Below, in pieces: positions 1 through 64,000 of a DNA stretch of 64,000 nucleotides. The position numbers were made by a program, and so were the translations under genes. Each line of letters begins with the position of its first letter. The first letter of the stretch is position 1. The stretch is from contig NZ_CM001558.1 in assembly GCF_000281895.1 (NCBI RefSeq), forward strand, positions 4,716,556-4,780,555, read 5' to 3'. This DNA comes from Pseudomonas fluorescens Q2-87 (lineage in GTDB: Bacteria; Pseudomonadota; Gammaproteobacteria; Pseudomonadales; Pseudomonadaceae). The notes under the pieces were generated by a model, which was not told the origin of the DNA, searched no databases, and was given only the letters and a program-made list of their open reading frames with translations.

Positions 1-1441
1 TCACCCGCAACCCACCCTCGCGCAGGTTTTGCAGGCTCACTTCGCCGCCATGGCTGTGGGCGATGTTGCGGGCGATACCCAGGCCCAAGCCGTAGCCCTG
101 CTGCTGCCCGGCCAGGCGAAAGTGCGGTTCGAACACCTGCTCCAAGCGCTGTTCCGGCACGCCCGGGCCTTCGTCGTCGACGTGCAGGATGAACGCGGCT
201 TCGTCGTCATCGATGTGCAGGTGGGCGTTCTGCCCATACTTCAACGCGTTGTCGATCAGGTTGCCGATGCACCGCTTGAGCGCCAGCGGCTTGCCGGGAT
301 ACGGCGCCAATGCCCGGCCATCCTGGGTCACGCGACCGTTGCCGTGGGGCGCCAGATACGGTTCGACCAGGCAATCGAGCACATGGTTGAGGTCCACAGG
401 TTCGATGTTTTCGTGGATGTCGGTGTCCTTCACGCATTGCAGCGCGCCCTTGACCAGCAACTCCAGCTCGTCCAGGTCACGGCCGAACTTGGCTTGCAGG
501 TTTTCGTCTTCCAACAACTCGACCCGCAAGCGCAACCGGGTGATCGGCGTGCGCAAGTCATGGGAGATCGCGCTGAACAATTGGCTGCGCTCGGTCAGGT
601 AGCGGCTGATGCGTTCGCGCATGGCGTTGAACGCCCGCCCCACCTCCACCACTTCGCTGCCGCCGCCCTCGGCCACGGGCTCCACTTCGGCGCCCAGGGA
701 CATATCCCTTGCCGCCCGGGCCAGCCGCTTGAGGGGCCGGCTCTGCCAGTGGACCAGCAAACCGATGAACAGCAGCAACAAGCTGCTGGTGAGCACGATG
801 AAGCCGACCTGCTGCTTGGGCAGGTCCTGCTCTTCGAGACTGGTATAGGGCTCCGGCAACAACGAGGCGATGTACAGCCATTCGCCGGGGGCCATTTGGA
901 TTTGCGTGACCAGCACCGGCGGGTTCACCGGTTCAAGGGTCAAGGCATAGTGCGCCCATGAGCGCGGCAGTTCGTCGAGCTTGAGCCCGGCGTTGAAAAT
1001 ACGCAGATCGTCGGGGCTGACGAATGTCACCGAAATGTCGGCATTGTGGCCCAAGGACCGGCGCAGCACTTCGTCCACCGCCTGGAGCACCGCCAGTTTG
1101 CGTGGCGTCACCGGCAGCACGTCCATGCCCAGGGGCTTGTCATTGAGCGTGACGACAAACCGCGTACCGCCCATGCTGCGCAATTGGTCGAGTACCAACG
1201 GCCGGTAAGCCACCGGCAACGACCGCAAGTAGCTGACGCTGGCGGTCATCGAATGAGCCAGGCTGCGGGCGCTGGTGACCAGGCCCTCAAGCTGGGTGGC
1301 GCGCAGTTGCGACACCCAGATCAGGCTGGAAAGGGTCTGGGCGAACAGCACCACCAGTAAAGTCAGCAGCAGCATGCGACCCAGCAACGAACGCGGCACT
1401 GGCACCCGCCGGGCGACTTTCCTGACCCAATCAGTGACCAT
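1..1441 (-). CDS. gtrS: Sensor histidine kinase of the glucose-responsive GtrS/GltR system (3' end outside window)
   Basis: This inner-membrane kinase is expected to phosphorylate the response regulator encoded just upstream and so control glucose uptake and Entner-Doudoroff genes. About 480 codons are present from an ATG at 1441. The order is an N-terminal membrane segment (LLGRMLLLTLLVVLFAQ), a periplasmic region, a second membrane segment (VLTSSLLLLFIGLLVHW), a HAMP-like linker, the phospho-acceptor box SAISHDLRTPITRLR, and ATPase boxes NLIDNALKYG, DEGPGVP and GYGLGLGIA. The frame is still open at position 1, so only the last few residues should be missing. The start lies about 10 nt upstream of the gltR stop, so the two genes overlap and are co-translated. 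The name rests on synteny with gltR, glk and edd in other pseudomonads. Confidence 0.9.
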   Translation of the reverse strand, partial: MVTDWVRKVARRVPVPRSLLGRMLLLTLLVVLFAQTLSSLIWVSQLRATQLEGLVTSARSLAHSMTASVSYLRSLPVAYRPLVLDQLRSMGGTRFVVTLNDKPLGMDVLPVTPRKLAVLQAVDEVLRRSLGHNADISVTFVSPDDLRIFNAGLKLDELPRSWAHYALTLEPVNPPVLVTQIQMAPGEWLYIASLLPEPYTSLEEQDLPKQQVGFIVLTSSLLLLFIGLLVHWQSRPLKRLARAARDMSLGAEVEPVAEGGGSEVVEVGRAFNAMRERISRYLTERSQLFSAISHDLRTPITRLRLRVELLEDENLQAKFGRDLDELELLVKGALQCVKDTDIHENIEPVDLNHVLDCLVEPYLAPHGNGRVTQDGRALAPYPGKPLALKRCIGNLIDNALKYGQNAHLHIDDDEAAFILHVDDEGPGVPEQRLEQVFEPHFRLAGQQQGYGLGLGIARNIAHSHGGEVSLQNLREGGLRV

Positions 1442-2162
1442 TGCTGGCAACCACACTGGCCGCCAGTTGATAACCGCTGCCGCGCACCGTACGGATCAAC
1501 CGCGGCGGCTTGTCGGTGTCGCGCAAGCGCTGGCGCAGGCGACTGACCGCCATGTCGACGATCCGGTCCAGGGGCATCAGTTCACGACCACGGGTGGCAT
1601 TGCCGATGGTGTCGCGGTCGAGGATTTCCTGGGGATGATCGAGGAACAGCTTGAGCAGGGCAAAGTCGGCGCCAGAGAGAATCACCTCTTCGCCGTCGGT
1701 GTGGAACAACCGGTGACTGACCATGTCCAGTCGCCATTCATCGAAGGCCAGCACTTCGCCGCCGGAGCGCTCCTGGCCGAATTGCGCCCGGCGCAGCAAA
1801 GCCTTGATGCGCGCCTGCAATTCACGCGGGCTGAACGGCTTGCCCAGGTAGTCGTCGGCACCCAGTTCCAAGCCGATGACCCGGTCGGCCTCGTCGGAGC
1901 TGGCGGTGAGCATGATGATCGGCACATGGGCCTGGCGCGGGTGCTGGCGAACCCAGCGGCAAAGGCTGAAGCCGTCTTCATCCGGCAGCATCACATCGAG
2001 AATCACCAGGTCGCTCGGAGCGTCGTTCAACGCCTGGCGGAACCCGGCGCCATCGGGGGTGGTACGCACCTGGAAACCCGCGCGACTGAGGTAGGTGTCC
2101 AGCAGCTCGCGAATTTCCTGATCATCGTCGACCAACAAAATCGATTTGTTCACTGAACTCAC
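1431..2162 (-). CDS. gltR: OmpR-family response regulator GltR
   Basis: Cytoplasmic DNA-binding response regulator of 243 residues. The receiver domain has the acidic pocket VDDDQE near residue 11, the phospho-acceptor Asp56 in LVILDVMLPD, and the conserved Lys in GKPFSPRE. A winged-helix output domain follows at about 145-235 (SRLRQRLRDTDKPPRLIRTVRGSGYQL). It partners the kinase whose start overlaps its stop codon. In Pseudomonas the GtrS/GltR pair responds to glucose-derived 2-ketogluconate or 6-phosphogluconate and controls the glucose porin/transporter and ED enzymes. About 180 nt containing a REP pair separate it from glk, so it may have its own promoter as well as read-through. Confidence 0.93.
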   Translation of the reverse strand: MSSVNKSILLVDDDQEIRELLDTYLSRAGFQVRTTPDGAGFRQALNDAPSDLVILDVMLPDEDGFSLCRWVRQHPRQAHVPIIMLTASSDEADRVIGLELGADDYLGKPFSPRELQARIKALLRRAQFGQERSGGEVLAFDEWRLDMVSHRLFHTDGEEVILSGADFALLKLFLDHPQEILDRDTIGNATRGRELMPLDRIVDMAVSRLRQRLRDTDKPPRLIRTVRGSGYQLAASVVASNGH

Positions 2163-2236
2163 GGGCCTCGTCCTTGTTGTTTGGGTTGGGGCGGATTATG
2201 CCTGATGGTTGGACCGTACAAACACCACAGAACCTT

Positions 2237-2326
2237 TGTGGGAGCGGGCTTGCTCGCGAAGGCGGAGTGTCAGGCAACGACAATGTTGAATGACACACCG
2301 CCTTCGCGAGCAAGCCCGCTCCCACA
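2237..2326. repeat. REP pair (type A), inverted
   Basis: Two copies of the core TGTGGGAGCGGGCTTGCTCG face each other about 90 nt apart, each followed by GCGAAGGCGG. The pair can fold into a cruciform or mRNA hairpin. It lies between gltR and glk. Confidence 0.9.
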
Positions 2327-2343
2327 GGGTCCGTATTTCAATT

Positions 2344-3303
2344 TCAAGATTGAGCAGACTGCTCCAACGCCACACCCGCGCCCATCAGGCCCGAATAGGG
2401 CGCCGTTACCAGCCAGACCGGAATGCCCTTGAAGTAATCGCTCATGCAGCCCTTGTCGGCGAAGCAACGAGCGAAACCGCTTTCAAGGAAGAATTCGGCA
2501 AACCGTGGGATCACCCCTCCGACGATGTACACACCGCCGCGCCCTCCCACCGTCAGCACATTGTTGCCGGCCACGCGCCCCAGCCAACGGCAGAACTGTT
2601 CGAGTACTTCCAAGGCGATAGGGTCGCCGGCCAGGCCCGCGGCGGTGATGGATTCGGGGGTATCGAGCACTGGAGCATGGCCATCGACCGCGCAAATGGC
2701 GCGGTACACCCGAGGCAAGCCGCTGCCGCTCAAGGCGGTTTCGGCGCTGACATGGCCGATCTCGTTGTAGATGTGCTGCCACAGCTGGGTTTCCCGTGGG
2801 CTGCTCATCGGCAGGTCGACATGGCCGCCCTCCCCCGGCAACGCCGCGAAACGACCTTCGCCCAGGTCCAGCAGCGTACCGACGCCCAACCCGGTGCCCG
2901 GCCCGATCACCACCGCCGGACGCATGGGCTCGGGGGTGCCTTCGCACACGACCCGGTATTCATCGGGACGCAGACGGGTCATGCCCAGGGCCATGGCCGA
3001 GAAATCGTTGACCAGCAACAGCTTCTCCACCTGCAATATTTCACAGAACGCCAGGTTGCTCAGGCGCCAGTGATTGTTGGTGAAGCGAAACTCATCACCG
3101 CTCACGGGGCCTGCCACCGACAGGCACACCGAGCCGATGGCCCCCGGCGCCATGCCCATGCCGCTCAGGTAAACCTTGATGGCATCTTCCGGGCAGGCGT
3201 AATCCGCCGTCGCCAGCACCTGGATATTTTCCAGGTTGTGGTTCTTCCACAGCGCGAAACGCGCGTTGGTCCCACCGATGTCACCGACCAAAGCCAATTT
3301 CAA
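2344..3303 (-). CDS. glk: Glucokinase
   Basis: Phosphorylates cytoplasmic glucose to glucose-6-phosphate with ATP, feeding Zwf and the Entner-Doudoroff route. The 319-residue length is normal for the bacterial Glk (ROK-related) family. The N-terminal phosphate loop [12 protein letters not shown] (residues 8-19), the substrate region [12 protein letters not shown] and the adenosine-site glycine motif [11 protein letters not shown] are all present. The start ATG overlaps the edd stop (TTAAGC/ATGA arrangement around 3300-3303), so glk is translationally coupled to edd, as in other pseudomonads. Expression should follow edd and hence HexR control. Confidence 0.95.
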
Positions 3304-5126
3304 TTAAGCGTCTCCAGGGCCGAAGTAAAGGCGCTGGCGCCCTGCTCCGCCGAGCTGAAGGCCATGCGCATGAAACCGAACAGCTCGCGACCGGTGCCGA
3401 TGTTGTTGCCCAACAGGCCCTTGGCCGGCGTGCGCGCGGCGAATTGCGCGGCGTCCACCTTCAGTTCCAAAGTGCCTTTGACGCCGTCGACGCGAATGAT
3501 ATCGCCCTCCTGCACCCGGGCCAACGCGCCGCCGACATAAGCTTCGGGGCTGACATGAATGGCCGCCGGGATTTTCCCCGACGCACCCGACATGCGCCCG
3601 TCGGTCACCAATGCCACTTTGAAGCCACGGTCCTGCAACACACCGAGGAACGGCGTCATCTTGTGCAGCTCCGGCATGCCGTTGGAACGCGGGCCTTGGA
3701 AGCGCATCACCGCGACAAAATCCTTCTCCAACAGGCCGGCCTTGAACGCATCGGCCAGGTCCTGCTGATCCTGGAAAACCATCGCCGGGGCTTCGACAAC
3801 CTGATTCTCCAGCGCCACCGCGGAAACCTTCATCACGCCACGGCCCAGGTTACCTTCCATCACTCGCAACCCACCCTCTGGCGAGAACGCGCGGGCCACC
3901 GGACGCAGGATGTTTTCATCGAGGCTTTCGATCGGGCCATCGCGCCACACCAGCTTGCCCTCCTCCAGGAACGGCTCCTGGGTGTAGCGGCTCAGGCCGT
4001 GACCGAGCACGGTGTTGACGTTTTCATGAAGCAACCCGGCTTCGAGCAGTTCACGGATCAGGAACGACATGCCACCCGCCGCCTGGAAGTGGTTGATGTC
4101 GGCCTTGCCATTCGGATAGACGTGGCTCAGGGTCGGCACCACTTCGGAGAGGTCGGCCATGTCCTGCCAGGTCAACTGGATGCCCGCCGCCATCGCGATG
4201 GCCGGCATGTGCAGGGTGTGGTTGGTCGAACCGCCCGTGGCATGCAGCGCGACGATGGAATTGACCAGCGACCGCTCATCGACGATTTCGCCGATAGGCA
4301 TGAAGTTGCCGCTCTGTTTGGTCAGGCGCGTGACCTGGAACGCCGCTTCGCGGGTCAGGGCGTCGCGCAACGGGGTGTTCGGGTTGACGAACGAAGCGCC
4401 CGGCAAGTGCAAGCCCATCACTTCCATCAGCAATTGGTTGGTGTTGGCGGTGCCGTAGAAGGTGCAGGTGCCAGGGCTGTGGTAGGACTTCATCTCCGAT
4501 TCCAGCAGCTCTTCGCGGGTGGCCTTGCCTTCGGCGTAGCGCTGGCGAACGTCGGCTTTCTCCTTGTTGGAAATACCCGAGACCATCGGCCCGCCGGGTA
4601 CGAAGATCGTCGGCAAGTGACCGAAGCGCAGCGCGCCCATCATCAGGCCCGGGACAATCTTGTCGCAGATGCCGAGCATCAGCGCACCGTCGAACATGTT
4701 GTGGGACAACGCCACCGCCGTGGACAACGCGATCACTTCGCGACTCGGCAAGCTCAGTTCCATGCCCGCCTCGCCCTGGGTCACGCCGTCGCACATCGCG
4801 GGCGTGCCGCCGGCGAACTGGCCGACCGAGCCGATCTCGCGCAAGGCGCTCTTGATCTGCTCGGGAAAGGTTTCGTAGGGCTGGTGGGCCGAGAGCATGT
4901 CGTTATAGGAGGACACGATGGCGATGTTGGCGGCGTTCATCATCCGCAGGTGCTGCTTGTCGTCGCTGCTACAGCCGGCCACACCGTGGGCGAAGTTGGC
5001 GCACTGCAGCTTGCCGCGCATCGGGCCGTCGCTGGCAGCACCGCGAATCAATGCAAGGTAAGCCTCGCGCGTGGCGCGGCTGCGGGCGATAAGCCGTTCG
5101 GTGACCTCAAGAACGCGGGGATGCAT
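3300..5126 (-). CDS. edd: 6-phosphogluconate dehydratase (Entner-Doudoroff)
   Basis: Dehydrates 6-phosphogluconate to 2-keto-3-deoxy-6-phosphogluconate, the committed step of the ED pathway. At 608 residues it matches the usual Edd length. IlvD/Edd family boxes include the N-terminal [33 protein letters not shown] and [16 protein letters not shown] near the C-terminus. Cysteines in the first two boxes and in GICDKIVPG are those expected to hold the Fe-S cluster. A GGAG ribosome site lies 8 nt before the ATG at 5126. The gene diverges from gap across a 232-nt region with HexR-type operators and heads the edd-glk(-gltR-gtrS) operon. Confidence 0.96.
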
Positions 5127-5259
5127 GTGTAGAACTCCAGGCTAGCGGGTGTGGCGACCTGATTGTCTATGCTGGTCAAGAAGCCCGTCGCGAACACCTG
5201 CCAAGGGCAGGCGACAGACGGTTTCTTGACCACTCGGACCAGTTGATTCAGGTCACTCG

Positions 5260-5274
5260 TTGTAGATAAAACAA
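5260..5274. promoter_or_regulatory. Candidate HexR operator 1 (TTGT-N7-ACAA)
   Basis: TTGTAGATAAAACAA matches the palindrome described for the RpiR-family repressor HexR in Pseudomonas, which is released by KDPG. It lies about 135 nt upstream of edd and is the better placed of the two sites for the edd promoter. Confidence 0.7.
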
Positions 5275-5321
5275 AATATTGCCACTAAAAAGGCTTGTTT
5301 TCTATTTTTATGCGAATAATC

Positions 5322-5336
5322 TTGTAATTCCAACAA
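5322..5336. promoter_or_regulatory. Candidate HexR operator 2 (TTGT-N7-ACAA)
   Basis: TTGTAATTCCAACAA is a second match to the HexR palindrome, 23 nt before the gap start codon, where bound repressor would block gap transcription. The overlapping AACAACAA at 5332-5339 also resembles the A-rich motifs bound by Hfq/Crc during catabolite repression; that second reading is only a suggestion. Confidence 0.65.
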
Positions 5337-5358
5337 CAAATCGACGGCGGCGCAGTTA

Positions 5359-6360
5359 ATGACTCTTCGAATCGCAATCAATGGTTTTGGCCGCATCGGC
5401 CGCAACGTCCTCCGTGCACTGTATACCCAAGGCTACCGTCGCGACTTGCAGATCGTCGCCATCAACGACCTGGGCGACAGTGCCATTAATGCCCATCTGC
5501 TCAAGTTCGATACCGTTCACGGCACGTTCGATGCCGACGTTCAGCACGATCACGAAAGCCTGACGGTCAACGGCGATCGCATCTCGGTCAGCGCCATCCG
5601 CAACCCAGCCGAACTGCCCTGGGCCGCCGAGAAGATCGACGTCGTGTTCGAATGCACCGGCCTGTTCACCGATCGCGCCAAAGCCGCCGCGCATATCAGC
5701 GCCGGTGCCCGCAAGGTGATCATTTCGGCCCCGGCCAAGGGTGCCGATGCCACCGTGGTGTATGGCGTGAACCACGACATCCTGCGCCAGTCCCACCAGA
5801 TCATTTCCAATGCTTCGTGCACCACCAACTGCCTGGCCCCGGTGGCCCAGGTGCTGCATCGCGAGCTGGGCATCGAGAGTGGCCTGATGACCACCATCCA
5901 CGCCTACACCAACGACCAGAACCTGACCGACGTCTACCACAGCGACCCGTACCGCGCGCGTTCGGCCACCCAGAACATGATCCCGAGCAAGACCGGCGCC
6001 GCCGAAGCGGTGGGCCTGGTGTTGCCGGAACTGGCGGGCAAGCTGACCGGCATGGCCGTGCGCGTGCCGGTGATCAACGTGTCCCTGGTCGACCTCACCG
6101 TACAGCTCAAGCGCGAAGCCTCGGCCGAAGAAGTCAACGAACTGCTGCGCCATGCCAGCCAGCATTCGAAGATCCTCGGCTATAACACCCTGCCGCTGGT
6201 TTCCAGCGACTTCAACCACAACCCGCTGTCGTCGATCTTCGACGCCAACCACACCAAGGCCAGCGGCAAGCTGCTCAAGGTACTGGCCTGGTATGACAAC
6301 GAATGGGGCTTCTCCAACCGCATGCTCGATAACTGCCTGGCGTTGTGTAACGCGGAATAA
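5359..6360 (+). CDS. gap: Glyceraldehyde-3-phosphate dehydrogenase (glucose-inducible, Gap-1 type)
   Basis: Oxidises glyceraldehyde-3-phosphate to 1,3-bisphosphoglycerate with NAD in the cytoplasm, downstream of the ED aldolase. The 333-residue length is normal. The Rossmann motif [14 protein letters not shown] (residues 7-20), the catalytic [12 protein letters not shown] with the nucleophilic Cys, and the C-terminal [12 protein letters not shown] are all present. It diverges from edd, and a HexR-type site 23 nt upstream suggests induction together with glucose catabolism. Pseudomonads usually carry a second gapB-like gene for gluconeogenesis; this copy is the glycolytic one by synteny. Confidence 0.95.
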
Positions 6361-6384
6361 CCGACACGGCAGCCTTGAGCTTTC

Positions 6385-6473
6385 TGTGGGAGCGGGCTTG
6401 CTCGCGAAAGCGGAGTGCCAGTCGACGGAGAGTTAGCTGACCCACCGTCTTCGCGGGCAAGCCCGCTCCCACA
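6385..6473. repeat. REP pair (type A), inverted
   Basis: Head-to-head TGTGGGAGCGGGCTTGCTCGCG and its reverse complement flank a short spacer just after gap. The pair may also act as the 3' stabiliser or end of the gap transcript. Confidence 0.88.
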
Positions 6474-6511
6474 GGGTTACAGGATGCAATGAAATCAAGG
6501 CTTGACCCATC

Positions 6512-6540
6512 GTGTAGGTGATAAGCATTATCATCTACAC
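6512..6540. promoter_or_regulatory. Fur box over the hxuI promoter
   Basis: The near-palindrome GTGTAGGTGATAAGCATTATCATCTACAC matches Fur operators (GATAATGATAATCATTATC type) closely in its GATAATGCTTATCACC core. A TTGACC at 6502-6507 with a CATTAT about 18 nt downstream, inside the box, gives a promoter that Fur-Fe would cover. The sigma-factor start codon is 20 nt further on. Confidence 0.85.
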
Positions 6541-6560
6541 GAACCGGATCGGGCCCTACC

Positions 6561-7085
6561 GTGAGTCAATCGCGCTTTCATCATGTCTTCCTCGCCCAGC
6601 GCACGCCGCTGCTGCGCACCCTCGAGCGAATGGTCAGCAACCCCAGCATCGCCGAAGACCTGCTTCAGGAAACCTACCTGCGCGTCACCCGCGCACTGGG
6701 TGAGCGTACGATCGAGCATCTCGAACCCTTCGTCTTCCAGACTGCTCGCAACCTGGCGCTGGACCATTTGCGCGCGCGCCGTATCCAGTCCCGAACCCTG
6801 CTCGACGACGTACCCCAGGAGATCGTCCACAATATCGCGGCTCCCCACAGCAGCGCCGAGGATGCGGCCCATGCCCAACAATTGCTCGAACGCCTGAACG
6901 TCAGCTTGCAAGCCTTGAGCCCACGCCAGCGGCAGATTTTCATCCTCAGCCGCCTGCATGGCCACAGCTATCAGCACATCGCCCAGCGATTGGGCGTGTC
7001 CCTGAGTACGGTGCAAAAGGAACTGAAACTGATTATGGCGATCTGTGTGGGCGTGGCTGGCCGCAGCGGCGACGGTCATCTTTAG
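6561..7085 (+). CDS. hxuI: FecI-like ECF sigma factor for heme uptake
   Basis: ECF sigma factor of the iron-starvation (FecI) class, 174 residues from a GTG start. Region 2 is recognisable from DLLQETYLRVTRAL to FVFQTARNLALDHLRARR (about 33-75), and region 4 from LSPRQRQIFILSRLHGHSYQHIAQRLGVSLSTVQKEL (about 120-156). It should direct RNA polymerase to the downstream receptor gene when released or activated by the anti-sigma factor. The Fur box immediately upstream makes it iron-repressed. Gene order (sigma, FecR-like, receptor with signalling domain, heme oxygenase) matches the Hxu heme-signalling locus of P. aeruginosa; the hxu names are by that analogy. Confidence 0.88.
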   Translation: MSQSRFHHVFLAQRTPLLRTLERMVSNPSIAEDLLQETYLRVTRALGERTIEHLEPFVFQTARNLALDHLRARRIQSRTLLDDVPQEIVHNIAAPHSSAEDAAHAQQLLERLNVSLQALSPRQRQIFILSRLHGHSYQHIAQRLGVSLSTVQKELKLIMAICVGVAGRSGDGHL

Positions 7086-7130
7086 ACGTCATGCTGCACT
7101 CGCGTTTATCGCCAACTCCGAGGAACTCCC

Positions 7131-8087
7131 GTGACGGACAACCAGCATCGACCAGACACAGCGCCGGAAACCGCCCACGCCATGGAACAGGCGCTGGATT
7201 GGTTGATCGTCCTGGACAGCCCCAGCGCGGAGCAGACGCAGCAGTTCCAGGCCTGGCTGGCGGCCGATCCGCGCCACGGCGAGGCGTTCGCCCGGGCCCA
7301 GGCGATCTGGAACGGACCGCAAGTGATGGAAAGTGCCCGTCAACTGGAGGCCGCGCCCAAGGTCACCGCGCTGTCACGCCTGCGTGCCCACTGGAAACCC
7401 CTGGCCACCGCCGCCGTGCTGTTTCTCGGCCTGTTCAACTTCAGCGACCTGCCCCTGCGCTTTCGGGCCGATCACCTGACGGTGGTCGGTGAACGCCAGC
7501 GGGTGCAATTGGAGGACGGCTCCCAGGTCTTGCTTAACACCGACTCGGCATTCTCCAGCACGTTCAACGCCCAGCGGCAGGTGGCCCGCCTGTATAAAGG
7601 CGAGGCGCTTTTCGAGGTGCCGGGCAATCGCAACCTGCCGCTGGAAATCGATGCCGGCCCGGTCACGGCCAGCGTCAGCGACACGACGTTCGCGGTGCGT
7701 TACCTCAATGGCGTGGCTCAGGTCCAAGTGCAGCGTGGCGACGTGGACCTGCGGGCCAACCGTAACGCTGCCCATGTCCGACTGTCAGCCGGGGAGAGCA
7801 TCCGCATCGGCCCCAACGGTTTCGACCGCCCCGCCCGACTCGATGCCGCTGCCGACCTGGCCTGGGTCCAGGGTCGATTGGTGTTCGAAAACCGGCCGCT
7901 TGGCGAAGTGCTGGCCGAGCTACGACGTTATTACCCCGGCTGGATCATCAACAACAACGAACAGTTGGCCAGTGTCGCGGTGACTGGAAACTACCGCCTC
8001 GACCAGCCCTTGGACGTGGTCCGCTCCCTGGCCCAGATCACCTCGGCACGTCTCCAGGAATTCCCGGCGCTGGTGATTCTCAACTAA
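7131..8087 (+). CDS. hxuR: FecR-family anti-sigma factor
   Basis: Inner-membrane anti-sigma factor of 318 residues from a GTG start, 45 nt after the sigma gene. The N-terminal cytoplasmic DUF4880 segment has the ALDWLIVLDSPSAEQTQQFQAWLAADPRHGEAF pattern (about 20-55). A single membrane helix is at about 90-106 (PLATAAVLFLGLFNF). The periplasmic FecR domain follows (RVQLEDGSQVLLNTDSAFS, FEVPGNRNLPLEI), with an STN-like C-terminal segment (LGEVLAELRRYYPG) that contacts the receptor's signalling domain. It should hold or activate HxuI according to receptor occupancy. Confidence 0.88.
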   Translation: MTDNQHRPDTAPETAHAMEQALDWLIVLDSPSAEQTQQFQAWLAADPRHGEAFARAQAIWNGPQVMESARQLEAAPKVTALSRLRAHWKPLATAAVLFLGLFNFSDLPLRFRADHLTVVGERQRVQLEDGSQVLLNTDSAFSSTFNAQRQVARLYKGEALFEVPGNRNLPLEIDAGPVTASVSDTTFAVRYLNGVAQVQVQRGDVDLRANRNAAHVRLSAGESIRIGPNGFDRPARLDAAADLAWVQGRLVFENRPLGEVLAELRRYYPGWIINNNEQLASVAVTGNYRLDQPLDVVRSLAQITSARLQEFPALVILN

Positions 8088-8206
8088 ATGAGCATTATTT
8101 TTACTCGATAGGCTCCGCTGGTTCGTCTCGTTATAGCCAATGCAATTGATTCGCATCTACCGACGCGAATCTGCACCTATAACAGATGCGACACGGAGCG
8201 CTATCG

Positions 8207-10801
8207 ATGTCCTCTCGCCTTTCTTGCCGGTTCCTTGCCCCTGCTTGCACGCTGTCGTTATTGACCGCCGCGATCCTCATTGCCGGCACCGCGCCGGCCG
8301 CCCTGGCCGCCACCGCCGCACAACCACCTGCACGCAGCATGGGCGATTACACCTTCGCCATCGCCGAGCAACCCTTGGTTTCGGCCCTGAACGCCTTCAC
8401 CACCGTCACTGGCTGGCAAGTCGGCCTGCCGGCGCAATTGGCAGAAGGCGTCGCCTCGCCGGGGGTCAATGGCTCGCTGTCGCCCGAAAAGGCCCTGGAA
8501 CGCCTGTTACTGGGGACCCACCTGAGCTACCGCAAGCTGAGCGACAACAGCGTCGTCCTGGAAAAACGCAGCGCCGGCAACGTGTTGAACCTGCCGCAGG
8601 TAACCATCAGCGCCACCCGCCAGGAACAGGACATCACCGGCGTACCCAGTACGGTCACCGTCCATGATCGCCAGGAACTGGACCGCAACAACGTCAATAC
8701 CCTCAAGGACCTGGTGCGCTACGAGCCCGGCGTTTCGGTGGGCGGTGCGGGCCAGCGCGGCGGCATCAGCGGCTACAATATTCGTGGCATCGATGGTAAC
8801 CGCATCCTGACCCAGGTCGACGGCGTAGCCATACCCGATGGCTTCTTCAACGGCCCCTACGCCAAGACCCAGCGCAACTACGTCGACCCGGAAATCATCA
8901 AGCGCGTCGAAATCCTGCGCGGCCCGGCCTCGGTGCTGTACGGCAGCAATGCCATTGGCGGTGTCGTCAGCTACTTCACCCTCGATCCGGACGACATCAT
9001 CAAGCCAGGCGAGGACGTAGGCGCCCGCTTGAAGACAGGCTACAGCTCCGCCGATGAGAGCTGGCTCAAGTCCGCCACCGTTGCCGGCCGCAGCGGGCAG
9101 ATCGACGGCCTGTTGCACTACAGCCAGCGCGACGGCCACGAAACCGAATCCAATGGCAGCCATAACGGCACCGGCCTGGACCGCACCGCCGCCAACCCGG
9201 AAGACGTGCGCGCCAGTAATGTGCTGGCCAAGCTCGGCTGGGACTATAACGATGACGCGCGCCTGAGCCTGGTCTATGAGAAGTACAAGGACGACCGCGA
9301 TACCGACTTGAAAAGCGCCTATGGCGGGCCCTACTCCAACGGCCGACCGGCCATTCCCGTTTCGGTGCTGCCCGGCGGCATGTACCAATGGCGCACCGGC
9401 AACGACACCATCACCCGTGAGCGTTTTGGCCTGGAGCACAGCTTCGCCCTGAACAGCCTGCTGGCCGATCACCTCAAGTGGAGCCTGAACCACCAAGTCG
9501 CCAAGACCGACCAGAGCACCGCCGAGTTCTACTTCCCGATCACCCGCCAGGTCCTGCGCACCCGGGACACCCTCTATGAAGAAAAGCAGTGGGTCTTCGA
9601 CACGCAGTTGGACAAAGCCTTCCGCATCGCCGATACCGATCACGTGCTGACCTACGGCACGACGCTCAAGCAACAAAAAGTCACCGGCTCACGCAGCGGC
9701 AATGGCGTGTGCCTGGCCGTTGGCCGGGGTTGCACCGCCGTGGGTGCCACCAGCACAGCGGATGTACTGGCCAAGGCCAGCGACTTCCCCGACCCGACCA
9801 TCAATACCTACAGCCTGTTCGCCCAGGACCAGATCAATTGGGACAAGTGGACGTTCACCCCCGCGTTGCGCTACGACTACACCCAGCTCAAGCCGCATCT
9901 GACCGAGGCATTCCTCAAGACCGTGGACCCGACCGCCGGCGGTGACGTCAGCGATGAAAACAAAACCTGGCATCGCGTCTCGCCCAAGTTCGGCCTGACA
10001 TACGCCCTGACGGAGGAATACACCTGGTACGGCCAGTACGCCGAAGGTTTCCGCACCCCAACCGCCAAGGCCTTGTATGGCCGTTTCGACAATGCCGGTG
10101 TGGGGTATAGCGTCAGACCCAACCCGGACCTGGAACCGGAAAAAAGCAAAAGCTATGAGACCGGCTTGCGTGGGCGTTTCGACGCTGGCTCGTTCGATGT
10201 CGCGGTGTTCTACAACAAGTACCGCGATTTCATCAACGAAGACGCCATTACGCCCGGCGCCGACCAGTTGACCTTCCAGAGCAATAACATCAAGCACGCC
10301 ACCATCCAGGGCGCCGAGGTTCGCGGACGGCTGGACCTGGACGTGCTGGGCGCGCCGAAGGGCTTGTATACCCAAGGCACCGTGGCCTACGCCTACGGTC
10401 GCAACAACGATACCGGCGAACCGCTCAACAGCATTAACCCGCTGACCGGTGTGTTTGGCCTCGGGTACGACCAAGACCACTACGGCACGTTGCTCAGCTG
10501 GACCCTGGTCAAGCAAAAGGATCGCGTCGACGACAGCAACTTCAAGTCTCCGGACGGCGTCAGCAGCCAGTTCAAGACTCCAGGCTTCGGCATTCTCGAC
10601 CTGACCGGTTTCTACAAAGTGACTTCCGACATCACCGTCAGCGGCGGCCTCTACAACCTCACCGATAAAAAATATTGGCTATGGGACGACGTGCGCGGCT
10701 ACGACAGCGTCGGCGAAGCTGCCGTGCTGAGCCCCGCCAACCTTGACCGCCTGACTGCGCCAGGGCGCAACTTCGCCGTCAATCTGATCTGGGATATCTG
10801 A
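8207..10801 (+). CDS. hxuA: TonB-dependent heme receptor with N-terminal signalling domain
   Basis: Outer-membrane receptor, 864 residues from the ATG at 8207, chosen over the in-frame ATG at 8186 because a GGAG lies 8 nt before it. A long signal peptide ends near AALAATAAQ. A secretin/TonB N-terminal signalling domain (about 45-110, QPLVSALNAFTTVTGWQVG) identifies a transducer-type receptor. The plug follows (TISATRQEQD, LKDLVRYEPGVSV, NIRGIDGNRILTQVDG, EILRGPASVLYGSNAIGG), then a 22-strand barrel ending with the aromatic-rich FAVNLIWDI. The adjacent heme oxygenase and the heme/hemoglobin-receptor style of the plug indicate heme as ligand. The 120 nt before it may hold the ECF promoter, but I could not assign its -35/-10. 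Confidence 0.88.
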   Translation: MSSRLSCRFLAPACTLSLLTAAILIAGTAPAALAATAAQPPARSMGDYTFAIAEQPLVSALNAFTTVTGWQVGLPAQLAEGVASPGVNGSLSPEKALERLLLGTHLSYRKLSDNSVVLEKRSAGNVLNLPQVTISATRQEQDITGVPSTVTVHDRQELDRNNVNTLKDLVRYEPGVSVGGAGQRGGISGYNIRGIDGNRILTQVDGVAIPDGFFNGPYAKTQRNYVDPEIIKRVEILRGPASVLYGSNAIGGVVSYFTLDPDDIIKPGEDVGARLKTGYSSADESWLKSATVAGRSGQIDGLLHYSQRDGHETESNGSHNGTGLDRTAANPEDVRASNVLAKLGWDYNDDARLSLVYEKYKDDRDTDLKSAYGGPYSNGRPAIPVSVLPGGMYQWRTGNDTITRERFGLEHSFALNSLLADHLKWSLNHQVAKTDQSTAEFYFPITRQVLRTRDTLYEEKQWVFDTQLDKAFRIADTDHVLTYGTTLKQQKVTGSRSGNGVCLAVGRGCTAVGATSTADVLAKASDFPDPTINTYSLFAQDQINWDKWTFTPALRYDYTQLKPHLTEAFLKTVDPTAGGDVSDENKTWHRVSPKFGLTYALTEEYTWYGQYAEGFRTPTAKALYGRFDNAGVGYSVRPNPDLEPEKSKSYETGLRGRFDAGSFDVAVFYNKYRDFINEDAITPGADQLTFQSNNIKHATIQGAEVRGRLDLDVLGAPKGLYTQGTVAYAYGRNNDTGEPLNSINPLTGVFGLGYDQDHYGTLLSWTLVKQKDRVDDSNFKSPDGVSSQFKTPGFGILDLTGFYKVTSDITVSGGLYNLTDKKYWLWDDVRGYDSVGEAAVLSPANLDRLTAPGRNFAVNLIWDI

Positions 10802-10847
10802 TCCAGCCGCCGGGTTTCCCCACGTTCTGAACTCAAAGGAATTTTTC

Positions 10848-11438
10848 ATGACCCCACACCATCCCGCTTTACGGTCCCAACGCCTGAACCAGATCACCCA
10901 CGAGCCCCACAGCAGGCTCGACGCGCTGGTCAAGGCCCACGCCCCGTTCGAAACCCCGGCCAGCTTCGCCCGTTTCGTCGTTGCCCAGTACCTGTTCCAG
11001 TCGGAACTGGTGGCTTTATACAACGACCCAGGGCTATGCGCCTTGATCCCTGACCTGCCGGCCCGCTGCCGGGCCGAAGCAGCCAAGGCCGACCTCGCGG
11101 ACCTGGACACCGAAGTCCCCGCGCCGGTGGCTGGCGCGGTGAACAATCCGACCCAAGCCGAAGCCCTCGGCTGGCTATTCGTCGGCGAAGGCTCCAAGCT
11201 CGGCGCCGCGTTTTTGATCAAGCGAGCCGCGGCCCTGGGGCTGAGCGAAACCTTCGGCGCCCGGCACCTGGCGGAACCCGCGGGCGGGCGCGCCGAAGGC
11301 TGGAAAACCTTCACCCGCACGCTCGACGGCTTGGCCTTTACCGAACAGCAAGAAGCCGAGGCAGACAAAGGCGCGCTGGCAGCGTTCAACCGCTTTACGG
11401 TGCTGTTGGAACACGCTTACACAGCAGAGCTTGCCTGA
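10848..11438 (+). CDS. hemO: Heme oxygenase, biliverdin-producing (PigA/HemO family)
   Basis: Cleaves the imported heme ring in the cytoplasm to release iron. The 196-residue protein resembles P. aeruginosa PigA/HemO closely in LRSQRLNQITHEPHSRLD, containing the proximal-ligand region, in FARFVVAQYLFQSELVALY, and in LGWLFVGEGSKLGAAFL, the glycine-rich distal helix. It starts 46 nt after the receptor stop with a good AAAGGA site, so it belongs to the heme-uptake operon. Whether the product is alpha, beta or delta biliverdin cannot be told from sequence alone. Confidence 0.93.
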   Translation: MTPHHPALRSQRLNQITHEPHSRLDALVKAHAPFETPASFARFVVAQYLFQSELVALYNDPGLCALIPDLPARCRAEAAKADLADLDTEVPAPVAGAVNNPTQAEALGWLFVGEGSKLGAAFLIKRAAALGLSETFGARHLAEPAGGRAEGWKTFTRTLDGLAFTEQQEAEADKGALAAFNRFTVLLEHAYTAELA

Positions 11439-11453
11439 AACGCCACCATTCCC

Positions 11454-11480
11454 TGCGGGAGCGAGCTTGCTTGCGATGAC
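11454..11480 (+). repeat. Single degenerate REP (type A)
   Basis: TGCGGGAGCGAGCTTGCTTGCGATG is a lone, decayed copy of the type A REP core between hemO and the CoA-transferase gene. Confidence 0.7.
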
Positions 11481-11533
11481 GGCAGCCACGTTTTTTTGGT
11501 CTATGCTCGCTCTCTGGTTTTGGAGGGCTTTCG

Positions 11534-12880
11534 ATGACCGATCTGCTGACGTCCGTGCAAGCCGCGCTCGGCTTGCCCATGACGCCGATCCTCTTCACCG
11601 GCGAAGGCGCGTTGTCCTCCGCCTTCGCCGTCACGGAGCTGGCCTGCGCCAGCATCGCTGCAGCCGGGCAGGCAACCGCCGGGCTCATCCACCAACAGAC
11701 CGGCCGCCTGCCACCTGTCGAAGTCGACCGGCGCCTGGCCTCGTTGTGGTTTTCCACGTCCCTGCGTCCGATTGGCTGGAGCGTGCCGCCGATGTGGGAC
11801 CCAGTGGCCGGTGACTATGCCACCGCCGACGGCTGGATTCGCCTGCACACCAACGCCCCTCATCATCGACTGGCGGCGGAAAAAGTCCTCGGCCCCTGCG
11901 TTGACCGCGCCGACATGGCGACCCGAGTGGCCCGCTGGAACAAGGCCGAGCTGGAGCAGGCCGTGGTCGACGCCGGCGGTTGCGCCGCCGAGATGCGCTC
12001 ATGGCAGGCATGGCAGGCGCATCCCCAAGGCATGGCGGTGAACGCCGAGCCGCTGGTGCAGTTGAGCAAGTCCATCATCGAGCGGCCTGAACCCTGGCTC
12101 GGCTCCGTAGCGCGACCGCTGGCGGGCGTGCGGGTACTGGATCTGACCCGCGTCCTGGCCGGCCCTGTCGCCAGCCGCTTCCTCGCGGGCCTGGGTGCCG
12201 ATGTCCTGCGCATAGACCCACCGACCTGGAACGAACCCGGCGTGGTGCCAGAAGTCACCCTGGGCAAACGCTGCGCCCGCCTCGATCTTCATCGCGCCGA
12301 CGATCGAGCCACATTCGAGGCACTGCTCCAGGACACCGACATCCTCCTGCACGGCTACCGTGCCGACGCCCTTGAGCACCTGGGCTATGGCGCCGAGCAA
12401 CGCCAGCAGATCGCCCCGGGCCTGATTGATGTCAGCCTCAACGCCTACGGCTGGAGCGGCCCGTGGCAGAACCGGCGCGGCTTCGACAGCCTGGTGCAGA
12501 TGAGCAGCGGCGTTGCCGAAGCGGGCATGAATTGGAAACACACCGACAAACCGACACCACTGCCGGTGCAGGCACTGGATCACGGCACCGGCTATCTGCT
12601 GGCGGCCAGCGCACTGGTGCTGCTATCCCGGCGCTTGCACAATGGTCACGGCGGCTCGGCACGCTTGTCACTGGCGCGCACGGCAAAGCTGTTGATCGAG
12701 CGTGGCGCAGGGGACCCGACCCCATTGCGACCCGAGGCCAGCGACGACCGAGGACTCTTGATCGAACAAACGCCGTGGGGCCCGGCCCAGCGGCTGCACG
12801 TGCCGCTGAAAATCACCGGGACGCCGGTGCAATGGGCGCTCCCGGCGGCTGAACTGGGGGCCCATCGCCCACAGTGGTGA
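11534..12880 (+). CDS. CaiB/BaiF (family III) CoA-transferase with permuted or split layout
   Basis: Likely transfers CoA between carboxylic acids; the substrate cannot be read from sequence. Of 448 residues, the Rossmann-like family signature RPLAGVRVLDLTRVLAGPVASRFLAGLGADVLRID begins only near residue 196, whereas it normally starts the protein. It continues with LGKRCARLDLH, DILLHGYRADALEHLGYG and the GFDSLVQMSSG box that carries the expected catalytic Asp. The first 190 residues contain a motif usually near the C-terminus of the family (ATADGWIRLHTNAPHHR). The protein therefore looks circularly rearranged or like a fused degenerate half. It has a good TGGAGGG ribosome site and stands alone. 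Confidence 0.8.
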   Translation: MTDLLTSVQAALGLPMTPILFTGEGALSSAFAVTELACASIAAAGQATAGLIHQQTGRLPPVEVDRRLASLWFSTSLRPIGWSVPPMWDPVAGDYATADGWIRLHTNAPHHRLAAEKVLGPCVDRADMATRVARWNKAELEQAVVDAGGCAAEMRSWQAWQAHPQGMAVNAEPLVQLSKSIIERPEPWLGSVARPLAGVRVLDLTRVLAGPVASRFLAGLGADVLRIDPPTWNEPGVVPEVTLGKRCARLDLHRADDRATFEALLQDTDILLHGYRADALEHLGYGAEQRQQIAPGLIDVSLNAYGWSGPWQNRRGFDSLVQMSSGVAEAGMNWKHTDKPTPLPVQALDHGTGYLLAASALVLLSRRLHNGHGGSARLSLARTAKLLIERGAGDPTPLRPEASDDRGLLIEQTPWGPAQRLHVPLKITGTPVQWALPAAELGAHRPQW

Positions 12881-12912
12881 GGTGCCCATGTGGTGAGGGA
12901 GCCGCAGTAGTT

Positions 12913-14340
12913 CTACAGCACCAGCACGCCGCGGTACAAACCATAAGCCGCCATGCCCGCCCCCGCCATCACGCAGGCAAAGATTCCCTTTTCCATATGG
13001 GTGAACAAGGGCTGCCGCTGCTCGCGCTTGGCCTGGGCGAACAGGATGATCCCGGGCGCATACAACAGCGCCGACAGCAGCAGGTATTTCACACCACCGG
13101 CGTACAGCAGCCACACCGCGTAGCACAGCGCGACGCCACCGACGAACAGGTCCTTCACGCGCCGGGCCGAGCCCTGCTCATAAGTTTCACCCCGGGCGCA
13201 AAGCAATACCGCGTAGGCCGCTGACCACAGGTACGGCGCCAGAATCATCGACGACGACAGGTAGATCAGGCTGGTGTACGTACCTTCGGAGAATAGGGTA
13301 ATCAGCAAAAACAGTTGAATCATGCCGTTGGTCAACCACAGGGCATTGACCGGGGCATGGTTGGCATTCTCTTTGGTCAGGAACGCCGGCATGGTCTTGT
13401 CCCGGGCAGTGGCATAGAGGATTTCAGCGCACAGCAGCGCCCAGGACAACAGCGCCCCCAGCAACGATACCGCCAAACCCAGGCTGACCAGCAACGCGCC
13501 CCAGGGCCCGACGATGTGTTCCAAGACACCGGCCAGAGACGGGTTTTGCAGTCTTGCCAGTTCCGGTTGGGTCATGATGCCCAACGACAACACGTTCACC
13601 AGTACCAGCAACGCCAACACCCCGACGAATCCAATGACCGTCGCCCGCCCTACGTCCGCACGCCGTTGCGCCCGCGCTGAATAGACGCTGGCGCCCTCGA
13701 TGCCGATGAACACGAACACGGTGATCAGCATCATGTGGCGCACCTGGTCCATTACGCTGCCCAGGTCCGGGTTCATCGCGCCCCAGATGTCCCGGGTGAA
13801 TATCTCGGCCTTGAACGCTATGGCGGCGATGACGATGAACATCACCAGCGGCACCACTTTGGCGATGGTGGTCACCAGGTTGATGAACGCGGCTTCCTTG
13901 ATACCCCGCAGCACCAGCCCATGCACCGCCCACAGCAGCGCCGACGCGCAAGCGATGGCCACCGGCGTGTTGCCCTGGCCGAACACCGGAAAGAAATAGC
14001 CCAGGGTACTGAACAGCAACACGAAGTAGCCGACATTGCCCATCCAGGCGCTGATCCAATAGCCCCAGGCGGTCGAGAAGCCCATGTAATCGCCAAACCC
14101 GGCCTTGGCGTAGGCGTAGACACCCGAGTCCAGCCCGGGCTTGCGGTTGGCCAGGGTCTGGAACACAAAAGCCAGGGACAGCATGCCGACGGCGGTAATG
14201 AGCCAGCCGATCAGTACCGCACCGGCATCGGCCCGAGCCGCCATGTTTTGCGGCAAGGAAAAAATCCCACCGCCAATCATCGATCCCACCACCAGCGCAA
14301 CCAGCGCCCCGAGTCGCAATTTCTCAATCGGCTGCGGCAT
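12913..14340 (-). CDS. APC-family arginine/ornithine antiporter, ArcD paralogue
   Basis: Inner-membrane transporter of 475 residues with about 12-13 hydrophobic segments. Its N-terminus GALVALVVGSMIGGGIFSLPQNMAA is typical of the basic amino-acid antiporter branch of the APC superfamily. It has the same length as the ArcD encoded divergently from 14739 and agrees with it through most of its length, for example GYWISAWMGNVGYFVLLFSTLGYFFP and NVLSLGIMTQPELA. It points away from arcA, across a 398-nt gap. It probably exchanges arginine with ornithine or a related basic amino acid. Which paralogue does most of the exchange for the deiminase pathway cannot be decided here. Confidence 0.88.
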   Translation of the reverse strand: MPQPIEKLRLGALVALVVGSMIGGGIFSLPQNMAARADAGAVLIGWLITAVGMLSLAFVFQTLANRKPGLDSGVYAYAKAGFGDYMGFSTAWGYWISAWMGNVGYFVLLFSTLGYFFPVFGQGNTPVAIACASALLWAVHGLVLRGIKEAAFINLVTTIAKVVPLVMFIVIAAIAFKAEIFTRDIWGAMNPDLGSVMDQVRHMMLITVFVFIGIEGASVYSARAQRRADVGRATVIGFVGVLALLVLVNVLSLGIMTQPELARLQNPSLAGVLEHIVGPWGALLVSLGLAVSLLGALLSWALLCAEILYATARDKTMPAFLTKENANHAPVNALWLTNGMIQLFLLITLFSEGTYTSLIYLSSSMILAPYLWSAAYAVLLCARGETYEQGSARRVKDLFVGGVALCYAVWLLYAGGVKYLLLSALLYAPGIILFAQAKREQRQPLFTHMEKGIFACVMAGAGMAAYGLYRGVLVL

Positions 14341-14738
14341 CTTTTCTCACTATCAAATATGTAAATAAAACGACATGACTATTTTAAATAGCGTCATTCA
14401 GGGCTAAGTCCCAAGGGCTTATGCCGGGCATTCTCCAAGACGCTTATAAAAAAGGCCATGACGGCAACTCTTTTCTTGTCCAGACACTCGCCCAGGCATT
14501 CGTTGCGCAGCAGGTTTTCATCAACTAGCGGAAATATTACTGCCGGAGGTCAAACCTCCCCATCGCACCACACCAGCCGCTCTGGAACGGTCCTCCAGGA
14601 AAATTCATGAAGACCGAGAGACGGTAATAACTCTTTCATTAACAATGGAATGTTGTCATGCACTGATCCAGATCAGCTATTGAAGTTTCAATTCGTTTTA
14701 GCCTACTGACTCTCTTCTCCTGCATTGGAGTCTCGCAA
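14341..14738. other. 398-nt divergent intergenic region between two arcD-like genes
   Basis: Holds the Anr-type site and promoter of arcDABC on its right side, and presumably the promoter of the minus-strand paralogue on its left, where the sequence is AT-rich (14345-14395). No ORF with coding character was seen. Confidence 0.7.
14663..14676. promoter_or_regulatory. Anr/FNR-type box upstream of arcD
   Basis: CTGATCCAGATCAG is a perfect inverted repeat matching the TGAT-N4-ATCA core of Anr (FNR-like) sites. Its centre is about 70 nt before the arcD start, leaving room for a class II promoter with a start near 14711. Anaerobic induction of arcDABC by Anr is established in P. aeruginosa. Confidence 0.75.
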
Positions 14739-16166
14739 ATGTCTGATACCCCCGGAAAACTTCGATTGGGTGCGCTGGTGGCACTGGTCGTCGGCTCCAT
14801 GATCGGCGGGGGAATCTTTTCCCTGCCGCAAAACATGGCCGCCAGCGCCGACGTCGGAGCCGTGTTGATCGGCTGGGCGATCACCGCCGTCGGCATGCTG
14901 ACCCTGGCCTTCGTGTTCCAGACCCTGGCCAACCGCAAGCCCGACCTGGACGGCGGCGTGTATGCCTACGCCAAGGCCGGCTTTGGCGACTACATGGGCT
15001 TCTCCTCGGCCTGGGGTTACTGGATCAGCGCCTGGCTGGGCAACGTCGGTTACTTCGTGTTGCTGTTCAGCACCCTGGGTTACTTCTTCCCGATCTTCGG
15101 TGAGGGCAATACCGTTGCAGCCGTGATCGGCGCGTCGGTGTTGTTGTGGGCGGTGCACTTCCTGGTCCTGCGGGGGATCAAGGAAGCGGCGTTCATCAAC
15201 CTGGTCACCACCGTCGCCAAGGTCGTGCCGCTGGTGTTGTTCGTATTGATCGCGGTGTTCGCGTTCAAGCTCGACATCTTCACCGCCGACATCTGGGGCC
15301 TGAAGAATCCGGGCCTGGGCAGCGTGATGACCCAGGTACGCCACATGATGCTGGTCACCGTGTGGGTGTTCATCGGCATCGAGGGCGCGAGTATCTTTTC
15401 CGCCCGTGCCGAAAAACGCTCGGACGTGGGCAAGGCCACTGTGATCGGCTTCATCACCGTGCTGTTGTTCCTGGTGTTGGTGAACGTGTTGTCGTTGGGC
15501 ATCATGACCCAACCGGAACTGGCAAAACTGCAGAACCCGTCCATGGCCGCCGTGCTGGAGCACGTGGTGGGGCATTGGGGCGCGGTGCTGATCAGCGTTG
15601 GCCTGGTCATCTCGCTGCTCGGCGCGCTGCTGTCATGGGTGTTGTTGTGCGCCGAGATCATGTTCGCCGCCGCCAAGGACCACACCATGCCGGCGTTCCT
15701 GCGTCGCGAGAACGCCAATCATGTCCCGGCCAACGCCCTGTGGCTGACCAACGCGATGGTCCAGCTGTTCCTGATCATCACGCTGTTTTCGGCCAGCACC
15801 TACCTGTCACTGATCTACCTCGCCACCTCGATGATCCTGGTGCCTTACCTCTGGTCGGCGGCCTACGCGCTGTTGCTCGCGGTGCGCGGCGAAACCTATG
15901 AAAACGCCCTGGCCGAACGCCGCAAGGACCTGGCCATCGGTGCCATCGCCCTGGTCTATGCGGTGTGGCTGCTGTACGCCGGCGGCATCAAGTATTTGCT
16001 GCTCTCTGCCCTGCTCTATGCCCCCGGCGCGATCCTGTTCGCCAAGGCCAAGCATGAGCTGGGCAAACCGATTTTCACCTCTGTCGAGAAGCTGATTTTT
16101 GCCGCGGTGATCGCAGGTGCCCTGGTGGCTGCCTACGGGCTCTACGACGGCTTCCTGACCTTGTAG
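14739..16166 (+). CDS. arcD: Arginine/ornithine antiporter ArcD
   Basis: First gene of the arginine deiminase operon. It exchanges external arginine for ornithine across the inner membrane, so the pathway runs without net transport cost. The 475 residues carry about 12-13 membrane segments and the APC motif VALVVGSMIGGGIFSLPQN (residues 13-31). TTGGAG lies 8 nt before the ATG. arcA follows after only 31 nt. Upstream is an Anr-type box. A near-identical paralogue is transcribed in the opposite direction just to the left. Confidence 0.94.
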   Translation: MSDTPGKLRLGALVALVVGSMIGGGIFSLPQNMAASADVGAVLIGWAITAVGMLTLAFVFQTLANRKPDLDGGVYAYAKAGFGDYMGFSSAWGYWISAWLGNVGYFVLLFSTLGYFFPIFGEGNTVAAVIGASVLLWAVHFLVLRGIKEAAFINLVTTVAKVVPLVLFVLIAVFAFKLDIFTADIWGLKNPGLGSVMTQVRHMMLVTVWVFIGIEGASIFSARAEKRSDVGKATVIGFITVLLFLVLVNVLSLGIMTQPELAKLQNPSMAAVLEHVVGHWGAVLISVGLVISLLGALLSWVLLCAEIMFAAAKDHTMPAFLRRENANHVPANALWLTNAMVQLFLIITLFSASTYLSLIYLATSMILVPYLWSAAYALLLAVRGETYENALAERRKDLAIGAIALVYAVWLLYAGGIKYLLLSALLYAPGAILFAKAKHELGKPIFTSVEKLIFAAVIAGALVAAYGLYDGFLTL

Positions 16167-16197
16167 CTGACTGATTGTTTTCACTGGAGGATTTGTA

Positions 16198-17454
16198 ATG
16201 ACCACGGAAAAAGTGAAATACGGCGTTCATTCCGAAGCCGGTAAATTACGTAAAGTCATGGTGTGCTCCCCAGGCCTCGCCCATCAGCGCTTGACTCCCA
16301 ACAATTGCGACGAGCTGCTGTTCGATGATGTGATCTGGGTCAACCAGGCCAAGCGCGACCATTTCGATTTCGTCACCAAGATGCGCGAGCGAGGCATCGA
16401 CGTGCTGGAAATGCACAACCTGCTGACCGACATCGTCGCCATCCCCGAAGCCCTGGACTGGATCCTGCAACGCAAGATCACTGCCAACTCGGTGGGCCTG
16501 GGCCTGGTGAATGAAGTCGGCTCGTGGCTGCGCAGCCTGGAGCCGCGCCATATCGCTGAATTCCTGATCGGCGGCGTCTCGGCAGACGATCTGCCGGACA
16601 GCTTCGGTGGCAAGACCATCCAGATGTTCCGCGACTTCCTCGGGCACTCCAGCTTCATCCTGCCGCCGCTGCCCAACACCCAGTTCACCCGCGATACCAC
16701 TTGCTGGATCTACGGTGGCGTGACGCTGAACCCGATGTACTGGCCGGCGCGGCGCCAGGAAACCTTGCTGGCCAGCGCCATCTACAGATTCCATCCCGAG
16801 TTCACGAACGCCGATTTCCAGATCTGGTACGGCGACCCCGACCAAGAGCACGGCAACGCGACCCTTGAAGGCGGCGACGTGATGCCTATCGGCAACGGCG
16901 TGGTGCTGATCGGCATGGGCGAACGCTCGTCCCGCCAAGCCATCGGCCAGTTGGCACTGAACCTGTTCAAGCACAAAGCGGTGGAACGGGTCATCGTTGC
17001 CGGCTTGCCAAAATCCCGCGCCGCGATGCACCTGGACACCGTCTTCAGTTTCTGTGACCGCGACCTGGTAACGATTTTCCCGGAAGTGGTGAGCCAGATC
17101 GTCGCCTTCTCCCTGCGCCCTGACGAGAGCAAACCCGGCGGCATCGACGTGCGCCGCGAGGAAGGCAGTTTCCTCGACACCGTGGCCGCCGCCCTCAAGC
17201 TGCCGGCGCTGCGAATAGTGGAAACCGGCGGCAACAGCTTCGCCGCCGAGCGCGAACAATGGGACGACGGCAACAACGTGGTGGCCCTGGAACCGGGCGT
17301 GGTGATCGGCTACGACCGCAACACCTACACCAACACCCTGCTGCGCAAGGCCGGGGTGGAAGTCATCACCATCAGCGCCAGCGAACTGGGCCGGGGTCGC
17401 GGCGGCGGCCATTGCATGACCTGCCCGATCATCCGCGACCCTATCGACTACTGA
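16198..17454 (+). CDS. arcA: Arginine deiminase
   Basis: Hydrolyses arginine to citrulline and ammonia in the cytoplasm. The length of 418 residues equals P. aeruginosa ArcA. The N-terminal [21 protein letters not shown], the substrate box [23 protein letters not shown], and the C-terminal [12 protein letters not shown] with the catalytic cysteine at residue 406 are all present. A GGAGG site precedes the ATG. It is followed 68 nt later by arcB, with a strong hairpin between them. Confidence 0.97.
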
Positions 17455-17461
17455 TTTTTGG

Positions 17462-17494
17462 CCTTGGCCGCTGCTTATCCGGCAGCGCCCAAGG
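17462..17494 (+). other. Strong intercistronic hairpin between arcA and arcB
   Basis: A 12-bp stem (CCTTGG / CGCTGC with GCAGCG / CCAAGG) has one C-C mismatch and a 7-nt loop, TTATCCG. No U-tract follows, so it is more likely an mRNA processing or stability element than a terminator. The arc transcript of P. aeruginosa is known to be processed between cistrons. Confidence 0.7.
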
Positions 17495-17522
17495 GGATAA
17501 CCGAAACCCAAGGAGATCCATC

Positions 17523-18533
17523 ATGGCTTTCAACATGCGTAACCGTAGCCTGCTGAGTTTGATGCACCACACCAACCGCGAGCTGCACTTTCTGCTGGAC
17601 CTGTCCCGTGACCTCAAGCGCGCCAAATACACCGGCACCGAACAGCCACACCTCAAGGGCAAGAACATCGCGCTGATTTTCGAAAAGACCTCGACCCGTA
17701 CCCGCTGCGCCTTTGAGGTCGCGGCCCACGACCAGGGCGCCCACGTCACCTACATCGATCCGGTGTCGTCGCAGATCGGCCACAAGGAGAGCATGAAAGA
17801 TACCGCCCGGGTGCTGGGCCGGATGTTCGACGCGATCGAGTACCGTGGCTTCGAACAGGAAATCGTCGAGGAACTGGCCAAGTTCGCCGGAGTACCGGTG
17901 TTCAACGGCCTGACCGCCGAATTCCACCCCACCCAGATGATCGCCGACACCCTGACCATGCGTGAACACAGCGACAAGCCGCTGCATGACATCAGCTATG
18001 CCTACCTGGGCGATGCCCGCTACAACATGGGCAATTCGCTGCTGATGATCGGCGCCAAGCTGGGCATGGACGTGCGCATCGGCGCGCCGAAAGCCTTGTG
18101 GCCGCATCAAGACTTCATCGATCAGTGCCAGGCCTTCGCCGTCGAAAGCGGCGCGCGCATCACCATCACCGAAGACCCCAAGGAAGCCGTCAAGGGCGTG
18201 GACTTCATCCACACCGACATTTGGGTGTCCATGGGCGAGCCGGTGGAGGCCTGGGATGAGCGTATCGAGCAACTGCTGCCCTACCAAGTCAACGCGCAGA
18301 TGATGAAAGCCTCGGGCAACCCACGGGTGAAATTCATGCACTGCCTGCCGGCGTTTCATAACAGCGAAACCAAGGTCGGCAAAGACATCGCCGCCCGCTA
18401 TCCGAACCTGGCCAACGGCGTGGAAGTCACCGAGGACGTCTTCGAATCCCCGGCCAACATCGCCTTCGAACAAGCGGAAAACCGCATGCACACCATCAAG
18501 GCGATCCTGGTGTCGGCGCTGGCGGATATCTGA
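17523..18533 (+). CDS. arcB: Ornithine carbamoyltransferase, catabolic
   Basis: Phosphorolyses citrulline to ornithine and carbamoyl phosphate. The start is ATG 17523 (AAGGAG seven to eight nt upstream), giving 336 residues as in P. aeruginosa ArcB; the open frame extends further upstream into arcA but without coding sense. The carbamoyl-phosphate loop [12 protein letters not shown] (about 54-65), the HPTQ motif in [10 protein letters not shown] and the ornithine-binding HCLPAFHN are present. Its place between arcA and arcC supports the catabolic rather than the biosynthetic (ArgF) enzyme. Confidence 0.96.
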
Positions 18534-18563
18534 AGGCGCCCTCCCCGCTGGAATGCAATCCAG

Positions 18564-18652
18564 TGTGGGAGCGGGCTTGCTCGCGAAAGCGGTGTGTCAG
18601 TCAAAGGAACTGTGCCTGTTATTCCGCCTTCGCGGGCAAGCCCGCTCCCACA
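18564..18652. repeat. REP pair (type A), inverted, between arcB and arcC
   Basis: TGTGGGAGCGGGCTTGCTCG and its inverted copy lie in the 160-nt arcB-arcC gap, that is, inside the presumed operon. A stem here could lower arcC expression or protect the upstream mRNA. Confidence 0.88.
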
Positions 18653-18695
18653 AGGGACCGAGTCGTCCGTTATGTATCTGTCAGAGGACAACACC

Positions 18696-19625
18696 ATGCG
18701 CATCGTCATTGCCCTGGGCGGTAACGCCCTTCTGCGTCGGGGCGAGCCCATGACCGCAGAGAACCAACGCAGCAACATCCGCACCGCCACCGAGCAGATC
18801 GCGAAAGTCCACGCCGGCAACCAACTGGTCATCGCCCACGGCAACGGCCCGCAGGTGGGCCTGCTGTCGTTGCAGGCCGCGGCCTACACCTCGGTCACGC
18901 CATATCCACTGGACGTCCTCGGCGCCGAAACCGAAGGCATGATCGGCTACATCATCGAACAGGAACTCGGCAATCTGCTGGATTTCGAGGTGCCGTTCGC
19001 CACGCTGCTGACCCAGGTCGAGGTGGATGGCAACGATCCGGCTTTTCAGAACCCCACCAAGCCCATCGGCCCGGTCTACAGCCAGGCAGAGGCGCAAAAA
19101 CTGGCCGCTGAAAAAGGCTGGGCCATCGCCCCGGACGGCGACAAGTTCCGCCGGGTGGTCGCCAGCCCACGACCCAAGCGCATCTTTGAAATCCGCCCGA
19201 TCAAATGGCTGCTGGAAAAAGGCAGCATCGTGATCTGCGCCGGCGGTGGCGGCATTCCGACGATGTACGACGCGAACGGCAAGCTGCAAGGCGTGGAAGC
19301 GGTGATCGACAAAGACCTGTGCTCGGCGCTGCTGGCCGAACAGCTGGAAAGCGATCTGCTGGTCATCGCCACTGACGTCAATGCGGCATACATCGACTTT
19401 GGCAAACCGACCCAGCAAGCCATCGTCCAGGCTCACCCCGACGATATGGAAAAACTCGGTTTCGCTGCGGGTTCCATGGGGCCGAAGGTGCAAGCGGCCT
19501 GCGAATTTGCGCGCAACACTGGCAAGGTTGCGGTGATCGGGTCGTTGGCAGACATCGATGCTATTGTCCAAGGCACTGCCGGCACGCGCATCAGCACGGC
19601 CACGCCGGGAATTGTTTATCGATAA
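18696..19625 (+). CDS. arcC: Carbamate kinase
   Basis: Makes ATP from carbamoyl phosphate and ADP, the energy-yielding end of the deiminase pathway. The start is ATG 18696 after an AGAGGA site, giving 309 residues, the usual length. Family motifs are [17 protein letters not shown] at the N-terminus, [23 protein letters not shown] and [11 protein letters not shown] longer in-frame ORF from 18594 runs through the REP element and is not credible as coding. Confidence 0.96.
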
Positions 19626-19689
19626 AGGGAAAACTTATGCGGCAGGCGCGGTGTCTGCCGTTCTCCATGCCTTCAAAGGAGAAACGCTT

Positions 19690-20049
19690 ATGGCCATGTT
19701 CGAACCCGGTCACCTGCACATGGAGCGCCATGCGCTGAACAAGGAGGATTTCAGCTACAACCTGTGCATCGACTACACGCTCGAGCAGGATCCCAAGGAG
19801 GGCGCGGGTATGTCGTTTCGGGTGCATGGCACCGTCGAGGACAAGACCTTGGACGAGACGTTCTTCCTGGCCAAGGACCAAGCCTTCGACTTTGCCCGCC
19901 ATGCCACCCGCATCGCGCAGAAATATGGCTTGCCCAAGACCGCCAGCATCGGTTCGATGCACAAGTACTACGACGAAATGTTCGAAGACGTTCGCCACCA
20001 ACTGGACGTCAAGCCGGGCGATCCGATGAAGCCTGAACACTTGAGTTAA
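19690..20049 (+). CDS. DUF5064-type small protein, arc-linked
   Basis: Protein of 119 residues from ATG 19690 (AAAGGAGAAACGC upstream). It has no signal peptide or membrane segment. It is rich in acidic and aromatic residues (NLCIDYTLEQDPKEGAG, MSFRVHGTVEDKTLDETFFLAKDQAFDFARHATR). I recognise it as the Pseudomonas DUF5064 family, whose function is unknown. It follows arcC by 64 nt in the same direction and may be the last gene of the arc operon; any link to arginine fermentation is inferred only from position. The ORF open from 19558 overlaps arcC in another frame and is not used. Confidence 0.8.
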   Translation: MAMFEPGHLHMERHALNKEDFSYNLCIDYTLEQDPKEGAGMSFRVHGTVEDKTLDETFFLAKDQAFDFARHATRIAQKYGLPKTASIGSMHKYYDEMFEDVRHQLDVKPGDPMKPEHLS

Positions 20050-20065
20050 GAACACCGCTAAACCT

Positions 20066-20154
20066 TGTGGGAGCGGGCTTGCTCGCGAAGACGGAACAAC
20101 CTCCAACATTAAAGTGACTGACCCACCGCTTTCGCGAGCAAGCCCGCTCCCACA
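20066..20154. repeat. REP pair (type A), inverted
   Basis: Facing copies of TGTGGGAGCGGGCTTGCTCGCGA lie directly after the DUF5064 gene. Confidence 0.88.
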
Positions 20155-20271
20155 GGGATCATCAGTGGCCTGAATACCGATCTACAAACAGCCCCCGCCT
20201 CGCTGGCAACTCACCCGCGCTGACCTATGCTTTAAACAGTACCCCAGGGTATTCGTTCAGAGGTCACCGCC

Positions 20272-20448
20272 ATGAACATCAAAACAAAAAGACGCCTCGC
20301 CATCTTCGTCACCTGCGCCGCTACGCTGGCGCTGTACGGCACGGCGGCCTACCGGGTCGAGCAGGCCAGGCAGCAGCCCCGTGAATACGCCAGCTGCAAT
20401 ATGGAACGTTGCATCCCCCACAACGCGACCCTGAACGCCCTTCGCTGA
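20272..20448 (+). CDS. Small membrane-anchored or exported protein, 58 residues
   Basis: Short ORF from ATG 20272 with an AGAGG site 7-8 nt upstream, in a stretch otherwise without a gene. The N-terminus MNIKTKRRLAIF followed by VTCAATLALYG is a basic end plus hydrophobic helix, as in a signal anchor. The tail is hydrophilic, with two cysteines (ASCNMERCIPH) that could form a disulphide or bind metal. A TATGCTTTAAA at about 20226 may be promoter sequence. I do not recognise a family, and coding status rests on the ribosome site and residue pattern. Confidence 0.6.
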   Translation: MNIKTKRRLAIFVTCAATLALYGTAAYRVEQARQQPREYASCNMERCIPHNATLNALR

Positions 20449-20455
20449 GGCGCGT

Positions 20456-21349
20456 TCAGTCGTCCTGCTGATCGGTCTTGAGCCGGTCCCGGAACGCTTT
20501 GGGCGAGATGCCGACGCGCCGGCGAAAAAGCCGGGTGAAGTTGGTCGGGTCGGAGAACCCGAGCATCTCGGAAATCTCGTAGATGGTCATGCCGGTATAG
20601 GTCAGCAACCGCTTGGCTTCCAGCAACTGGCGCTCGTGCATGATCTGCAATGCCGGTTGCCCCGCAAGTTCCCGGCAGGTGCCGTTGAGGTGCGACACGG
20701 AAATGCCCAGGCGATGGGCCAGATCCTCGACCTTGACGTGCTGGCGATAGGTTTCTTCCACCAGTTGAATGAACCCGTTGAGGTATTCCCGGGCGCGTTG
20801 CGGGCGCTGGGTCTGGGTACGTCGTTGCATCACCTGGCGGCTGACCCAGACCATGATCACGCTGACCAGGGCATGCATCAGCATTTCCCGGGCCGGTTGA
20901 TGCCCCACATATTCATTCTGCAAGGCGCTGAACAGGCTGTTGAGGTACTCGGCGTTGTCCAGGGCCGGGTAGCTTTCAGCCTGGGCCAGGACGTTCACCG
21001 AATGCCCCAACTGCGCTTGCAAGTGCGTCACCAGTGGCGCCGCCAGGGTCACCACGTAACCTTCCACATCTTCGGAAAAACGAAAGCCATGCACTGACAG
21101 CGGCGGCAGGATCTGCACCGCCGGCTCGTCGAGTTGCGTGCGCAGGCCTTCGATTTCCAGTTCCGCCTGGCCCCTGAAGACGAACAGCAACTGGCACAGG
21201 TCAGCATGCCGATGGGGTTTGATCTCCCATTGATGCTCGCTGCTGCGCTTGGAAATGGTTTCGCAGTGAAGCAAGTCCGGCGTCGGCCAATCCTGGCTCT
21301 CGCCGTAGAGCTTGAACACCGGGATCGAAGGCAAGTCAGGTTTTTTCAT
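20456..21349 (-). CDS. pobR: AraC-family activator of 4-hydroxybenzoate hydroxylase
   Basis: Transcriptional activator of 297 residues from ATG 21349, divergent from pobA. An N-terminal cupin-like sensing domain (HRHADLCQLLFVFRGQAELEIEG) is followed by two C-terminal helix-turn-helix units: KVEDLAHRLGISVSHLN and TIYEISEMLGFSDPTNFTRLFRRRVGISPKAFR. AraC-type PobR proteins activate pobA in response to 4-hydroxybenzoate in many pseudomonads. The 175 nt between the two starts should hold both promoters. The frame extends upstream of 21349, but the longer form would overlap that promoter region. Confidence 0.9.
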   Translation of the reverse strand: MKKPDLPSIPVFKLYGESQDWPTPDLLHCETISKRSSEHQWEIKPHRHADLCQLLFVFRGQAELEIEGLRTQLDEPAVQILPPLSVHGFRFSEDVEGYVVTLAAPLVTHLQAQLGHSVNVLAQAESYPALDNAEYLNSLFSALQNEYVGHQPAREMLMHALVSVIMVWVSRQVMQRRTQTQRPQRAREYLNGFIQLVEETYRQHVKVEDLAHRLGISVSHLNGTCRELAGQPALQIMHERQLLEAKRLLTYTGMTIYEISEMLGFSDPTNFTRLFRRRVGISPKAFRDRLKTDQQDD

Positions 21350-21476
21350 AACGTGGATCCGGGCCAGGGGTTGCGGGCGATAATCGCACCAATTGGCAGA
21401 AAGAACAGGTATCGGCTCAGTTTTCCCCTTCAACTGACAGCTCCGCAAGCGAAAAATGCAGGCACTCGATCTATAA

Positions 21477-22718
<1,242 letters not shown>

Positions 22719-22757
22719 CCGGCTATCGACTTAAACTGCGGGCTCCGACCCGGCGCG

Positions 22758-24293
22758 ATGCCCGCAGGTTCTACCGTGACTCAGCTCAATATTCCCCAAG
22801 CCCCGAAGCCAGCCATACGCAGCGTACTGGCAGCCCTGATGCTGGCGATTTTCCTCGGAGCGCTCGACCAGACCATCGTCGCCGTCTCGATGCCGGCCAT
22901 TTCCTCACAGTTCAAGGACGTCGGCCTGCTGGCCTGGGTGATTTCCGGCTACATGGTCGCCATGACCGTGGCAGTGCCGATCTACGGCAAGCTCGGGGAC
23001 CTTTATGGCCGGCGACCGCTGATGCTGTTTGGCATGGGCCTGTTCACCCTGGCCTCGCTATTGTGTGGCTTGGCGCAAGACATGGAACAACTGGTGCTGG
23101 CGCGGATACTCCAAGGCATTGGTGCCGGCGGGATGATCTCGGTGAGCCAGGCGATCATCGGCGACATCGTGCCCCCTCGCGAGCGTGGCCGCTACCAGGG
23201 CTATTTCAGCAGCATGTACGCGGTGGCCAGCGTCGCCGGGCCGGTGCTCGGCGGCTACATGACGCAATACCTGTCGTGGCGCTGGGTGTTCTGGATCAAC
23301 CTGCCGCTGGGCATGGCGGCCTGGTGGGTAGCCAGGCGCACCCTGGTCGGGCTGCCAGTACCGCAACGCACGCCGATCATCGACTACCTGGGCACAATGC
23401 TGCTGATCATCGGCCTGACGGCGCTGTTGCTGGGGATCACACAGGTGGGACATGGCCACGCCTGGTACAGCCGTGAAGTGCTGGGGCTGTTGATTGGCGC
23501 GATAGCGGTGCTGGGGCTGTTCGCCTGGCATGAGCGCAGGGCCCGGGAACCGCTGTTGCCGATGCACCTGTTCGTCAATCGCAGCGCGGTGTTGTGCTGG
23601 TGCACGGTATTTTTCACCAGCTTCCAGGCGATTTCCCTGACAGTGCTGGTGCCGCTGCGCTTTCAGAGCGTAACCGGCGCCGGTGCGGACAGCGCCGCGT
23701 TGCATTTGCTGCCCCTGGCCATGGGGCTGCCCATCGGCGCGTACTTCGCCGGGCGCCGTACGTCGATCACGGGCCGCTACAAACCGATGATCCTGGGCGG
23801 CGCCGTGCTCCTGCCGCTGTCCATCCTTGGCATGGCCCTCACCCCACCCGCTGCGTTCTGGCTCAGCAGCGTATTCATGCTGCTCAGCGGCATTGCCTCG
23901 GGCATGCAATTTCCGACCTCCTTGGTGGGCTCGCAGAATTCTGTGCAACAAGCGGACATCGGCGTTGCCACCAGCACCACCAACCTGTTCCGCTCCCTGG
24001 GCGGCGCGGTGGGCGTGGCCTTAATGTCGGCGTTGTTGCTGGCCTTGCTGCAGGATTCGAACTTCGCCCGGCTTGCCGGCTCGTCGTTGATTGGCGAAGG
24101 GCATTCGGGGAATGTCTTGCTGGACAGCCTGAACGCTGCGCCGGGCGCGGCGCAGGATGCCTTGCGCGGGGAATTGCTTGGGACGTTTCGGCATTTGCTG
24201 TTGATCAGTGCGGCAGTGTCGTTGTTGGGGTTGATGGCGGCTGTTGTGATGCCTGATCGGGTGTTGCGGGGGCGGGAGGAGAAGGGTCAGTAG
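22758..24293 (+). CDS. MFS drug/solute exporter, DHA2 (EmrB/QacA) type
   Basis: Inner-membrane proton antiporter of 511 residues with about 14 hydrophobic segments. Signature elements are FLGALDQTIVAVSMPAIS (motif D1 in helix 1), YGKLGDLYGRRPLMLFG (motif A) and the motif C-like SVAGPVLGGYM. The substrate is unknown. It starts 40 nt after pobA in the same direction and might be co-transcribed, which would fit a role with aromatic acids, but that is only positional. An alternative GTG start 18 nt downstream is possible. Confidence 0.88.
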   Translation: MPAGSTVTQLNIPQAPKPAIRSVLAALMLAIFLGALDQTIVAVSMPAISSQFKDVGLLAWVISGYMVAMTVAVPIYGKLGDLYGRRPLMLFGMGLFTLASLLCGLAQDMEQLVLARILQGIGAGGMISVSQAIIGDIVPPRERGRYQGYFSSMYAVASVAGPVLGGYMTQYLSWRWVFWINLPLGMAAWWVARRTLVGLPVPQRTPIIDYLGTMLLIIGLTALLLGITQVGHGHAWYSREVLGLLIGAIAVLGLFAWHERRAREPLLPMHLFVNRSAVLCWCTVFFTSFQAISLTVLVPLRFQSVTGAGADSAALHLLPLAMGLPIGAYFAGRRTSITGRYKPMILGGAVLLPLSILGMALTPPAAFWLSSVFMLLSGIASGMQFPTSLVGSQNSVQQADIGVATSTTNLFRSLGGAVGVALMSALLLALLQDSNFARLAGSSLIGEGHSGNVLLDSLNAAPGAAQDALRGELLGTFRHLLLISAAVSLLGLMAAVVMPDRVLRGREEKGQ

Positions 24294-24411
24294 GTCCGTG
24301 TGGATACACACCACCCAAAAAGCCCGACCACGGCCCCATTCCGACTTTAGCCACATTGACCGCAAGATGCTAAGCTGCCGCCCGGCTGGCTTGGCTTGCG
24401 AGAGGTACGTT

Positions 24412-24852
24412 ATGGAATTGGTGGTTCATAGCTATTGCCTGAAAGGCGCACGCCAGGAGCCTTTGCTTCCCCCCGTCACCCTGACACCGATCTCGTCGAT
24501 CCTGACGGTCGCCGAGCTCATTCGCCTCACCGTTGCCGAACAGATCGCCGCGCTGTCGGTCCAGCACTGGCTGGAACAGGCGGCCATGCGCGAGGTGCTC
24601 GATCGCCAGTACCTGAGCGAGCGGGACATCCTTCAGCAAGCCGGTGAAGGCGCAGTCGTCATGCCGCAAGCCAAGGCATCCCCCAAACTGGATCTCGACG
24701 TCGAAATCGAGCGAGCCTTGAAGGGCTTTGAAACCCGCGCATTCCGCGTTCTGCACAACGGCGTCATACTACAGAACCTCAATGACCTCGTTGATGTAAG
24801 CCCCCCTTCCACGCTTGCGTTTATCCGTCTGATGCCGCTGCTTGGCGGTTGA
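24412..24852 (+). CDS. Candidate ubiquitin-like protein with C-terminal Gly-Gly
   Basis: Protein of 146 residues from ATG 24412 (GAGAGG six nt upstream). The N-terminus MELVVHSYCLKG, then VTLTPISSILTVAELIRLTVAEQIAAL, reads as a beta hairpin followed by a helix, as in ubiquitin. The C-terminus FRVLHNGVILQNLNDLVDV, then PPSTLAFIRLMPLLGG, follows the ubiquitin pattern hhh-x-G-x-x-L-(n)-L-x-D-(n)-S-T-L-h-h-h-R-L-(n)-G-G and stops exactly at Gly145-Gly146. A helical insert (about 50-105) separates the halves. The next gene, encoding a DUF4132 protein, begins 30 nt later, so the two form an operon. No E1, E2 or JAB peptidase gene lies in the window. I see the pattern directly; conjugation is inference. 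Confidence 0.65.
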   Translation: MELVVHSYCLKGARQEPLLPPVTLTPISSILTVAELIRLTVAEQIAALSVQHWLEQAAMREVLDRQYLSERDILQQAGEGAVVMPQAKASPKLDLDVEIERALKGFETRAFRVLHNGVILQNLNDLVDVSPPSTLAFIRLMPLLGG

Positions 24853-24882
24853 TTCCTGTTGCTCTCTTCTTCGGAGCCCCTC

Positions 24883-27813
24883 ATGCAATCACGTCGTCCA
24901 ATGCCGGACCAATCCACACGCCTCGCTGCGCTGGGAGCCTTCTGTGACAGCGCGTTGGATACCTATCCCGAGCTCAGACGATATGACGAATTCGAAATCG
25001 ATATCTGGGATGGCATCGACTTCCTGGGCATTGCCAACGACTGGGTCAGGCAGCAGCCACAGGAAGGCGCCAGGGCACTGGCGGACGGTTTTGTGTTCCC
25101 GATCGTCTGGGACGACTTGAAAGACCGCCGCGACCAACAGCGCTACGGCCTGCAATATCGCATTTGCGATGCGTGGGTGACTGCCCACCCCGATGCCTAT
25201 GCGCTGGAGCAGATCTGTGCGCGACTGCAGCACATGCTGCAATTTGCTTTCGAGGACAGCGACTATCCACTGCCCACTGATGACGACGATCCAGCCTATT
25301 ACCGCAGACGTCCGGAACACGCCTGGGCCTTTCCCGATGTGTCGGATTGCATCAACCGCCTGAGCGATTACCCGTCCACCCCGGCCTGGCAAACGTTCGC
25401 CGAATGGTTGCTGGACGGCAGTTGGAACCGTGTGCAGCCACCGTCCTCGCCTGATGAAGAGCAAAGGCGACTCGCCGACGCGTACATCTACGTGCACAAC
25501 GAGATCCGGCGCATTGCTCTGGGCCTGATGGAAGCAGGCCGGCTCGATTACCCTCGCTTCGCCCGGGCGGCCAACACCTGGGGTCGCGCCATGATGTTCT
25601 ATACAGACGCCGCCGGGCTCGGCAGTGATGACGTGGACTCGAATCGGTACGCCGGTGAAGCGTTAGACGAGGACGCCCCAGATGACGAAGCCCCTGACGA
25701 CGAAGCGTGCGAGACGGAGCAACCTCAGCGCGAAGATTCACTGATCGAGGAGCCGGCCGACGTGCCACCTGAACTGGCGAACTTTACCGTTCGTTATGTC
25801 GAGGACGCCCTGGCCGGATTACCCGATAATGCCGAGAAGCTGGCGGACACCTTCCGTTCGGTGCAGGCCTATCAGACCCGCTGGCTGCTGTTGGCCCTGG
25901 CGGCCATCGAACGTCTGGGTATGACACCCGACACCTTTCACGACAGCTTCGGCAGTACGGCCGCGGTGCTCGAACGTTTCCTGTCGCTCCAGCAATTGCC
26001 CAAGGAGCAATCGGCGGAGCTGCTCGCGCCACTGACCCGTTTTTCAAGAGATACCCTGCTGACCGCCCTGCCCTACGCCGGGCACGCCAGCCGAGTGGTA
26101 CTCGACGCGCTCGGCTGGGGTGATCTGCAAGGCTTCCAGCGTGAATACCTGAACATCGCCCTCGCCCCCCAGTCCGGCTGGGGCAGCGACCTGCCCAATA
26201 CGCTGGATGCAACCGTGGGTGTGGTGGACCGCTATCTTCTGGACAAGGCGCTGGCCGAAGCTGACCCGCAGCACTTGCGCGAATACCTCGCCGCACTCGC
26301 TCCCTCGCACTGGGCGTTTCCCGAAACCCGCGTGCTGCTCGATGCCTATCAGGGTATCGGTCGTCCCGCACTGGAAAAGAAGCTGACCCGCCACGCCCAG
26401 CCGGCAATGCGCATCTATGGGGTATTGCCCGTCACGCATTCGGACGACGTACGCCAGCGCTACCTGAAGCTCAAGAAATTGCACCAGGAGGTGCGTAAAT
26501 ACGGCGCTCAACGACAGGCCAACTCCCACGCGGCGATTCAGGCGGGGCTGGAAAACCTGGCGCGTGTTGCCGGTTATCCATCGGCGATTCGCCTGGAATG
26601 GGCCATGGAATCGGAGATCTCCGAATCCGCCATGACGGCCGCCACCATCGATGGCTATGACGTCACGCTGGTGAGCGACGGCTTGTCGCCCACGTTGCGC
26701 ATCTGCAAAGCCGGAAAGACGCTCAAGACCGCACCGCCAGCGATTCGCAAAAACGCGGACTTCCTTGCTCTCAAAGCACAGCAGGCCCAGATCCAGGAAC
26801 AGACTTCACGCTTCTGCCGCACTCTGGAAACGATGATGAGCAGCGGCGAAACCCTGGCTCTGGATGTCCTGAAAACCCTACTGAAAATGCCTACGGTCCG
26901 CCTGCTACTGGAGCAACTCATCGTTCAAGCCGACGACGCTGTGCTGGGCTGGCTCGACAGCACGACGCTGTCAGTGACCGACATTGAAGGGCGCCAGTAC
27001 ACCGTTAAACAGAACCTGCGCATTGCACACCCTTTTCATCTGTTCACGGCAGGACAACTGTCGGCCTGGCAGAAAGCGGTCGTCAGCCACCGCCGTGTAC
27101 AGCCCTTCAAACAAGCCTTTCGCGAGCTGTACCTGCTGACCCCCGCCGAGCGAGATACACACGTGTGGTCCAATCGATTTGCCGGCCACCGCCTGAAAGG
27201 CAAAGTGGCCGCACGGTTGCTGCAGGTTCGCAACTGGTCGACCTCAAGCGTCGAAGACATCTATTACGAGAGCAAGGAGCACGGCATCTACGCCACGTTC
27301 AATTTTCTGGATACCGGTCATTACCTGTCCCAAACAGAACACTTCACCTTCGACACGATTGCGTTCTACCGCGACCAGAAAGCCTTGCCTCTTGAACAGG
27401 TACCGCCACTGCTGTTTTCAGAAGTCATGCGTGATGCCGACCTACTGGTCTCCGTGGCCCACGCCGCGGACGGCTATAGCACCAGTCAGGAAACCCTGCA
27501 GCGACGCGCCGAACTGGTCGCGGAGCTGACTCGGGGGCTGGGACTGCAAAACGTCAGATGTGAAGGGCATTTCCTGCACATTACCGGCCAGCGTGCGAAC
27601 TACCGCATTCACCTGGGCAGCGCGGCCATCCATATCGAACCCGGCAACTACCTGTGCATCGTGCCTGTTAGCGGCAGCGCCACCGAGTTCTACCTGCCGT
27701 TCGCCGACACCGACAGAAAAATGGCTGAGGTGCTGAGCAAGATGTTCCTACTGCTGGACGACATGAACATCACCGACAGCCAGATACTCGAACAGATACA
27801 GCTGGCGAGCTGA
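24883..27813 (+). CDS. Large DUF4132 (MolR-type) protein
   Basis: Cytoplasmic-looking protein of 976 residues from ATG 24883 (CGGAG six nt upstream, better than the TTG at 24859). The N-terminal half is mostly helical, with an acidic low-complexity linker at about 261-291 (EDAPDDEAPDDEACE). The C-terminal third carries the DUF4132 core from about 580 (TIDGYDVTLVSDGLSP, then ICKAGKTLKTAPPAIRKN) through FRELYLLTPAERDTHVWSNRFAGHRL. A final region (about 870-976) ends LPFADTDRKMAEVLSKMFLL, DD, DSQILEQI. E. coli MolR/YehI proteins share DUF4132 and sit beside MoxR-ATPase/vWA genes, which are absent here. Function is unknown. Its partner is the Gly-Gly protein just upstream. Confidence 0.8.
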   Translation: MQSRRPMPDQSTRLAALGAFCDSALDTYPELRRYDEFEIDIWDGIDFLGIANDWVRQQPQEGARALADGFVFPIVWDDLKDRRDQQRYGLQYRICDAWVTAHPDAYALEQICARLQHMLQFAFEDSDYPLPTDDDDPAYYRRRPEHAWAFPDVSDCINRLSDYPSTPAWQTFAEWLLDGSWNRVQPPSSPDEEQRRLADAYIYVHNEIRRIALGLMEAGRLDYPRFARAANTWGRAMMFYTDAAGLGSDDVDSNRYAGEALDEDAPDDEAPDDEACETEQPQREDSLIEEPADVPPELANFTVRYVEDALAGLPDNAEKLADTFRSVQAYQTRWLLLALAAIERLGMTPDTFHDSFGSTAAVLERFLSLQQLPKEQSAELLAPLTRFSRDTLLTALPYAGHASRVVLDALGWGDLQGFQREYLNIALAPQSGWGSDLPNTLDATVGVVDRYLLDKALAEADPQHLREYLAALAPSHWAFPETRVLLDAYQGIGRPALEKKLTRHAQPAMRIYGVLPVTHSDDVRQRYLKLKKLHQEVRKYGAQRQANSHAAIQAGLENLARVAGYPSAIRLEWAMESEISESAMTAATIDGYDVTLVSDGLSPTLRICKAGKTLKTAPPAIRKNADFLALKAQQAQIQEQTSRFCRTLETMMSSGETLALDVLKTLLKMPTVRLLLEQLIVQADDAVLGWLDSTTLSVTDIEGRQYTVKQNLRIAHPFHLFTAGQLSAWQKAVVSHRRVQPFKQAFRELYLLTPAERDTHVWSNRFAGHRLKGKVAARLLQVRNWSTSSVEDIYYESKEHGIYATFNFLDTGHYLSQTEHFTFDTIAFYRDQKALPLEQVPPLLFSEVMRDADLLVSVAHAADGYSTSQETLQRRAELVAELTRGLGLQNVRCEGHFLHITGQRANYRIHLGSAAIHIEPGNYLCIVPVSGSATEFYLPFADTDRKMAEVLSKMFLLLDDMNITDSQILEQIQLAS

Positions 27814-27826
27814 TGTCAGGCTTTGC

Positions 27827-29176
27827 TCAGGCCGCCGCCACAGCAACGCCCGGCACCACCACCGCACTCATTCCCTCCTTCATCCGCTTGGCATCCCTCA
27901 CAAAGCACCGCGAAGACATAAACAAAAACACCATCGTCAAAAACAACGCCACCGGAATCAGATACATCGCGTCGTGCAACCCGATGGCCTTGAACGCCTC
28001 GGTCATCTGATCGACGCCAGCCGCCGCCATCGCCGTGCGGGCGAAGTAATCGGACAGCCCGCCCACCACCACCGGTCCCAGCCCCCCGCCTAGCAAATAA
28101 AGCCCGGCAAAGTACAACGCCATCGCCGTGGCGCGCAGGCGCGGTTCAACCACGTCCTGGATCGCCGTGTAGACGCAGGTGTAGAAGTTATAGGCAAACA
28201 ACCAACCGACGCTGAACACCGCCACGAACACGCCAATTTCAATACGCCCCGCGCGCAGGGCCCAGGCCGTGGTGACCGTCGAGATCGCCAGGCTGAACGC
28301 CGCGAACAGCAGGCGGCCGTTAGGTACGCGCTGGTGAATCTTGTCAGCGACCCAGCCGCCCAGGGTAAGGCCGAACAACCCGGTCACGCCCACCATGATC
28401 CCGGTGGCGACGGCCGCCTCATGCAGCGGCATCAGGAAATAGCGCTGCAGCATCGGCACCAGGAACGAGTTGCAGGCATACGTCGCAAAGTTGAAGCACA
28501 GCCCCGCCAGCACCAACCAAAGAAATGTCGGTATCGCCAATACCCGACGAACAGGCCGGTCGACCTTCTCCTGGGACACTTGCACGGTTTCCGCCGCGCC
28601 GCGCTTGGGTTCCTTGATGAAAAACATGAACACCGCCAGCATCAGCCCCGGTACCGCCGCGATGAAGAACGGTGCACGCCAGCTGTCGAACGCCTTGACC
28701 ATCGCGCCAATGGTAAAGAACGCCAACAGCAGGCCAAGGGGCAGGCCGAGCATGAAGATGCCCATCGCCCGCGCCCGACGATGGGCCGGGAACAGATCAC
28801 CGATCAACGAGTTGGCGGCCGGTGCATAACTGGCTTCACCAATACCCACGCCCATGCGCACCAAGAGAAAAGCCCAGAAGCTGCCCACCAGGCCGTTGAC
28901 CGCCGTCAGTCCGCTCCAGGCTGCCAGGCCCCAGCCCATCAACTTGCTGCGCGAACCGGTATCGGCCATGCGCCCCAGCGGCAGCCCGGCAATGGCGTAG
29001 ACAATGGTAAACGCGGTGCCGATGATCCCGATCTGGAAGTCGCTGAGACTCCACTCCATACGGATCGGCTCGATAATGATCGCCGGAATGGTGCGATCGA
29101 AGAAGTTGAACAGGTTGGCCAGGAACAGCAGGAACAGAATGCGCCAGGCATTCGCCGCTTGGGTCGAGTTCTGCAT
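27827..29176 (-). CDS. MFS transporter, spinster-like
   Basis: Inner-membrane transporter of 449 residues, starting at ATG 29176 (MQNSTQAANAWRILFLLF). About 12 hydrophobic segments are present. Motifs include NLFNFFDRTIPAIIIEPI in helix 1, the motif A variant LPLGRMADTGSRSKLMGWG, and RMGVGIGEASYAPAANSLIGDLFPAHRRARAMG. These fit the spinster/AAHS-like branch. The substrate is unknown. It converges with the DUF4132 gene (13 nt between stops) and diverges from the tubulin-like gene. The frame is open for 30 more codons upstream, but without a clear ribosome site. Confidence 0.85.
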   Translation of the reverse strand: MQNSTQAANAWRILFLLFLANLFNFFDRTIPAIIIEPIRMEWSLSDFQIGIIGTAFTIVYAIAGLPLGRMADTGSRSKLMGWGLAAWSGLTAVNGLVGSFWAFLLVRMGVGIGEASYAPAANSLIGDLFPAHRRARAMGIFMLGLPLGLLLAFFTIGAMVKAFDSWRAPFFIAAVPGLMLAVFMFFIKEPKRGAAETVQVSQEKVDRPVRRVLAIPTFLWLVLAGLCFNFATYACNSFLVPMLQRYFLMPLHEAAVATGIMVGVTGLFGLTLGGWVADKIHQRVPNGRLLFAAFSLAISTVTTAWALRAGRIEIGVFVAVFSVGWLFAYNFYTCVYTAIQDVVEPRLRATAMALYFAGLYLLGGGLGPVVVGGLSDYFARTAMAAAGVDQMTEAFKAIGLHDAMYLIPVALFLTMVFLFMSSRCFVRDAKRMKEGMSAVVVPGVAVAAA

Positions 29177-29498
29177 GGGTCCGTCTCTTTTATTGTTATG
29201 GGGCAGCGGCGAGGCATCCGAGCCCGGAACCTGCAATCTAGACAGCAGTGCGAGGACTGTCTCCAATCATTCGCAAGGTTGATACCCGACCATGGCGCGT
29301 CAGGTATTTCTTGATGCCGCTCAAGTCTTTGTAACAATTGCCATCACTTTGCCTTTTTTCGGTTAAAGATCATCGCTCCGTGGCCGATTCAACGTGATCA
29401 GGAAAAGTTTCTCCCCAGCGCTGCTCAGGCTGTAGCCCTGACCGCTTGGGCCGACCTTCGCGCCATTCAGGACGCGAGCTTCCATCCGCGATGGTTCG
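29177..29498. other. 322-nt divergent spacer between MFS and tubulin-like genes
   Basis: No convincing ORF or repeat. An AT-rich stretch at 29310-29370 (including TTTTTTCGGTTAAAGAT) is the likeliest promoter area for the tubulin-like gene. I could not fix -35/-10 boxes. Confidence 0.5.
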
Positions 29499-31721
29499 AT
29501 GACAGAGATTGTCGAACCGACCAGTTCAGGCATACGGCGCACAATGACTTCCAAAAAAACAGCCACTGCGGTTTCCGATCTGACCCTGAGCCCGGCCGCC
29601 AACGGCCCTGAAGCCCCGACGCTTTCGAGCAGCTCGCGATCCCTGGCGACCCAGCAATATCTGTATTTCACCGAAACCAACACCGACCGCATCCTCGACA
29701 ACCTCGATGGCCTGCGCGATGCCGTGTTCCCACGCCCTCCTCATCTGGTGGATGACGAGAGCGAACGTGGGCAGCAGGAGTTCCCCTCGGTGTGCCTGAT
29801 CGGCCTGGGGCGCTGCGGTTCCAACATCGCCCTCGACGTGGCAGAGCTGGTGTACAACGCCCGCAAGTTCTACCTCAACGAATTCAACGCCGAAGACAAA
29901 AGCTACAGCGACAAGGGCTACCGCCCTACGCAGTGGATCCGCAATAACCTGCGCCTGGGCAGCAACAAGGCCAGCAAACCGGTGTTCTTGGTCGAGCCTC
30001 TGGTGATGCTCGGCGACTTGGACAAAGACATCGCCGGACGCATCCGCTTCTCGCGCAAAGGCGAGAAAAGCGGTTTCCTGCGTGACTACAGCAAGATGAA
30101 AATCATGGACTTGTCGGAAGTCCACGCCGGTGGTGCCGGTAACGCGCCGATCCTGGGCCAGTACCTGGCCAAGATCATCCTGAACAAGGACACCCAGCGC
30201 TTCTCCAGCCCCGATTGGAAAATGATCCACTCGTACCTGATCGACAGCTGCGGCATCAAGGCCAACCAGTCGCGCCTGTACTTCTCGATCTTCAGTGCCG
30301 GTGGCGGTACCGGTTCGGGCATGGCCTCGGAATTCGGCCTGGCCCAGCAGTATTCGTACATGAACAAAACGTTCGACACCAAGCCGATGGACGAACACGA
30401 CAGCAAGAGCGGCCACTCCTTCGTCTTCGAGCCGATCTTCACCAGTGGCATTTGCGTGCTGCCGAACATTTCCGACCACCGCAGCGAAATGTCCGAGGCG
30501 CTGCACATCAACGCCGGACGCCTGCTGTGCAAATACCTGTCGGAAGAATGGGATTTCTCGTACAACTTCGCCAACGAAGACAGCAGCGAAGCCAGCGTGA
30601 TGGGCCGTATCCGTCCGTGGAACGCAATGATGCTGATCTCCAACGACATCATGCGTTATGCCGAAGAAAGCGATGACGGCAACATCCAGAACATTGATGT
30701 CAATGCCATGGAGAAGCACGCCAACCAATACATCTCCCAGCAGATTTTCAACATCCTGACCGCCCAGGCCGTCACGACCGACTACGACCAGAACTACTTC
30801 CGCCGTGCCGGCATCGACATCGGCGAAACCATTCGCCTGGACGCCAACGACCTGTTCATGAGCCTGGCCGGCCCGGTGGCGATTGCCTACGCCGAATCCG
30901 TCGTCCCGGAAACCCCGGCGCCGAGCGGCGACAAGTTCAAGGTGTTCGAAAAAGAGCCGCCGCGCCTGAACATCGATGATCTGTTCTTCCGCTCCATCGA
31001 CCTGCCGCACTTCAACAAAGTGACCCAGGCCATCGAAGGCATCAGCCTGTTGCCGATCGAATCCAAGCGCTACCGGGCTTCGCTGGAGCAATACAAGAAT
31101 TCCGGCTACGACGCCGCGGCCCTGCACGACCTGCATTTCTTCAAGAATTGCTCGTCGGTGGTGTCCATCGTCTCGCTGCCCAAGGACTACAAGCTGTCCT
31201 ACATGGACCTGAACCGGCTCAAGACCCACCTCAACAGCCTGTTCCCCAACACCACGCTCAAGCGTTACGCACTGGTGATCGGCGCTTCGGCCAACCTGTC
31301 GCTGACCACCCTGATCGCCAAGAGCCCGTGCCTGTCGGATGACTTCCTGACGTTGATCGTGGCCTTTATCAAGCGCTGCTTTGCGCGCACGCCATATCGC
31401 TTCGACGACACCCTGGACAACTCGATCCTGGACTTCATCATCAACGAGGACTTCGACGAGGCACGGATCGACGAGCTGCTCAACGAATTCGAGAACCCGG
31501 CGAAGATCCTCGACACCAACTGGTATGCGATCAAGCCGATGTACGAGAAGAAGTACCGCGAGCTGATCAACGACAAGGAAAAATTCGTCTCGATCAACGA
31601 CATCCGCCTGTCCCGCGACTGCGTGAAGAAGTCGATCAAGTACCTGCGCGAGATCTACCGTCACCGTATTGGCAAGACCAAGGTTATTTCCTTGAATAAC
31701 CATACGGGCAAGAGTTATTGA
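29499..31721 (+). CDS. Large tubulin/FtsZ-superfamily GTPase
   Basis: Predicted GTP-binding cytoskeletal protein of 740 residues (725 if the ATG at 29544 is used; neither has a strong ribosome site). The tubulin signature is clear: CLIGLGRCGSN at about 99-109 (nucleotide loop T1) and SAGGGTGSGMASE at 266-278 (loop T4, GGGTGSG). Between them lie LVEPLVMLGDLDKDI and GGAGNAPILGQYL. After them, SFVFEPIFTSGICVLPNISDHRSEMSEALHINAG fits the rest of the fold, and GETIRLDANDLF is a candidate T7 loop. The C-terminal ~250 residues are mixed alpha/beta of unknown role. It resembles the Pfam Tubulin_2-type chromosomal proteins, not PhuZ or TubZ (about 300-480 residues). No membrane segment was seen. It stands alone. 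Confidence 0.85.
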   Translation: MTEIVEPTSSGIRRTMTSKKTATAVSDLTLSPAANGPEAPTLSSSSRSLATQQYLYFTETNTDRILDNLDGLRDAVFPRPPHLVDDESERGQQEFPSVCLIGLGRCGSNIALDVAELVYNARKFYLNEFNAEDKSYSDKGYRPTQWIRNNLRLGSNKASKPVFLVEPLVMLGDLDKDIAGRIRFSRKGEKSGFLRDYSKMKIMDLSEVHAGGAGNAPILGQYLAKIILNKDTQRFSSPDWKMIHSYLIDSCGIKANQSRLYFSIFSAGGGTGSGMASEFGLAQQYSYMNKTFDTKPMDEHDSKSGHSFVFEPIFTSGICVLPNISDHRSEMSEALHINAGRLLCKYLSEEWDFSYNFANEDSSEASVMGRIRPWNAMMLISNDIMRYAEESDDGNIQNIDVNAMEKHANQYISQQIFNILTAQAVTTDYDQNYFRRAGIDIGETIRLDANDLFMSLAGPVAIAYAESVVPETPAPSGDKFKVFEKEPPRLNIDDLFFRSIDLPHFNKVTQAIEGISLLPIESKRYRASLEQYKNSGYDAAALHDLHFFKNCSSVVSIVSLPKDYKLSYMDLNRLKTHLNSLFPNTTLKRYALVIGASANLSLTTLIAKSPCLSDDFLTLIVAFIKRCFARTPYRFDDTLDNSILDFIINEDFDEARIDELLNEFENPAKILDTNWYAIKPMYEKKYRELINDKEKFVSINDIRLSRDCVKKSIKYLREIYRHRIGKTKVISLNNHTGKSY

Positions 31722-31741
31722 GGCGGGTTTGATACCGCGTC

Positions 31742-31839
31742 GCGCCTTTCGCGAGCAAGCCCGCTCCCACATGGAACCGCGTTTCTTCAGAAGGAATGCG
31801 GTCCACTGTGGGAGAGCGGGCTTGCTCGCGAATGCGGCC
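31742..31839. repeat. REP pair (type A), diverging
   Basis: Two type A copies point away from each other (TTTCGCGAGCAAGCCCGCTC at 31748, TGTGGGAGAGCGGGCTTGCT at 31807, which has an extra AG). They lie right after the tubulin-like gene. Confidence 0.85.
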
Positions 31840-32021
31840 TTGAATACACCATCGCGACAACATCCAGAAACAATTGAGCAGCCCAAAGGCTGCCCCCCAA
31901 ACTGTTCCCGTTACGTATACGTCACCCTCCCCTGTGGCGTTTCACCACGGCAGGTGGCCATCACGCTACGCACCTACACACTTTTGAAGGGTCGAAATCG
32001 CGAACCAAATTGGTGCACTGA
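31840..32021. other. Spacer after the tubulin-like gene
   Basis: With the REP pair this makes a 300-nt stretch without a gene between converging genes. CAGCCCAAAGGCTGCC at 31879-31894 can form a small hairpin. Nothing else is recognised. Confidence 0.5.
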
Positions 32022-32327
32022 TCAGTTTGATGCTCTTTCCTGGATCATTATCCAAGGTGAAACCACCACCGCCCAAAGCTGCGGATTACGTTCCAGAAAA
32101 TCCAGCGCCCGCGTTTCAGACAGCTTGGCGAGCTGGTCCGCGGCCAGCCAGGCGGCGACTTTGGTACCTTCGTCCTGGGCGACGGCTTCGGCGGCGGCGA
32201 TCAGATCCAGTGCCGGGTCGACCCACAATAGGGCACCCTTGGCAAAGAACGGCTCCAGCTCCTTCCAGGTGATGGATGCGGTTTCACCAAGCAGCTTGGC
32301 ATAGAGGGTGCTAGGTTCTTGATTCAT
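32022..32327 (-). CDS. DUF2288 family protein
   Basis: Protein of 101 residues from ATG 32327 (MNQEPSTLYAKLLGETA). No signal peptide or membrane segment. The pattern ITWKELEPFFAKGALLWVDPALDLIAAAEAVAQD, then VAAWLAADQLAKLSE, and WAVVVSPWIMIQE matches the small DUF2288 family common in gammaproteobacteria, for which no function is established. The frame runs upstream to 32420, but the extension contains poor residues for this family. Confidence 0.82.
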   Translation of the reverse strand: MNQEPSTLYAKLLGETASITWKELEPFFAKGALLWVDPALDLIAAAEAVAQDEGTKVAAWLAADQLAKLSETRALDFLERNPQLWAVVVSPWIMIQERASN

Positions 32328-32666
32328 GGGACCTGTCCGGAAAAGAAATCGGCGCGAATGATAACGTCGGTGGTCTGGCAGAAAAACCCGGTAGCAAATG
32401 GAGTACCGATTGAAGAACACAGGAACGCCAGGGATTGCCGAGATGTCATGACAGCCCCCGCCGCTATTCTGTCTTTTTCTTTCAATAAAGCGACACCCTC
32501 AGGTTTTGCCCCCAAGCGCCAGCTTCCCTTGCCAACAATCGGCGCTCTACACTGTACCGGTACAGTTGCCGGGGGCATTTTCCGCGAGGATATCCAAGAT
32601 ATCTGACCCGGTTCTGCTGCTACGGCGCCAGGACTATAAAAACTACAACAGCATGAGTGGAGCACT
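32328..32666. other. 339-nt region between DUF2288 gene and braC
   Basis: Holds the divergent promoters, a perfect 16-nt palindrome at 32551-32566, and an A-rich leader (AAAAACTACAACAGC, 32638-32652) that could be an Hfq/Crc target ahead of braC. A 95-codon ORF through it has no coding character. Confidence 0.6.
32551..32566. promoter_or_regulatory. Perfect palindrome ACTGTACCGGTACAGT upstream of braC
   Basis: This 16-nt perfect inverted repeat sits 100 nt before the braC start. It has the size and symmetry of a TetR- or GntR-type operator. It is not a LexA box, because only 8 nt separate CTG and CAG. No regulator gene is adjacent. Confidence 0.55.
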
Positions 32667-33794
32667 ATGACTAAGGCTACTAAGCAGATTTCCAAACTGT
32701 TTGCCGCTATGGTTCTGGCAGGGGTTGCCAGCCATTCGTTCGCCGCCGACACCATCAAGATCGGCATCGCCGGCCCAAAGACCGGCCCTGTAGCCCAATA
32801 CGGCGACATGCAGTTCAGTGGCGCCAAGATGGCCATCGAACAGATCAACGCCAAGGGCGGCGTCGACGGCAAGCAGCTCGTCGCCGTTGAATACGATGAC
32901 GCCTGCGATCCAAAACAAGCGGTCGCGGTCGCGAACAAAGTCGTCAACGACGGCGTCAAGTTCGTGGTCGGCCACCTGTGCTCCAGCTCCACCCAGCCAG
33001 CTTCGGACATCTACGAAGACGAAGGCGTCGTGATGATCACCCCGGCCGCTACCAGCCCGGACATCACCGCTCGTGGCTACAAGATGATCTTCCGCACCAT
33101 CGGCCTGGACAGCGCCCAAGGCCCTGCGGCCGGCAACTACATCGCCGACCACGTCAAGCCGAAGATCGTTGCGGTCCTGCACGACAAGCAGCAGTACGGT
33201 GAAGGCATCGCCAGCGCCGTGAAGAAAACCCTCGAAGGCAAAGGCGTGAAAGTGGCGGTCTTCGAAGGCGTCAACGCCGGCGACAAAGACTTCTCCTCGA
33301 TGATCGCCAAGCTCAAGCAAGCCAACGTCGACTTCGTCTACTACGGCGGCTACCACCCGGAGCTGGGCCTGATCCTGCGTCAATCCCAGGAAAAAGGCTT
33401 GAAAGCCAAGTTCATGGGTCCGGAAGGCGTGGGTAACGACTCGATTTCGCAGATTGCCAAGGATGCTTCCGAAGGCCTGTTGGTGACCCTGCCGAAATCC
33501 TTCGACCAGGATCCTGCCAACGTTGCCCTGGCTGATGCATTCAAGGCCAAGAAAGAAGACCCGAGCGGTCCGTTCGTGTTCCCGTCCTACTCCGCTGTCC
33601 AGGTGATTGCCGGTGGTATCGAAGCGGCCAAGAGCGAAGACGCGGCCAAAGTGGCTGAAGCCATCCACAAAGGCACTTTCAAGACCCCAACCGGTGACCT
33701 GAGCTTTGACGCGAAGGGCGACCTGAAGGACTTCAAGTTCGTGGTCTACGAGTGGCATTTCGGCAAACCTAAAACCGAAGCTTCGCCTCAGTAA
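32667..33794 (+). CDS. braC: Branched-chain amino-acid periplasmic binding protein
   Basis: Periplasmic receptor for leucine, isoleucine, valine and alanine that delivers to BraDEFG. Length is 375 residues with a signal peptide ending at SHSFAA-DTIKIG. Type I periplasmic-binding-fold features are IAGPKTGPVAQYG, the disulphide cysteines in YDDACDPKQ and GHLCSSSTQ, VVMITPAATSP and FVYYGGYHPELGLILRQ. A GAGTGGAG site precedes the ATG. A terminator just after the gene would allow more BraC than membrane subunits. Confidence 0.96.
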   Translation: MTKATKQISKLFAAMVLAGVASHSFAADTIKIGIAGPKTGPVAQYGDMQFSGAKMAIEQINAKGGVDGKQLVAVEYDDACDPKQAVAVANKVVNDGVKFVVGHLCSSSTQPASDIYEDEGVVMITPAATSPDITARGYKMIFRTIGLDSAQGPAAGNYIADHVKPKIVAVLHDKQQYGEGIASAVKKTLEGKGVKVAVFEGVNAGDKDFSSMIAKLKQANVDFVYYGGYHPELGLILRQSQEKGLKAKFMGPEGVGNDSISQIAKDASEGLLVTLPKSFDQDPANVALADAFKAKKEDPSGPFVFPSYSAVQVIAGGIEAAKSEDAAKVAEAIHKGTFKTPTGDLSFDAKGDLKDFKFVVYEWHFGKPKTEASPQ

Positions 33795-33818
33795 GGCCTT
33801 GCCTGACTGACTGCCAAT

Positions 33819-33850
33819 AAAGCCCACGGCGTGCCGTGGGCTTTGTTTTA
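33819..33850 (+). terminator. Rho-independent terminator after braC
   Basis: AAAGCCCACGGC and GCCGTGGGCTTT form a 12-bp stem with almost no loop, followed by GTTTTA. It probably works as a partial terminator between braC and braD. Confidence 0.88.
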
Positions 33851-34024
33851 AATGTATTGGGCCGCGCTGGCGTGATCCGCCAGTCTCCCCACCTGAAAAT
33901 CTCAAAACCGTCATCAGCGGTTCGCTGGCAAACCTCGTGTTCGAAGTGGATGCAGATCCACGGGACCCGGGCGGGAAAATGACTCCACCAGTGAAATGCG
34001 TATCAGGTTTTTAGGAGCGCTGTA

Positions 34025-34948
34025 ATGCCTGACATCTATCACTTCTTCCAGCAGCTGGTTAACGGCCTGACCGTTGGCAGCACGTATGCCCTGATCGCCA
34101 TCGGCTATACGATGGTCTACGGCATCATTGGAATGATCAACTTCGCCCACGGCGAGGTGTACATGATCGGCTCCTACGTGGCGTTCATCGCCATTGCCGG
34201 GCTGAGCATGATGGGACTCGACAGTGTCCCGCTGTTGATGACCGCGGCGTTTCTCGCGAGCATCGTCGTCACCAGTTCCTATGGCTACAGCATCGAACGA
34301 ATCGCCTACCGCCCCCTGCGCGGCAGCAACCGTCTGATCCCGCTGATTTCCGCCATCGGCATGTCGATATTCCTGCAGAACACGGTACTGCTTTCGCAAG
34401 ACTCCAAGGACAAATCCATTCCCAACCTGATCCCGGGCAATTTTTCCATCGGGCCAGGTGGCGCACATGAAGTGCTGATTTCCTACATGCAAATCGTGGT
34501 GTTCGTGGTGACCTTGGTCGCCATGCTCGGCCTCACGCTGTTCATCTCCCGCTCTCGCCTGGGTCGCGCCTGCCGCGCCTGCGCCGAAGACATCAAGATG
34601 GCCAACCTGCTGGGCATCAACACCAACAACATCATCGCCCTGACCTTCGTCATCGGTGCGGCCCTGGCGGCCATCGCCGCGGTGCTGTTGAGCATGCAAT
34701 ACGGCGTGATCAACCCCAACGCCGGGTTCCTCGTAGGCCTCAAAGCCTTCACCGCCGCAGTACTGGGCGGTATCGGCAGTATCCCCGGCGCCATGCTCGG
34801 CGGGCTGGTACTGGGCGTCGCGGAAGCCTTTGGCGCCGACATCTTCGGTGACCAGTACAAGGACGTCGTGGCGTTCGGCTTGTTGGTTCTGGTTCTGTTA
34901 TTCCGGCCGACCGGCATCCTGGGCCGCCCGGAGGTTGAAAAAGTATGA
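34025..34948 (+). CDS. braD: Branched-chain amino-acid ABC permease, subunit 1
   Basis: Inner-membrane permease of 307 residues (LivH family) with about eight hydrophobic segments. Recognisable elements are [41 protein letters not shown] at the N-terminus, and the coupling region [24 protein letters not shown]. It begins 230 nt after braC, and its stop overlaps the braE start (ATGA), so translation is coupled. Confidence 0.95.
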
Positions 34949-36201
34949 CTAGGCATCTCAAATCGGCGCTCTTCAGCGCCCTGCTGGTCTGGGCCGTGGC
35001 CTATCCGGTACTCGGTCTCAAACTGACCATCGTCGGCATCAACCTGGAAGTGCATGGCACCAGTCCGGCTATCCTGATGACCATCGCCGTGTGTTCGCTG
35101 TTGATGTTCCTGCGCGTGCTGTTCAGCACGCAGATCAGCGCGGCGTGGAAGTCTTCGCCCGGCTTGCCGGTGATCCCGGCCAAGGCCAGCAACTTCCTGA
35201 CCCTGCCGACCACCCAGCGCTGGATCGTATTGGCGCTGATCGTCGTGGCCCTGGTGTGGCCGTTCTTCGGTTCCCGCGGTGCGGTGGACATTGCCACGCT
35301 GATCCTGATCTACGTGATGCTGGGCCTGGGCCTGAACATCGTCGTAGGCCTGGCCGGCCTGCTGGACCTGGGTTACGTCGGCTTCTACGCCGTCGGTGCC
35401 TACAGCTATGCGCTGCTGTCCCACTACTTCGGCCTGAGTTTCTGGATCTGCCTGCCGATTGCCGGGATGATGGCCGCCACCTTCGGTTTCCTGCTGGGCT
35501 TCCCGGTGCTGCGCTTGCGCGGTGACTACCTGGCGATCGTGACCCTGGGTTTTGGCGAGATCATCCGTCTGTTCCTGCGCAACCTGACCGACATCACCGG
35601 TGGCCCGAACGGTATCAGCAACATCCCCAAGCCAACGTTCTTCGGACTGACTTTCGAGAGAACCGCCGCCGAAGGCCTGCAGACCTTCCACGAGTACTTC
35701 GGCCTGGAATACAGCTCGATCAACAAGGTGATCTTCCTTTACCTGGTTGCCCTGTTGCTGGCCCTGGCCGCGCTGTTCGTCATCAACCGCCTGCTGCGCA
35801 TGCCGATCGGCCGTGCGTGGGAAGCATTGCGTGAAGATGAGATCGCCTGCCGTGCCCTGGGTCTCAACCCGACCGTGATCAAGCTGTCGGCCTTCACCCT
35901 CGGTGCCGCGTTCGCCGGTTTTGCCGGTAGCTTCTTCGCCGCCCGCCAGGGCCTGGTGACGCCCGAATCCTTCACCTTCATCGAGTCGGCGATCATCCTC
36001 GCCATCGTGGTGCTGGGTGGGATGGGCTCGCAGTTGGGCGTGATCCTGGCGGCCATCGTGATGATCCTGTTGCCGGAAATGATGCGTGAATTCAGCGAAT
36101 ACCGCATGTTGATGTTCGGCGCCTTGATGGTGCTGATGATGATCTGGCGTCCTCAAGGTCTGCTGCCTATGCAACGCCCCCACATGGAGCTGCGCAAATG
36201 A
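34945..36201 (+). CDS. braE: Branched-chain amino-acid ABC permease, subunit 2
   Basis: Inner-membrane permease of 418 residues (LivM family). The first ~110 residues add extra membrane segments, as usual for LivM/BraE. The core contains [53 protein letters not shown], and the coupling box [18 protein letters not shown]. It overlaps braD by 4 nt and braF by 4 nt. Confidence 0.95.
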
Positions 36202-36965
36202 GCCGCGAGATTCTGAAAGTCGAAAACTTGAGCATGCGCTTCGGCGGTTTGCTGGCGGTCAACGGCGTGGCCCTGACCGTGAAAGAGAAACAAGTGGTTG
36301 CGTTGATCGGGCCGAACGGCGCGGGCAAGACCACGGTGTTCAACTGCCTGACCGGCTTCTACCAGCCCACCGGCGGCACCATCCTGCTGGACGGCGAGCC
36401 GATCCAGGGCCTGCCCGGCCACCACATCGCTCGCAAGGGCGTGGTGCGTACCTTCCAGAACGTGCGGCTGTTCAAGGACATGACGGCGGTCGAGAACCTG
36501 TTGATCGCCCAGCACCGTCACTTGAACACCAACTTCTTTGCCGGTTTGTTCAAGACTCCGGCGTTCCGCAAGAGCGAACGCGAGGCCATGGAGTACGCCG
36601 AATACTGGCTGGACAAGGTCAACCTCACCGAGTTCGCCAACCGTACCGCCGGCACCCTGGCCTACGGTCAGCAACGGCGCCTGGAAATCGCCCGCTGCAT
36701 GATGACCCGTCCGCGGATCCTCATGCTCGACGAACCGGCCGCCGGCCTGAACCCGAAGGAAACCGAAGACCTGAAGGCGCTGATCGGCGTGCTGCGTGAG
36801 GAGCACAACGTCACCGTGCTGCTGATCGAACATGACATGAAGCTGGTCATGAGCATTTCCGACCACATCGTCGTGATCAACCAGGGCACCCCCCTGGCCG
36901 ACGGTTCACCGGAACAGATCCGCGACAATCCTGAAGTGATCAAAGCCTACCTGGGGGAAGCGTAA
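36198..36965 (+). CDS. braF: Branched-chain amino-acid ABC ATPase 1
   Basis: Cytoplasmic ATPase of 255 residues (LivG family). Walker [17 protein letters not shown] (about 39-54), the Q-loop region RTFQNVRLF, the signature [13 protein letters not shown] (LivG proteins use this LSGGQ variant), Walker [14 protein letters not shown] and the switch His in LIEHDMK are present. Its start overlaps braE, and it abuts braG. Confidence 0.96.
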
Positions 36966-37667
36966 ATGCTGCAGTTCGAAAACGTTTCCACCTTCTATGG
37001 CAAGATCCAGGCCCTGCACAGCGTCAACGTCGAAGTCCGCCAAGGCGAAATCGTGACGCTGATCGGAGCCAACGGCGCCGGCAAGTCTACCCTGTTGATG
37101 ACGCTCTGCGGTTCGCCCCAAGCCCACAGCGGCAGCATCCGCTACATGGGTGAGGAACTGGTGGGCCAGGACTCTGCGCGAATCATGCGCAAGAGCATCG
37201 CTGTGGTGCCGGAAGGTCGTCGGGTATTTGCCCGGCTGACCGTGGAAGAAAACCTCGCCATGGGCGGATTTTTCACCGATAAGGGCGATTATCAGGAACA
37301 AATGGACAAGGTGCTGCACCTTTTCCCACGCCTGAAAGAACGCTTTACCCAGCGCGGCGGCACCATGTCCGGCGGCGAACAGCAGATGCTCGCCATCGGC
37401 CGTGCGCTGATGAGCAAGCCCAAGCTGCTGCTGCTCGACGAGCCTTCCCTGGGCCTGGCACCGATCATCATCCAGCAGATCTTCGACATCATCGAACAAC
37501 TGCGCAAGGATGGCGTGACGGTGTTCCTGGTGGAGCAGAACGCCAACCAGGCGCTGAAAATCGCCGACCGGGCGTATGTGTTGGAGAACGGTCGCGTGGT
37601 AATGCAAGGCACCGGTGAAGCCTTGCTGACCGATCCGAAAGTGCGCGAGGCGTATCTGGGCGGTTGA
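36966..37667 (+). CDS. braG: Branched-chain amino-acid ABC ATPase 2
   Basis: Cytoplasmic ATPase of 233 residues (LivF family). Walker A GANGAGKSTLLMTLCG, the signature MSGGEQQMLAIGRALMS, Walker B LLLLDEPSLGLAP and the LivF-typical FLVEQNANQAL are present. The ATG follows the braF stop codon directly. A strong terminator ends the operon 10 nt after its stop. Confidence 0.96.
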   Translation: MLQFENVSTFYGKIQALHSVNVEVRQGEIVTLIGANGAGKSTLLMTLCGSPQAHSGSIRYMGEELVGQDSARIMRKSIAVVPEGRRVFARLTVEENLAMGGFFTDKGDYQEQMDKVLHLFPRLKERFTQRGGTMSGGEQQMLAIGRALMSKPKLLLLDEPSLGLAPIIIQQIFDIIEQLRKDGVTVFLVEQNANQALKIADRAYVLENGRVVMQGTGEALLTDPKVREAYLGG

Positions 37668-37676
37668 GTGACATGT

Positions 37677-37705
37677 AAAAAAAACGGCCTTCGGGCCGTT
37701 TTTTT
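37677..37705 (+). terminator. Rho-independent terminator of the bra operon
   Basis: AACGGCC-TTCG-GGCCGTT has a stable UUCG tetraloop, is preceded by an A-run and followed by T5-T7. It can work in both directions. Confidence 0.95.
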
Positions 37706-37730
37706 ATCTGGATCTCAAGTGAATGACTTT

Positions 37731-37822
37731 GTGGCGAGGGAGCTTGCTCCCGCTGGGCTGCGAAGCGGCCCCAAGATTTTGCGGTTGCTGCGCAACCGAG
37801 CGGGAGCAAGCTCCCTCGCCAC
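37731..37822. repeat. REP pair (type B), inverted
   Basis: GTGGCGAGGGAGCTTGCTCC at the left and its reverse complement at the right. This second REP family (GGGAGCTTGCTCCC core) differs in core sequence from type A. Confidence 0.88.
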
Positions 37823-37895
37823 GGGTTTTGCAGTAAATAAAAAAAATCCGAAATCCGCTGTAACACTCCTCCACCTCCCCTCTCTAGTTCAGCAG

Positions 37896-37913
37896 ACCGG
37901 CGCTAACGCCGGT
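37896..37913 (+). other. Hairpin in the bufferin leader
   Basis: ACCGGCG-CTAA-CGCCGGT is a perfect 7-bp stem, 30 nt before the precursor gene. No T-run follows, so it is a possible leader element. TGTAAC at 37859 could be an ECF -35 box, but I cannot pair it with a firm -10. Confidence 0.5.
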
Positions 37914-37942
37914 TCATTTCCCTGAATGACTGGAGAATCATC

Positions 37943-38248
37943 ATGACTGCTTCGACCCGCACCCTGTCCGCCACCGCCCTGGTCCTCGCCCTGGGTTCTG
38001 CCCTGAGCATGACAGCTGTCTCGACCGTCCACGCAGCTGACGACACCATGGAAAAATGCTTCGGTGTTGCCCTCAAAGGCATGAACAACTGCGCCGCCGG
38101 CGCCGGTACCACCTGCGCCGGTACCGCGAAAATGGACTATCAGGGCAACGCCTGGAAATCGGTACCCAAAGGCACTTGCACCACCCTGGAAAGCAAAACC
38201 TCCCCGACTGGTTTCGGCCAGCTCGAAGCGTTCAAAGCCAAGTCCTGA
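37943..38248 (+). CDS. bufA1: Bufferin-1-type RiPP precursor (DUF2282)
   Basis: Small exported peptide of 101 residues with a signal peptide ending near STVHA-ADD (about residue 32). The mature part carries four cysteines in the DUF2282 pattern: [19 protein letters not shown] and KGTCTTL. In Caulobacter the homologous bufferin-1 is reported to have its cysteines modified by the partner MNIO enzyme into thiooxazole-type heterocycles, and to bind copper in the periplasm. A CTGGAGAA site precedes the ATG. It begins a four-gene operon in the order expected for buf clusters. Confidence 0.87.
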
Positions 38249-38273
38249 TCGCGTCTGCCTGAGGCCCGTCACC

Positions 38274-39143
38274 ATGTTGAATACCCCATCCCTCGCCACT
38301 GATAACCGGCTGCCGCCAAGGGCAGGGTTGGGGCTCAAGAGTGAGCATTTTCGTGAGGTGCTCCAGACCCTACCGGATCTGGGTTTTTTCGAAGTGCACG
38401 CAGAAAATTACATGGTGGCTGGCGGGCCACTTCATCACTACCTGGGGCGGATACGCGAACAGTACCCGTTGTCGTTGCACGGCGTCGGTCTGTCAATCGG
38501 CGGGGAGGAGCCGCTGGATGTCGCACATTTGCAGCGCCTGGCCGCACTGATCGAACGCTATCAGCCCCAGTCCTTTTCCGAACACCTGGCCTGGTCCAGC
38601 CACGGCCCGGTGTTTCTCAATGACCTGCTGCCCCTGGCCTACGATGAGCCGACCCTTGAGCGCGTCTGCGAACACATCGACCAGGTGCAGTCCTGCCTCA
38701 AACGCAAGCTGCTGTTGGAAAACCCGGCCACCTACCTGGCGTTCGAAGCCTCGACCCTCGACGAGCCACACTTCATTAGCGAAGTCATTCGTCGCACCGG
38801 CTGCGGTCTGCTGCTGGATGTGAACAACCTCTACGTTTCGTGCGTCAACCACTGCCGCGATCCACTGGCCTACCTCGACGCCCTGCCCCTGCAAGCGACC
38901 GGGGAAATTCACCTGGCCGGCTTTGCCGAAGACACCGACAGCCTCGGCGAGCGTCTGCTGATAGATAACCACGGCGCCCTCATCGATAACGAAGTCTGGC
39001 GGCTGTATCGCAAGGTCCTGGAACAGACCGGGCCGGTAGCCACCCTGATCGAGCGGGACAACCACATCCCCGCATTGGAGGTGCTACTGACCGAAGCACG
39101 CCAGGCCGAGCGACTGTTAAGCACCGCTGGAGCCCGGCCATGA
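38274..39143 (+). CDS. bufB1: MNIO family (DUF692) peptide-modifying enzyme
   Basis: Multinuclear non-heme iron oxidase with a TIM-barrel fold, 289 residues. DUF692 landmarks are [52 protein letters not shown] and LIERDNHIP; the His, Asp and Glu in these boxes are the metal ligands of the family. It should act in the cytoplasm on cysteines of the precursor before export. It starts 25 nt after bufA1, and its stop overlaps the next start (ATGA). Confidence 0.92.
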
Positions 39144-39910
39144 AACGCCAGAGCGAATTTGCCGCGGCCCTGCTCGACCCGCGCCTGGCCTGTCCGCCGG
39201 GACTGATCAGCGCCAATGGCGCCGATCCTGAGAGCCGCTTCGCGGTGTACCGCAACAACGTGCTCAGCTCATTGATCAACGCCTTGGCCGACAATTACCC
39301 CGTGGTGGCGCAACTGGTGGGCAAGGCATTTTTCCAAGGCATGGCCGATGTATACATTCAACTAGCAGCACCGCGCAGCCCGATCATGAGCGACTACGGC
39401 GCCGAGTTTGCCAACTTTATCGAACATTTCGAACCCGCCGCCTGCGTGCCCTATTTGGCGGACGTAGCCCGCCTGGAGCGGCTGCAAGTCGAGGCTGGGC
39501 ATGCAGCCGACGCCCAGCCCATGAGCCAGGCGCGAATCGTGGAAGTGCTGTCGTCCCCTGCGCTTGCAGCGGATTTGAAGTTTGTTTTTCACCCATCACT
39601 GCGCCTGCTGCAATCACCTTTCGCGGTGGTCGCGATCTGGGCCGCCCATCAGCAAGAGCCTCCGGTACCGTTCGAACCGCGTTCTGCGCAAAACGCACTG
39701 TTACTGCGCAACGGCCTCGACGTGGAGGTGCTCGCAATCAGTCACGGCGCCCTTGCCTTGATCACTTCCTTGCAGCAGGGCCTGCCCCTTACGACGGCCA
39801 TGGAGGCCGCAATCGAGCACCACACCGATCTCAACCTGAAGCACATCCTGGCGGGGCTCATCCGCCATCAAGCCATTATTGATCTCCTACCTGCACAGGT
39901 AACCCAATGA
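39140..39910 (+). CDS. bufC1: DUF2063 partner protein of the MNIO enzyme
   Basis: Protein of 256 residues annotated in databases as a putative DNA-binding domain (DUF2063). In MNIO RiPP clusters, this partner is thought to bind the precursor and present it to the oxidase. The N-terminal pattern FAAALLDP, then [35 protein letters not shown] is typical, followed by [12 protein letters not shown] and [13 protein letters not shown]. It is coupled at both ends by 4-nt overlaps, to bufB1 and the DoxX gene. Confidence 0.9.
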
Positions 39911-40386
39911 ACGCTCTGATTGCTGGTTTCATTCAATGGCTGGAGAAAATCCCTCATAGCCTGATCGCCTTTATTGCCCGTTTTTCCATCGCCGCGGTGT
40001 TCTGGAAATCCGGCCAAACCAAAATCGAAGGCCTGGCCATCGACCTGTTCGACGGCACCTTCCAGATCAGCCTGCCGCATCTGGCGGACTCCACCATTCC
40101 CTTGTTCAAAAGCGAATACGCCTTGCCGTTGCTGTCGCCGGAACTGGCCGCGCACCTGGCGGCCTCCGCCGAGCATGTGTTCCCGGTGCTGATTCTGCTG
40201 GGTCTGGCGACACGCTTATCCGCGCTGGCCTTGCTGGGGATGACCTTGACCATTCAACTGTTCGTCTACCCGGATGCCTACCCGACCCATGGCACCTGGG
40301 CGGCGGTCTTGCTCTACCTGATAGCCCATGGGCCGGGGGTGCTGTCGATCGATCATCTGATTGCCAAGCGTTACGCCCACAACTGA
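39907..40386 (+). CDS. DoxX family membrane protein, bufferin cluster
   Basis: Inner-membrane protein of 159 residues with four hydrophobic segments (LIAFIARFSIAAVFWKSG, AEHVFPVLILLGLATRLSALALLGM and others). DoxX proteins often close buf-type operons, where they are suspected of a redox or quinone-linked role; this is not settled. It overlaps bufC1 by 4 nt and is the last gene before a REP pair. Confidence 0.87.
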   Translation: MNALIAGFIQWLEKIPHSLIAFIARFSIAAVFWKSGQTKIEGLAIDLFDGTFQISLPHLADSTIPLFKSEYALPLLSPELAAHLAASAEHVFPVLILLGLATRLSALALLGMTLTIQLFVYPDAYPTHGTWAAVLLYLIAHGPGVLSIDHLIAKRYAHN

Positions 40387-40398
40387 ACACAGCCCCCC

Positions 40399-40488
40399 TG
40401 TGGGAGCGAGCTTGCTCGCGAAGGCGGTGGATCAGCTTGCATAAATGCCTAATGTGCCGCCGCCTTCGCGAGCAAGCCCACTCCCACA
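40399..40488. repeat. REP pair (type A), inverted
   Basis: TGTGGGAGCGAGCTTGCTCG and its inverted copy lie between the converging DoxX and LysR genes. Confidence 0.88.
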
Positions 40489-40508
40489 AAGGGTATCCAA
40501 CGAATGGA

Positions 40509-41423
40509 CTATCGCTGCAGCCGATCCAGTGCCTCGCCGCTGCGCTTGAACCAGTCGATCAAATAGTCGGCCAGCACCTGGGTGCGCTTGGGCAAGCCCC
40601 CCTGATACGGATGCACCAGGTACATCGGCATGCGCCGGGTCTGGTAATCGCGCAACAACCAGCGCAGGCGTCCATCGGCCAGTTCCTCATGCAGCAAGTA
40701 AGACGGCAACCGAGCGATACCTGCACCAGCCAGGGCAGCTTTCTTCAACAGGCTGTAGTGATTGCTGGCGAACGGCCCCGACACCCGGACCCGCAGTAAT
40801 TCGTGTTGCTGGTGATAAAGCCATTCTTCCCGACCACTGTAATGGCTGTTCAGCAAGCAGCGATGGTCAGCCAGGGCTTGGGGTGTCTCGGGTTCGCCAT
40901 AGTGCTCGAGGTAAGCCGGGCTGGCGCAGGTCATTTCGTGCCACGCCAACAGCGGCCGGGCCACCAGGCGATCGTCGATGGCGGCGTCGGAGCGGATCGC
41001 CAGGTCGAAACCATCGCGGGTCAAGTCACGGTAACCGTTGTTCAGTTCCAACTCGATCTGTACGTTGGGATAGGTGCGCGCGAACTCCAGCAGCAAACCT
41101 TCAAAAAAGGTTTCGCCCAGCGAAACAGGAACGGTCATGCGCACCGGCCCGGAAACATCGTCCTTCAACCGCGCCAACGCCTGACGCGCCCTTTCCACCT
41201 GCACCAGCAATGCCTGGGCCTGGGGCAACAACGCCGCCCCAGCCGCCGTAAGGCTCAGGCGTCGCGTGGTGCGTTGCAGCAACACCACGGAAAACCGGCT
41301 TTCCAATCCGCTGATCCGCTTGGACAACTGGCCTTTGCTACATCCCAATTGTTGGGCAGCCAGGGTGAAGCTGCCGGCCTCCATCAATACGGCAAATGCC
41401 GCCAAATCATCCATCTCGCTCAT
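40509..41423 (-). CDS. LysR-family transcriptional regulator
   Basis: DNA-binding regulator of 304 residues from ATG 41423 (a TTG 15 nt upstream is also possible). The helix-turn-helix is at about 3-60 (LAAFAVLMEAGSFTLAAQQLGCSKGQLSKRISGLESRF), followed by the substrate domain (GPVRMTVPVSLGETFFEGLLLEF, DLAIRSD). It belongs to the AaeR/CrgA-like branch by its pattern. It is divergent from a short-chain dehydrogenase gene 107 nt away, which is the likely target. Confidence 0.9.
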   Translation of the reverse strand: MSEMDDLAAFAVLMEAGSFTLAAQQLGCSKGQLSKRISGLESRFSVVLLQRTTRRLSLTAAGAALLPQAQALLVQVERARQALARLKDDVSGPVRMTVPVSLGETFFEGLLLEFARTYPNVQIELELNNGYRDLTRDGFDLAIRSDAAIDDRLVARPLLAWHEMTCASPAYLEHYGEPETPQALADHRCLLNSHYSGREEWLYHQQHELLRVRVSGPFASNHYSLLKKAALAGAGIARLPSYLLHEELADGRLRWLLRDYQTRRMPMYLVHPYQGGLPKRTQVLADYLIDWFKRSGEALDRLQR

Positions 41424-41529
41424 CGGGATTGTTTCCAAATGAAAACCAAAGGTTGCCTATTAGCAGGATTATCGCTGGAAAAATCCGCTCTAGACTACAA
41501 GCTCATTCACACCCTTTGAGGACCCACTC

Positions 41530-42129
41530 ATGAAAATCCTGTTGATCGGCGCCAATGGCACCATCGGTTCGGCCATTGATAATGAACTGTCGCCGCGCCA
41601 CGAAATCGTTCGGATCGGTCGCCAAAGCGGTGAACTGCACGTGGACATCAGCGACAGCGCCTCGATCCGCGCCCTGTTCGAAAAGACCGGTCGCTTCGAT
41701 GCCCTGGTCTGCGCGGCTGGCAATGTCACGTTTGCACCCTTGGGCGATATGACGGAAGAAAGTTTCGCCCTGGGCCTGAAGGATAAACTGATGGGCCAGG
41801 TCAACCTGGTGCTGATCGGTCGCGAATACGCCAACGACGGTGCGTCGTTCACCTTGACCACCGGCGTGCTCAGCCACGACCCGATCAAGAGCGGCGCGTC
41901 GGCGGCCCTGGTCAACGGTGCTCTGGACAGTTTCGTGCGGGCGGCGGCAATCGAATTGCCACGGGGCTTGCGGGTCAACTCGGTGAGCCCGAACGTCTTG
42001 CTCGAAGCCATGGACAAATATGCCCCCTACTTCCGCGGCTTCAAGCCGGTGCCGGCGGCTGATGTCGCCTTGGCTTACGCCAAGAGCGTCGAAGGCCTAC
42101 AGACCGGTCAGACGTTTCACGTGGGCTAA
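41530..42129 (+). CDS. Atypical short-chain dehydrogenase-like protein
   Basis: Cytoplasmic Rossmann-fold protein of 199 residues. The cofactor loop is LLIGANGTIGSAI (about 4-16), and an NAG-type motif is seen in VCAAGNVTF. The usual catalytic YxxxK is missing: the corresponding helix reads GASAALVNGALDSFVRAAAIEL, with neither the Tyr nor the Lys. This places it in an atypical SDR group that may have another role. It is paired with the divergent LysR gene and preceded by a weak GAGG site. Confidence 0.85.
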   Translation: MKILLIGANGTIGSAIDNELSPRHEIVRIGRQSGELHVDISDSASIRALFEKTGRFDALVCAAGNVTFAPLGDMTEESFALGLKDKLMGQVNLVLIGREYANDGASFTLTTGVLSHDPIKSGASAALVNGALDSFVRAAAIELPRGLRVNSVSPNVLLEAMDKYAPYFRGFKPVPAADVALAYAKSVEGLQTGQTFHVG

Positions 42130-42187
42130 CTCCCCTTGTGATGCAGGATCAGTCTGAGTAACGTGGCGGCACTTGTCTGGAGACCCA

Positions 42188-42865
42188 ATGATGCGTGCCG
42201 CCCGCTCCCTGCTGTTTGTCGCCCTCCTGCCGCTCTTCGCCGGCTGTCAATTGCTCGACGCACCGCGTCAGAGCGCCTCCCATGCCGGCCAGACGCGCAC
42301 GCAGGGCGAACTCACCGCAGCCGATGGCAAGCTGGTGTTCCAGCCCTGCCAGGAACAGCGCCGATACATCGTCAACGACAGCGGTGGCACCAGTGTGCTG
42401 CAGCAGGCCGCCAGCCTGGCGGATGACCGGGGCAAGCTGTTTGCCGATGTCCGGGGCTATGTCGTCTCCAGCGCGACGGCCGGAACCGATAGCCAATTGA
42501 ACCTGGAACAGCTGTATCGCCTGGAGCGCTCGGGGACTGCTTGCGACGACGTGAACTTCAAATTGTTGATCCTGCGCGCCGCTGGCCACGGGCCTGAGTG
42601 GAACCTCAAGGCCAACGGCAAGGGCCTGGTGCTCGAGCGCGAGGGCCAAGCGCCACTGGCGGTGCCTTTCATGGAGGAGCAACTGGGCGACGGCCGGTTC
42701 AACCTCAGCACCGAAGCCAATGGCCAGAAGGTCGAACTCTGGGTTGCGCCCCAGCGCTGCGTCGACAGCGTGACCGGCAGCGTGCAACACATGAGCGCCG
42801 AACTGCGGGTCAATGGCCAGGTCCAGCGCGGCTGCGCCTATTTCGGTGGCGCACGTAACGACTGA
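42188..42865 (+). CDS. Putative outer-membrane lipoprotein, COG3650 type
   Basis: Lipoprotein of 225 residues. The start is ATG 42188 (or the next codon, also ATG), with CTGGAG just upstream. The signal peptide has a lipobox LFAGC with Cys20. The mature part (GELTAADGKLVFQPCQEQRRYIV, GHGPEWNLKANGKGLVL, RCVDSVTGSVQHMSAELRVNG, QRGCAYFGG) matches the COG3650/META-related lipoproteins of Pseudomonas. Function is unknown, possibly envelope maintenance. Confidence 0.83.
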   Translation: MMRAARSLLFVALLPLFAGCQLLDAPRQSASHAGQTRTQGELTAADGKLVFQPCQEQRRYIVNDSGGTSVLQQAASLADDRGKLFADVRGYVVSSATAGTDSQLNLEQLYRLERSGTACDDVNFKLLILRAAGHGPEWNLKANGKGLVLEREGQAPLAVPFMEEQLGDGRFNLSTEANGQKVELWVAPQRCVDSVTGSVQHMSAELRVNGQVQRGCAYFGGARND

Positions 42866-42900
42866 TTCCGTTGTGTCACGGCTGCTTTAAGTGAACAGCA

Positions 42901-42932
42901 TTGTAGGGGAACCGGGGATTGCAGCTTATAAT
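42901..42932 (+). promoter_or_regulatory. Candidate sigma-70 promoter of the FAD dehydrogenase gene
   Basis: A perfect -10, TATAAT, sits at 42927-42932. A TTGTAG at 42901-42906 is the nearest -35, though its 20-nt spacing is long. The -10 lies inside the upstream in-frame extension of the next ORF, which argues for the ATG at 42988 as the real start. Confidence 0.6.
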
Positions 42933-42987
42933 CGCCGGCTTCAAACGCCTTGGCGCAGTTGTGCGCCCCGCGAACCGGATCCCCGTC

Positions 42988-44601
42988 ATGTTACGAATCA
43001 CCGAACTCAAGCTGCCGATCGATCATCCCGAAGAAGACCTGCGCCCTGCCATCCTGCAGCGCCTGGGCATCGCCAGCGATGATCTGCTCGACTTCACCTT
43101 GTTCAAGCGCAGCTACGATGCGCGCAAGAAATCTTCCGAACTGTGCTTCATCTACACCATCGACCTGGCGGTACGCGATGAAGCCGCCCTGCTGCGCAAG
43201 TTCGCCGATGACCGTAACGTCAACGAAGCGCCGGATATCAGCTACAAAGTGGTTGGCCAGGCGCCGGCTGACCTGAGCGAGCGCCCGATCGTGGTCGGCT
43301 TCGGACCCTGCGGGATCTTCGCCGCGATGTTGCTGGCACAGATGGGCTTCAAGCCGATCGTCCTGGAGCGCGGCCCGGAAGTCCGCCAGCGCACCAAGGA
43401 CACCTGGGGCCTGTGGCGTAAAAGCGTGCTCAACCCCGAGTCCAATGTGCAATTCGGTGAAGGGGGCGCCGGGACATTCTCCGACGGCAAGCTCTACAGC
43501 CAGATCAAGGACCCGAAATTCCTCGGCCGCAAAGTCCTGCACGAATTCGTCAAGGCCGGGGCACCGGAAGAAATCCTCTACGTCAGCAAGCCGCACATCG
43601 GCACGTTCCGCCTGACCGGCGTGGTGGAAAACATGCGTGAGCAGATTCGCGCCCTGGGGGGCGAGGTGCGCTTCCAGCAGCGGGTCACCGATGTGCTGAT
43701 CGAGGACGGCCAACTGGTCGGCGTCGAACTGGCCGGTGGTGAACGCATTCATTCGAAACATGTGATCCTGGCCTTGGGCCACAGCGCCCGGGACACTTTC
43801 CGCATGCTTCACAGCCGCGGCGTCTACATGGAGGCCAAGCCGTTCTCGGTGGGTTTCCGTATCGAACATCCGCAATCGCTGATCGACAGCGCGCGCCTGG
43901 GCAAATACGCCGGGCACCCGAAACTCGGCGCCGCCGATTACAAACTGGTGCACCACGCCAAGAATGGCCGTTCGGTGTACAGCTTCTGCATGTGCCCGGG
44001 CGGCACCGTGGTGGCGGCGACCTCCGAGCCGAACCGCGTCGTGACCAACGGCATGAGCCAATATTCGCGCAATGAGCGCAACGCCAACTCCGGCATCGTC
44101 GTGGGTATCACCCCGGAAGTGGATTATCCGGGCGGTCCGCTGGCAGGGATCGAGTTGCAGGAACGCCTCGAATCCCACGCCTTCGTGCTTGGCGGCAGCA
44201 ACTACGAAGCGCCGGCGCAACTGGTGGGTGATTTCATCGCCGGTAAGCCATCGACGGCCCTGGGCAGCGTCGAACCTTCCTACAAGCCGGGCGTCTCGCT
44301 GGGCGACTTGGCCCTGGCCCTGCCGGACTTTGCTATCGAGGCCATCCGCGAAGCCTTGCCGGCGTTCGAGAAACAGATCCGCGGCTACTCGCTGCATGAT
44401 GCCGTGCTGACTGGTATCGAAACCCGCACTTCATCGCCCCTGCGCATTACCCGCGATGAGTCGCTGCAGAGCCTGAACGTGAAGGGCCTGTTCCCCGCCG
44501 GCGAAGGTGCTGGTTACGCGGGGGGGATCCTGTCGGCAGGCGTGGACGGAATCCGCATTGCCGAAGCGGTGGCACGGGATATCCTCGGTCTCGAAGCCTG
44601 A
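42988..44601 (+). CDS. FAD-dependent dehydrogenase, COG2509 type
   Basis: Flavoprotein of 537 residues from ATG 42988. An N-terminal domain (LRITELKLPIDHPEEDLRPAILQRLGI, about 1-90) precedes the FAD loop PIVVGFGPCGIFAAMLLAQMG (about 105). It continues with ESNVQFGEGGAGTFSDGKLYSQIKD, VILALGHSARDTFRML and the C-terminal GLFPAGEGAGYAGGILSAGVDGIRIAEAVA. This arrangement is the COG2509 family of uncharacterised dehydrogenases, widespread and of unknown substrate. It is transcribed alone. Confidence 0.88.
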   Translation: MLRITELKLPIDHPEEDLRPAILQRLGIASDDLLDFTLFKRSYDARKKSSELCFIYTIDLAVRDEAALLRKFADDRNVNEAPDISYKVVGQAPADLSERPIVVGFGPCGIFAAMLLAQMGFKPIVLERGPEVRQRTKDTWGLWRKSVLNPESNVQFGEGGAGTFSDGKLYSQIKDPKFLGRKVLHEFVKAGAPEEILYVSKPHIGTFRLTGVVENMREQIRALGGEVRFQQRVTDVLIEDGQLVGVELAGGERIHSKHVILALGHSARDTFRMLHSRGVYMEAKPFSVGFRIEHPQSLIDSARLGKYAGHPKLGAADYKLVHHAKNGRSVYSFCMCPGGTVVAATSEPNRVVTNGMSQYSRNERNANSGIVVGITPEVDYPGGPLAGIELQERLESHAFVLGGSNYEAPAQLVGDFIAGKPSTALGSVEPSYKPGVSLGDLALALPDFAIEAIREALPAFEKQIRGYSLHDAVLTGIETRTSSPLRITRDESLQSLNVKGLFPAGEGAGYAGGILSAGVDGIRIAEAVARDILGLEA

Positions 44602-44638
44602 GGGGCCAATGACTCAGGCTAAGTAGATAGCATGACCC

Positions 44639-44727
44639 TGTGGGAGCGGGCTTGCTCGCGAATGCTGTACATCATTCACCGATAAGTTGACTGACCCACC
44701 GCCTTCGCGAGCAAGCCCGCTCCCACA
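44639..44727. repeat. REP pair (type A), inverted
   Basis: TGTGGGAGCGGGCTTGCTCG and its reverse complement lie between two converging genes. Confidence 0.88.
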
Positions 44728-44749
44728 AAAGACCTAAGTGTCTTCAAGG

Positions 44750-45844
44750 TCAGATATTGGCCCGCAACACACTCTCCGGCAGCGCCTCGCCCCGCTCCAC
44801 ACTTGCCGCCACGACATCCATCAGTTCACTCAATTCATACCCCTGGGCCTTGAGCCACACCGGGTCGTAATAGGTGGTCGCATAGCGCTCGCCACCATCG
44901 CACAAGATCGCCACGATCGACCCCGACTCGCCGGCTTCCACCATCTGCCGCGCGGCAATCAATGCGCCGATCAGGTTGGTGCCGCTGGAACCACCGACCC
45001 GCCGTTCCAGGCGCTGGGCCAGATAGTGCATGGCTGCCAGCGACAAGGCGTCAGGCACCTTGACCATCGCATCGATGACTTTCGGCAAAAACGACGCTTC
45101 GACTCGCGGCCGGCCAATGCCTTCGATGCGCGAGCCACAATCCAGGCGCAGGCTGGCATCGCCGCTGCGGTAGTAGTCGAAGAACACCGAACGCTCGGCG
45201 TCGGCACACAACACGCGAGTGCCATGTTGACGATAGCGAACGTAGCGCCCCAGGGTGGCCGTAGTGCCGCCGGTACCAGGACTGGAAATCAGCCAGCTCG
45301 GCTCCGGGTGCCGCTCGAAGCGCATCTGCTGGAAAATCGACTCGGCAATATTATTGTTGGCCCGCCAGTCCGTGGCCCGTTCGGCATAGGTGAACTGGTC
45401 AATGAAGTGGCCGTCGTGCTCGCGGGCCAGGCGTTCGGATTCGGTGTAGATCTGCGTAGGATCATCCACCAGATGACTCTGGCCGCCGTAGAAGGCGATT
45501 TGTGCGATTTTTTCCCGAGAGGTGGTGGCGGGCATCACCGCAATGAATGGCAACCCCAACAACCTGGCGAAGTACGCTTCGGAGATCGCCGTCGAGCCGC
45601 TGGAGGCTTCGATCACCGGAGCACCCGGCTTGAGCCAGCCGTTACACAATGCGTAGAGAAACAACGACCGTGCCAATCGATGCTTGAGGCTACCGGTGGG
45701 ATGGCTGGATTCATCCTTGAAGTACAGCTCGATGCCTGGCAAGCCGGGCAGCGGCAGCGGGATCAGGTGAGTATCGGCGCTGCGCTGGAAGTCAGCTTCA
45801 ATGATACGGATCGCTTCACGCGCCCATTGGCGGTGCTCATTCAT
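44750..45844 (-). CDS. PLP-dependent cysteine synthase/desulfhydrase-like protein
   Basis: Fold type II PLP enzyme of 364 residues. The cofactor Lys lies in [13 protein letters not shown] (about residue 54), the phosphate-binding loop is [14 protein letters not shown], and [18 protein letters not shown] is the Asn/Ser loop of the beta family. It belongs to the group that includes L-cysteine desulfhydrase Cds1 and distant cysteine synthases, so it may release H2S from cysteine or make a cysteine analogue. The monocistronic position gives no further clue. Confidence 0.85.
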
Positions 45845-46112
45845 GGTGTTGTCTCACAGGATCGGTTCGACGCAGGGAAACCGCGCGGTCAGCCAGGTAC
45901 GGCCTGGTTTCGGAAAAACCAGTCACAAGTTTAGGAAAAAACCGACATCGCGCACAGGTACAGCTAAGGTCCAATATGACCGGTAACTGCCCGACCGCCT
46001 GGCAAAGGCGTTGTAACGACATATAACAAAAAAGAATATAACTTTTGTTTTAACAACTAACAGTACGGGTTAGGGTGTGCCATCTTTTTGATTCGATGAA
46101 TGGAGAGCAATC

Positions 46113-47300
46113 TTGGCTCTACGCAATTCTCTGACACGTTTCTTCCAACTCGAAGCGGCCAGCGGCCTGTTGCTGATCGCCGCCGCCGTGCTGGCGCTGG
46201 TCATCAATAATTCGCCCCTCTCTTGGCTCTATAACGGCCTGTTGGATACGCCGGTGGTCGCCCAGGTGGGCGCCCTGAAGATCGCCAAGCCTCTGCTGCT
46301 GTGGATCAACGACGGCCTGATGGCGATGTTTTTCCTGCTCATCGGCCTCGAAGTCAAACGTGAGGTGCTCGATGGGCAACTGTCGAAACCTTCGCAAATC
46401 GTCTTGCCTGGCGCGGCGGCGATCGGCGGCATGCTGGTGCCTGCGCTGATCTATTGGTTCCTCAACCGCGACAATCCCGCCGCCCTCGCAGGCTGGGCGA
46501 TCCCGACCGCCACCGACATCGCTTTCGCCCTCGGTGTACTGGCCTTGCTGGGTAAGCGGGTGCCGGTGTCACTCAAGTTGTTCCTGATGACCCTGGCGAT
46601 CATCGACGACCTGGGCGCGATTATCATCATCGCCATTTTCTACTCCGGTGCCCTGTCCACGTTGTCACTGATGCTGGCCGCGGCCTGCATCGCCGCGCTG
46701 GTGGCAATGAACCGAATGGGCGTGGTCAAGCTCGGGCCCTACATGGTCGTTGGCCTGATTCTCTGGGTCTGTGTGCTCAAGAGCGGTGTCCATGCCACCC
46801 TGGCCGGAGTGACCCTGGCGTTCTGCATTCCGCTGCGCACGAAAAACGCCGAAACCTCACCGCTGCTGACCTTGGAACATGCCCTGCATGCCTGGGTGGC
46901 CTACGGCATCCTGCCGCTGTTCGCCTTCGCCAATGCCGGCCTGTCGCTGAGCGGCGTCACCGTCGAAAGCTTCACCCACCACGTGCCGATGGGCATTGCC
47001 GTCGGGCTGCTGCTGGGCAAGACCGTTGGAGTCTTCGGCCTGACCTGGCTGGCCGTGAAAATCGGCATCGCCAGCCTGCCGGCCGGGGCCAACTGGGGCC
47101 AGATATTGGGCGTGGCGATCTTGTGCGGTATTGGTTTCACCATGAGCCTGTTCGTCGGCTCCCTGGCGTTCGAGCCTGGTGTGAGCGACTACGCGGGCAT
47201 GGACCGGATGGGAATCCTCACCGGTTCGATCCTGGCGGCGTTGTTGGGTTACGCGGTGGTGGCAGCAGCCAGCAGAAAGCAGGCGGTGCTGGGGTCCTGA
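46113..47300 (+). CDS. nhaA: Na+/H+ antiporter NhaA
   Basis: Inner-membrane sodium/proton antiporter of 395 residues with about 12 hydrophobic segments. It starts at TTG 46113, preceded by TGGAGAG. The motifs [39 protein letters not shown], the paired-Asp ion site in [18 protein letters not shown] and [17 protein letters not shown] are diagnostic. The 268 nt upstream are AT-rich just before the gene, and it stands alone. Confidence 0.95.
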
Positions 47301-47330
47301 TTAGGACATCTGATATACGCCCGCCGTCCC

Positions 47331-47420
47331 TGTGGGAGCGGGCTTGCTCGCGAAGAGGCCGGCACATCCAACAATTTCATTGGCTATGACGCTGCCTTCG
47401 CGAGCAAGCTCGCTCCCACA
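47331..47420. repeat. REP pair (type A), inverted
   Basis: TGTGGGAGCGGGCTTGCTCG and an inverted GAGCGAGCTTGCTCGCG variant lie after nhaA. Confidence 0.88.
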
Positions 47421-47439
47421 ATTGGATCGGGTTACAGCC

Positions 47440-47575
47440 GAAGAGACAGGCCGGTTATAAGGCCGCCTCGCGCTAGCTTTTGATCTGGGCCCCCCGTTAA
47501 CCATGAGGGCATGCCGAGCCCAGGCGAGGAACCACGTGGTAGGACAAGGGCGTTTTGGTCATGAGTCTCGCCCGT
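47440..47575. other. Unexplained GC-rich spacer between nhaA and slyB
   Basis: Contains CTAGCTTTTGATCTGGGCCCC, then GTTAACCATGAGGGC and CGAGGAACCACGTGGTAGGAC. It looks like part of a longer intergenic element I have an impression of from other fluorescens-group genomes, but I cannot confirm that. No ORF is credible. Confidence 0.3.
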
Positions 47576-47578
47576 CAA

Positions 47579-48043
47579 TCAGTGCGATACGCGACTCGTA
47601 CCATCCACAGTAGAAATACGAACCCGCTCACCCACCCGGAACACCTCGTTCTCCTGCACCTGCTGCACATAGGCACGCATGCTGCCATCGTCTTCGCGAA
47701 CGGTGATTTCCACACCCTGCGTCCGAGTCAGGCCTTCTTCAGTAGCGGAGCCGATCAGCCCACCCGCCACGGCGCCGATCACTGCGGCGACGATGCTGCC
47801 ACGGCCACCACCGATGGCGCTACCGCCGACACCACCAACCACCGCACCAGCCGCACCGCCGATCGGGGTCTTGGTGCCTTCGATCTTCACTGGACGCAGG
47901 GACTCGATAGTCCCCATACGAATCGTCTGCACGCGACGCGCTTCGTCACGGGAGTAAGAGTCACCGGTCAGGCTCGACTGACAACCAGTGAGCAACATCG
48001 CCATCGTGGAAAAAGAAGCAACCAGCAAAACAGACTTACGCAT
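47579..48043 (-). CDS. slyB: SlyB-like glycine-zipper outer-membrane lipoprotein
   Basis: Lipoprotein of 154 residues from ATG 48043. The lipobox is LLTGC with Cys21. A glycine-zipper membrane segment of small residues follows (IGGAAGAVVGGVGGSAIGGG, then SIVAAVIGAVAGGLIGS, about 72-110). The C-terminus EGLTRTQGVEITVREDDG, then QENEVFRVGERVRIS is the OB-like tail of the SlyB/Pal-cross-reacting family. It is often under PhoP control in enterobacteria; no PhoP box was identified here. Confidence 0.88.
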   Translation of the reverse strand: MRKSVLLVASFSTMAMLLTGCQSSLTGDSYSRDEARRVQTIRMGTIESLRPVKIEGTKTPIGGAAGAVVGGVGGSAIGGGRGSIVAAVIGAVAGGLIGSATEEGLTRTQGVEITVREDDGSMRAYVQQVQENEVFRVGERVRISTVDGTSRVSH

Positions 48044-48213
48044 AGGATCCACTCCAAAAGACAGTGATTCATTAAACTCCGCAGCTTGACGCCTGTCACG
48101 GCCTGGCCGGGATAAAATTGCTTTCATTCAGGTGGGATACAGGCGCACCCGAAAAATTCACCAAACAGTAGCGCCAATTTCCGAAACCTGCGTCATCCAC
48201 CCAGGATTTTTTC

Positions 48214-48495
48214 ATGGATTACTTCATCATCATCGCCACCACCGTTGCCGGTCTGTATTTCCATTGGTGGCTCTACGTGCGGATCAAACGCTGGATGGAC
48301 CGCGACCTGGCGCTGTCATTGGCGGGCAAGGATGAGCTGAAGAAGGCCTACATGCTGGAACAACTGGCCCACGCCCGGGAGCAGGGAATCAAGCGCCGGG
48401 ATCTGCCGCAGTGGCTGCACACCGCTGCGGCAGGTTATGGGGCTAAGGCGCCAGGCGCTCGCGAATCCAACTTGCCCCTTGCAGGCGGTAGTTGA
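48214..48495 (+). CDS. Small membrane protein, 93 residues
   Basis: Begins [35 protein letters not shown]: one membrane helix followed by a basic and helical cytoplasmic tail ([27 protein letters not shown]). I know similar short proteins beside pdxH in pseudomonads but no function. Its last 53 nt overlap the 3' end of pdxH on the other strand, so the final residues ([12 protein letters not shown]) may be recent extension sequence. Confidence 0.75.
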
Positions 48496-49090
48496 GGCGA
48501 TCGTGCAGGCGGCTCGGGCGGCCCTGCCAGAACTCGATGCGCTCGGGCAGCAAGCGGTAACCGCCCCAATGCTCCGGACAATGAGGCTGACTGTCGCTGA
48601 AACGTTGTTCGGTGGCCTTGAGCAGGTCTTCCAGCTCACCGCGTCCGGCAATTACCCGGCTCTGGGGTGAAGCCCACGCCCCAAGACGACTGCCCAATGG
48701 GCGTACTTGGTAATAGGCGTCGGACTCCTGCGCCGTCACCTTCACCACCTCGCCTTCGATTCGCACCTGGCGCTCCAGGGAAGGCCAGAAAAACGTCATC
48801 GCCGCGAATGGGTTCGCAGCCAGTTGCTGCCCCTTCGCGCTGTCGTAGTTGGTGAAAAATGTGAAGCCCTGGGCATCCAGCCCCTTGAGCAGCAGGATCC
48901 GGCAATGCGGACGCCCATCTGCATCCACCGTCGCCAGGGTCATGGCGTTGGCCTCCACCGGGGCCTGCTCGGTTTTTACTGCGTCGGCGAACCACTGATG
49001 GAACAATGCAAACGGCTCGGCCGGGGCTTGCGCCTCGGTCAGGCCATCGCGGGTGTAGTCGCGGCGCATATCAGCCAGCGCTTGGGTCAT
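48443..49090 (-). CDS. pdxH: Pyridoxamine/pyridoxine 5'-phosphate oxidase
   Basis: FMN enzyme of 215 residues that makes pyridoxal 5'-phosphate. Features are the N-terminal [23 protein letters not shown]-binding [58 protein letters not shown], and the C-terminal substrate motif RLHDRLNYR. Length is standard. It converges with, and overlaps, the small membrane-protein gene. Confidence 0.96.
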
Positions 49091-49114
49091 GACGCATTCC
49101 TTGTGGTTAGCCCA

Positions 49115-50236
49115 TCACTGCTTGGAGGTATCGGCGGCCGCGACTTTCTTGGTATCGGTGGCGGCTTTGGCCGGTTGGGGTTTCTTCGCCGGGGTCGTGG
49201 TCTTGGCCGGCGCTTTTTTCGCTGGAGCCTTGGCGGCGGCCTTTTTGGCCGGGGCTTTCTTGGTGGCCGGGGTCGTTGCTTTTTTCGCCGCTGGCGTCGG
49301 GGCCGGGGCGGCAGGCTTGACGTCCTGGGCCGCCACCATCGTTACAGGGGCCGGCGCCGGCATGTTGTATTTGCTCAACAGCGCAACCATGGTGTTCTGC
49401 GGGGTCACCAGCAACTCCACACGGCGGTTCAAGGCGCGGCCTTCCACGCTGTCATTGGCCGCACGGGGTGCCACTGCGCCCATGCCGCGCAGCATCAAGC
49501 GGTCACGCTGCAAGCCGCTGAGACGGAAAATCGCCGCCACGGACTGGGCACGTTCCTGGCTGAGCTTCAGGTTGGCCGGTGCAGCGCCCGACGTGTCGGC
49601 GTGACCCAGAATCAGCACGGCGGTCTTCGGATCTGCCTCGAGGATTTTCGCAACGCGGGTGAAGGGGCCGAGGGTCACTGGCAGCAACATGGCCGGACGG
49701 TCCGGGTTGAACGAGCTGTCCACCGGAGCGGTGACCACCAACACGTTGTCGCGACGTTCAAGTTCCAGCTTGCTGTCCTGGATGGCCGTGCGCAGCTTCG
49801 GCTCGTAGTCGTCGAGCCAGGCCTGGGTGACTTTTGGGTCCGGCATCGGCACCGCCTTGGCGGTTTCCTGGTCCTTGCCACCGAACGGCCACCACCATTT
49901 GCCGTTGCTTTCGGCTTCGGCCTTGGCAATGGCCGGCGCCTTGGCTTCAGGCTTGGCTTCGGGTTTCACTGCATCTTTTTTGGCGACGTCGGCACCGTCG
50001 TCGGAAGAAAACGGCCACCACCCATGAGTGGCACCCTCGGCCTTGGCTTGGGGTGCAACGGCGGCCGGCTTCAGAGGAGCCGTTGGTGCCGTTGGCGGCG
50101 TTTCCTTGGCCGCCACTTTGTCGGAGGAACCGAACGGCCACCAGCCACTGCCGCCCTCGGCATCATTTTGTGGGGTTTGTGCGCAACCGGTAATAGCGAA
50201 GCACAGCGCCAGAGCGAGCGTTTTATTCGATGACAT
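49115..50236 (-). CDS. OmpA-domain lipoprotein with WWPFG repeats and Lys/Ala-rich tail
   Basis: Lipoprotein of 373 residues from ATG 50236, with lipobox AITGC and Cys18. Three copies of a WWPF(G/S) motif near residues 31, 73 and 119 are separated by Ala/Pro/Lys-rich linkers. An OmpA peptidoglycan-binding domain follows (about 175-290; VLILGHADTSGAAPANLKLSQERAQSVAAIF, then GRALNRRVELLV). The last ~75 residues are almost only K, A, P and T in AKKAPAKKA-type repeats, like histone-H1-like AlgP tails. The tail may bind anionic polymers such as LPS, teichoic-like glycans or DNA. The Asp and Arg residues that contact peptidoglycan are in place. Confidence 0.85.
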   Translation of the reverse strand: MSSNKTLALALCFAITGCAQTPQNDAEGGSGWWPFGSSDKVAAKETPPTAPTAPLKPAAVAPQAKAEGATHGWWPFSSDDGADVAKKDAVKPEAKPEAKAPAIAKAEAESNGKWWWPFGGKDQETAKAVPMPDPKVTQAWLDDYEPKLRTAIQDSKLELERRDNVLVVTAPVDSSFNPDRPAMLLPVTLGPFTRVAKILEADPKTAVLILGHADTSGAAPANLKLSQERAQSVAAIFRLSGLQRDRLMLRGMGAVAPRAANDSVEGRALNRRVELLVTPQNTMVALLSKYNMPAPAPVTMVAAQDVKPAAPAPTPAAKKATTPATKKAPAKKAAAKAPAKKAPAKTTTPAKKPQPAKAATDTKKVAAADTSKQ

Positions 50237-50353
50237 TGGATATCCACAAAATGATTTGAATGAAAAATAAAAGGCCAGGTTCGGCCGCATAAACAGACGC
50301 TTGGAAACTGAAAAGGACACGAGGTTCCTGTGTCCACTGCCTTCAATGGCTTT

Positions 50354-51505
50354 TTACAGACAAGTGGCAAGTACCCTCGCCAGGTTCTGAGCGCGCGGGT
50401 CCATCAACACATAAGGCCCGAGAGTGTTCGTCACGAAGCCGAACGCCACATCATGCTCTGGATCGGCAAAACCGATGGAGCCCCCTGCCCCCGGATGTCC
50501 AAATGCTCGCGGGCCGAGGCCGTAGGTCGCGTTCGGTACGTCCGGCTGGTCGAGCATGCATCCCAGGCCAAAACGGGTCTGGGTCAGCAGTGTCTTGTCT
50601 TCGCCGAAGCTGTGCTGGCGAGTCAGCTCGTCAAGCATTTCGCCTTCCAGCAAGCTTCCGTCCAACAGCCCGGCGTAGAACCCTGCCAGGCTGCGCGCAT
50701 TGCCGTGGCCGTTGGCCGCCGGCTGCTGCATGCGCCGCCATTGCGGTTTGTTGGTGCTGGTCATGATCGACGGCGGGTTGGTGAATGCGCGGGTAGTCAT
50801 GGCCGTGGGTTCGCGCATCGTCACTTGCAACAGACGCTGGGCCGCCGCATCGCCGGCATTGCCTTTGCCGCGGGCGATATGGGCCACGCGGTGAAACTCT
50901 TCGTCGGCCAGGCCTACATGAAAATCCAGCCCCAACGGTTTGGCGACCCGGGCCACGATGGATTCGCCCGGACCACGACCGTCAGCCCTGCGCAACAACT
51001 CGCCAACCAGCCAACCGTAAGTGATCGCGGCGTAACCGTGGCCTTCGCCCGGCGTCCACCACGGTGTTTCAGCGGCCAGCGCATCGACCATGGTTTGCCA
51101 GTCATACAGCGCTTCGGGCGGCAGCAGTTCGCGCAACGCCGGGAGCCCGGCCTGATGGCAGAGCAACTGGCGCAGGGTAATGGAGGCCTTGCCGGCCGCA
51201 GCGAATTCTGGCCAATAGCGGGCAACCGGGGCGTCCAGTTGCAACTTGCCTTCGGCCACCAGTTGCAGGGCAGTGACGGCCGTGAAGGTCTTGGTGCAGG
51301 AAAACAGATTGGCGATGGTGTCGCTGTGCCACGCTTCACTGCCATCCTTGTCAGCCGTGCCGGCCCACAGATCGATCACCGTGCGGCCACCGACCTGGAT
51401 ACACAGCGCCGCACCGCGCTCTTGAGGATCGTCGAACAGTGCCGCGAAGGCTTCACGCACCGCTTCGAACTGAAGCTCATAATGACCTTGAATCTGCACC
51501 CGCAA
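50354..51505 (-). CDS. Serine beta-lactamase-like hydrolase (esterase family VIII type)
   Basis: Protein of 383 residues with the class C beta-lactamase fold and no evident signal peptide. The SxxK motif is FSCTKTFTAV (Ser-Cys-Thr-Lys, about 70), and the YxN-like motif lies in GHGYAAITYGWLVGELL. HPGAGGSIGFADPE takes the place of the KTG box. Cytoplasmic proteins of this kind are usually esterases or peptidases rather than true beta-lactamases. It is divergent from nothing and follows the OmpA gene's promoter region. Confidence 0.87.
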   Translation of the reverse strand: MRVQIQGHYELQFEAVREAFAALFDDPQERGAALCIQVGGRTVIDLWAGTADKDGSEAWHSDTIANLFSCTKTFTAVTALQLVAEGKLQLDAPVARYWPEFAAAGKASITLRQLLCHQAGLPALRELLPPEALYDWQTMVDALAAETPWWTPGEGHGYAAITYGWLVGELLRRADGRGPGESIVARVAKPLGLDFHVGLADEEFHRVAHIARGKGNAGDAAAQRLLQVTMREPTAMTTRAFTNPPSIMTSTNKPQWRRMQQPAANGHGNARSLAGFYAGLLDGSLLEGEMLDELTRQHSFGEDKTLLTQTRFGLGCMLDQPDVPNATYGLGPRAFGHPGAGGSIGFADPEHDVAFGFVTNTLGPYVLMDPRAQNLARVLATCL

Positions 51506-51602
51506 CTCCTTTGAAACAAAGACTTTTCAGAGTGGCTGGCATTGTTTCAGGCATTAGGGTTTTTGGGAACCGCCACAGGACGGCTGGCGGGACACTGATC
51601 CG

Positions 51603-51736
51603 TGTGGCGAGGGAGCTTGCTCCCGCTGGGTTGCGAAGCAGCCCCCTCGGAAATCTGGTCGTGATCAGCCTGGCGCACCGCGATGCCGGGATTCGGGTCT
51701 GCTGCGCAGCCCAGCGGGAGCAAGCTCCCTCGCCAC
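51603..51736. repeat. REP pair (type B), inverted
   Basis: GTGGCGAGGGAGCTTGCTCC and its reverse complement are 134 nt apart. Inner extensions CGCTGGG(T/C)TGCG also pair, so the stem is long. Confidence 0.88.
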
Positions 51737-51764
51737 AACAGCGTCCATCGCCAGAGCGGCTCCG

Positions 51765-53909
51765 TCAGGAAATTTCCCGCCGAAACGGCGGCAACGCATT
51801 GAGGATCGCCTTGCCGTAGCGCTGGGTCACCAACCTGCGGTCGAGCAACGTGATGGTGCCGCGGTCTTCTTCGGTACGCAGCAAGCGACCACAGGCCTGG
51901 ACCAGCTTCAGCGAGGCGTCCGGCACGGAGATTTCCATGAACGGGTTGCCGCCACGGGCTTCGATCCATTCGGCCAGCGCCGCTTCCACCGGATCGTCCG
52001 GGACCGAGAACGGGATCTTGGCGATCACCACGTGCTCGCAGTAGGCACCGGGCAAGTCCACGCCTTCGGCAAAACTCGCCAGGCCGAACAGCACGCTGGA
52101 ATCCCCGCCATCGACCCGCGCCTTGTGCTTGTTGAGGGTTTCCTGCTTCGACAGGTTGCCCTGGATGAAAACCTGTTTGCGCCAGTCACGGTCAAGGCCA
52201 TCGAACACGTCCTGCATCTGTTTGCGCGAGGAAAACAGCACCAGGGTGCCCCGTGAGCCTTCCACCAGTTCCGGCAGGTCGCGGATGATCGCGGCGGTAT
52301 GGGCGGCGGCGTCCCGAGGATCGGCCTTGAGGTCCGGCACCCGCAGCACGCCAGCATCGGCATGGTGGAAGGGGCTCGGGACCACGGCGGTCACGGCTTT
52401 TTTCGGCAGGCCGGCACGCATGCGGAAGCGGTCGAAGGTGCCCAGGGCGGTCAGGGTGGCGGATGTCACCAGCGCGCCATAGGCCACGTTCCACAAATTG
52501 CGCCGCAGCATGTCCGCTGCCAGGATCGGGCTGGCATTGACCTCGATGTCGAACAGCGAACCGCTTTCGGCCAGGGTCAGCCACCGTGCCATCGGCGGGT
52601 TGTCTTCCGGGTCTTCAACCGTGAATGCGGTCCACAGTTCCCAGTTGCCTTGCGAACGAGACAACAGGCTGCCGAACAGCGGATACCATTCCTCGGCCTG
52701 GTTGCTGGCGATGCCGATATTGACCTCGCCATCCATGCCTTCCTTGAGCAGGTCGGTCAGGCGGGTGAACAAGTCGGTCAAGCGCGCGAAGCCTTTCTTG
52801 AGCTCGATGCCCATCTCGCGCATGTGCTCGGGAATCACCCCGCCGACAAAACGATGGCGTGGTCGCTCACGGCCCTCGACGTCTTCGCCGGGCTTGAAAT
52901 CGGCCACCTGCTCACAAGCTGTGAACATGAACTGCTGGTTGGTCTTGATCTCCCGGGCAAGCTCCGGCACTTGTTCGATGAACTTGCCCAGGTCTCCTGG
53001 CAGCGGGTGTTGGGCCAACAACTTGGTGAGGTTCTTGGCGGTGGTCTCCAGCCAGTCGGCGGTGGAACGCAGCCGCGTGTAGTGGGCAAAATGGCCGATG
53101 GCCTTGTCCGGCAGGTGATGGCCTTCGTCGAACACATAGATCGTGTCCCGCGGGTCCGGCAGCACTGCGCCACCGCCCAGGGCCAGGTCGGCCAGCACCA
53201 TGTCGTGGTTGGTGACGATCACGTCGACCTTGCCCATGCCTTCGCGGGCCTTATAGAAGGCGCACTGGCCGAAATTCGGGCAATGACGGTTGGTGCATTG
53301 GCTATGGTCGGTCGTCAGGCGGGACCAGTCGGCATCTTCCAGGGCCGTGGACCAGCTGTCGCGGTCGCCGTCCCACTTATTGCCGGCCAGTTTCTCGATC
53401 ATGCTGGTGAACAGCTTCTGGCTCGCCTCGTCGACTTCGATCTTGAAGCCTTCTTCTTCGAACAGCTGGGCCGTGGCGGTCTGCGCCTGGCCTTCCTGCA
53501 GCAACATGTCGAGCTTGGACAGGCACATGTAGCGTCCGCGCCCCTTGGCCAGGGCGAACGTGAAGTTCAAGCCGCTGTTGCGCATCAGGTCGGGCAAGTC
53601 CTTGTAGACGATCTGCTCTTGCAGGGCGACGGTGGCCGTGGCGATCACCAGGCGTTTGCCGGCGGCCTTGGCGGTGGGGATGGCCGCCAGGCTGTAGGCC
53701 ACGGTCTTGCCGGTACCGGTGCCGGCCTCGACCGCCACGACGGCGGGCTCGCCACTGCGCCGGCCTTCGTCGTCGGTGTCGATGTCACCCAGGACTTTTG
53801 CCACTTCGGCAATCATCAGGCGCTGGCCATATCGCGGCTTGAGGCTCTTGGCTTCGAGAAAACGCGAATAGGCGCCCTGGATCGTGGTTTTGAGTTCGGT
53901 GCTGATCAT
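51765..53909 (-). CDS. dinG: ATP-dependent DNA helicase DinG
   Basis: Superfamily 2 XPD-like 5'-3' helicase of 714 residues that resolves R-loops and forked DNA. Walker A is EAGTGTGKTVAYSLA (61-75). Fe-S cluster cysteines lie in the segment around 205-225 (QCTNRHCPNFGQCAFYK). The DEAH-like box is VFDEGHHLPD, and the C-terminal motif is QACGRLLRTEEDRGTITLLDRR. A LexA-type box 23 nt upstream of the start suggests SOS control. It is divergent from a small membrane-protein gene. Confidence 0.96.
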   Translation of the reverse strand: MISTELKTTIQGAYSRFLEAKSLKPRYGQRLMIAEVAKVLGDIDTDDEGRRSGEPAVVAVEAGTGTGKTVAYSLAAIPTAKAAGKRLVIATATVALQEQIVYKDLPDLMRNSGLNFTFALAKGRGRYMCLSKLDMLLQEGQAQTATAQLFEEEGFKIEVDEASQKLFTSMIEKLAGNKWDGDRDSWSTALEDADWSRLTTDHSQCTNRHCPNFGQCAFYKAREGMGKVDVIVTNHDMVLADLALGGGAVLPDPRDTIYVFDEGHHLPDKAIGHFAHYTRLRSTADWLETTAKNLTKLLAQHPLPGDLGKFIEQVPELAREIKTNQQFMFTACEQVADFKPGEDVEGRERPRHRFVGGVIPEHMREMGIELKKGFARLTDLFTRLTDLLKEGMDGEVNIGIASNQAEEWYPLFGSLLSRSQGNWELWTAFTVEDPEDNPPMARWLTLAESGSLFDIEVNASPILAADMLRRNLWNVAYGALVTSATLTALGTFDRFRMRAGLPKKAVTAVVPSPFHHADAGVLRVPDLKADPRDAAAHTAAIIRDLPELVEGSRGTLVLFSSRKQMQDVFDGLDRDWRKQVFIQGNLSKQETLNKHKARVDGGDSSVLFGLASFAEGVDLPGAYCEHVVIAKIPFSVPDDPVEAALAEWIEARGGNPFMEISVPDASLKLVQACGRLLRTEEDRGTITLLDRRLVTQRYGKAILNALPPFRREIS

Positions 53910-53931
53910 GAATGGTCGGGCGCTAAAAACG

Positions 53932-53947
53932 CTGGATAAATTTTCAG
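53932..53947. promoter_or_regulatory. LexA box upstream of dinG
   Basis: CTGGATAAATTTTCAG fits CTG-N10-CAG with an AT-rich centre, 23 nt before the dinG start. E. coli dinG is also a LexA gene. Confidence 0.72.
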
Positions 53948-54008
53948 TGGTTCGGATCGGCGGCTATCATACCCCGCTAATGAATCCTGCGCAGAACGGA
54001 GTAACCCA

Positions 54009-54473
54009 ATGACACCCTTTGCCCTTATCTACACCCTGCATTTACTGGCCGCCCTGATCTGGGTCGGCGGCATGTTCTTCGCCTGGATGATCCTGCGACC
54101 CGCCGCAATGACGGCGCTTGAGGGCCCTGCTCGACTCAAGTTATGGGTAGAAGTGTTTCAACGTTTTTTCGTCTGGGTCTGGGTGGCAGTGGTGCTTTTG
54201 CCGATCAGCGGCGTAGGCCTGGTTCACGTGCGCTTCGCCGGCTTCGAAACCGCGCCGCGCTATGTGCAGGTCATGATGGGGCTGTATGTGGTGATGACGG
54301 CGCTGTTTATCCGGATCCAAGCCTTGCAGTTACCATCGTTGCGCAACGCCGTGACGGCCCAGGACTGGCCGGGGGGTGCGGCAGTATTAGGGAAGATTCG
54401 CCAACTGGTGGGGATCAATCTGTTGGTCGGGTTGCTGGTGGTAGCCATTGGCGCGGCGCGGCCGATGTTCTGA
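54009..54473 (+). CDS. CopD-like integral membrane protein
   Basis: Inner-membrane protein of 154 residues with four hydrophobic segments. The N-terminal HLLAALIWVGGMFFAWMILRPAAM has the His and Trp pattern of CopD/YckC-type proteins. The family is sometimes tied to copper or heme handling, but the role of this short version is unknown. An upstream TATCAT at 53963 is a possible -10. Confidence 0.78.
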   Translation: MTPFALIYTLHLLAALIWVGGMFFAWMILRPAAMTALEGPARLKLWVEVFQRFFVWVWVAVVLLPISGVGLVHVRFAGFETAPRYVQVMMGLYVVMTALFIRIQALQLPSLRNAVTAQDWPGGAAVLGKIRQLVGINLLVGLLVVAIGAARPMF

Positions 54474-54491
54474 AAAAAACTCCAATGCCCC

Positions 54492-54580
54492 TGTGGGAGC
54501 GGGCTTGCTCGCGAAGAAGGAGTATCTGGTAGATGAATACTCACTGACCCACCGCCTTCGCGAGCAAGCCCGCTCCCACA
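54492..54580. repeat. REP pair (type A), inverted
   Basis: TGTGGGAGCGGGCTTGCTCG and its reverse complement lie between converging genes. Confidence 0.88.
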
Positions 54581-54596
54581 GGGTTTGCTACTGATC

Positions 54597-55355
54597 TTAG
54601 AACCGTTGCACCGTCACCGCCCCCGCCGCGCCGGCAGGCCCTGGCTGGCCCTCTGCTCCGGGGCGGCCGCTTTTGCCACCATCGGCGGTATAGACGAGGC
54701 AGCCCTTGGCCTTGCCTCCTTTGCCCGGTTTGCCCCCCGGCCCTGGCGCGCCACCGACGCCACCGTCCACGGTCACCTTGATCTGTTCGGCAGGGTAGGC
54801 GCGAGGCAGCTCCAGGCGCACCAGTGCACCGGCGGCACCCGGCTGGCCATCGCTGCCATTGCTGCCGTCGGCACCGCGTCCAGCCGAACCCCAGGTGCAA
54901 CCCGGCGCCTGGCCGTTGGCGCCGTCGAGACCGACGTAGCCCGGCGCACCGGCACCACCGCGAGCATCCACCGACAATAAAGGTGCATTCAGCGCTTCAA
55001 AACGCAGATTGAGATCGCGCCCCGGCCGTGCCGCCTTCGTAAAAGTGCCGGGTGCGCCGCGAGCAGTGATCTGGCTGCCATCGGCCATTTCAGCCTGGGC
55101 CACTTTCATTGCCAACACCTGTTGAGCCGGCACAATGGCGATTCGCGCTTCACGCCCCAGGTGCAATTGGGCGATGGTCAGCTCAGTGACATTGGACGGC
55201 ACCAGCAGCGTGCCGTAGTCAGCCACGTCGAGCCGTTCCAGGGCCAAGGTGCTGGTGGTGTTGGGCAGGCGCATCAATGAATGGCTTTCTACCTGGAGCA
55301 CTTGGGCCGAAGCCCATGGGCACACGAGTGCGACGAGCAGACACAATTTACGCAT
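54597..55355 (-). CDS. Exported collagen-like (Gly-X-Y) protein
   Basis: Protein of 252 residues from ATG 55355 with a signal peptide (MRKLCLLVALVCPWASA). Residues ~25-120 form a beta-rich head (LMRLPNTTSTLALERLDVADYGTLLVP). The rest is Gly-rich with broken Gly-X-Y runs (DARGGAGAPGYVGLDGANG, GSDGQPGAAGALV, GVGGAPGPGGKPGKGGKAKG, GRPGAEGQPGPAGAAGAV). Two cysteines, in PGCTWG and AKGCLVY, interrupt the repeats. Function is unknown; it could form a short triple helix or an extended surface structure. Its start overlaps the 3' end of the DUF1145 gene. Confidence 0.8.
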   Translation of the reverse strand: MRKLCLLVALVCPWASAQVLQVESHSLMRLPNTTSTLALERLDVADYGTLLVPSNVTELTIAQLHLGREARIAIVPAQQVLAMKVAQAEMADGSQITARGAPGTFTKAARPGRDLNLRFEALNAPLLSVDARGGAGAPGYVGLDGANGQAPGCTWGSAGRGADGSNGSDGQPGAAGALVRLELPRAYPAEQIKVTVDGGVGGAPGPGGKPGKGGKAKGCLVYTADGGKSGRPGAEGQPGPAGAAGAVTVQRF

Positions 55356-55620
55356 GGGAAGCCTCTGGCGCGGTCGGAAGGGTTTGCAGATGGAAGATGC
55401 CGAACAGCAGCACTCTGAGGCGATCACGACCCGGCGCAGGGCGACCACGGAAACTGGCCCTGAACAGCAGTAATTCCAGCAGATGGAGCGCCAGCAAAAA
55501 CGCGCCGGCGAGATTGACCAGCAGATGCAGCGGCTGGACGAACGGCACGATCAAGTTGACCAGCACCACCAGCCAGAACAGCAGGGTCAGCAAGCGACCC
55601 AGCCCCCAAAACACCTTCAT
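55348..55620 (-). CDS. DUF1145 family small membrane protein
   Basis: Protein of 90 residues from ATG 55620. Two or three hydrophobic segments (FWGLGRLLTLLFWLVVLVNLIVPF, LLVNLAGAFLLALHLLELLLF) are followed by a basic loop. It matches the YhhL/DUF1145 family of unknown function. The last codons overlap the start of the collagen-like gene by 8 nt, so the two are likely co-translated. Confidence 0.82.
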   Translation of the reverse strand: MKVFWGLGRLLTLLFWLVVLVNLIVPFVQPLHLLVNLAGAFLLALHLLELLLFRASFRGRPAPGRDRLRVLLFGIFHLQTLPTAPEASHA

Positions 55621-55766
55621 ACGGCCCCCCGGTCGAGCATTATTCTTTGCACGCACAGTAACGGCTTGCGCGCTGGATAAGCCAGAGGGCCAGGCAAATT
55701 TAATCTAGCCCGAGCATCCGCCCGCCGGATCGTCTCGTCGACGACCCGGCAGCCCTGGCCCGCGCC

Positions 55767-56492
55767 TCAACGCTTGATATGCAATTCAACCCGACGGTTC
55801 TGCGCCCGCCCTTCGTCGGTCTCGTTGTCAGCTACCGGCTCGCTTTCGCCCTTGCCTTCGCTGGTGAGTTTGCCGGGCGCCAGCCCCTGGGTCAGCAGGT
55901 ACTCCACGACACTACTGGCCCGGCGCTCGGAAAGCCCCTGGTTGTAGGTGTCGGTCCCGACACTGTCGGTGTGGCCCACCACACGGATACTGGCGACATC
56001 GGCATTGCTCAACTTGCCGACGAGCCCATCGAGCTGACTGCGAGCGTCTGCGGTGAGGTTGGACTTGTCGAAATCAAACAGCACTTTGCCGGCGTCGTTG
56101 AGGGTGATGACTTCGCTGGTCGGTGCCTGGGGCTCGACCGGCGGAGCGCTGGCCGGGTATTGCGGCAATGGGCACCCGTGATGTTCGACGGGCGTATTGG
56201 CAGGCGTATCAGGGCAACGGTCGCGGCGGTCGAACACGCCGTCACCGTCTTCATCGCCGTCCTGGGCATAGCAGATCAAACCACCGCCCAACAGCCCCAA
56301 CGCGGCGCCGCCGGCAGCCCATCCGCTGCTTTCGATCGCACCCAAGCCACCGCCAACCAGGCCGCCGATCAAGCTGCAGATTGGCCAAGTGCGTTGATTG
56401 AGGGGCGCGCTGCCATCGCTGTGCGTGGCGCAACCGGACAATAGGCTGCTCGCCAGCAGCACCGGCAAGGCGGCCTTGATTAGAACATTCAT
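55767..56492 (-). CDS. OmpA-domain lipoprotein with TSP3-type calcium repeat (copy 1)
   Basis: Lipoprotein of 241 residues (lipobox LLSGC). After the anchor comes a glycine-zipper segment (GGLVGGGLGAIESSGWAAGG), then a thrombospondin type 3-like Ca-binding loop DGDEDGDGVFDRRDRCPDT, a Pro-rich linker, and an OmpA peptidoglycan-binding domain (VLFDFDKSNLTADARSQLDGL, VGHTDSVGTDTYNQGLSERRA, RVELHIKR). AGGAG lies before the ATG. The next gene upstream encodes a close paralogue, so this is a tandem duplication. Confidence 0.88.
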   Translation of the reverse strand: MNVLIKAALPVLLASSLLSGCATHSDGSAPLNQRTWPICSLIGGLVGGGLGAIESSGWAAGGAALGLLGGGLICYAQDGDEDGDGVFDRRDRCPDTPANTPVEHHGCPLPQYPASAPPVEPQAPTSEVITLNDAGKVLFDFDKSNLTADARSQLDGLVGKLSNADVASIRVVGHTDSVGTDTYNQGLSERRASSVVEYLLTQGLAPGKLTSEGKGESEPVADNETDEGRAQNRRVELHIKR

Positions 56493-56582
56493 GGTGAAAG
56501 CTCCTGTGTCACCGGCCCATACCGGTCACACAGGAGTAAAGACCCGCATCCGCAACTCAACAAGCCGCGCGGGCAAAGGGGT

Positions 56583-57278
56583 TCAGCGGTTTATCTTGAT
56601 TTCGGTGCGGCGGTTCAAGGCACGTCCGTCGGCGGTTTTGTTGTCTGCCACCGGCTGGCTTTCGCCGGCACCGGCCACCGAGACAAAACTGGCACGAGGC
56701 ACGCCCTGTTCGACCAGGTATTGCACGACCGAATTGGCCCGTTTCTCCGACAACCGCTGGTTATAGGCATTGCTGCCGACGCTGTCGGTGTGACCCGTGA
56801 CCCGCAGCTGCGCGGTGGACGTTTCCTGTTTCAGCCGGGTCGCGACGGTGCTCAGCACTTCCTTGTCGGTTGGGGTCAGCGTGGCTTTGTTGAATTCAAA
56901 GTGCACGTCGCGGATCACGATGGTCTCCTCCTTGACCACGACAGGCGCTTCGACCACTGGCGCCGGCGCCGGTGGCGGGCAACCGTCGGCATCGACCTGC
57001 ACACCCTTCGGCGTGCCCGGGCACTTGTCGCGGCTGTCCGGCACACCATCGCCATCTTCGTCGCCGTCGCCATGAGCCCAGCACCAGCCCGCTGCCACAG
57101 TGCCGGCCACCAACGCACCAGGACCGATCCAGGAGCTGCTTTCAATGGCGCCCAATCCCGCGCCAACGACGCCGCCAGTGGCCGCACAGATCGGCCAGTC
57201 GGTTTTCTGCAAACCTGCGCAACCAGTCAACACACTGGTGAGCAGAACCAGGGGTAACGCTGTCCGAACGATGCTCAT
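56583..57278 (-). CDS. OmpA-domain lipoprotein with TSP3-type calcium repeat (copy 2)
   Basis: Lipoprotein of 231 residues with the same architecture as its downstream neighbour: lipobox VLTGC, a glycine-rich segment (GVVGAGLGAIESSSWIGPG), the TSP3-like loop GDGDEDGDGVPDSRDKCPGTP, and an OmpA domain (VHFEFNKATLTPTDKEVLSTV, VTGHTDSVGSNAYNQRLSEKRA, RRTEIKINR). Spacing to copy 1 is 90 nt. The paralogues agree best in the OmpA domain and differ in the linker. Confidence 0.88.
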   Translation of the reverse strand: MSIVRTALPLVLLTSVLTGCAGLQKTDWPICAATGGVVGAGLGAIESSSWIGPGALVAGTVAAGWCWAHGDGDEDGDGVPDSRDKCPGTPKGVQVDADGCPPPAPAPVVEAPVVVKEETIVIRDVHFEFNKATLTPTDKEVLSTVATRLKQETSTAQLRVTGHTDSVGSNAYNQRLSEKRANSVVQYLVEQGVPRASFVSVAGAGESQPVADNKTADGRALNRRTEIKINR

Positions 57279-57470
57279 CGGTTTTTCTCCTTGAGGGATC
57301 GGCTTTGCGCCGATTCAGGGGAGTAAAGACCCGAGTTCGACTCTGCGCCAGCCTTGGGCATTCGTCGGTTTCGCCGCGTGTTTACGGCCGTTCGACCCGC
57401 TCGCGCGCAAACCGCTCTAGGCCATGATGTCCGGGCAGGCTATCGTGAGGGTTCTGACTGAGGAACTTCG

Positions 57471-57968
57471 ATGACCGTTGCCATCTCTTCGCGTACGCCC
57501 CAACAAGCCCTGGCGGCCGTGCTTGACCGTTATGCCCCGCAAACGCTGCTGTTGATCGGCGCCGACAGCTTCCCCGCGCTCGAAGCCTTCCAACAGGCGC
57601 ATCCAGCCACCGAAGTCGTGCATACCGGCCCCGGCGCGCTGCCGGCGGACGTAGCGGCACGGCGTTTTGACCTGGCCCTGGCGCTCGATTGCCTGGAGCA
57701 TTTGCCCAAGCGCGACGGTCTGAACCTGTTGGGTGGCATCCGCAACCTGAACGCCAGCCGTATCGCCGTGCTGGCGGACCTGAACGCCTGCGGCTGGCAG
57801 GAAACGGACTTCTTTTCCCTGGCGTTGCAGGCCAGCGAACGGTTCCAGCGCCAGGATCAGGTCTTGACCCTGTTCACCTACGATCTGCTTGAATACAAAC
57901 AAGTCCCCGACTGGCTCAACTCCCGTTTTTGGGCCAACCCGGAAAATTTCGGAAAATACTGGTGGTAG
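57471..57968 (+). CDS. DUF6231-type protein, methyltransferase-like fold
   Basis: Cytoplasmic protein of 165 residues. The pattern [17 protein letters not shown], then [29 protein letters not shown] resembles a reduced SAM-methyltransferase core with the glycine loop degraded. It corresponds to a Pseudomonas family of unknown function (DUF6231). It ends [22 protein letters not shown] and is followed 11 nt later by the YchJ gene. Confidence 0.75.
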
Positions 57969-57979
57969 CCTTGAACACA

Positions 57980-58456
57980 ATGCACGCACCCATTTGCCCT
58001 TGCGGCAGTGGCAACCCACTGCCAGCCTGCTGCGGCCATTACCACGACGGCCATCCGGCGCCCTGCGCCGAAGCCCTGATGCGCTCGCGCTATAGCGCCT
58101 ATGTGTTGGGTCTGGTGGACTACTTGGTGCACACCACGCTCCCGGCCCAGCAGGACGATCTCGACCGCCAGTCCATCAGCGAGTGGAGCGCCAACAGCAC
58201 CTGGCTGGGGCTGGAAGTGGAAAGCAGCGAGGTCTTCGGTGGCCAGCCGGAACACGCCTTCGTCACTTTCACGGCCCGCTGGCATGACGGCCAGGGCGAA
58301 CACAGCCACCGCGAACAGTCTTCATTCGTACAAAACGGCGGGCACTGGTATTTCATCGACCCCACCGTATCGGTCAAGGCCGGACGCAACGACAGCTGCC
58401 CGTGCGGCAGCGGACAAAAATTCAAGAAGTGCTGCGCAGGCTACTTCGCGCGCTAA
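57980..58456 (+). CDS. YchJ family protein with two SEC-C zinc motifs
   Basis: Protein of 158 residues from ATG 57980. An N-terminal SEC-C motif ([14 protein letters not shown], residues 6-19), an NTF2-like middle ([24 protein letters not shown], with [21 protein letters not shown]), and a C-terminal SEC-C motif ([19 protein letters not shown]) are the YchJ/UPF0225 layout. Each motif should bind one zinc. Function is unknown. It probably forms one transcript with the upstream DUF6231 gene. Confidence 0.9.
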
Positions 58457-58523
58457 TTTCGGAAACGTCCGACGCCCGTCCGCTCTCCAGCGGGCTAGAC
58501 TGGGGGAAACCAGAGGCACGGAT

Positions 58524-59009
58524 ATGAACCATTCACCCTTGCTATTGCGCATCGCTTGCCTGCTGCTGTTCGTCGGGCTCGGCGGCTGCGCGTCATGGCA
58601 AGGCGAAGAGGCCCCGGAGCCGCAGGTGCATCTGGTCAAGGTCGAGGTGGTGCGGGCTCGGCTCCTTGAGCAGAAGTTCATGCTGCACTTTCGCGTCGAC
58701 AACCCTGCCGACAGCGACCTGACCGTACGCGGCCTGACCTACCGCATTCATCTGGGAGACCTGCTGTTGACCGAAGGTGAGCATGAGCATTGGTTCACCG
58801 TGGGCCCCAGGCACAGCGCCTTCTTCAAAGTACCGATCCGTACCAACCTGTGGCCGCAAGTGCGGGAGGTAGTGAAACTCCTGGGCAAACCCCGACAGGA
58901 GATCCCCTATCGTCTGGAAGGTGAGCTGGAAACCGGATTATTCATCGCCCACTACGTGCACCTGGAGCGCAATGGCGTGATAATCGCCGCCGATTTAATT
59001 GCGGAGTAA
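58524..59009 (+). CDS. LEA-type-2 family lipoprotein
   Basis: Lipoprotein of 161 residues from ATG 58524 (CAGAGGCAC upstream). The lipobox is GLGGC with Cys22. The mature part carries a WHy/LEA14-like beta domain ([45 protein letters not shown], then [17 protein letters not shown]). Such domains are linked to desiccation or stress tolerance, but the role in bacteria is unclear. It lies between two SEC-C genes in the same direction, and the stop is 5 nt before the next start. Confidence 0.87.
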
Positions 59010-59014
59010 CCCCG

Positions 59015-59218
59015 ATGACCCAGCAGCCTCACGTCCACGGTCCTGATTGCAATCATGATCATGACCATCATCACGACCATGACCACGGCCATGTCCATGG
59101 CCCGAACTGCGGCCACGCCCACCAGGAACCGGTGCGCAACGCCCTGAAGGATGTCGGTCGCAATGACCCTTGCCCATGCGGCAACGGCAAGAAGTTCAAG
59201 AAGTGCCACGGGGCTTGA
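59015..59218 (+). CDS. His/Asp-rich SEC-C mini-protein
   Basis: Protein of 67 residues. Residues 5-37 are dominated by His and Asp ([32 protein letters not shown]), and the C-terminus is a complete SecA-like zinc motif ([15 protein letters not shown]). It could hold several Zn, Ni or Cu ions. It begins 5 nt after the LEA lipoprotein gene, so the two are probably one operon. I know similar short SEC-C proteins but no proven function. Confidence 0.82.
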
Positions 59219-59250
59219 GGGTCCGGGCGAAGAACTTCTTCGCCTGCTAG

Positions 59251-59356
59251 GCCGTTATCGCGAGCAAGCTCGCTCCCACAGGGGATTTGAGGTGAGGCGA
59301 TATTTAATGATCGCCGAAGAATCAATGTGGGAGCGAGCTTGCTCGCGATGAGGCCG
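59251..59356. repeat. REP pair (type A variant), diverging
   Basis: ATCGCGAGCAAGCTCGCTCC at the left and TGTGGGAGCGAGCTTGCTCG at the right. The variant GAGCGAGCTTGCTCGCGAT replaces GAGCGGGC. Confidence 0.85.
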
Positions 59357-59376
59357 GCACATTCAGTGCCGACCTG

Positions 59377-59958
59377 TCAGCCCGCCTCCAGAATCCGCCG
59401 CACACTGCTCACCGTCGCATACTCGCCGTGCAAGTTGCCCAGGGACATGGCATGCACCTCGCTGGCCGAGCGGGCATTGCCGAAATAGTCGGCCTTATCA
59501 AAAGTGAAGCAGGCGTCTTCGGCCACCCAGGTGTCGAATCCCAGGTTGCCGGCCGTGCGCGCTGTGGACTCTACCGAGTTGTTCGTCGCCACGCCGACGA
59601 TCACCAATTGCCCGATCCCGGCCTTACGCAGGTTTTCTTCCAGACGGGTACCGCTGAACGCATCCGGCACCTGCTTCTGAATCAGCTCTTCACCGGCCAT
59701 CGGCTCGAATCGTGGTTGAACCTCTACGCCCGCCTGTCCTGGCCAGAACACCGAGTCCGGTGAGCGGGACAGATGGTGGACGTGAATCACTGGCCGCGCC
59801 GAATGTCTCCAGAACGCCAGTAATTCCAGCATGCGCAACTCCGCCTCGGGATTGTTGCGGGAGCCGAGCGTGGGATGAAGGATGCCTTTTTGTTGATCGA
59901 TGAGGATCAACGCTGCGTTTTTCTGTAGCTCCATGCCGGTTTTCTCTTGCTCGGTCAT
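59377..59958 (-). CDS. Isochorismatase-like hydrolase lacking the usual catalytic Cys
   Basis: Rossmann-like hydrolase of about 193 residues (ATG 59958; MEKS at 59970 and MELQ at 59934 are alternatives). The first catalytic Asp is in ALILIDQQKGILHP, and the Lys in LIQKQVPDAFSGTRLEENL. The position of the nucleophilic Cys, in the GVATNNxVESTAR motif, holds Ser. It may use Ser, be a non-catalytic relative, or belong to a subfamily with another chemistry. Confidence 0.85.
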   Translation of the reverse strand: MTEQEKTGMELQKNAALILIDQQKGILHPTLGSRNNPEAELRMLELLAFWRHSARPVIHVHHLSRSPDSVFWPGQAGVEVQPRFEPMAGEELIQKQVPDAFSGTRLEENLRKAGIGQLVIVGVATNNSVESTARTAGNLGFDTWVAEDACFTFDKADYFGNARSASEVHAMSLGNLHGEYATVSSVRRILEAG

Positions 59959-60076
59959 TGATTTTTCCACACTTGAGCATCACCTCTTCCTACAGGCAAG
60001 CCTTCGAGCAAAAGAGGACAACCTCCTGCCGTCGATTGTTGTCCCTTCATCACGATGTCTTATCTGGAGCCCTCCC

Positions 60077-60721
60077 ATGATCGACCTGTATTACTGGACC
60101 ACCCCTAACGGCCATAAAATTTCGCTGTTCCTGGAAGAAGCCGGCCTGCCTTACAAGGTGCACCCGATCAATATCGGCCAAGGCGAGCAATTCAAACCTG
60201 AATTCCTCAAGATCGCGCCAAACAACCGCATTCCCGCCATCGTCGACCATGAACCGGCCGACGGCGGCGAACCGATCTCACTGTTTGAATCCGGCGCCAT
60301 CCTGCTGTACCTGGCGGAAAAAACCGGCCAGTTCCTTCCCAAGGATCTACGCGGGCGGCAAGAAGTCCTGCAATGGCTGTTCTGGCAAATGGGCGGCCTG
60401 GGACCGATGGCCGGGCAGAATCATCATTTCAGCCAGTTCGCACCGGAAAAGATCCCCTACGCAATCAAGCGCTATGTCGACGAGACCGCTCGCTTGTACG
60501 GCGTTCTGGACCGACGCCTGGCCGACCGTGACTTCGTGGCTGGCAGTGAATACAGCATCGCCGACATGGCGATCTACCCTTGGACGGTGTCCCACAAATG
60601 GCAGAGCCAGCGGCTGGAAGACTTCCCTAACGTGCAACGCTGGTTCAACCGCATCAAGGAACGTCCGGCGACCGTGAAGGCCTACGCCCTGGTGGACAAG
60701 ATCAACCCACCCAAATCCTGA
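60077..60721 (+). CDS. Glutathione S-transferase family protein (YfcG/YghU, nu class)
   Basis: Cytoplasmic protein of 214 residues from ATG 60077. The N-terminal thioredoxin fold begins MIDLYYWTTPNGHKISLFLEE, with the TPNG motif of nu-class GSTs instead of a catalytic Cys or Tyr. It continues with NNRIPAIVDHE (cis-Pro) and LFESGAILLYLAEKTG. The alpha domain has QMGGLGPMAGQNHHF and DMAIYPWTV. Nu-class enzymes act as disulphide-bond reductases with glutathione. A longer in-frame reading from 59900 overlaps the divergent hydrolase and is rejected. Confidence 0.9.
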   Translation: MIDLYYWTTPNGHKISLFLEEAGLPYKVHPINIGQGEQFKPEFLKIAPNNRIPAIVDHEPADGGEPISLFESGAILLYLAEKTGQFLPKDLRGRQEVLQWLFWQMGGLGPMAGQNHHFSQFAPEKIPYAIKRYVDETARLYGVLDRRLADRDFVAGSEYSIADMAIYPWTVSHKWQSQRLEDFPNVQRWFNRIKERPATVKAYALVDKINPPKS

Positions 60722-60888
60722 GATGACGCGACGGCGAGGATTCGGTGTCATCCCGAAGGTCAGGATGTCACCGAGCCCGGGCTTTCATCGCCAAATCAAC
60801 AAATAACCCTCGCCCCCGCTTGCGCGGCCCCCTCCTGCTCACTAACGTAGCGCCTTTATTGGTGCTACCCCCCCGCAGGAGCTTTGCC

Positions 60889-63339
60889 ATGGCCTCGCCA
60901 GCCTCTATTTCCTTTTTCCCCCGGCTCGGCGCTGCCGCCGCAGTGGCCAGTGTGCTCGGCTTGAGCGGTTGCCAGACCTGGAATACCCAGGACTCGGTCC
61001 CGCCCACTTCCGGCGTACAGCCGCTCAAGGGGCTGGCACAGAACGTCTCGATTCGACGCAATGCCATGGGCATGCCGCTGATCGAAAGCAACAGCTTCCA
61101 CGACGCCCTGTTCACCCTCGGCTACGTCCATGCCAGCGACCGCATCACCCAAATGGTGACCCTGCGCCTGCTGGCCCAGGGGCGGTTGGCGGAAATGTCC
61201 GGCGCCGAACGGCTGGACGTCGACCGCTACATGCGCGCCGTCAATCTGAAGAAAAACGCCGATGAGCTGTACAAGGCTTCTTCGCCACGGCTCAAGCGTT
61301 TCTTCGAGGTCTATGCCCGCGGCGTCAACGCCTACCTGTTCCGCTACCGCGACAAGTTGCCGTCGGACCTGGCCGCCACCGGTTACAAACCCGAATACTG
61401 GAAACCGGAAGATTCGGCGCTGATGTTCTGCCTGTTGAACTTCAGCCAGTCGGCCAACCTGCCGGAAGAAATCGCCAGCCTGGTACTGGCCCAGACGGTC
61501 ACCAACGATAAGCTCGCCTGGCTGAGCCCGTCCTATCCGGACGAGCAACTGCCCTTGGCCGAGGCCGAAAAGCTCCAGGGAATCCGTCTCAACGGCCAGG
61601 TTCCGGGGCTGCAGGAGATCAGCAAGGCCACCGGCCAACTGGCTGGGATGAACCTGCTGGGCGCTGCCTCTTCGAGCAACTGGGCCATCGCGCCACAACG
61701 CAGTCGCAGCGGCAAGAGCCTGCTGGCCAGCGACAGCCACGGGCCGTTGGGGGTGCCGGCGCTGTGGAGCCCGGTGCAGATCCGGGCACCGAAGTATCAG
61801 GCAGCCGGGATTTCCGTGGCGGGTATCCCGATGATCCTGGCGGGCTTCAACGGCAAGGTAGCCTGGAGCATGACCAGTGTCCTGGGAGACAACCAGGACC
61901 TGTTTCTGGAAAAAATCCGACGCCAAGGCAATGGCCTTTCCTACGAGGTCAACGGCAAATGGCAGCCGGTAATGGTGCGTAACGAAACCTATTTCATCAA
62001 AGGCCAGCGATCGATTCGCGAAGCGGTGTTCGAGACTCGCCATGGCCCATTGCTCAATAGCGCCCAAGGCCTGGCCATGGCCAGCGGCTTTGGCCTGGCG
62101 TTGCAGACGCCGAGCTTTACCGACGACAAGACCCTGGACGCGTTTTTCGACCTGTCCCGTGCGCAAAGTGCCGAGAAAGCCTCCGACGCCAGCCGGGAAA
62201 TCCGTGCGATGGCGGTGAATCTGGTCTTCGCCGATGCCAGTCATATCGGCTGGCAAGTCACCGGCCGCTACCCAAACCGCCGCGAAGGCGAAGGCCTGTT
62301 GCCGTCGCCAGGCTGGGACGGCCGCTACGATTGGGATGGCTATGCCGATCCGATGCTGCACCCTTACGACCAGGACCCGGCCCAGGGCTGGCTCGGCACG
62401 GCCAACCAGCGCGTCATCCCCCACGGCTACGGCATGCAATTGTCCAACTCCTGGGCCGCACCGGAGCGTGGCGAACGCATGGCCGAACTGGCCGGCGCAG
62501 GCAAGCACGACACCCGCAGCCTGACCGCCATGCAATATGACCAGACCACGACCTTCGCGGCCAAGCTCAAGAAAGTCTTCGAAGCGCCGGGCATGGCCCA
62601 ACCGCTCAGGCAGGCGATCGAAGCGCTGCCGATCACTGAACGGGCCAAGGCCCGCGAGGCCTACACCCGCCTGATGGCGTTCGATGGGCGGCTCAGCCCG
62701 ACCTCCGCCGACGCGGCGGTTTATGAGCTGTTCCTGCAGGAAAGCATGAAGCAGATTTTCCTCGACGAACTGGGCCCGGACAGCAGTCCGGCGTGGAAAG
62801 CATTGATCGCCAATGGTCAGTCGTCCTACTCGGCCCAGGCCGACCATCTGCTGGGACGCGAAGACAGCCCGTTCTGGGACGATGTGCGCACGCCGCAAAA
62901 AGAAGACAAGGCCGTTGTCCTGGCCCGCAGCCTGGCCGCCGCTATCAACGCCGGTGACAGCCAACTGGGCGCGGATCACAAGGCCTGGCAATGGGGCAAC
63001 CTGCATCGCTACGAGTGGAAAAACAGCAGTGGCCAGGTCGTACGCGGCCCGGTTGCGGCCGGTGGCGATGCCAGCACGCTCAACGTGGCGGCGTTTGCCT
63101 GGGGCCAGGATTTCTACACCACGCTGGCGCCGGCCATGCGTTTTATCGTCGACTTCGGCCAGCCTGAACCGTTGATGGTGCAGGACGGCGCGGGCCAATC
63201 CGGTAACCCGGCGAGCCCGAACTATGTCAATGGCATCGATCCGTGGATCAAGGGGCAGTACCAGAATTTGCCGCTGCAACCACAGAACTTCGATCGGGCC
63301 TATGGCAAGACGCGGTTGACCCTGGTGCCTGGCAAGTAA
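60889..63339 (+). CDS. quiP: Acyl-homoserine-lactone acylase QuiP
   Basis: Ntn-hydrolase of the penicillin acylase family, 816 residues from ATG 60889 (AGGAG seven nt upstream). A signal region ends in a lipobox-like LGLSGC (Cys28). The alpha chain has [40 protein letters not shown], and a spacer precedes the autocatalytic site near Ser262 in [21 protein letters not shown]. The beta chain includes [22 protein letters not shown]. It matches P. aeruginosa QuiP as I remember it nearly throughout, but lacks about 20 residues near [11 protein letters not shown]. It should degrade long-chain AHL signals in the periplasm. Confidence 0.93.
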
Positions 63340-63368
63340 CTGCCGACCGGGGCTGAAGACAAGACGCC

Positions 63369-63486
63369 TGTGGAGGGAGCTTGCTTTCGCTGGACTGCGA
63401 AGCAGGCCCCGGCACGTCTACAGGCAGACCGCGTCAGTCGGTGTTACGACTGCTGCGCAGCCGAGCGGGAGCAAGCTCCCTCGCCA
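63369..63486. repeat. REP pair (type B, degenerate left arm)
   Basis: TGTGGAGGGAGCTTGCTTTCGCTGG at the left against GAGCGGGAGCAAGCTCCCTCGCCAC at the right. Confidence 0.82.
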
Positions 63487-63533
63487 CGGTGATTGGGTGT
63501 TGAATTCGGTATCGCGGTTCGACACAAAGCCAG

Positions 63534-63560
63534 TGTGGGAGCGAGCTTGCTCGTGATGAA
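63534..63560 (+). repeat. Single REP (type A)
   Basis: TGTGGGAGCGAGCTTGCTCGTGATG is a lone type A copy. Confidence 0.78.
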
Positions 63561-63644
63561 GTCAATCCATTCCAGCGAAAACCCAATAGAACTTCTCCCC
63601 CCGCCAGCGCCTCTACCTGACAAGCCCATCGCCCCGGTGACTGC

Positions 63645-64000
63645 ATGGATCTTGTCATTGCCCGCCCCGAAGGCCTGTATTGCCCGCCCGGGGATTTCTA
63701 CATCGACCCGTGGCGTCCGGTAGAACGTTCAGTCATCACCCACGCCCATGGCGACCATGCCCGCAACGGCAACCAACATTACCTGGCAGCGGCGCCCGGC
63801 GAAGGCATTCTGCGTTCCCGCCTCGGCCAGGACATCGACCTGCAAACCCTGCCCTACGGCGAACGCCTGCTGCATCACGGCGTGACCTTGAGTTTTCACC
63901 CCGCCGGCCATGTGCTGGGCTCGGCCCAGGTGCGGCTGGAATATCAAGGTGAGGTCTGGGTGGCGTCGGGGGATTACAAAGTCGAGCCCGACGGCACCTG
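63645..64000 (+). CDS. Ligase-associated DNA exonuclease, MBL fold (3' end outside window)
   Basis: The first 118 codons of a metallo-beta-lactamase/beta-CASP protein. It begins MDLVIARPEGLYCPPGDFYIDPWRPVERSVITHAHGDHARNG, with the HxHxDH zinc motif as HAHGDH. HPAGHVLGSAQVRLEYQG, then VWVASGDYK, follows. This pattern is the CPSF/YSH1-like exonuclease usually encoded next to an ATP-dependent DNA ligase and an Lhr-type helicase. The ligase gene would be expected just beyond the right edge. The frame is open at 64000. Confidence 0.88.
   Translation, partial: MDLVIARPEGLYCPPGDFYIDPWRPVERSVITHAHGDHARNGNQHYLAAAPGEGILRSRLGQDIDLQTLPYGERLLHHGVTLSFHPAGHVLGSAQVRLEYQGEVWVASGDYKVEPDGT

Follow-up and report, generated by a model that had tools for sequence, protein, structure and literature searches.

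A mobile gene pair encoding a predicted beta-grasp protein with a conserved Gly-Gly terminus and a DUF4132-DUF7737 protein, with a possible MoaD/Urm1/SAMP-like function

Proteins containing DUF4132 are unexplained, and the locus considered here raises the question of why one of them is encoded directly after a small protein with a Gly-Gly end. The locus lies in a 64,000-nucleotide stretch of Pseudomonas fluorescens Q2-87 DNA, here called the window; the host genome is a single contig of 6.37 Mb. An earlier note, made from the letters of this DNA, had described a 146-residue product that terminates exactly in Gly-Gly and a DUF4132 gene that starts 30 nt later. Both frames were recovered at 24412-24852 and 24883-27813 (Table 1), the first closing with Gly-Gly and a stop codon. 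The 30-nt gap follows from the ATG at 24883, which opens the DUF4132 frame and gives a product of 976 residues; in the mechanical list of open reading frames the same frame starts at a TTG at 24859. On its left the pair is flanked by genes for an MFS transporter, a FAD-binding protein and an AraC regulator; on its right the opposite strand encodes another MFS transporter. The MoxR ATPase and vWA genes that the note had reported as absent were likewise not found among the 11 other window proteins scanned, which comprise two MFS proteins, a FAD-binding protein, an AraC protein, a DUF5064 protein, the products of four transporter genes, one RiPP-type enzyme and one tubulin-like frame.

Table 1. 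Positions of the gene pair, its protein domains and the edges of the cassette (window coordinates unless given as residues)
Feature	Position	Strand	Basis
146-aa ubiquitin-fold (beta-grasp, predicted) protein with Gly-Gly end	24412..24852	+	ORF, AlphaFold model, tail conservation
Codons for tail P-L-x-G-G (residues 142-146)	24835..24849	+	Conserved terminus
976-aa DUF4132 protein	24883..27813	+	ORF and Pfam
C-terminal end of DUF5724 in 976-aa protein	aa 508-575		Pfam
DUF4132 in 976-aa protein	aa 611-785		Pfam
DUF7737 in 976-aa protein	aa 873-972		Pfam
Short 5' leader, left cassette edge, common to Pseudomonas copies	24327..24411	+	Alignments
Right cassette edge at DUF4132 stop	27803..27830	+	Limit of similarity to 18 other Pseudomonas loci

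In the large protein Pfam identifies DUF4132 (E 3e-37; 128.7 bits against a cut-off of 27), DUF7737 (E 3.2e-32) and, of DUF5724, the C-terminal end, with no WGR domain listed at E ≤ 1. The 146-residue protein has no Pfam match over cut-off, and PF02597 (ThiS/MoaD) does not match it at E ≤ 1. AlphaFold predicts a beta-grasp fold for it (pLDDT 85.8), as had been supposed from the sequence, and both the strand-strand-helix start and the helical insert are present in the predicted structure. The top solved-structure matches to the model are MOCS2A (first), ubiquitin and SAMP1; Foldseek alone gave nothing at E ≤ 0.001. The suggested profile comparisons with ubiquitin, ThiS and MoaD gave no significant match. 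Sequence similarity to these proteins is not significant, profile-profile comparison returned probabilities of 2% against MoaD-like and 0.4% against ThiS-like sequences, and a profile search of PDB sequences matched no ubiquitin chain. Nor was the proposed near position-by-position likeness to the end of ubiquitin sustained, since its 'S-T' is not kept in relatives (cluster-weighted conservation of S133 is 0.35, and position T134 is most often K, at 0.26); the 'S-T' likeness is chance. In its conserved tail, F-x-R-L-x-P-L-x-G-G, the protein comes closer to MoaD proteins than to ubiquitin.

Relatives of the small protein number 49 by single-sequence search (E ≤ 0.001), 101 by profile (E ≤ 0.01) and 432 in a third search, from which the best 120 of 432 were taken; the closest named relatives are from Pseudomonas. 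The 49 and 101 relatives, together with conservation of the last two residues, argue that the small protein is more than a product of chance. The tail was counted in 171 sequences including the query, among the matches listed (the best 120 of 432 plus earlier searches), nine fragments or rearranged proteins having been removed beforehand (P0030, P0047-P0050, P0076, P0077, P0093 and P0097). At 50% identity the sequences listed form 18 clusters, and the expectation that homologues keep Gly-Gly stands for 17 of them, where it is the usual end (102 of 106 sequences, the others being three that end GGAG and one that ends VER). It fails for the Bacteroides-type cluster, which accounts for 65 of the 171 sequences listed, includes the named Bacteroides proteins and ends [SA]GRxW or near it. 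Cluster-weighted conservation is 0.99 at Gly145 and 0.94 at Gly146, both among the ten most conserved positions, and in 19 Pseudomonas genes the last Gly is written with three codons and the preceding Gly with a single codon, the residues being unchanged. Because the Bacteroides-type cluster keeps the pair without Gly-Gly (one locus, in Bacteroides finegoldii, where GRLW replaces it), adenylation of the tail could not be universal, unless the tail is processed.

Comparison of 20 Pseudomonas stretches (19 genomes) reveals the pair as the sole feature common to all, any further gene group occurring in at most five of the 20; in seven of the 20 the choice of frames favoured one antisense to the small gene, which is there by profile. 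The flanks around the pair differ across Pseudomonas lineages, those common to some related genomes being in the groups L005/L007/L009, L016/L017 and L018/L021. In alignments of the window with 18 loci, similarity sets in 19-85 nt ahead of the first start codon (24327-24393) and runs out within an interval that reaches from 10 nt short of the second stop codon's end to 17 nt beyond it; the leader includes an atgctaag stretch present in many Pseudomonas copies. As homology does not extend past the two genes and the flanks differ, the pair moves as a unit, and we describe it, on the strength of these alignments, as a compact, horizontally moving two-gene cassette. With the edges at the two genes, the cassette in the Pseudomonas stretches contains no E1, E2, JAB/protease or sulfurtransferase gene, in agreement with the remark that the partners used by known bacterial conjugation systems are absent, and no moaE or Moco gene beside the pair is common to the 20 stretches.

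The small gene has DUF4132 as its next gene downstream on the same strand in all 28 distinct loci with readable context, which span four phyla, so that the supposition of constant adjacency is borne out. The loci are the window, 18 from Pseudomonas, four from Deinococcus, one each from Novosphingobium humi, Bacteroides finegoldii and Nonomuraea gerenzanensis, one matching Endozoicomonas sp. G2_1 by protein and one other genome of that phylum (L002/L041 and L010, apparently one genome, were counted once, and L022/L023 are parts of L039/L040). The pair occurs in at least four bacterial phyla. By first possible start codon, the two genes overlap by as much as 11 nt at one extreme and lie 54 nt apart at the other, and the DUF4132 gene is interrupted in L016. 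In a plasmid collection, tblastn with the Bacteroides small protein found five records and with that of Streptomyces two, DUF4132 adjoining in all seven, and with the window small protein found no match; context was seen for nine of the 13 plasmid records with DUF4132.

The pairing is one-way, in that DUF4132 genes exist without the small gene as a neighbour: none has one among the other DUF4132 genes of nine stretches, which come from seven genomes (in one case the gene reaches a contig end), nor do the Acetobacter and Burkholderia DUF4132 genes checked. With the host genome included throughout, 10 of 299 Pseudomonadota genomes carry DUF4132; the small protein is found in three of 398 Pseudomonadota genomes and in two of 95 relatives. 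DUF7737 marks the pairing better than DUF4132 does, being found in four of the 398 genomes (the three carriers and one fragment), in all five carrier proteins scanned (the window, L039, L040, L042 and L044) and in none of the three non-carrier DUF4132 proteins scanned (L053, L055 and L057); the exception is a second Nonomuraea DUF4132-DUF7737 gene without the small gene.

In Deinococcus radiodurans the homologous pair has the same order, with the genes 2 nt apart and directly after that for thioredoxin TrxC. Its small protein ends TALAGG and matches the broad profile, of which it is itself a member, with E 1.1e-33 and an earlier profile built without it with E 4.3e-19; its large protein includes most of DUF5724. 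The small gene is preceded, at a distance of 63-82 nt, by the exact DdrO motif of PMC8533742, so the pair is DRA0165-DRA0166, numbers assigned by TrxC synteny and this exact site and not from annotation. The palindrome precedes the small gene in all four Deinococcus species examined, D. ficus having the weakest, with symmetric changes. Mismatches to the published consensus are one each in D. radiodurans, D7000 and D. psychrotolerans and two in D. ficus; of 1000 shuffles, zero, one, zero and 41, respectively, were as good.

The pair has been encountered before. In the text available of PMC8533742 (published 2021), drA0165, putatively in an operon with drA0166 (DUF4132), is listed among the DdrO targets, its motif being placed at -83, and DRA0166 protein increases after mitomycin C in an IrrE-dependent manner. 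The text available of PMC9650054 (published 2022) reports that DRA0165 (SEP068184) increases with radiation and H2O2, that H2O2 resistance is higher on its deletion and lower on its overexpression, that the deletion is viable with DRA0166 expression unchanged, that the protein has Trx1 as a binding partner and is predicted to resemble MOCS2 and SAMP1 in structure. In the same text 157 proteins co-precipitate with DRA0165 under all four tag designs; two of these are C-terminal, so co-precipitation needs no free Gly-Gly end. SEP068184 appears in one further paper, in one sentence. The earlier note knew of no description of the pair, which needs amending in that PMC8533742 lists the operon and PMC9650054 studied DRA0165; it stands to the extent that the main text of PMC9650054, as available, contains none of the terms ubiquitin, Gly-Gly and conjugat-. 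Of the literature with DUF4132, none also mentions 'ubiquitin-like', and DUF5724, DUF7737 and 'MolR family' were absent from the literature searched, the scope in both cases excluding subscription papers and preprints; among the matches listed for ubiquitin-like systems, no title or abstract opening describes the pair. The label 'MolR-like' occurs in literature on jumbo phages. Contrary to the statement in the available text of PMC9650054 that DRA0165 is a Deinococcus-only peptide without an RDR motif, our sequence comparisons indicate that it has relatives beyond Deinococcus and that its gene has a damage-response motif. The D. radiodurans pair is thus part of the response to DNA damage.

How the two proteins might work together is suggested by known beta-grasp proteins. 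MoaD, ThiS, Urm1, the SAMPs and ubiquitin have a Gly-Gly end on a flexible beta-grasp tail, which is adenylated by E1-like enzymes. We lean, tentatively, towards a reading in which the small protein would be a MoaD/Urm1/SAMP-like beta-grasp protein in a mobile two-gene cassette, with its flexible Gly-Gly tail adenylated, perhaps thiocarboxylated, by the housekeeping E1-like MoeB. The activated protein would be used by, or on, its dedicated partner DUF4132-DUF7737, which may either direct it onto targets or receive it. In Deinococcus, DNA damage induces the pair, which alters oxidative-stress behaviour, much as Urm1 does in eukaryotes; for D. radiodurans others have demonstrated the induction, the H2O2 phenotype and the binding of Trx1. 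To the computed or sequence-based pair, predicted fold, Gly-Gly conservation, cassette and damage-response motif, this reading adds by inference the activation by MoeB, the physical partnership with DUF4132 and covalent attachment.

MoeB is the likely enzyme because the cassette has no E1; since carriers also have no enrichment of ThiF-family genes, the E1, if any, is probably the housekeeping one. The host genome has two ThiF-family genes, which we read from context and sequence as one MoeB-like and one TcdA-like, and one JAB-domain match just over cut-off. Counts of ThiF-family genes, which include matches below the family cut-off, have a median of three in each group when 19 Pseudomonas genomes with the pair are set against 20 without it (p 0.74), and because non-carriers have such genes too, their presence gives no specific support for activation. 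That the cassette in the Pseudomonas loci lacks an E1, E2, protease or sulfur-transfer gene runs counter to activation. With respect to the large protein, ten DUF7737-type proteins compared over their last 480 residues have only one column with at least four Cys (eight of ten; Ala in Bacteroides) and no cysteine is invariant in the C-terminal half of DUF4132, so a thioester-type ligase in this region is unlikely. The more ambitious proposal, that the pair is a minimal, mobile, stress-induced bacterial protein-modification system spread over at least four phyla, with a ubiquitin-fold modifier, MoeB as E1 and DUF4132-DUF7737 as a new, cysteine-independent class of conjugation factor or as a dedicated target, we consider rather unlikely as it stands.

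The main rival, nearly as likely as activation by MoeB, is that the small protein is a non-covalent subunit, an obligate partner of DUF4132-DUF7737 whose Gly-Gly tail would occupy a narrow pocket with no E1 activation; the MoaD tail, for example, inserts into a pocket of MoaE. Constant pairing in 28 loci with nothing else common to the Pseudomonas stretches, an E1 neither dedicated nor enriched, the lack of an invariant cysteine in the C-terminal half of DUF4132 and the retention of the pair in B. finegoldii despite GRLW are all consistent with such a subunit, as is the co-precipitation of many proteins even with a C-terminal tag (PMC9650054, text available). However, a free Gly-Gly that is usual in 17 of 18 clusters among the matches listed, with three GGAG ends and one VER as the listed exceptions outside the Bacteroides type, is beyond what a pocket plug needs, and DRA0166 is not named as a DRA0165 interactor in the available text of PMC9650054. 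We think it improbable that the two genes form a mobile conflict module, of defence or toxin-antitoxin-like type, with the large protein as effector and the small one as controller. The sporadic distribution (two of 95 relatives and three of 398 Pseudomonadota genomes, host included), lineage-dependent flanks and sharp two-gene edges would fit such a module, but PADLOC models matched none of the proteins tried other than the small protein from Streptomyces, and that weakly (E 0.028), a DUF4132 relative was not confirmed in viral contigs, and the Deinococcus pair is a member of the damage regulon, in which DRA0165 is not an essential antitoxin, because its deletion is viable and leaves DRA0166 expression unchanged (PMC9650054, text available). 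A spare MoaD for molybdopterin synthesis, a type of role hinted at for DRA0166 in PMC8533742 and for DRA0165 in PMC9650054 (text available of each), is very improbable despite the MOCS2A fold match and MoaD-like tail, given the absence of a Pfam ThiS/MoaD match up to E 1, the helical insert, the absence of moaE (no further gene being common to the Pseudomonas stretches), the two PF02597 proteins already present in the host genome, and moeA and moeB not being differentially expressed on DdrO depletion in the available text of PMC8533742.

If, as in the MoeB reading, the tail is activated, the pair would be another bacterial ubiquitin-like system without its own E1, tying Moco and sulfur-carrier enzymes to stress signalling. 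Its tightness gives a concrete biochemical hypothesis for DUF4132 proteins, with an assayable tail, and D. radiodurans R1 is a genetically tractable model, in which a regulator, a phenotype and a list of interactors are already available for the pair.

Compared with known systems, DRA0165-DRA0166 is the same pair in the same order, with a longer large protein (1626 residues against 976). MolR/WGR-type proteins share the DUF4132 domain; the window protein differs in having DUF7737 and no WGR, and three DUF4132 proteins lacking a ubiquitin-fold neighbour also lack DUF7737. Bil and type II CBASS are bacterial ubiquitin-like operons with E1, E2 and/or JAB genes. These and the E1-E2-JAB operons, bacterial ubiquitin-like operons having been catalogued in PMC1779556 (whose available text contains neither 'MolR' nor DUF4132), resemble the window pair in that a ubiquitin-fold gene forms part of a small operon, whereas the window cassette is without E1, E2 or JAB gene. 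The helical insert, the DUF4132 neighbour, the lack of a significant sequence match and a cassette without E1 set the window protein apart from MoaD/ThiS, Urm1 and SAMP and the setting compared for them, with which it shares the beta-grasp fold (predicted) and terminal Gly-Gly, and the MoaD-like sequences that we collected have the same P-x-x-G-G tail. Urm1, according to the available text of PMC7911844, is conjugated under oxidative stress with no dedicated E2 or E3 and has an antioxidant enzyme as a target; its loss makes flies more resistant to oxidants and yeast more sensitive, so the sign of its effect is not uniform. The parallel between Urm1 and the pair described here is a close one.

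A palindrome of the damage-response type lies upstream of the small gene, which encodes the Gly-Gly-ending ubiquitin-fold protein, in four Deinococcus species (L042, D. radiodurans, and L062, L063 and L064). This contradicts the statement in PMC9650054 that the D. radiodurans small gene, DR_A0165, has no damage-response motif. Among relatives of the small protein, the metagenomic P0054, P0056 and P0058 end in GGAG, possibly a pro-form that needs trimming, and P0048 and P0049 look like products of internal deletions, joining the small-gene start to later sequence. On the Acetobacter plasmid, the gene immediately upstream of that encoding DUF4132 was checked and is not of the ubiquitin-fold type.

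Features at the compared loci, elsewhere in the genome and in the window
Feature	Location	Strand	Remarks
Damage-response palindrome, D. radiodurans	L042 3056-3075		before small gene
Interrupted DUF4132, one Pseudomonas	L016 4402-7333		
Second DUF4132-DUF7737 gene, Nonomuraea	L043 7940-11245		no adjoining ubiquitin-fold gene
DUF4132 gene, Acetobacter plasmid	L065 3282-7502		BrnT-type toxin gene close by
JAB-domain match, genome of the window	G000:C1:195552-195791		28.9 bits; within 571-aa frame, outside the window
740-aa frame	window 29499-31721	+	GGGTGSG tubulin/FtsZ-like signature
MbnB/TglH/ChrH-type RiPP-modifying enzyme and two close frames	window 38274-40386	+	enzyme E 3e-104

Within the window, the 740-aa frame gives only sub-threshold Pfam matches, to Tubulin (E 0.0038) and Tubulin_2 (E 0.022), and may encode a divergent tubulin-like GTPase. 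The MbnB/TglH/ChrH-type enzyme gene is followed by two tightly spaced frames, and the three likely form a small RiPP cluster.
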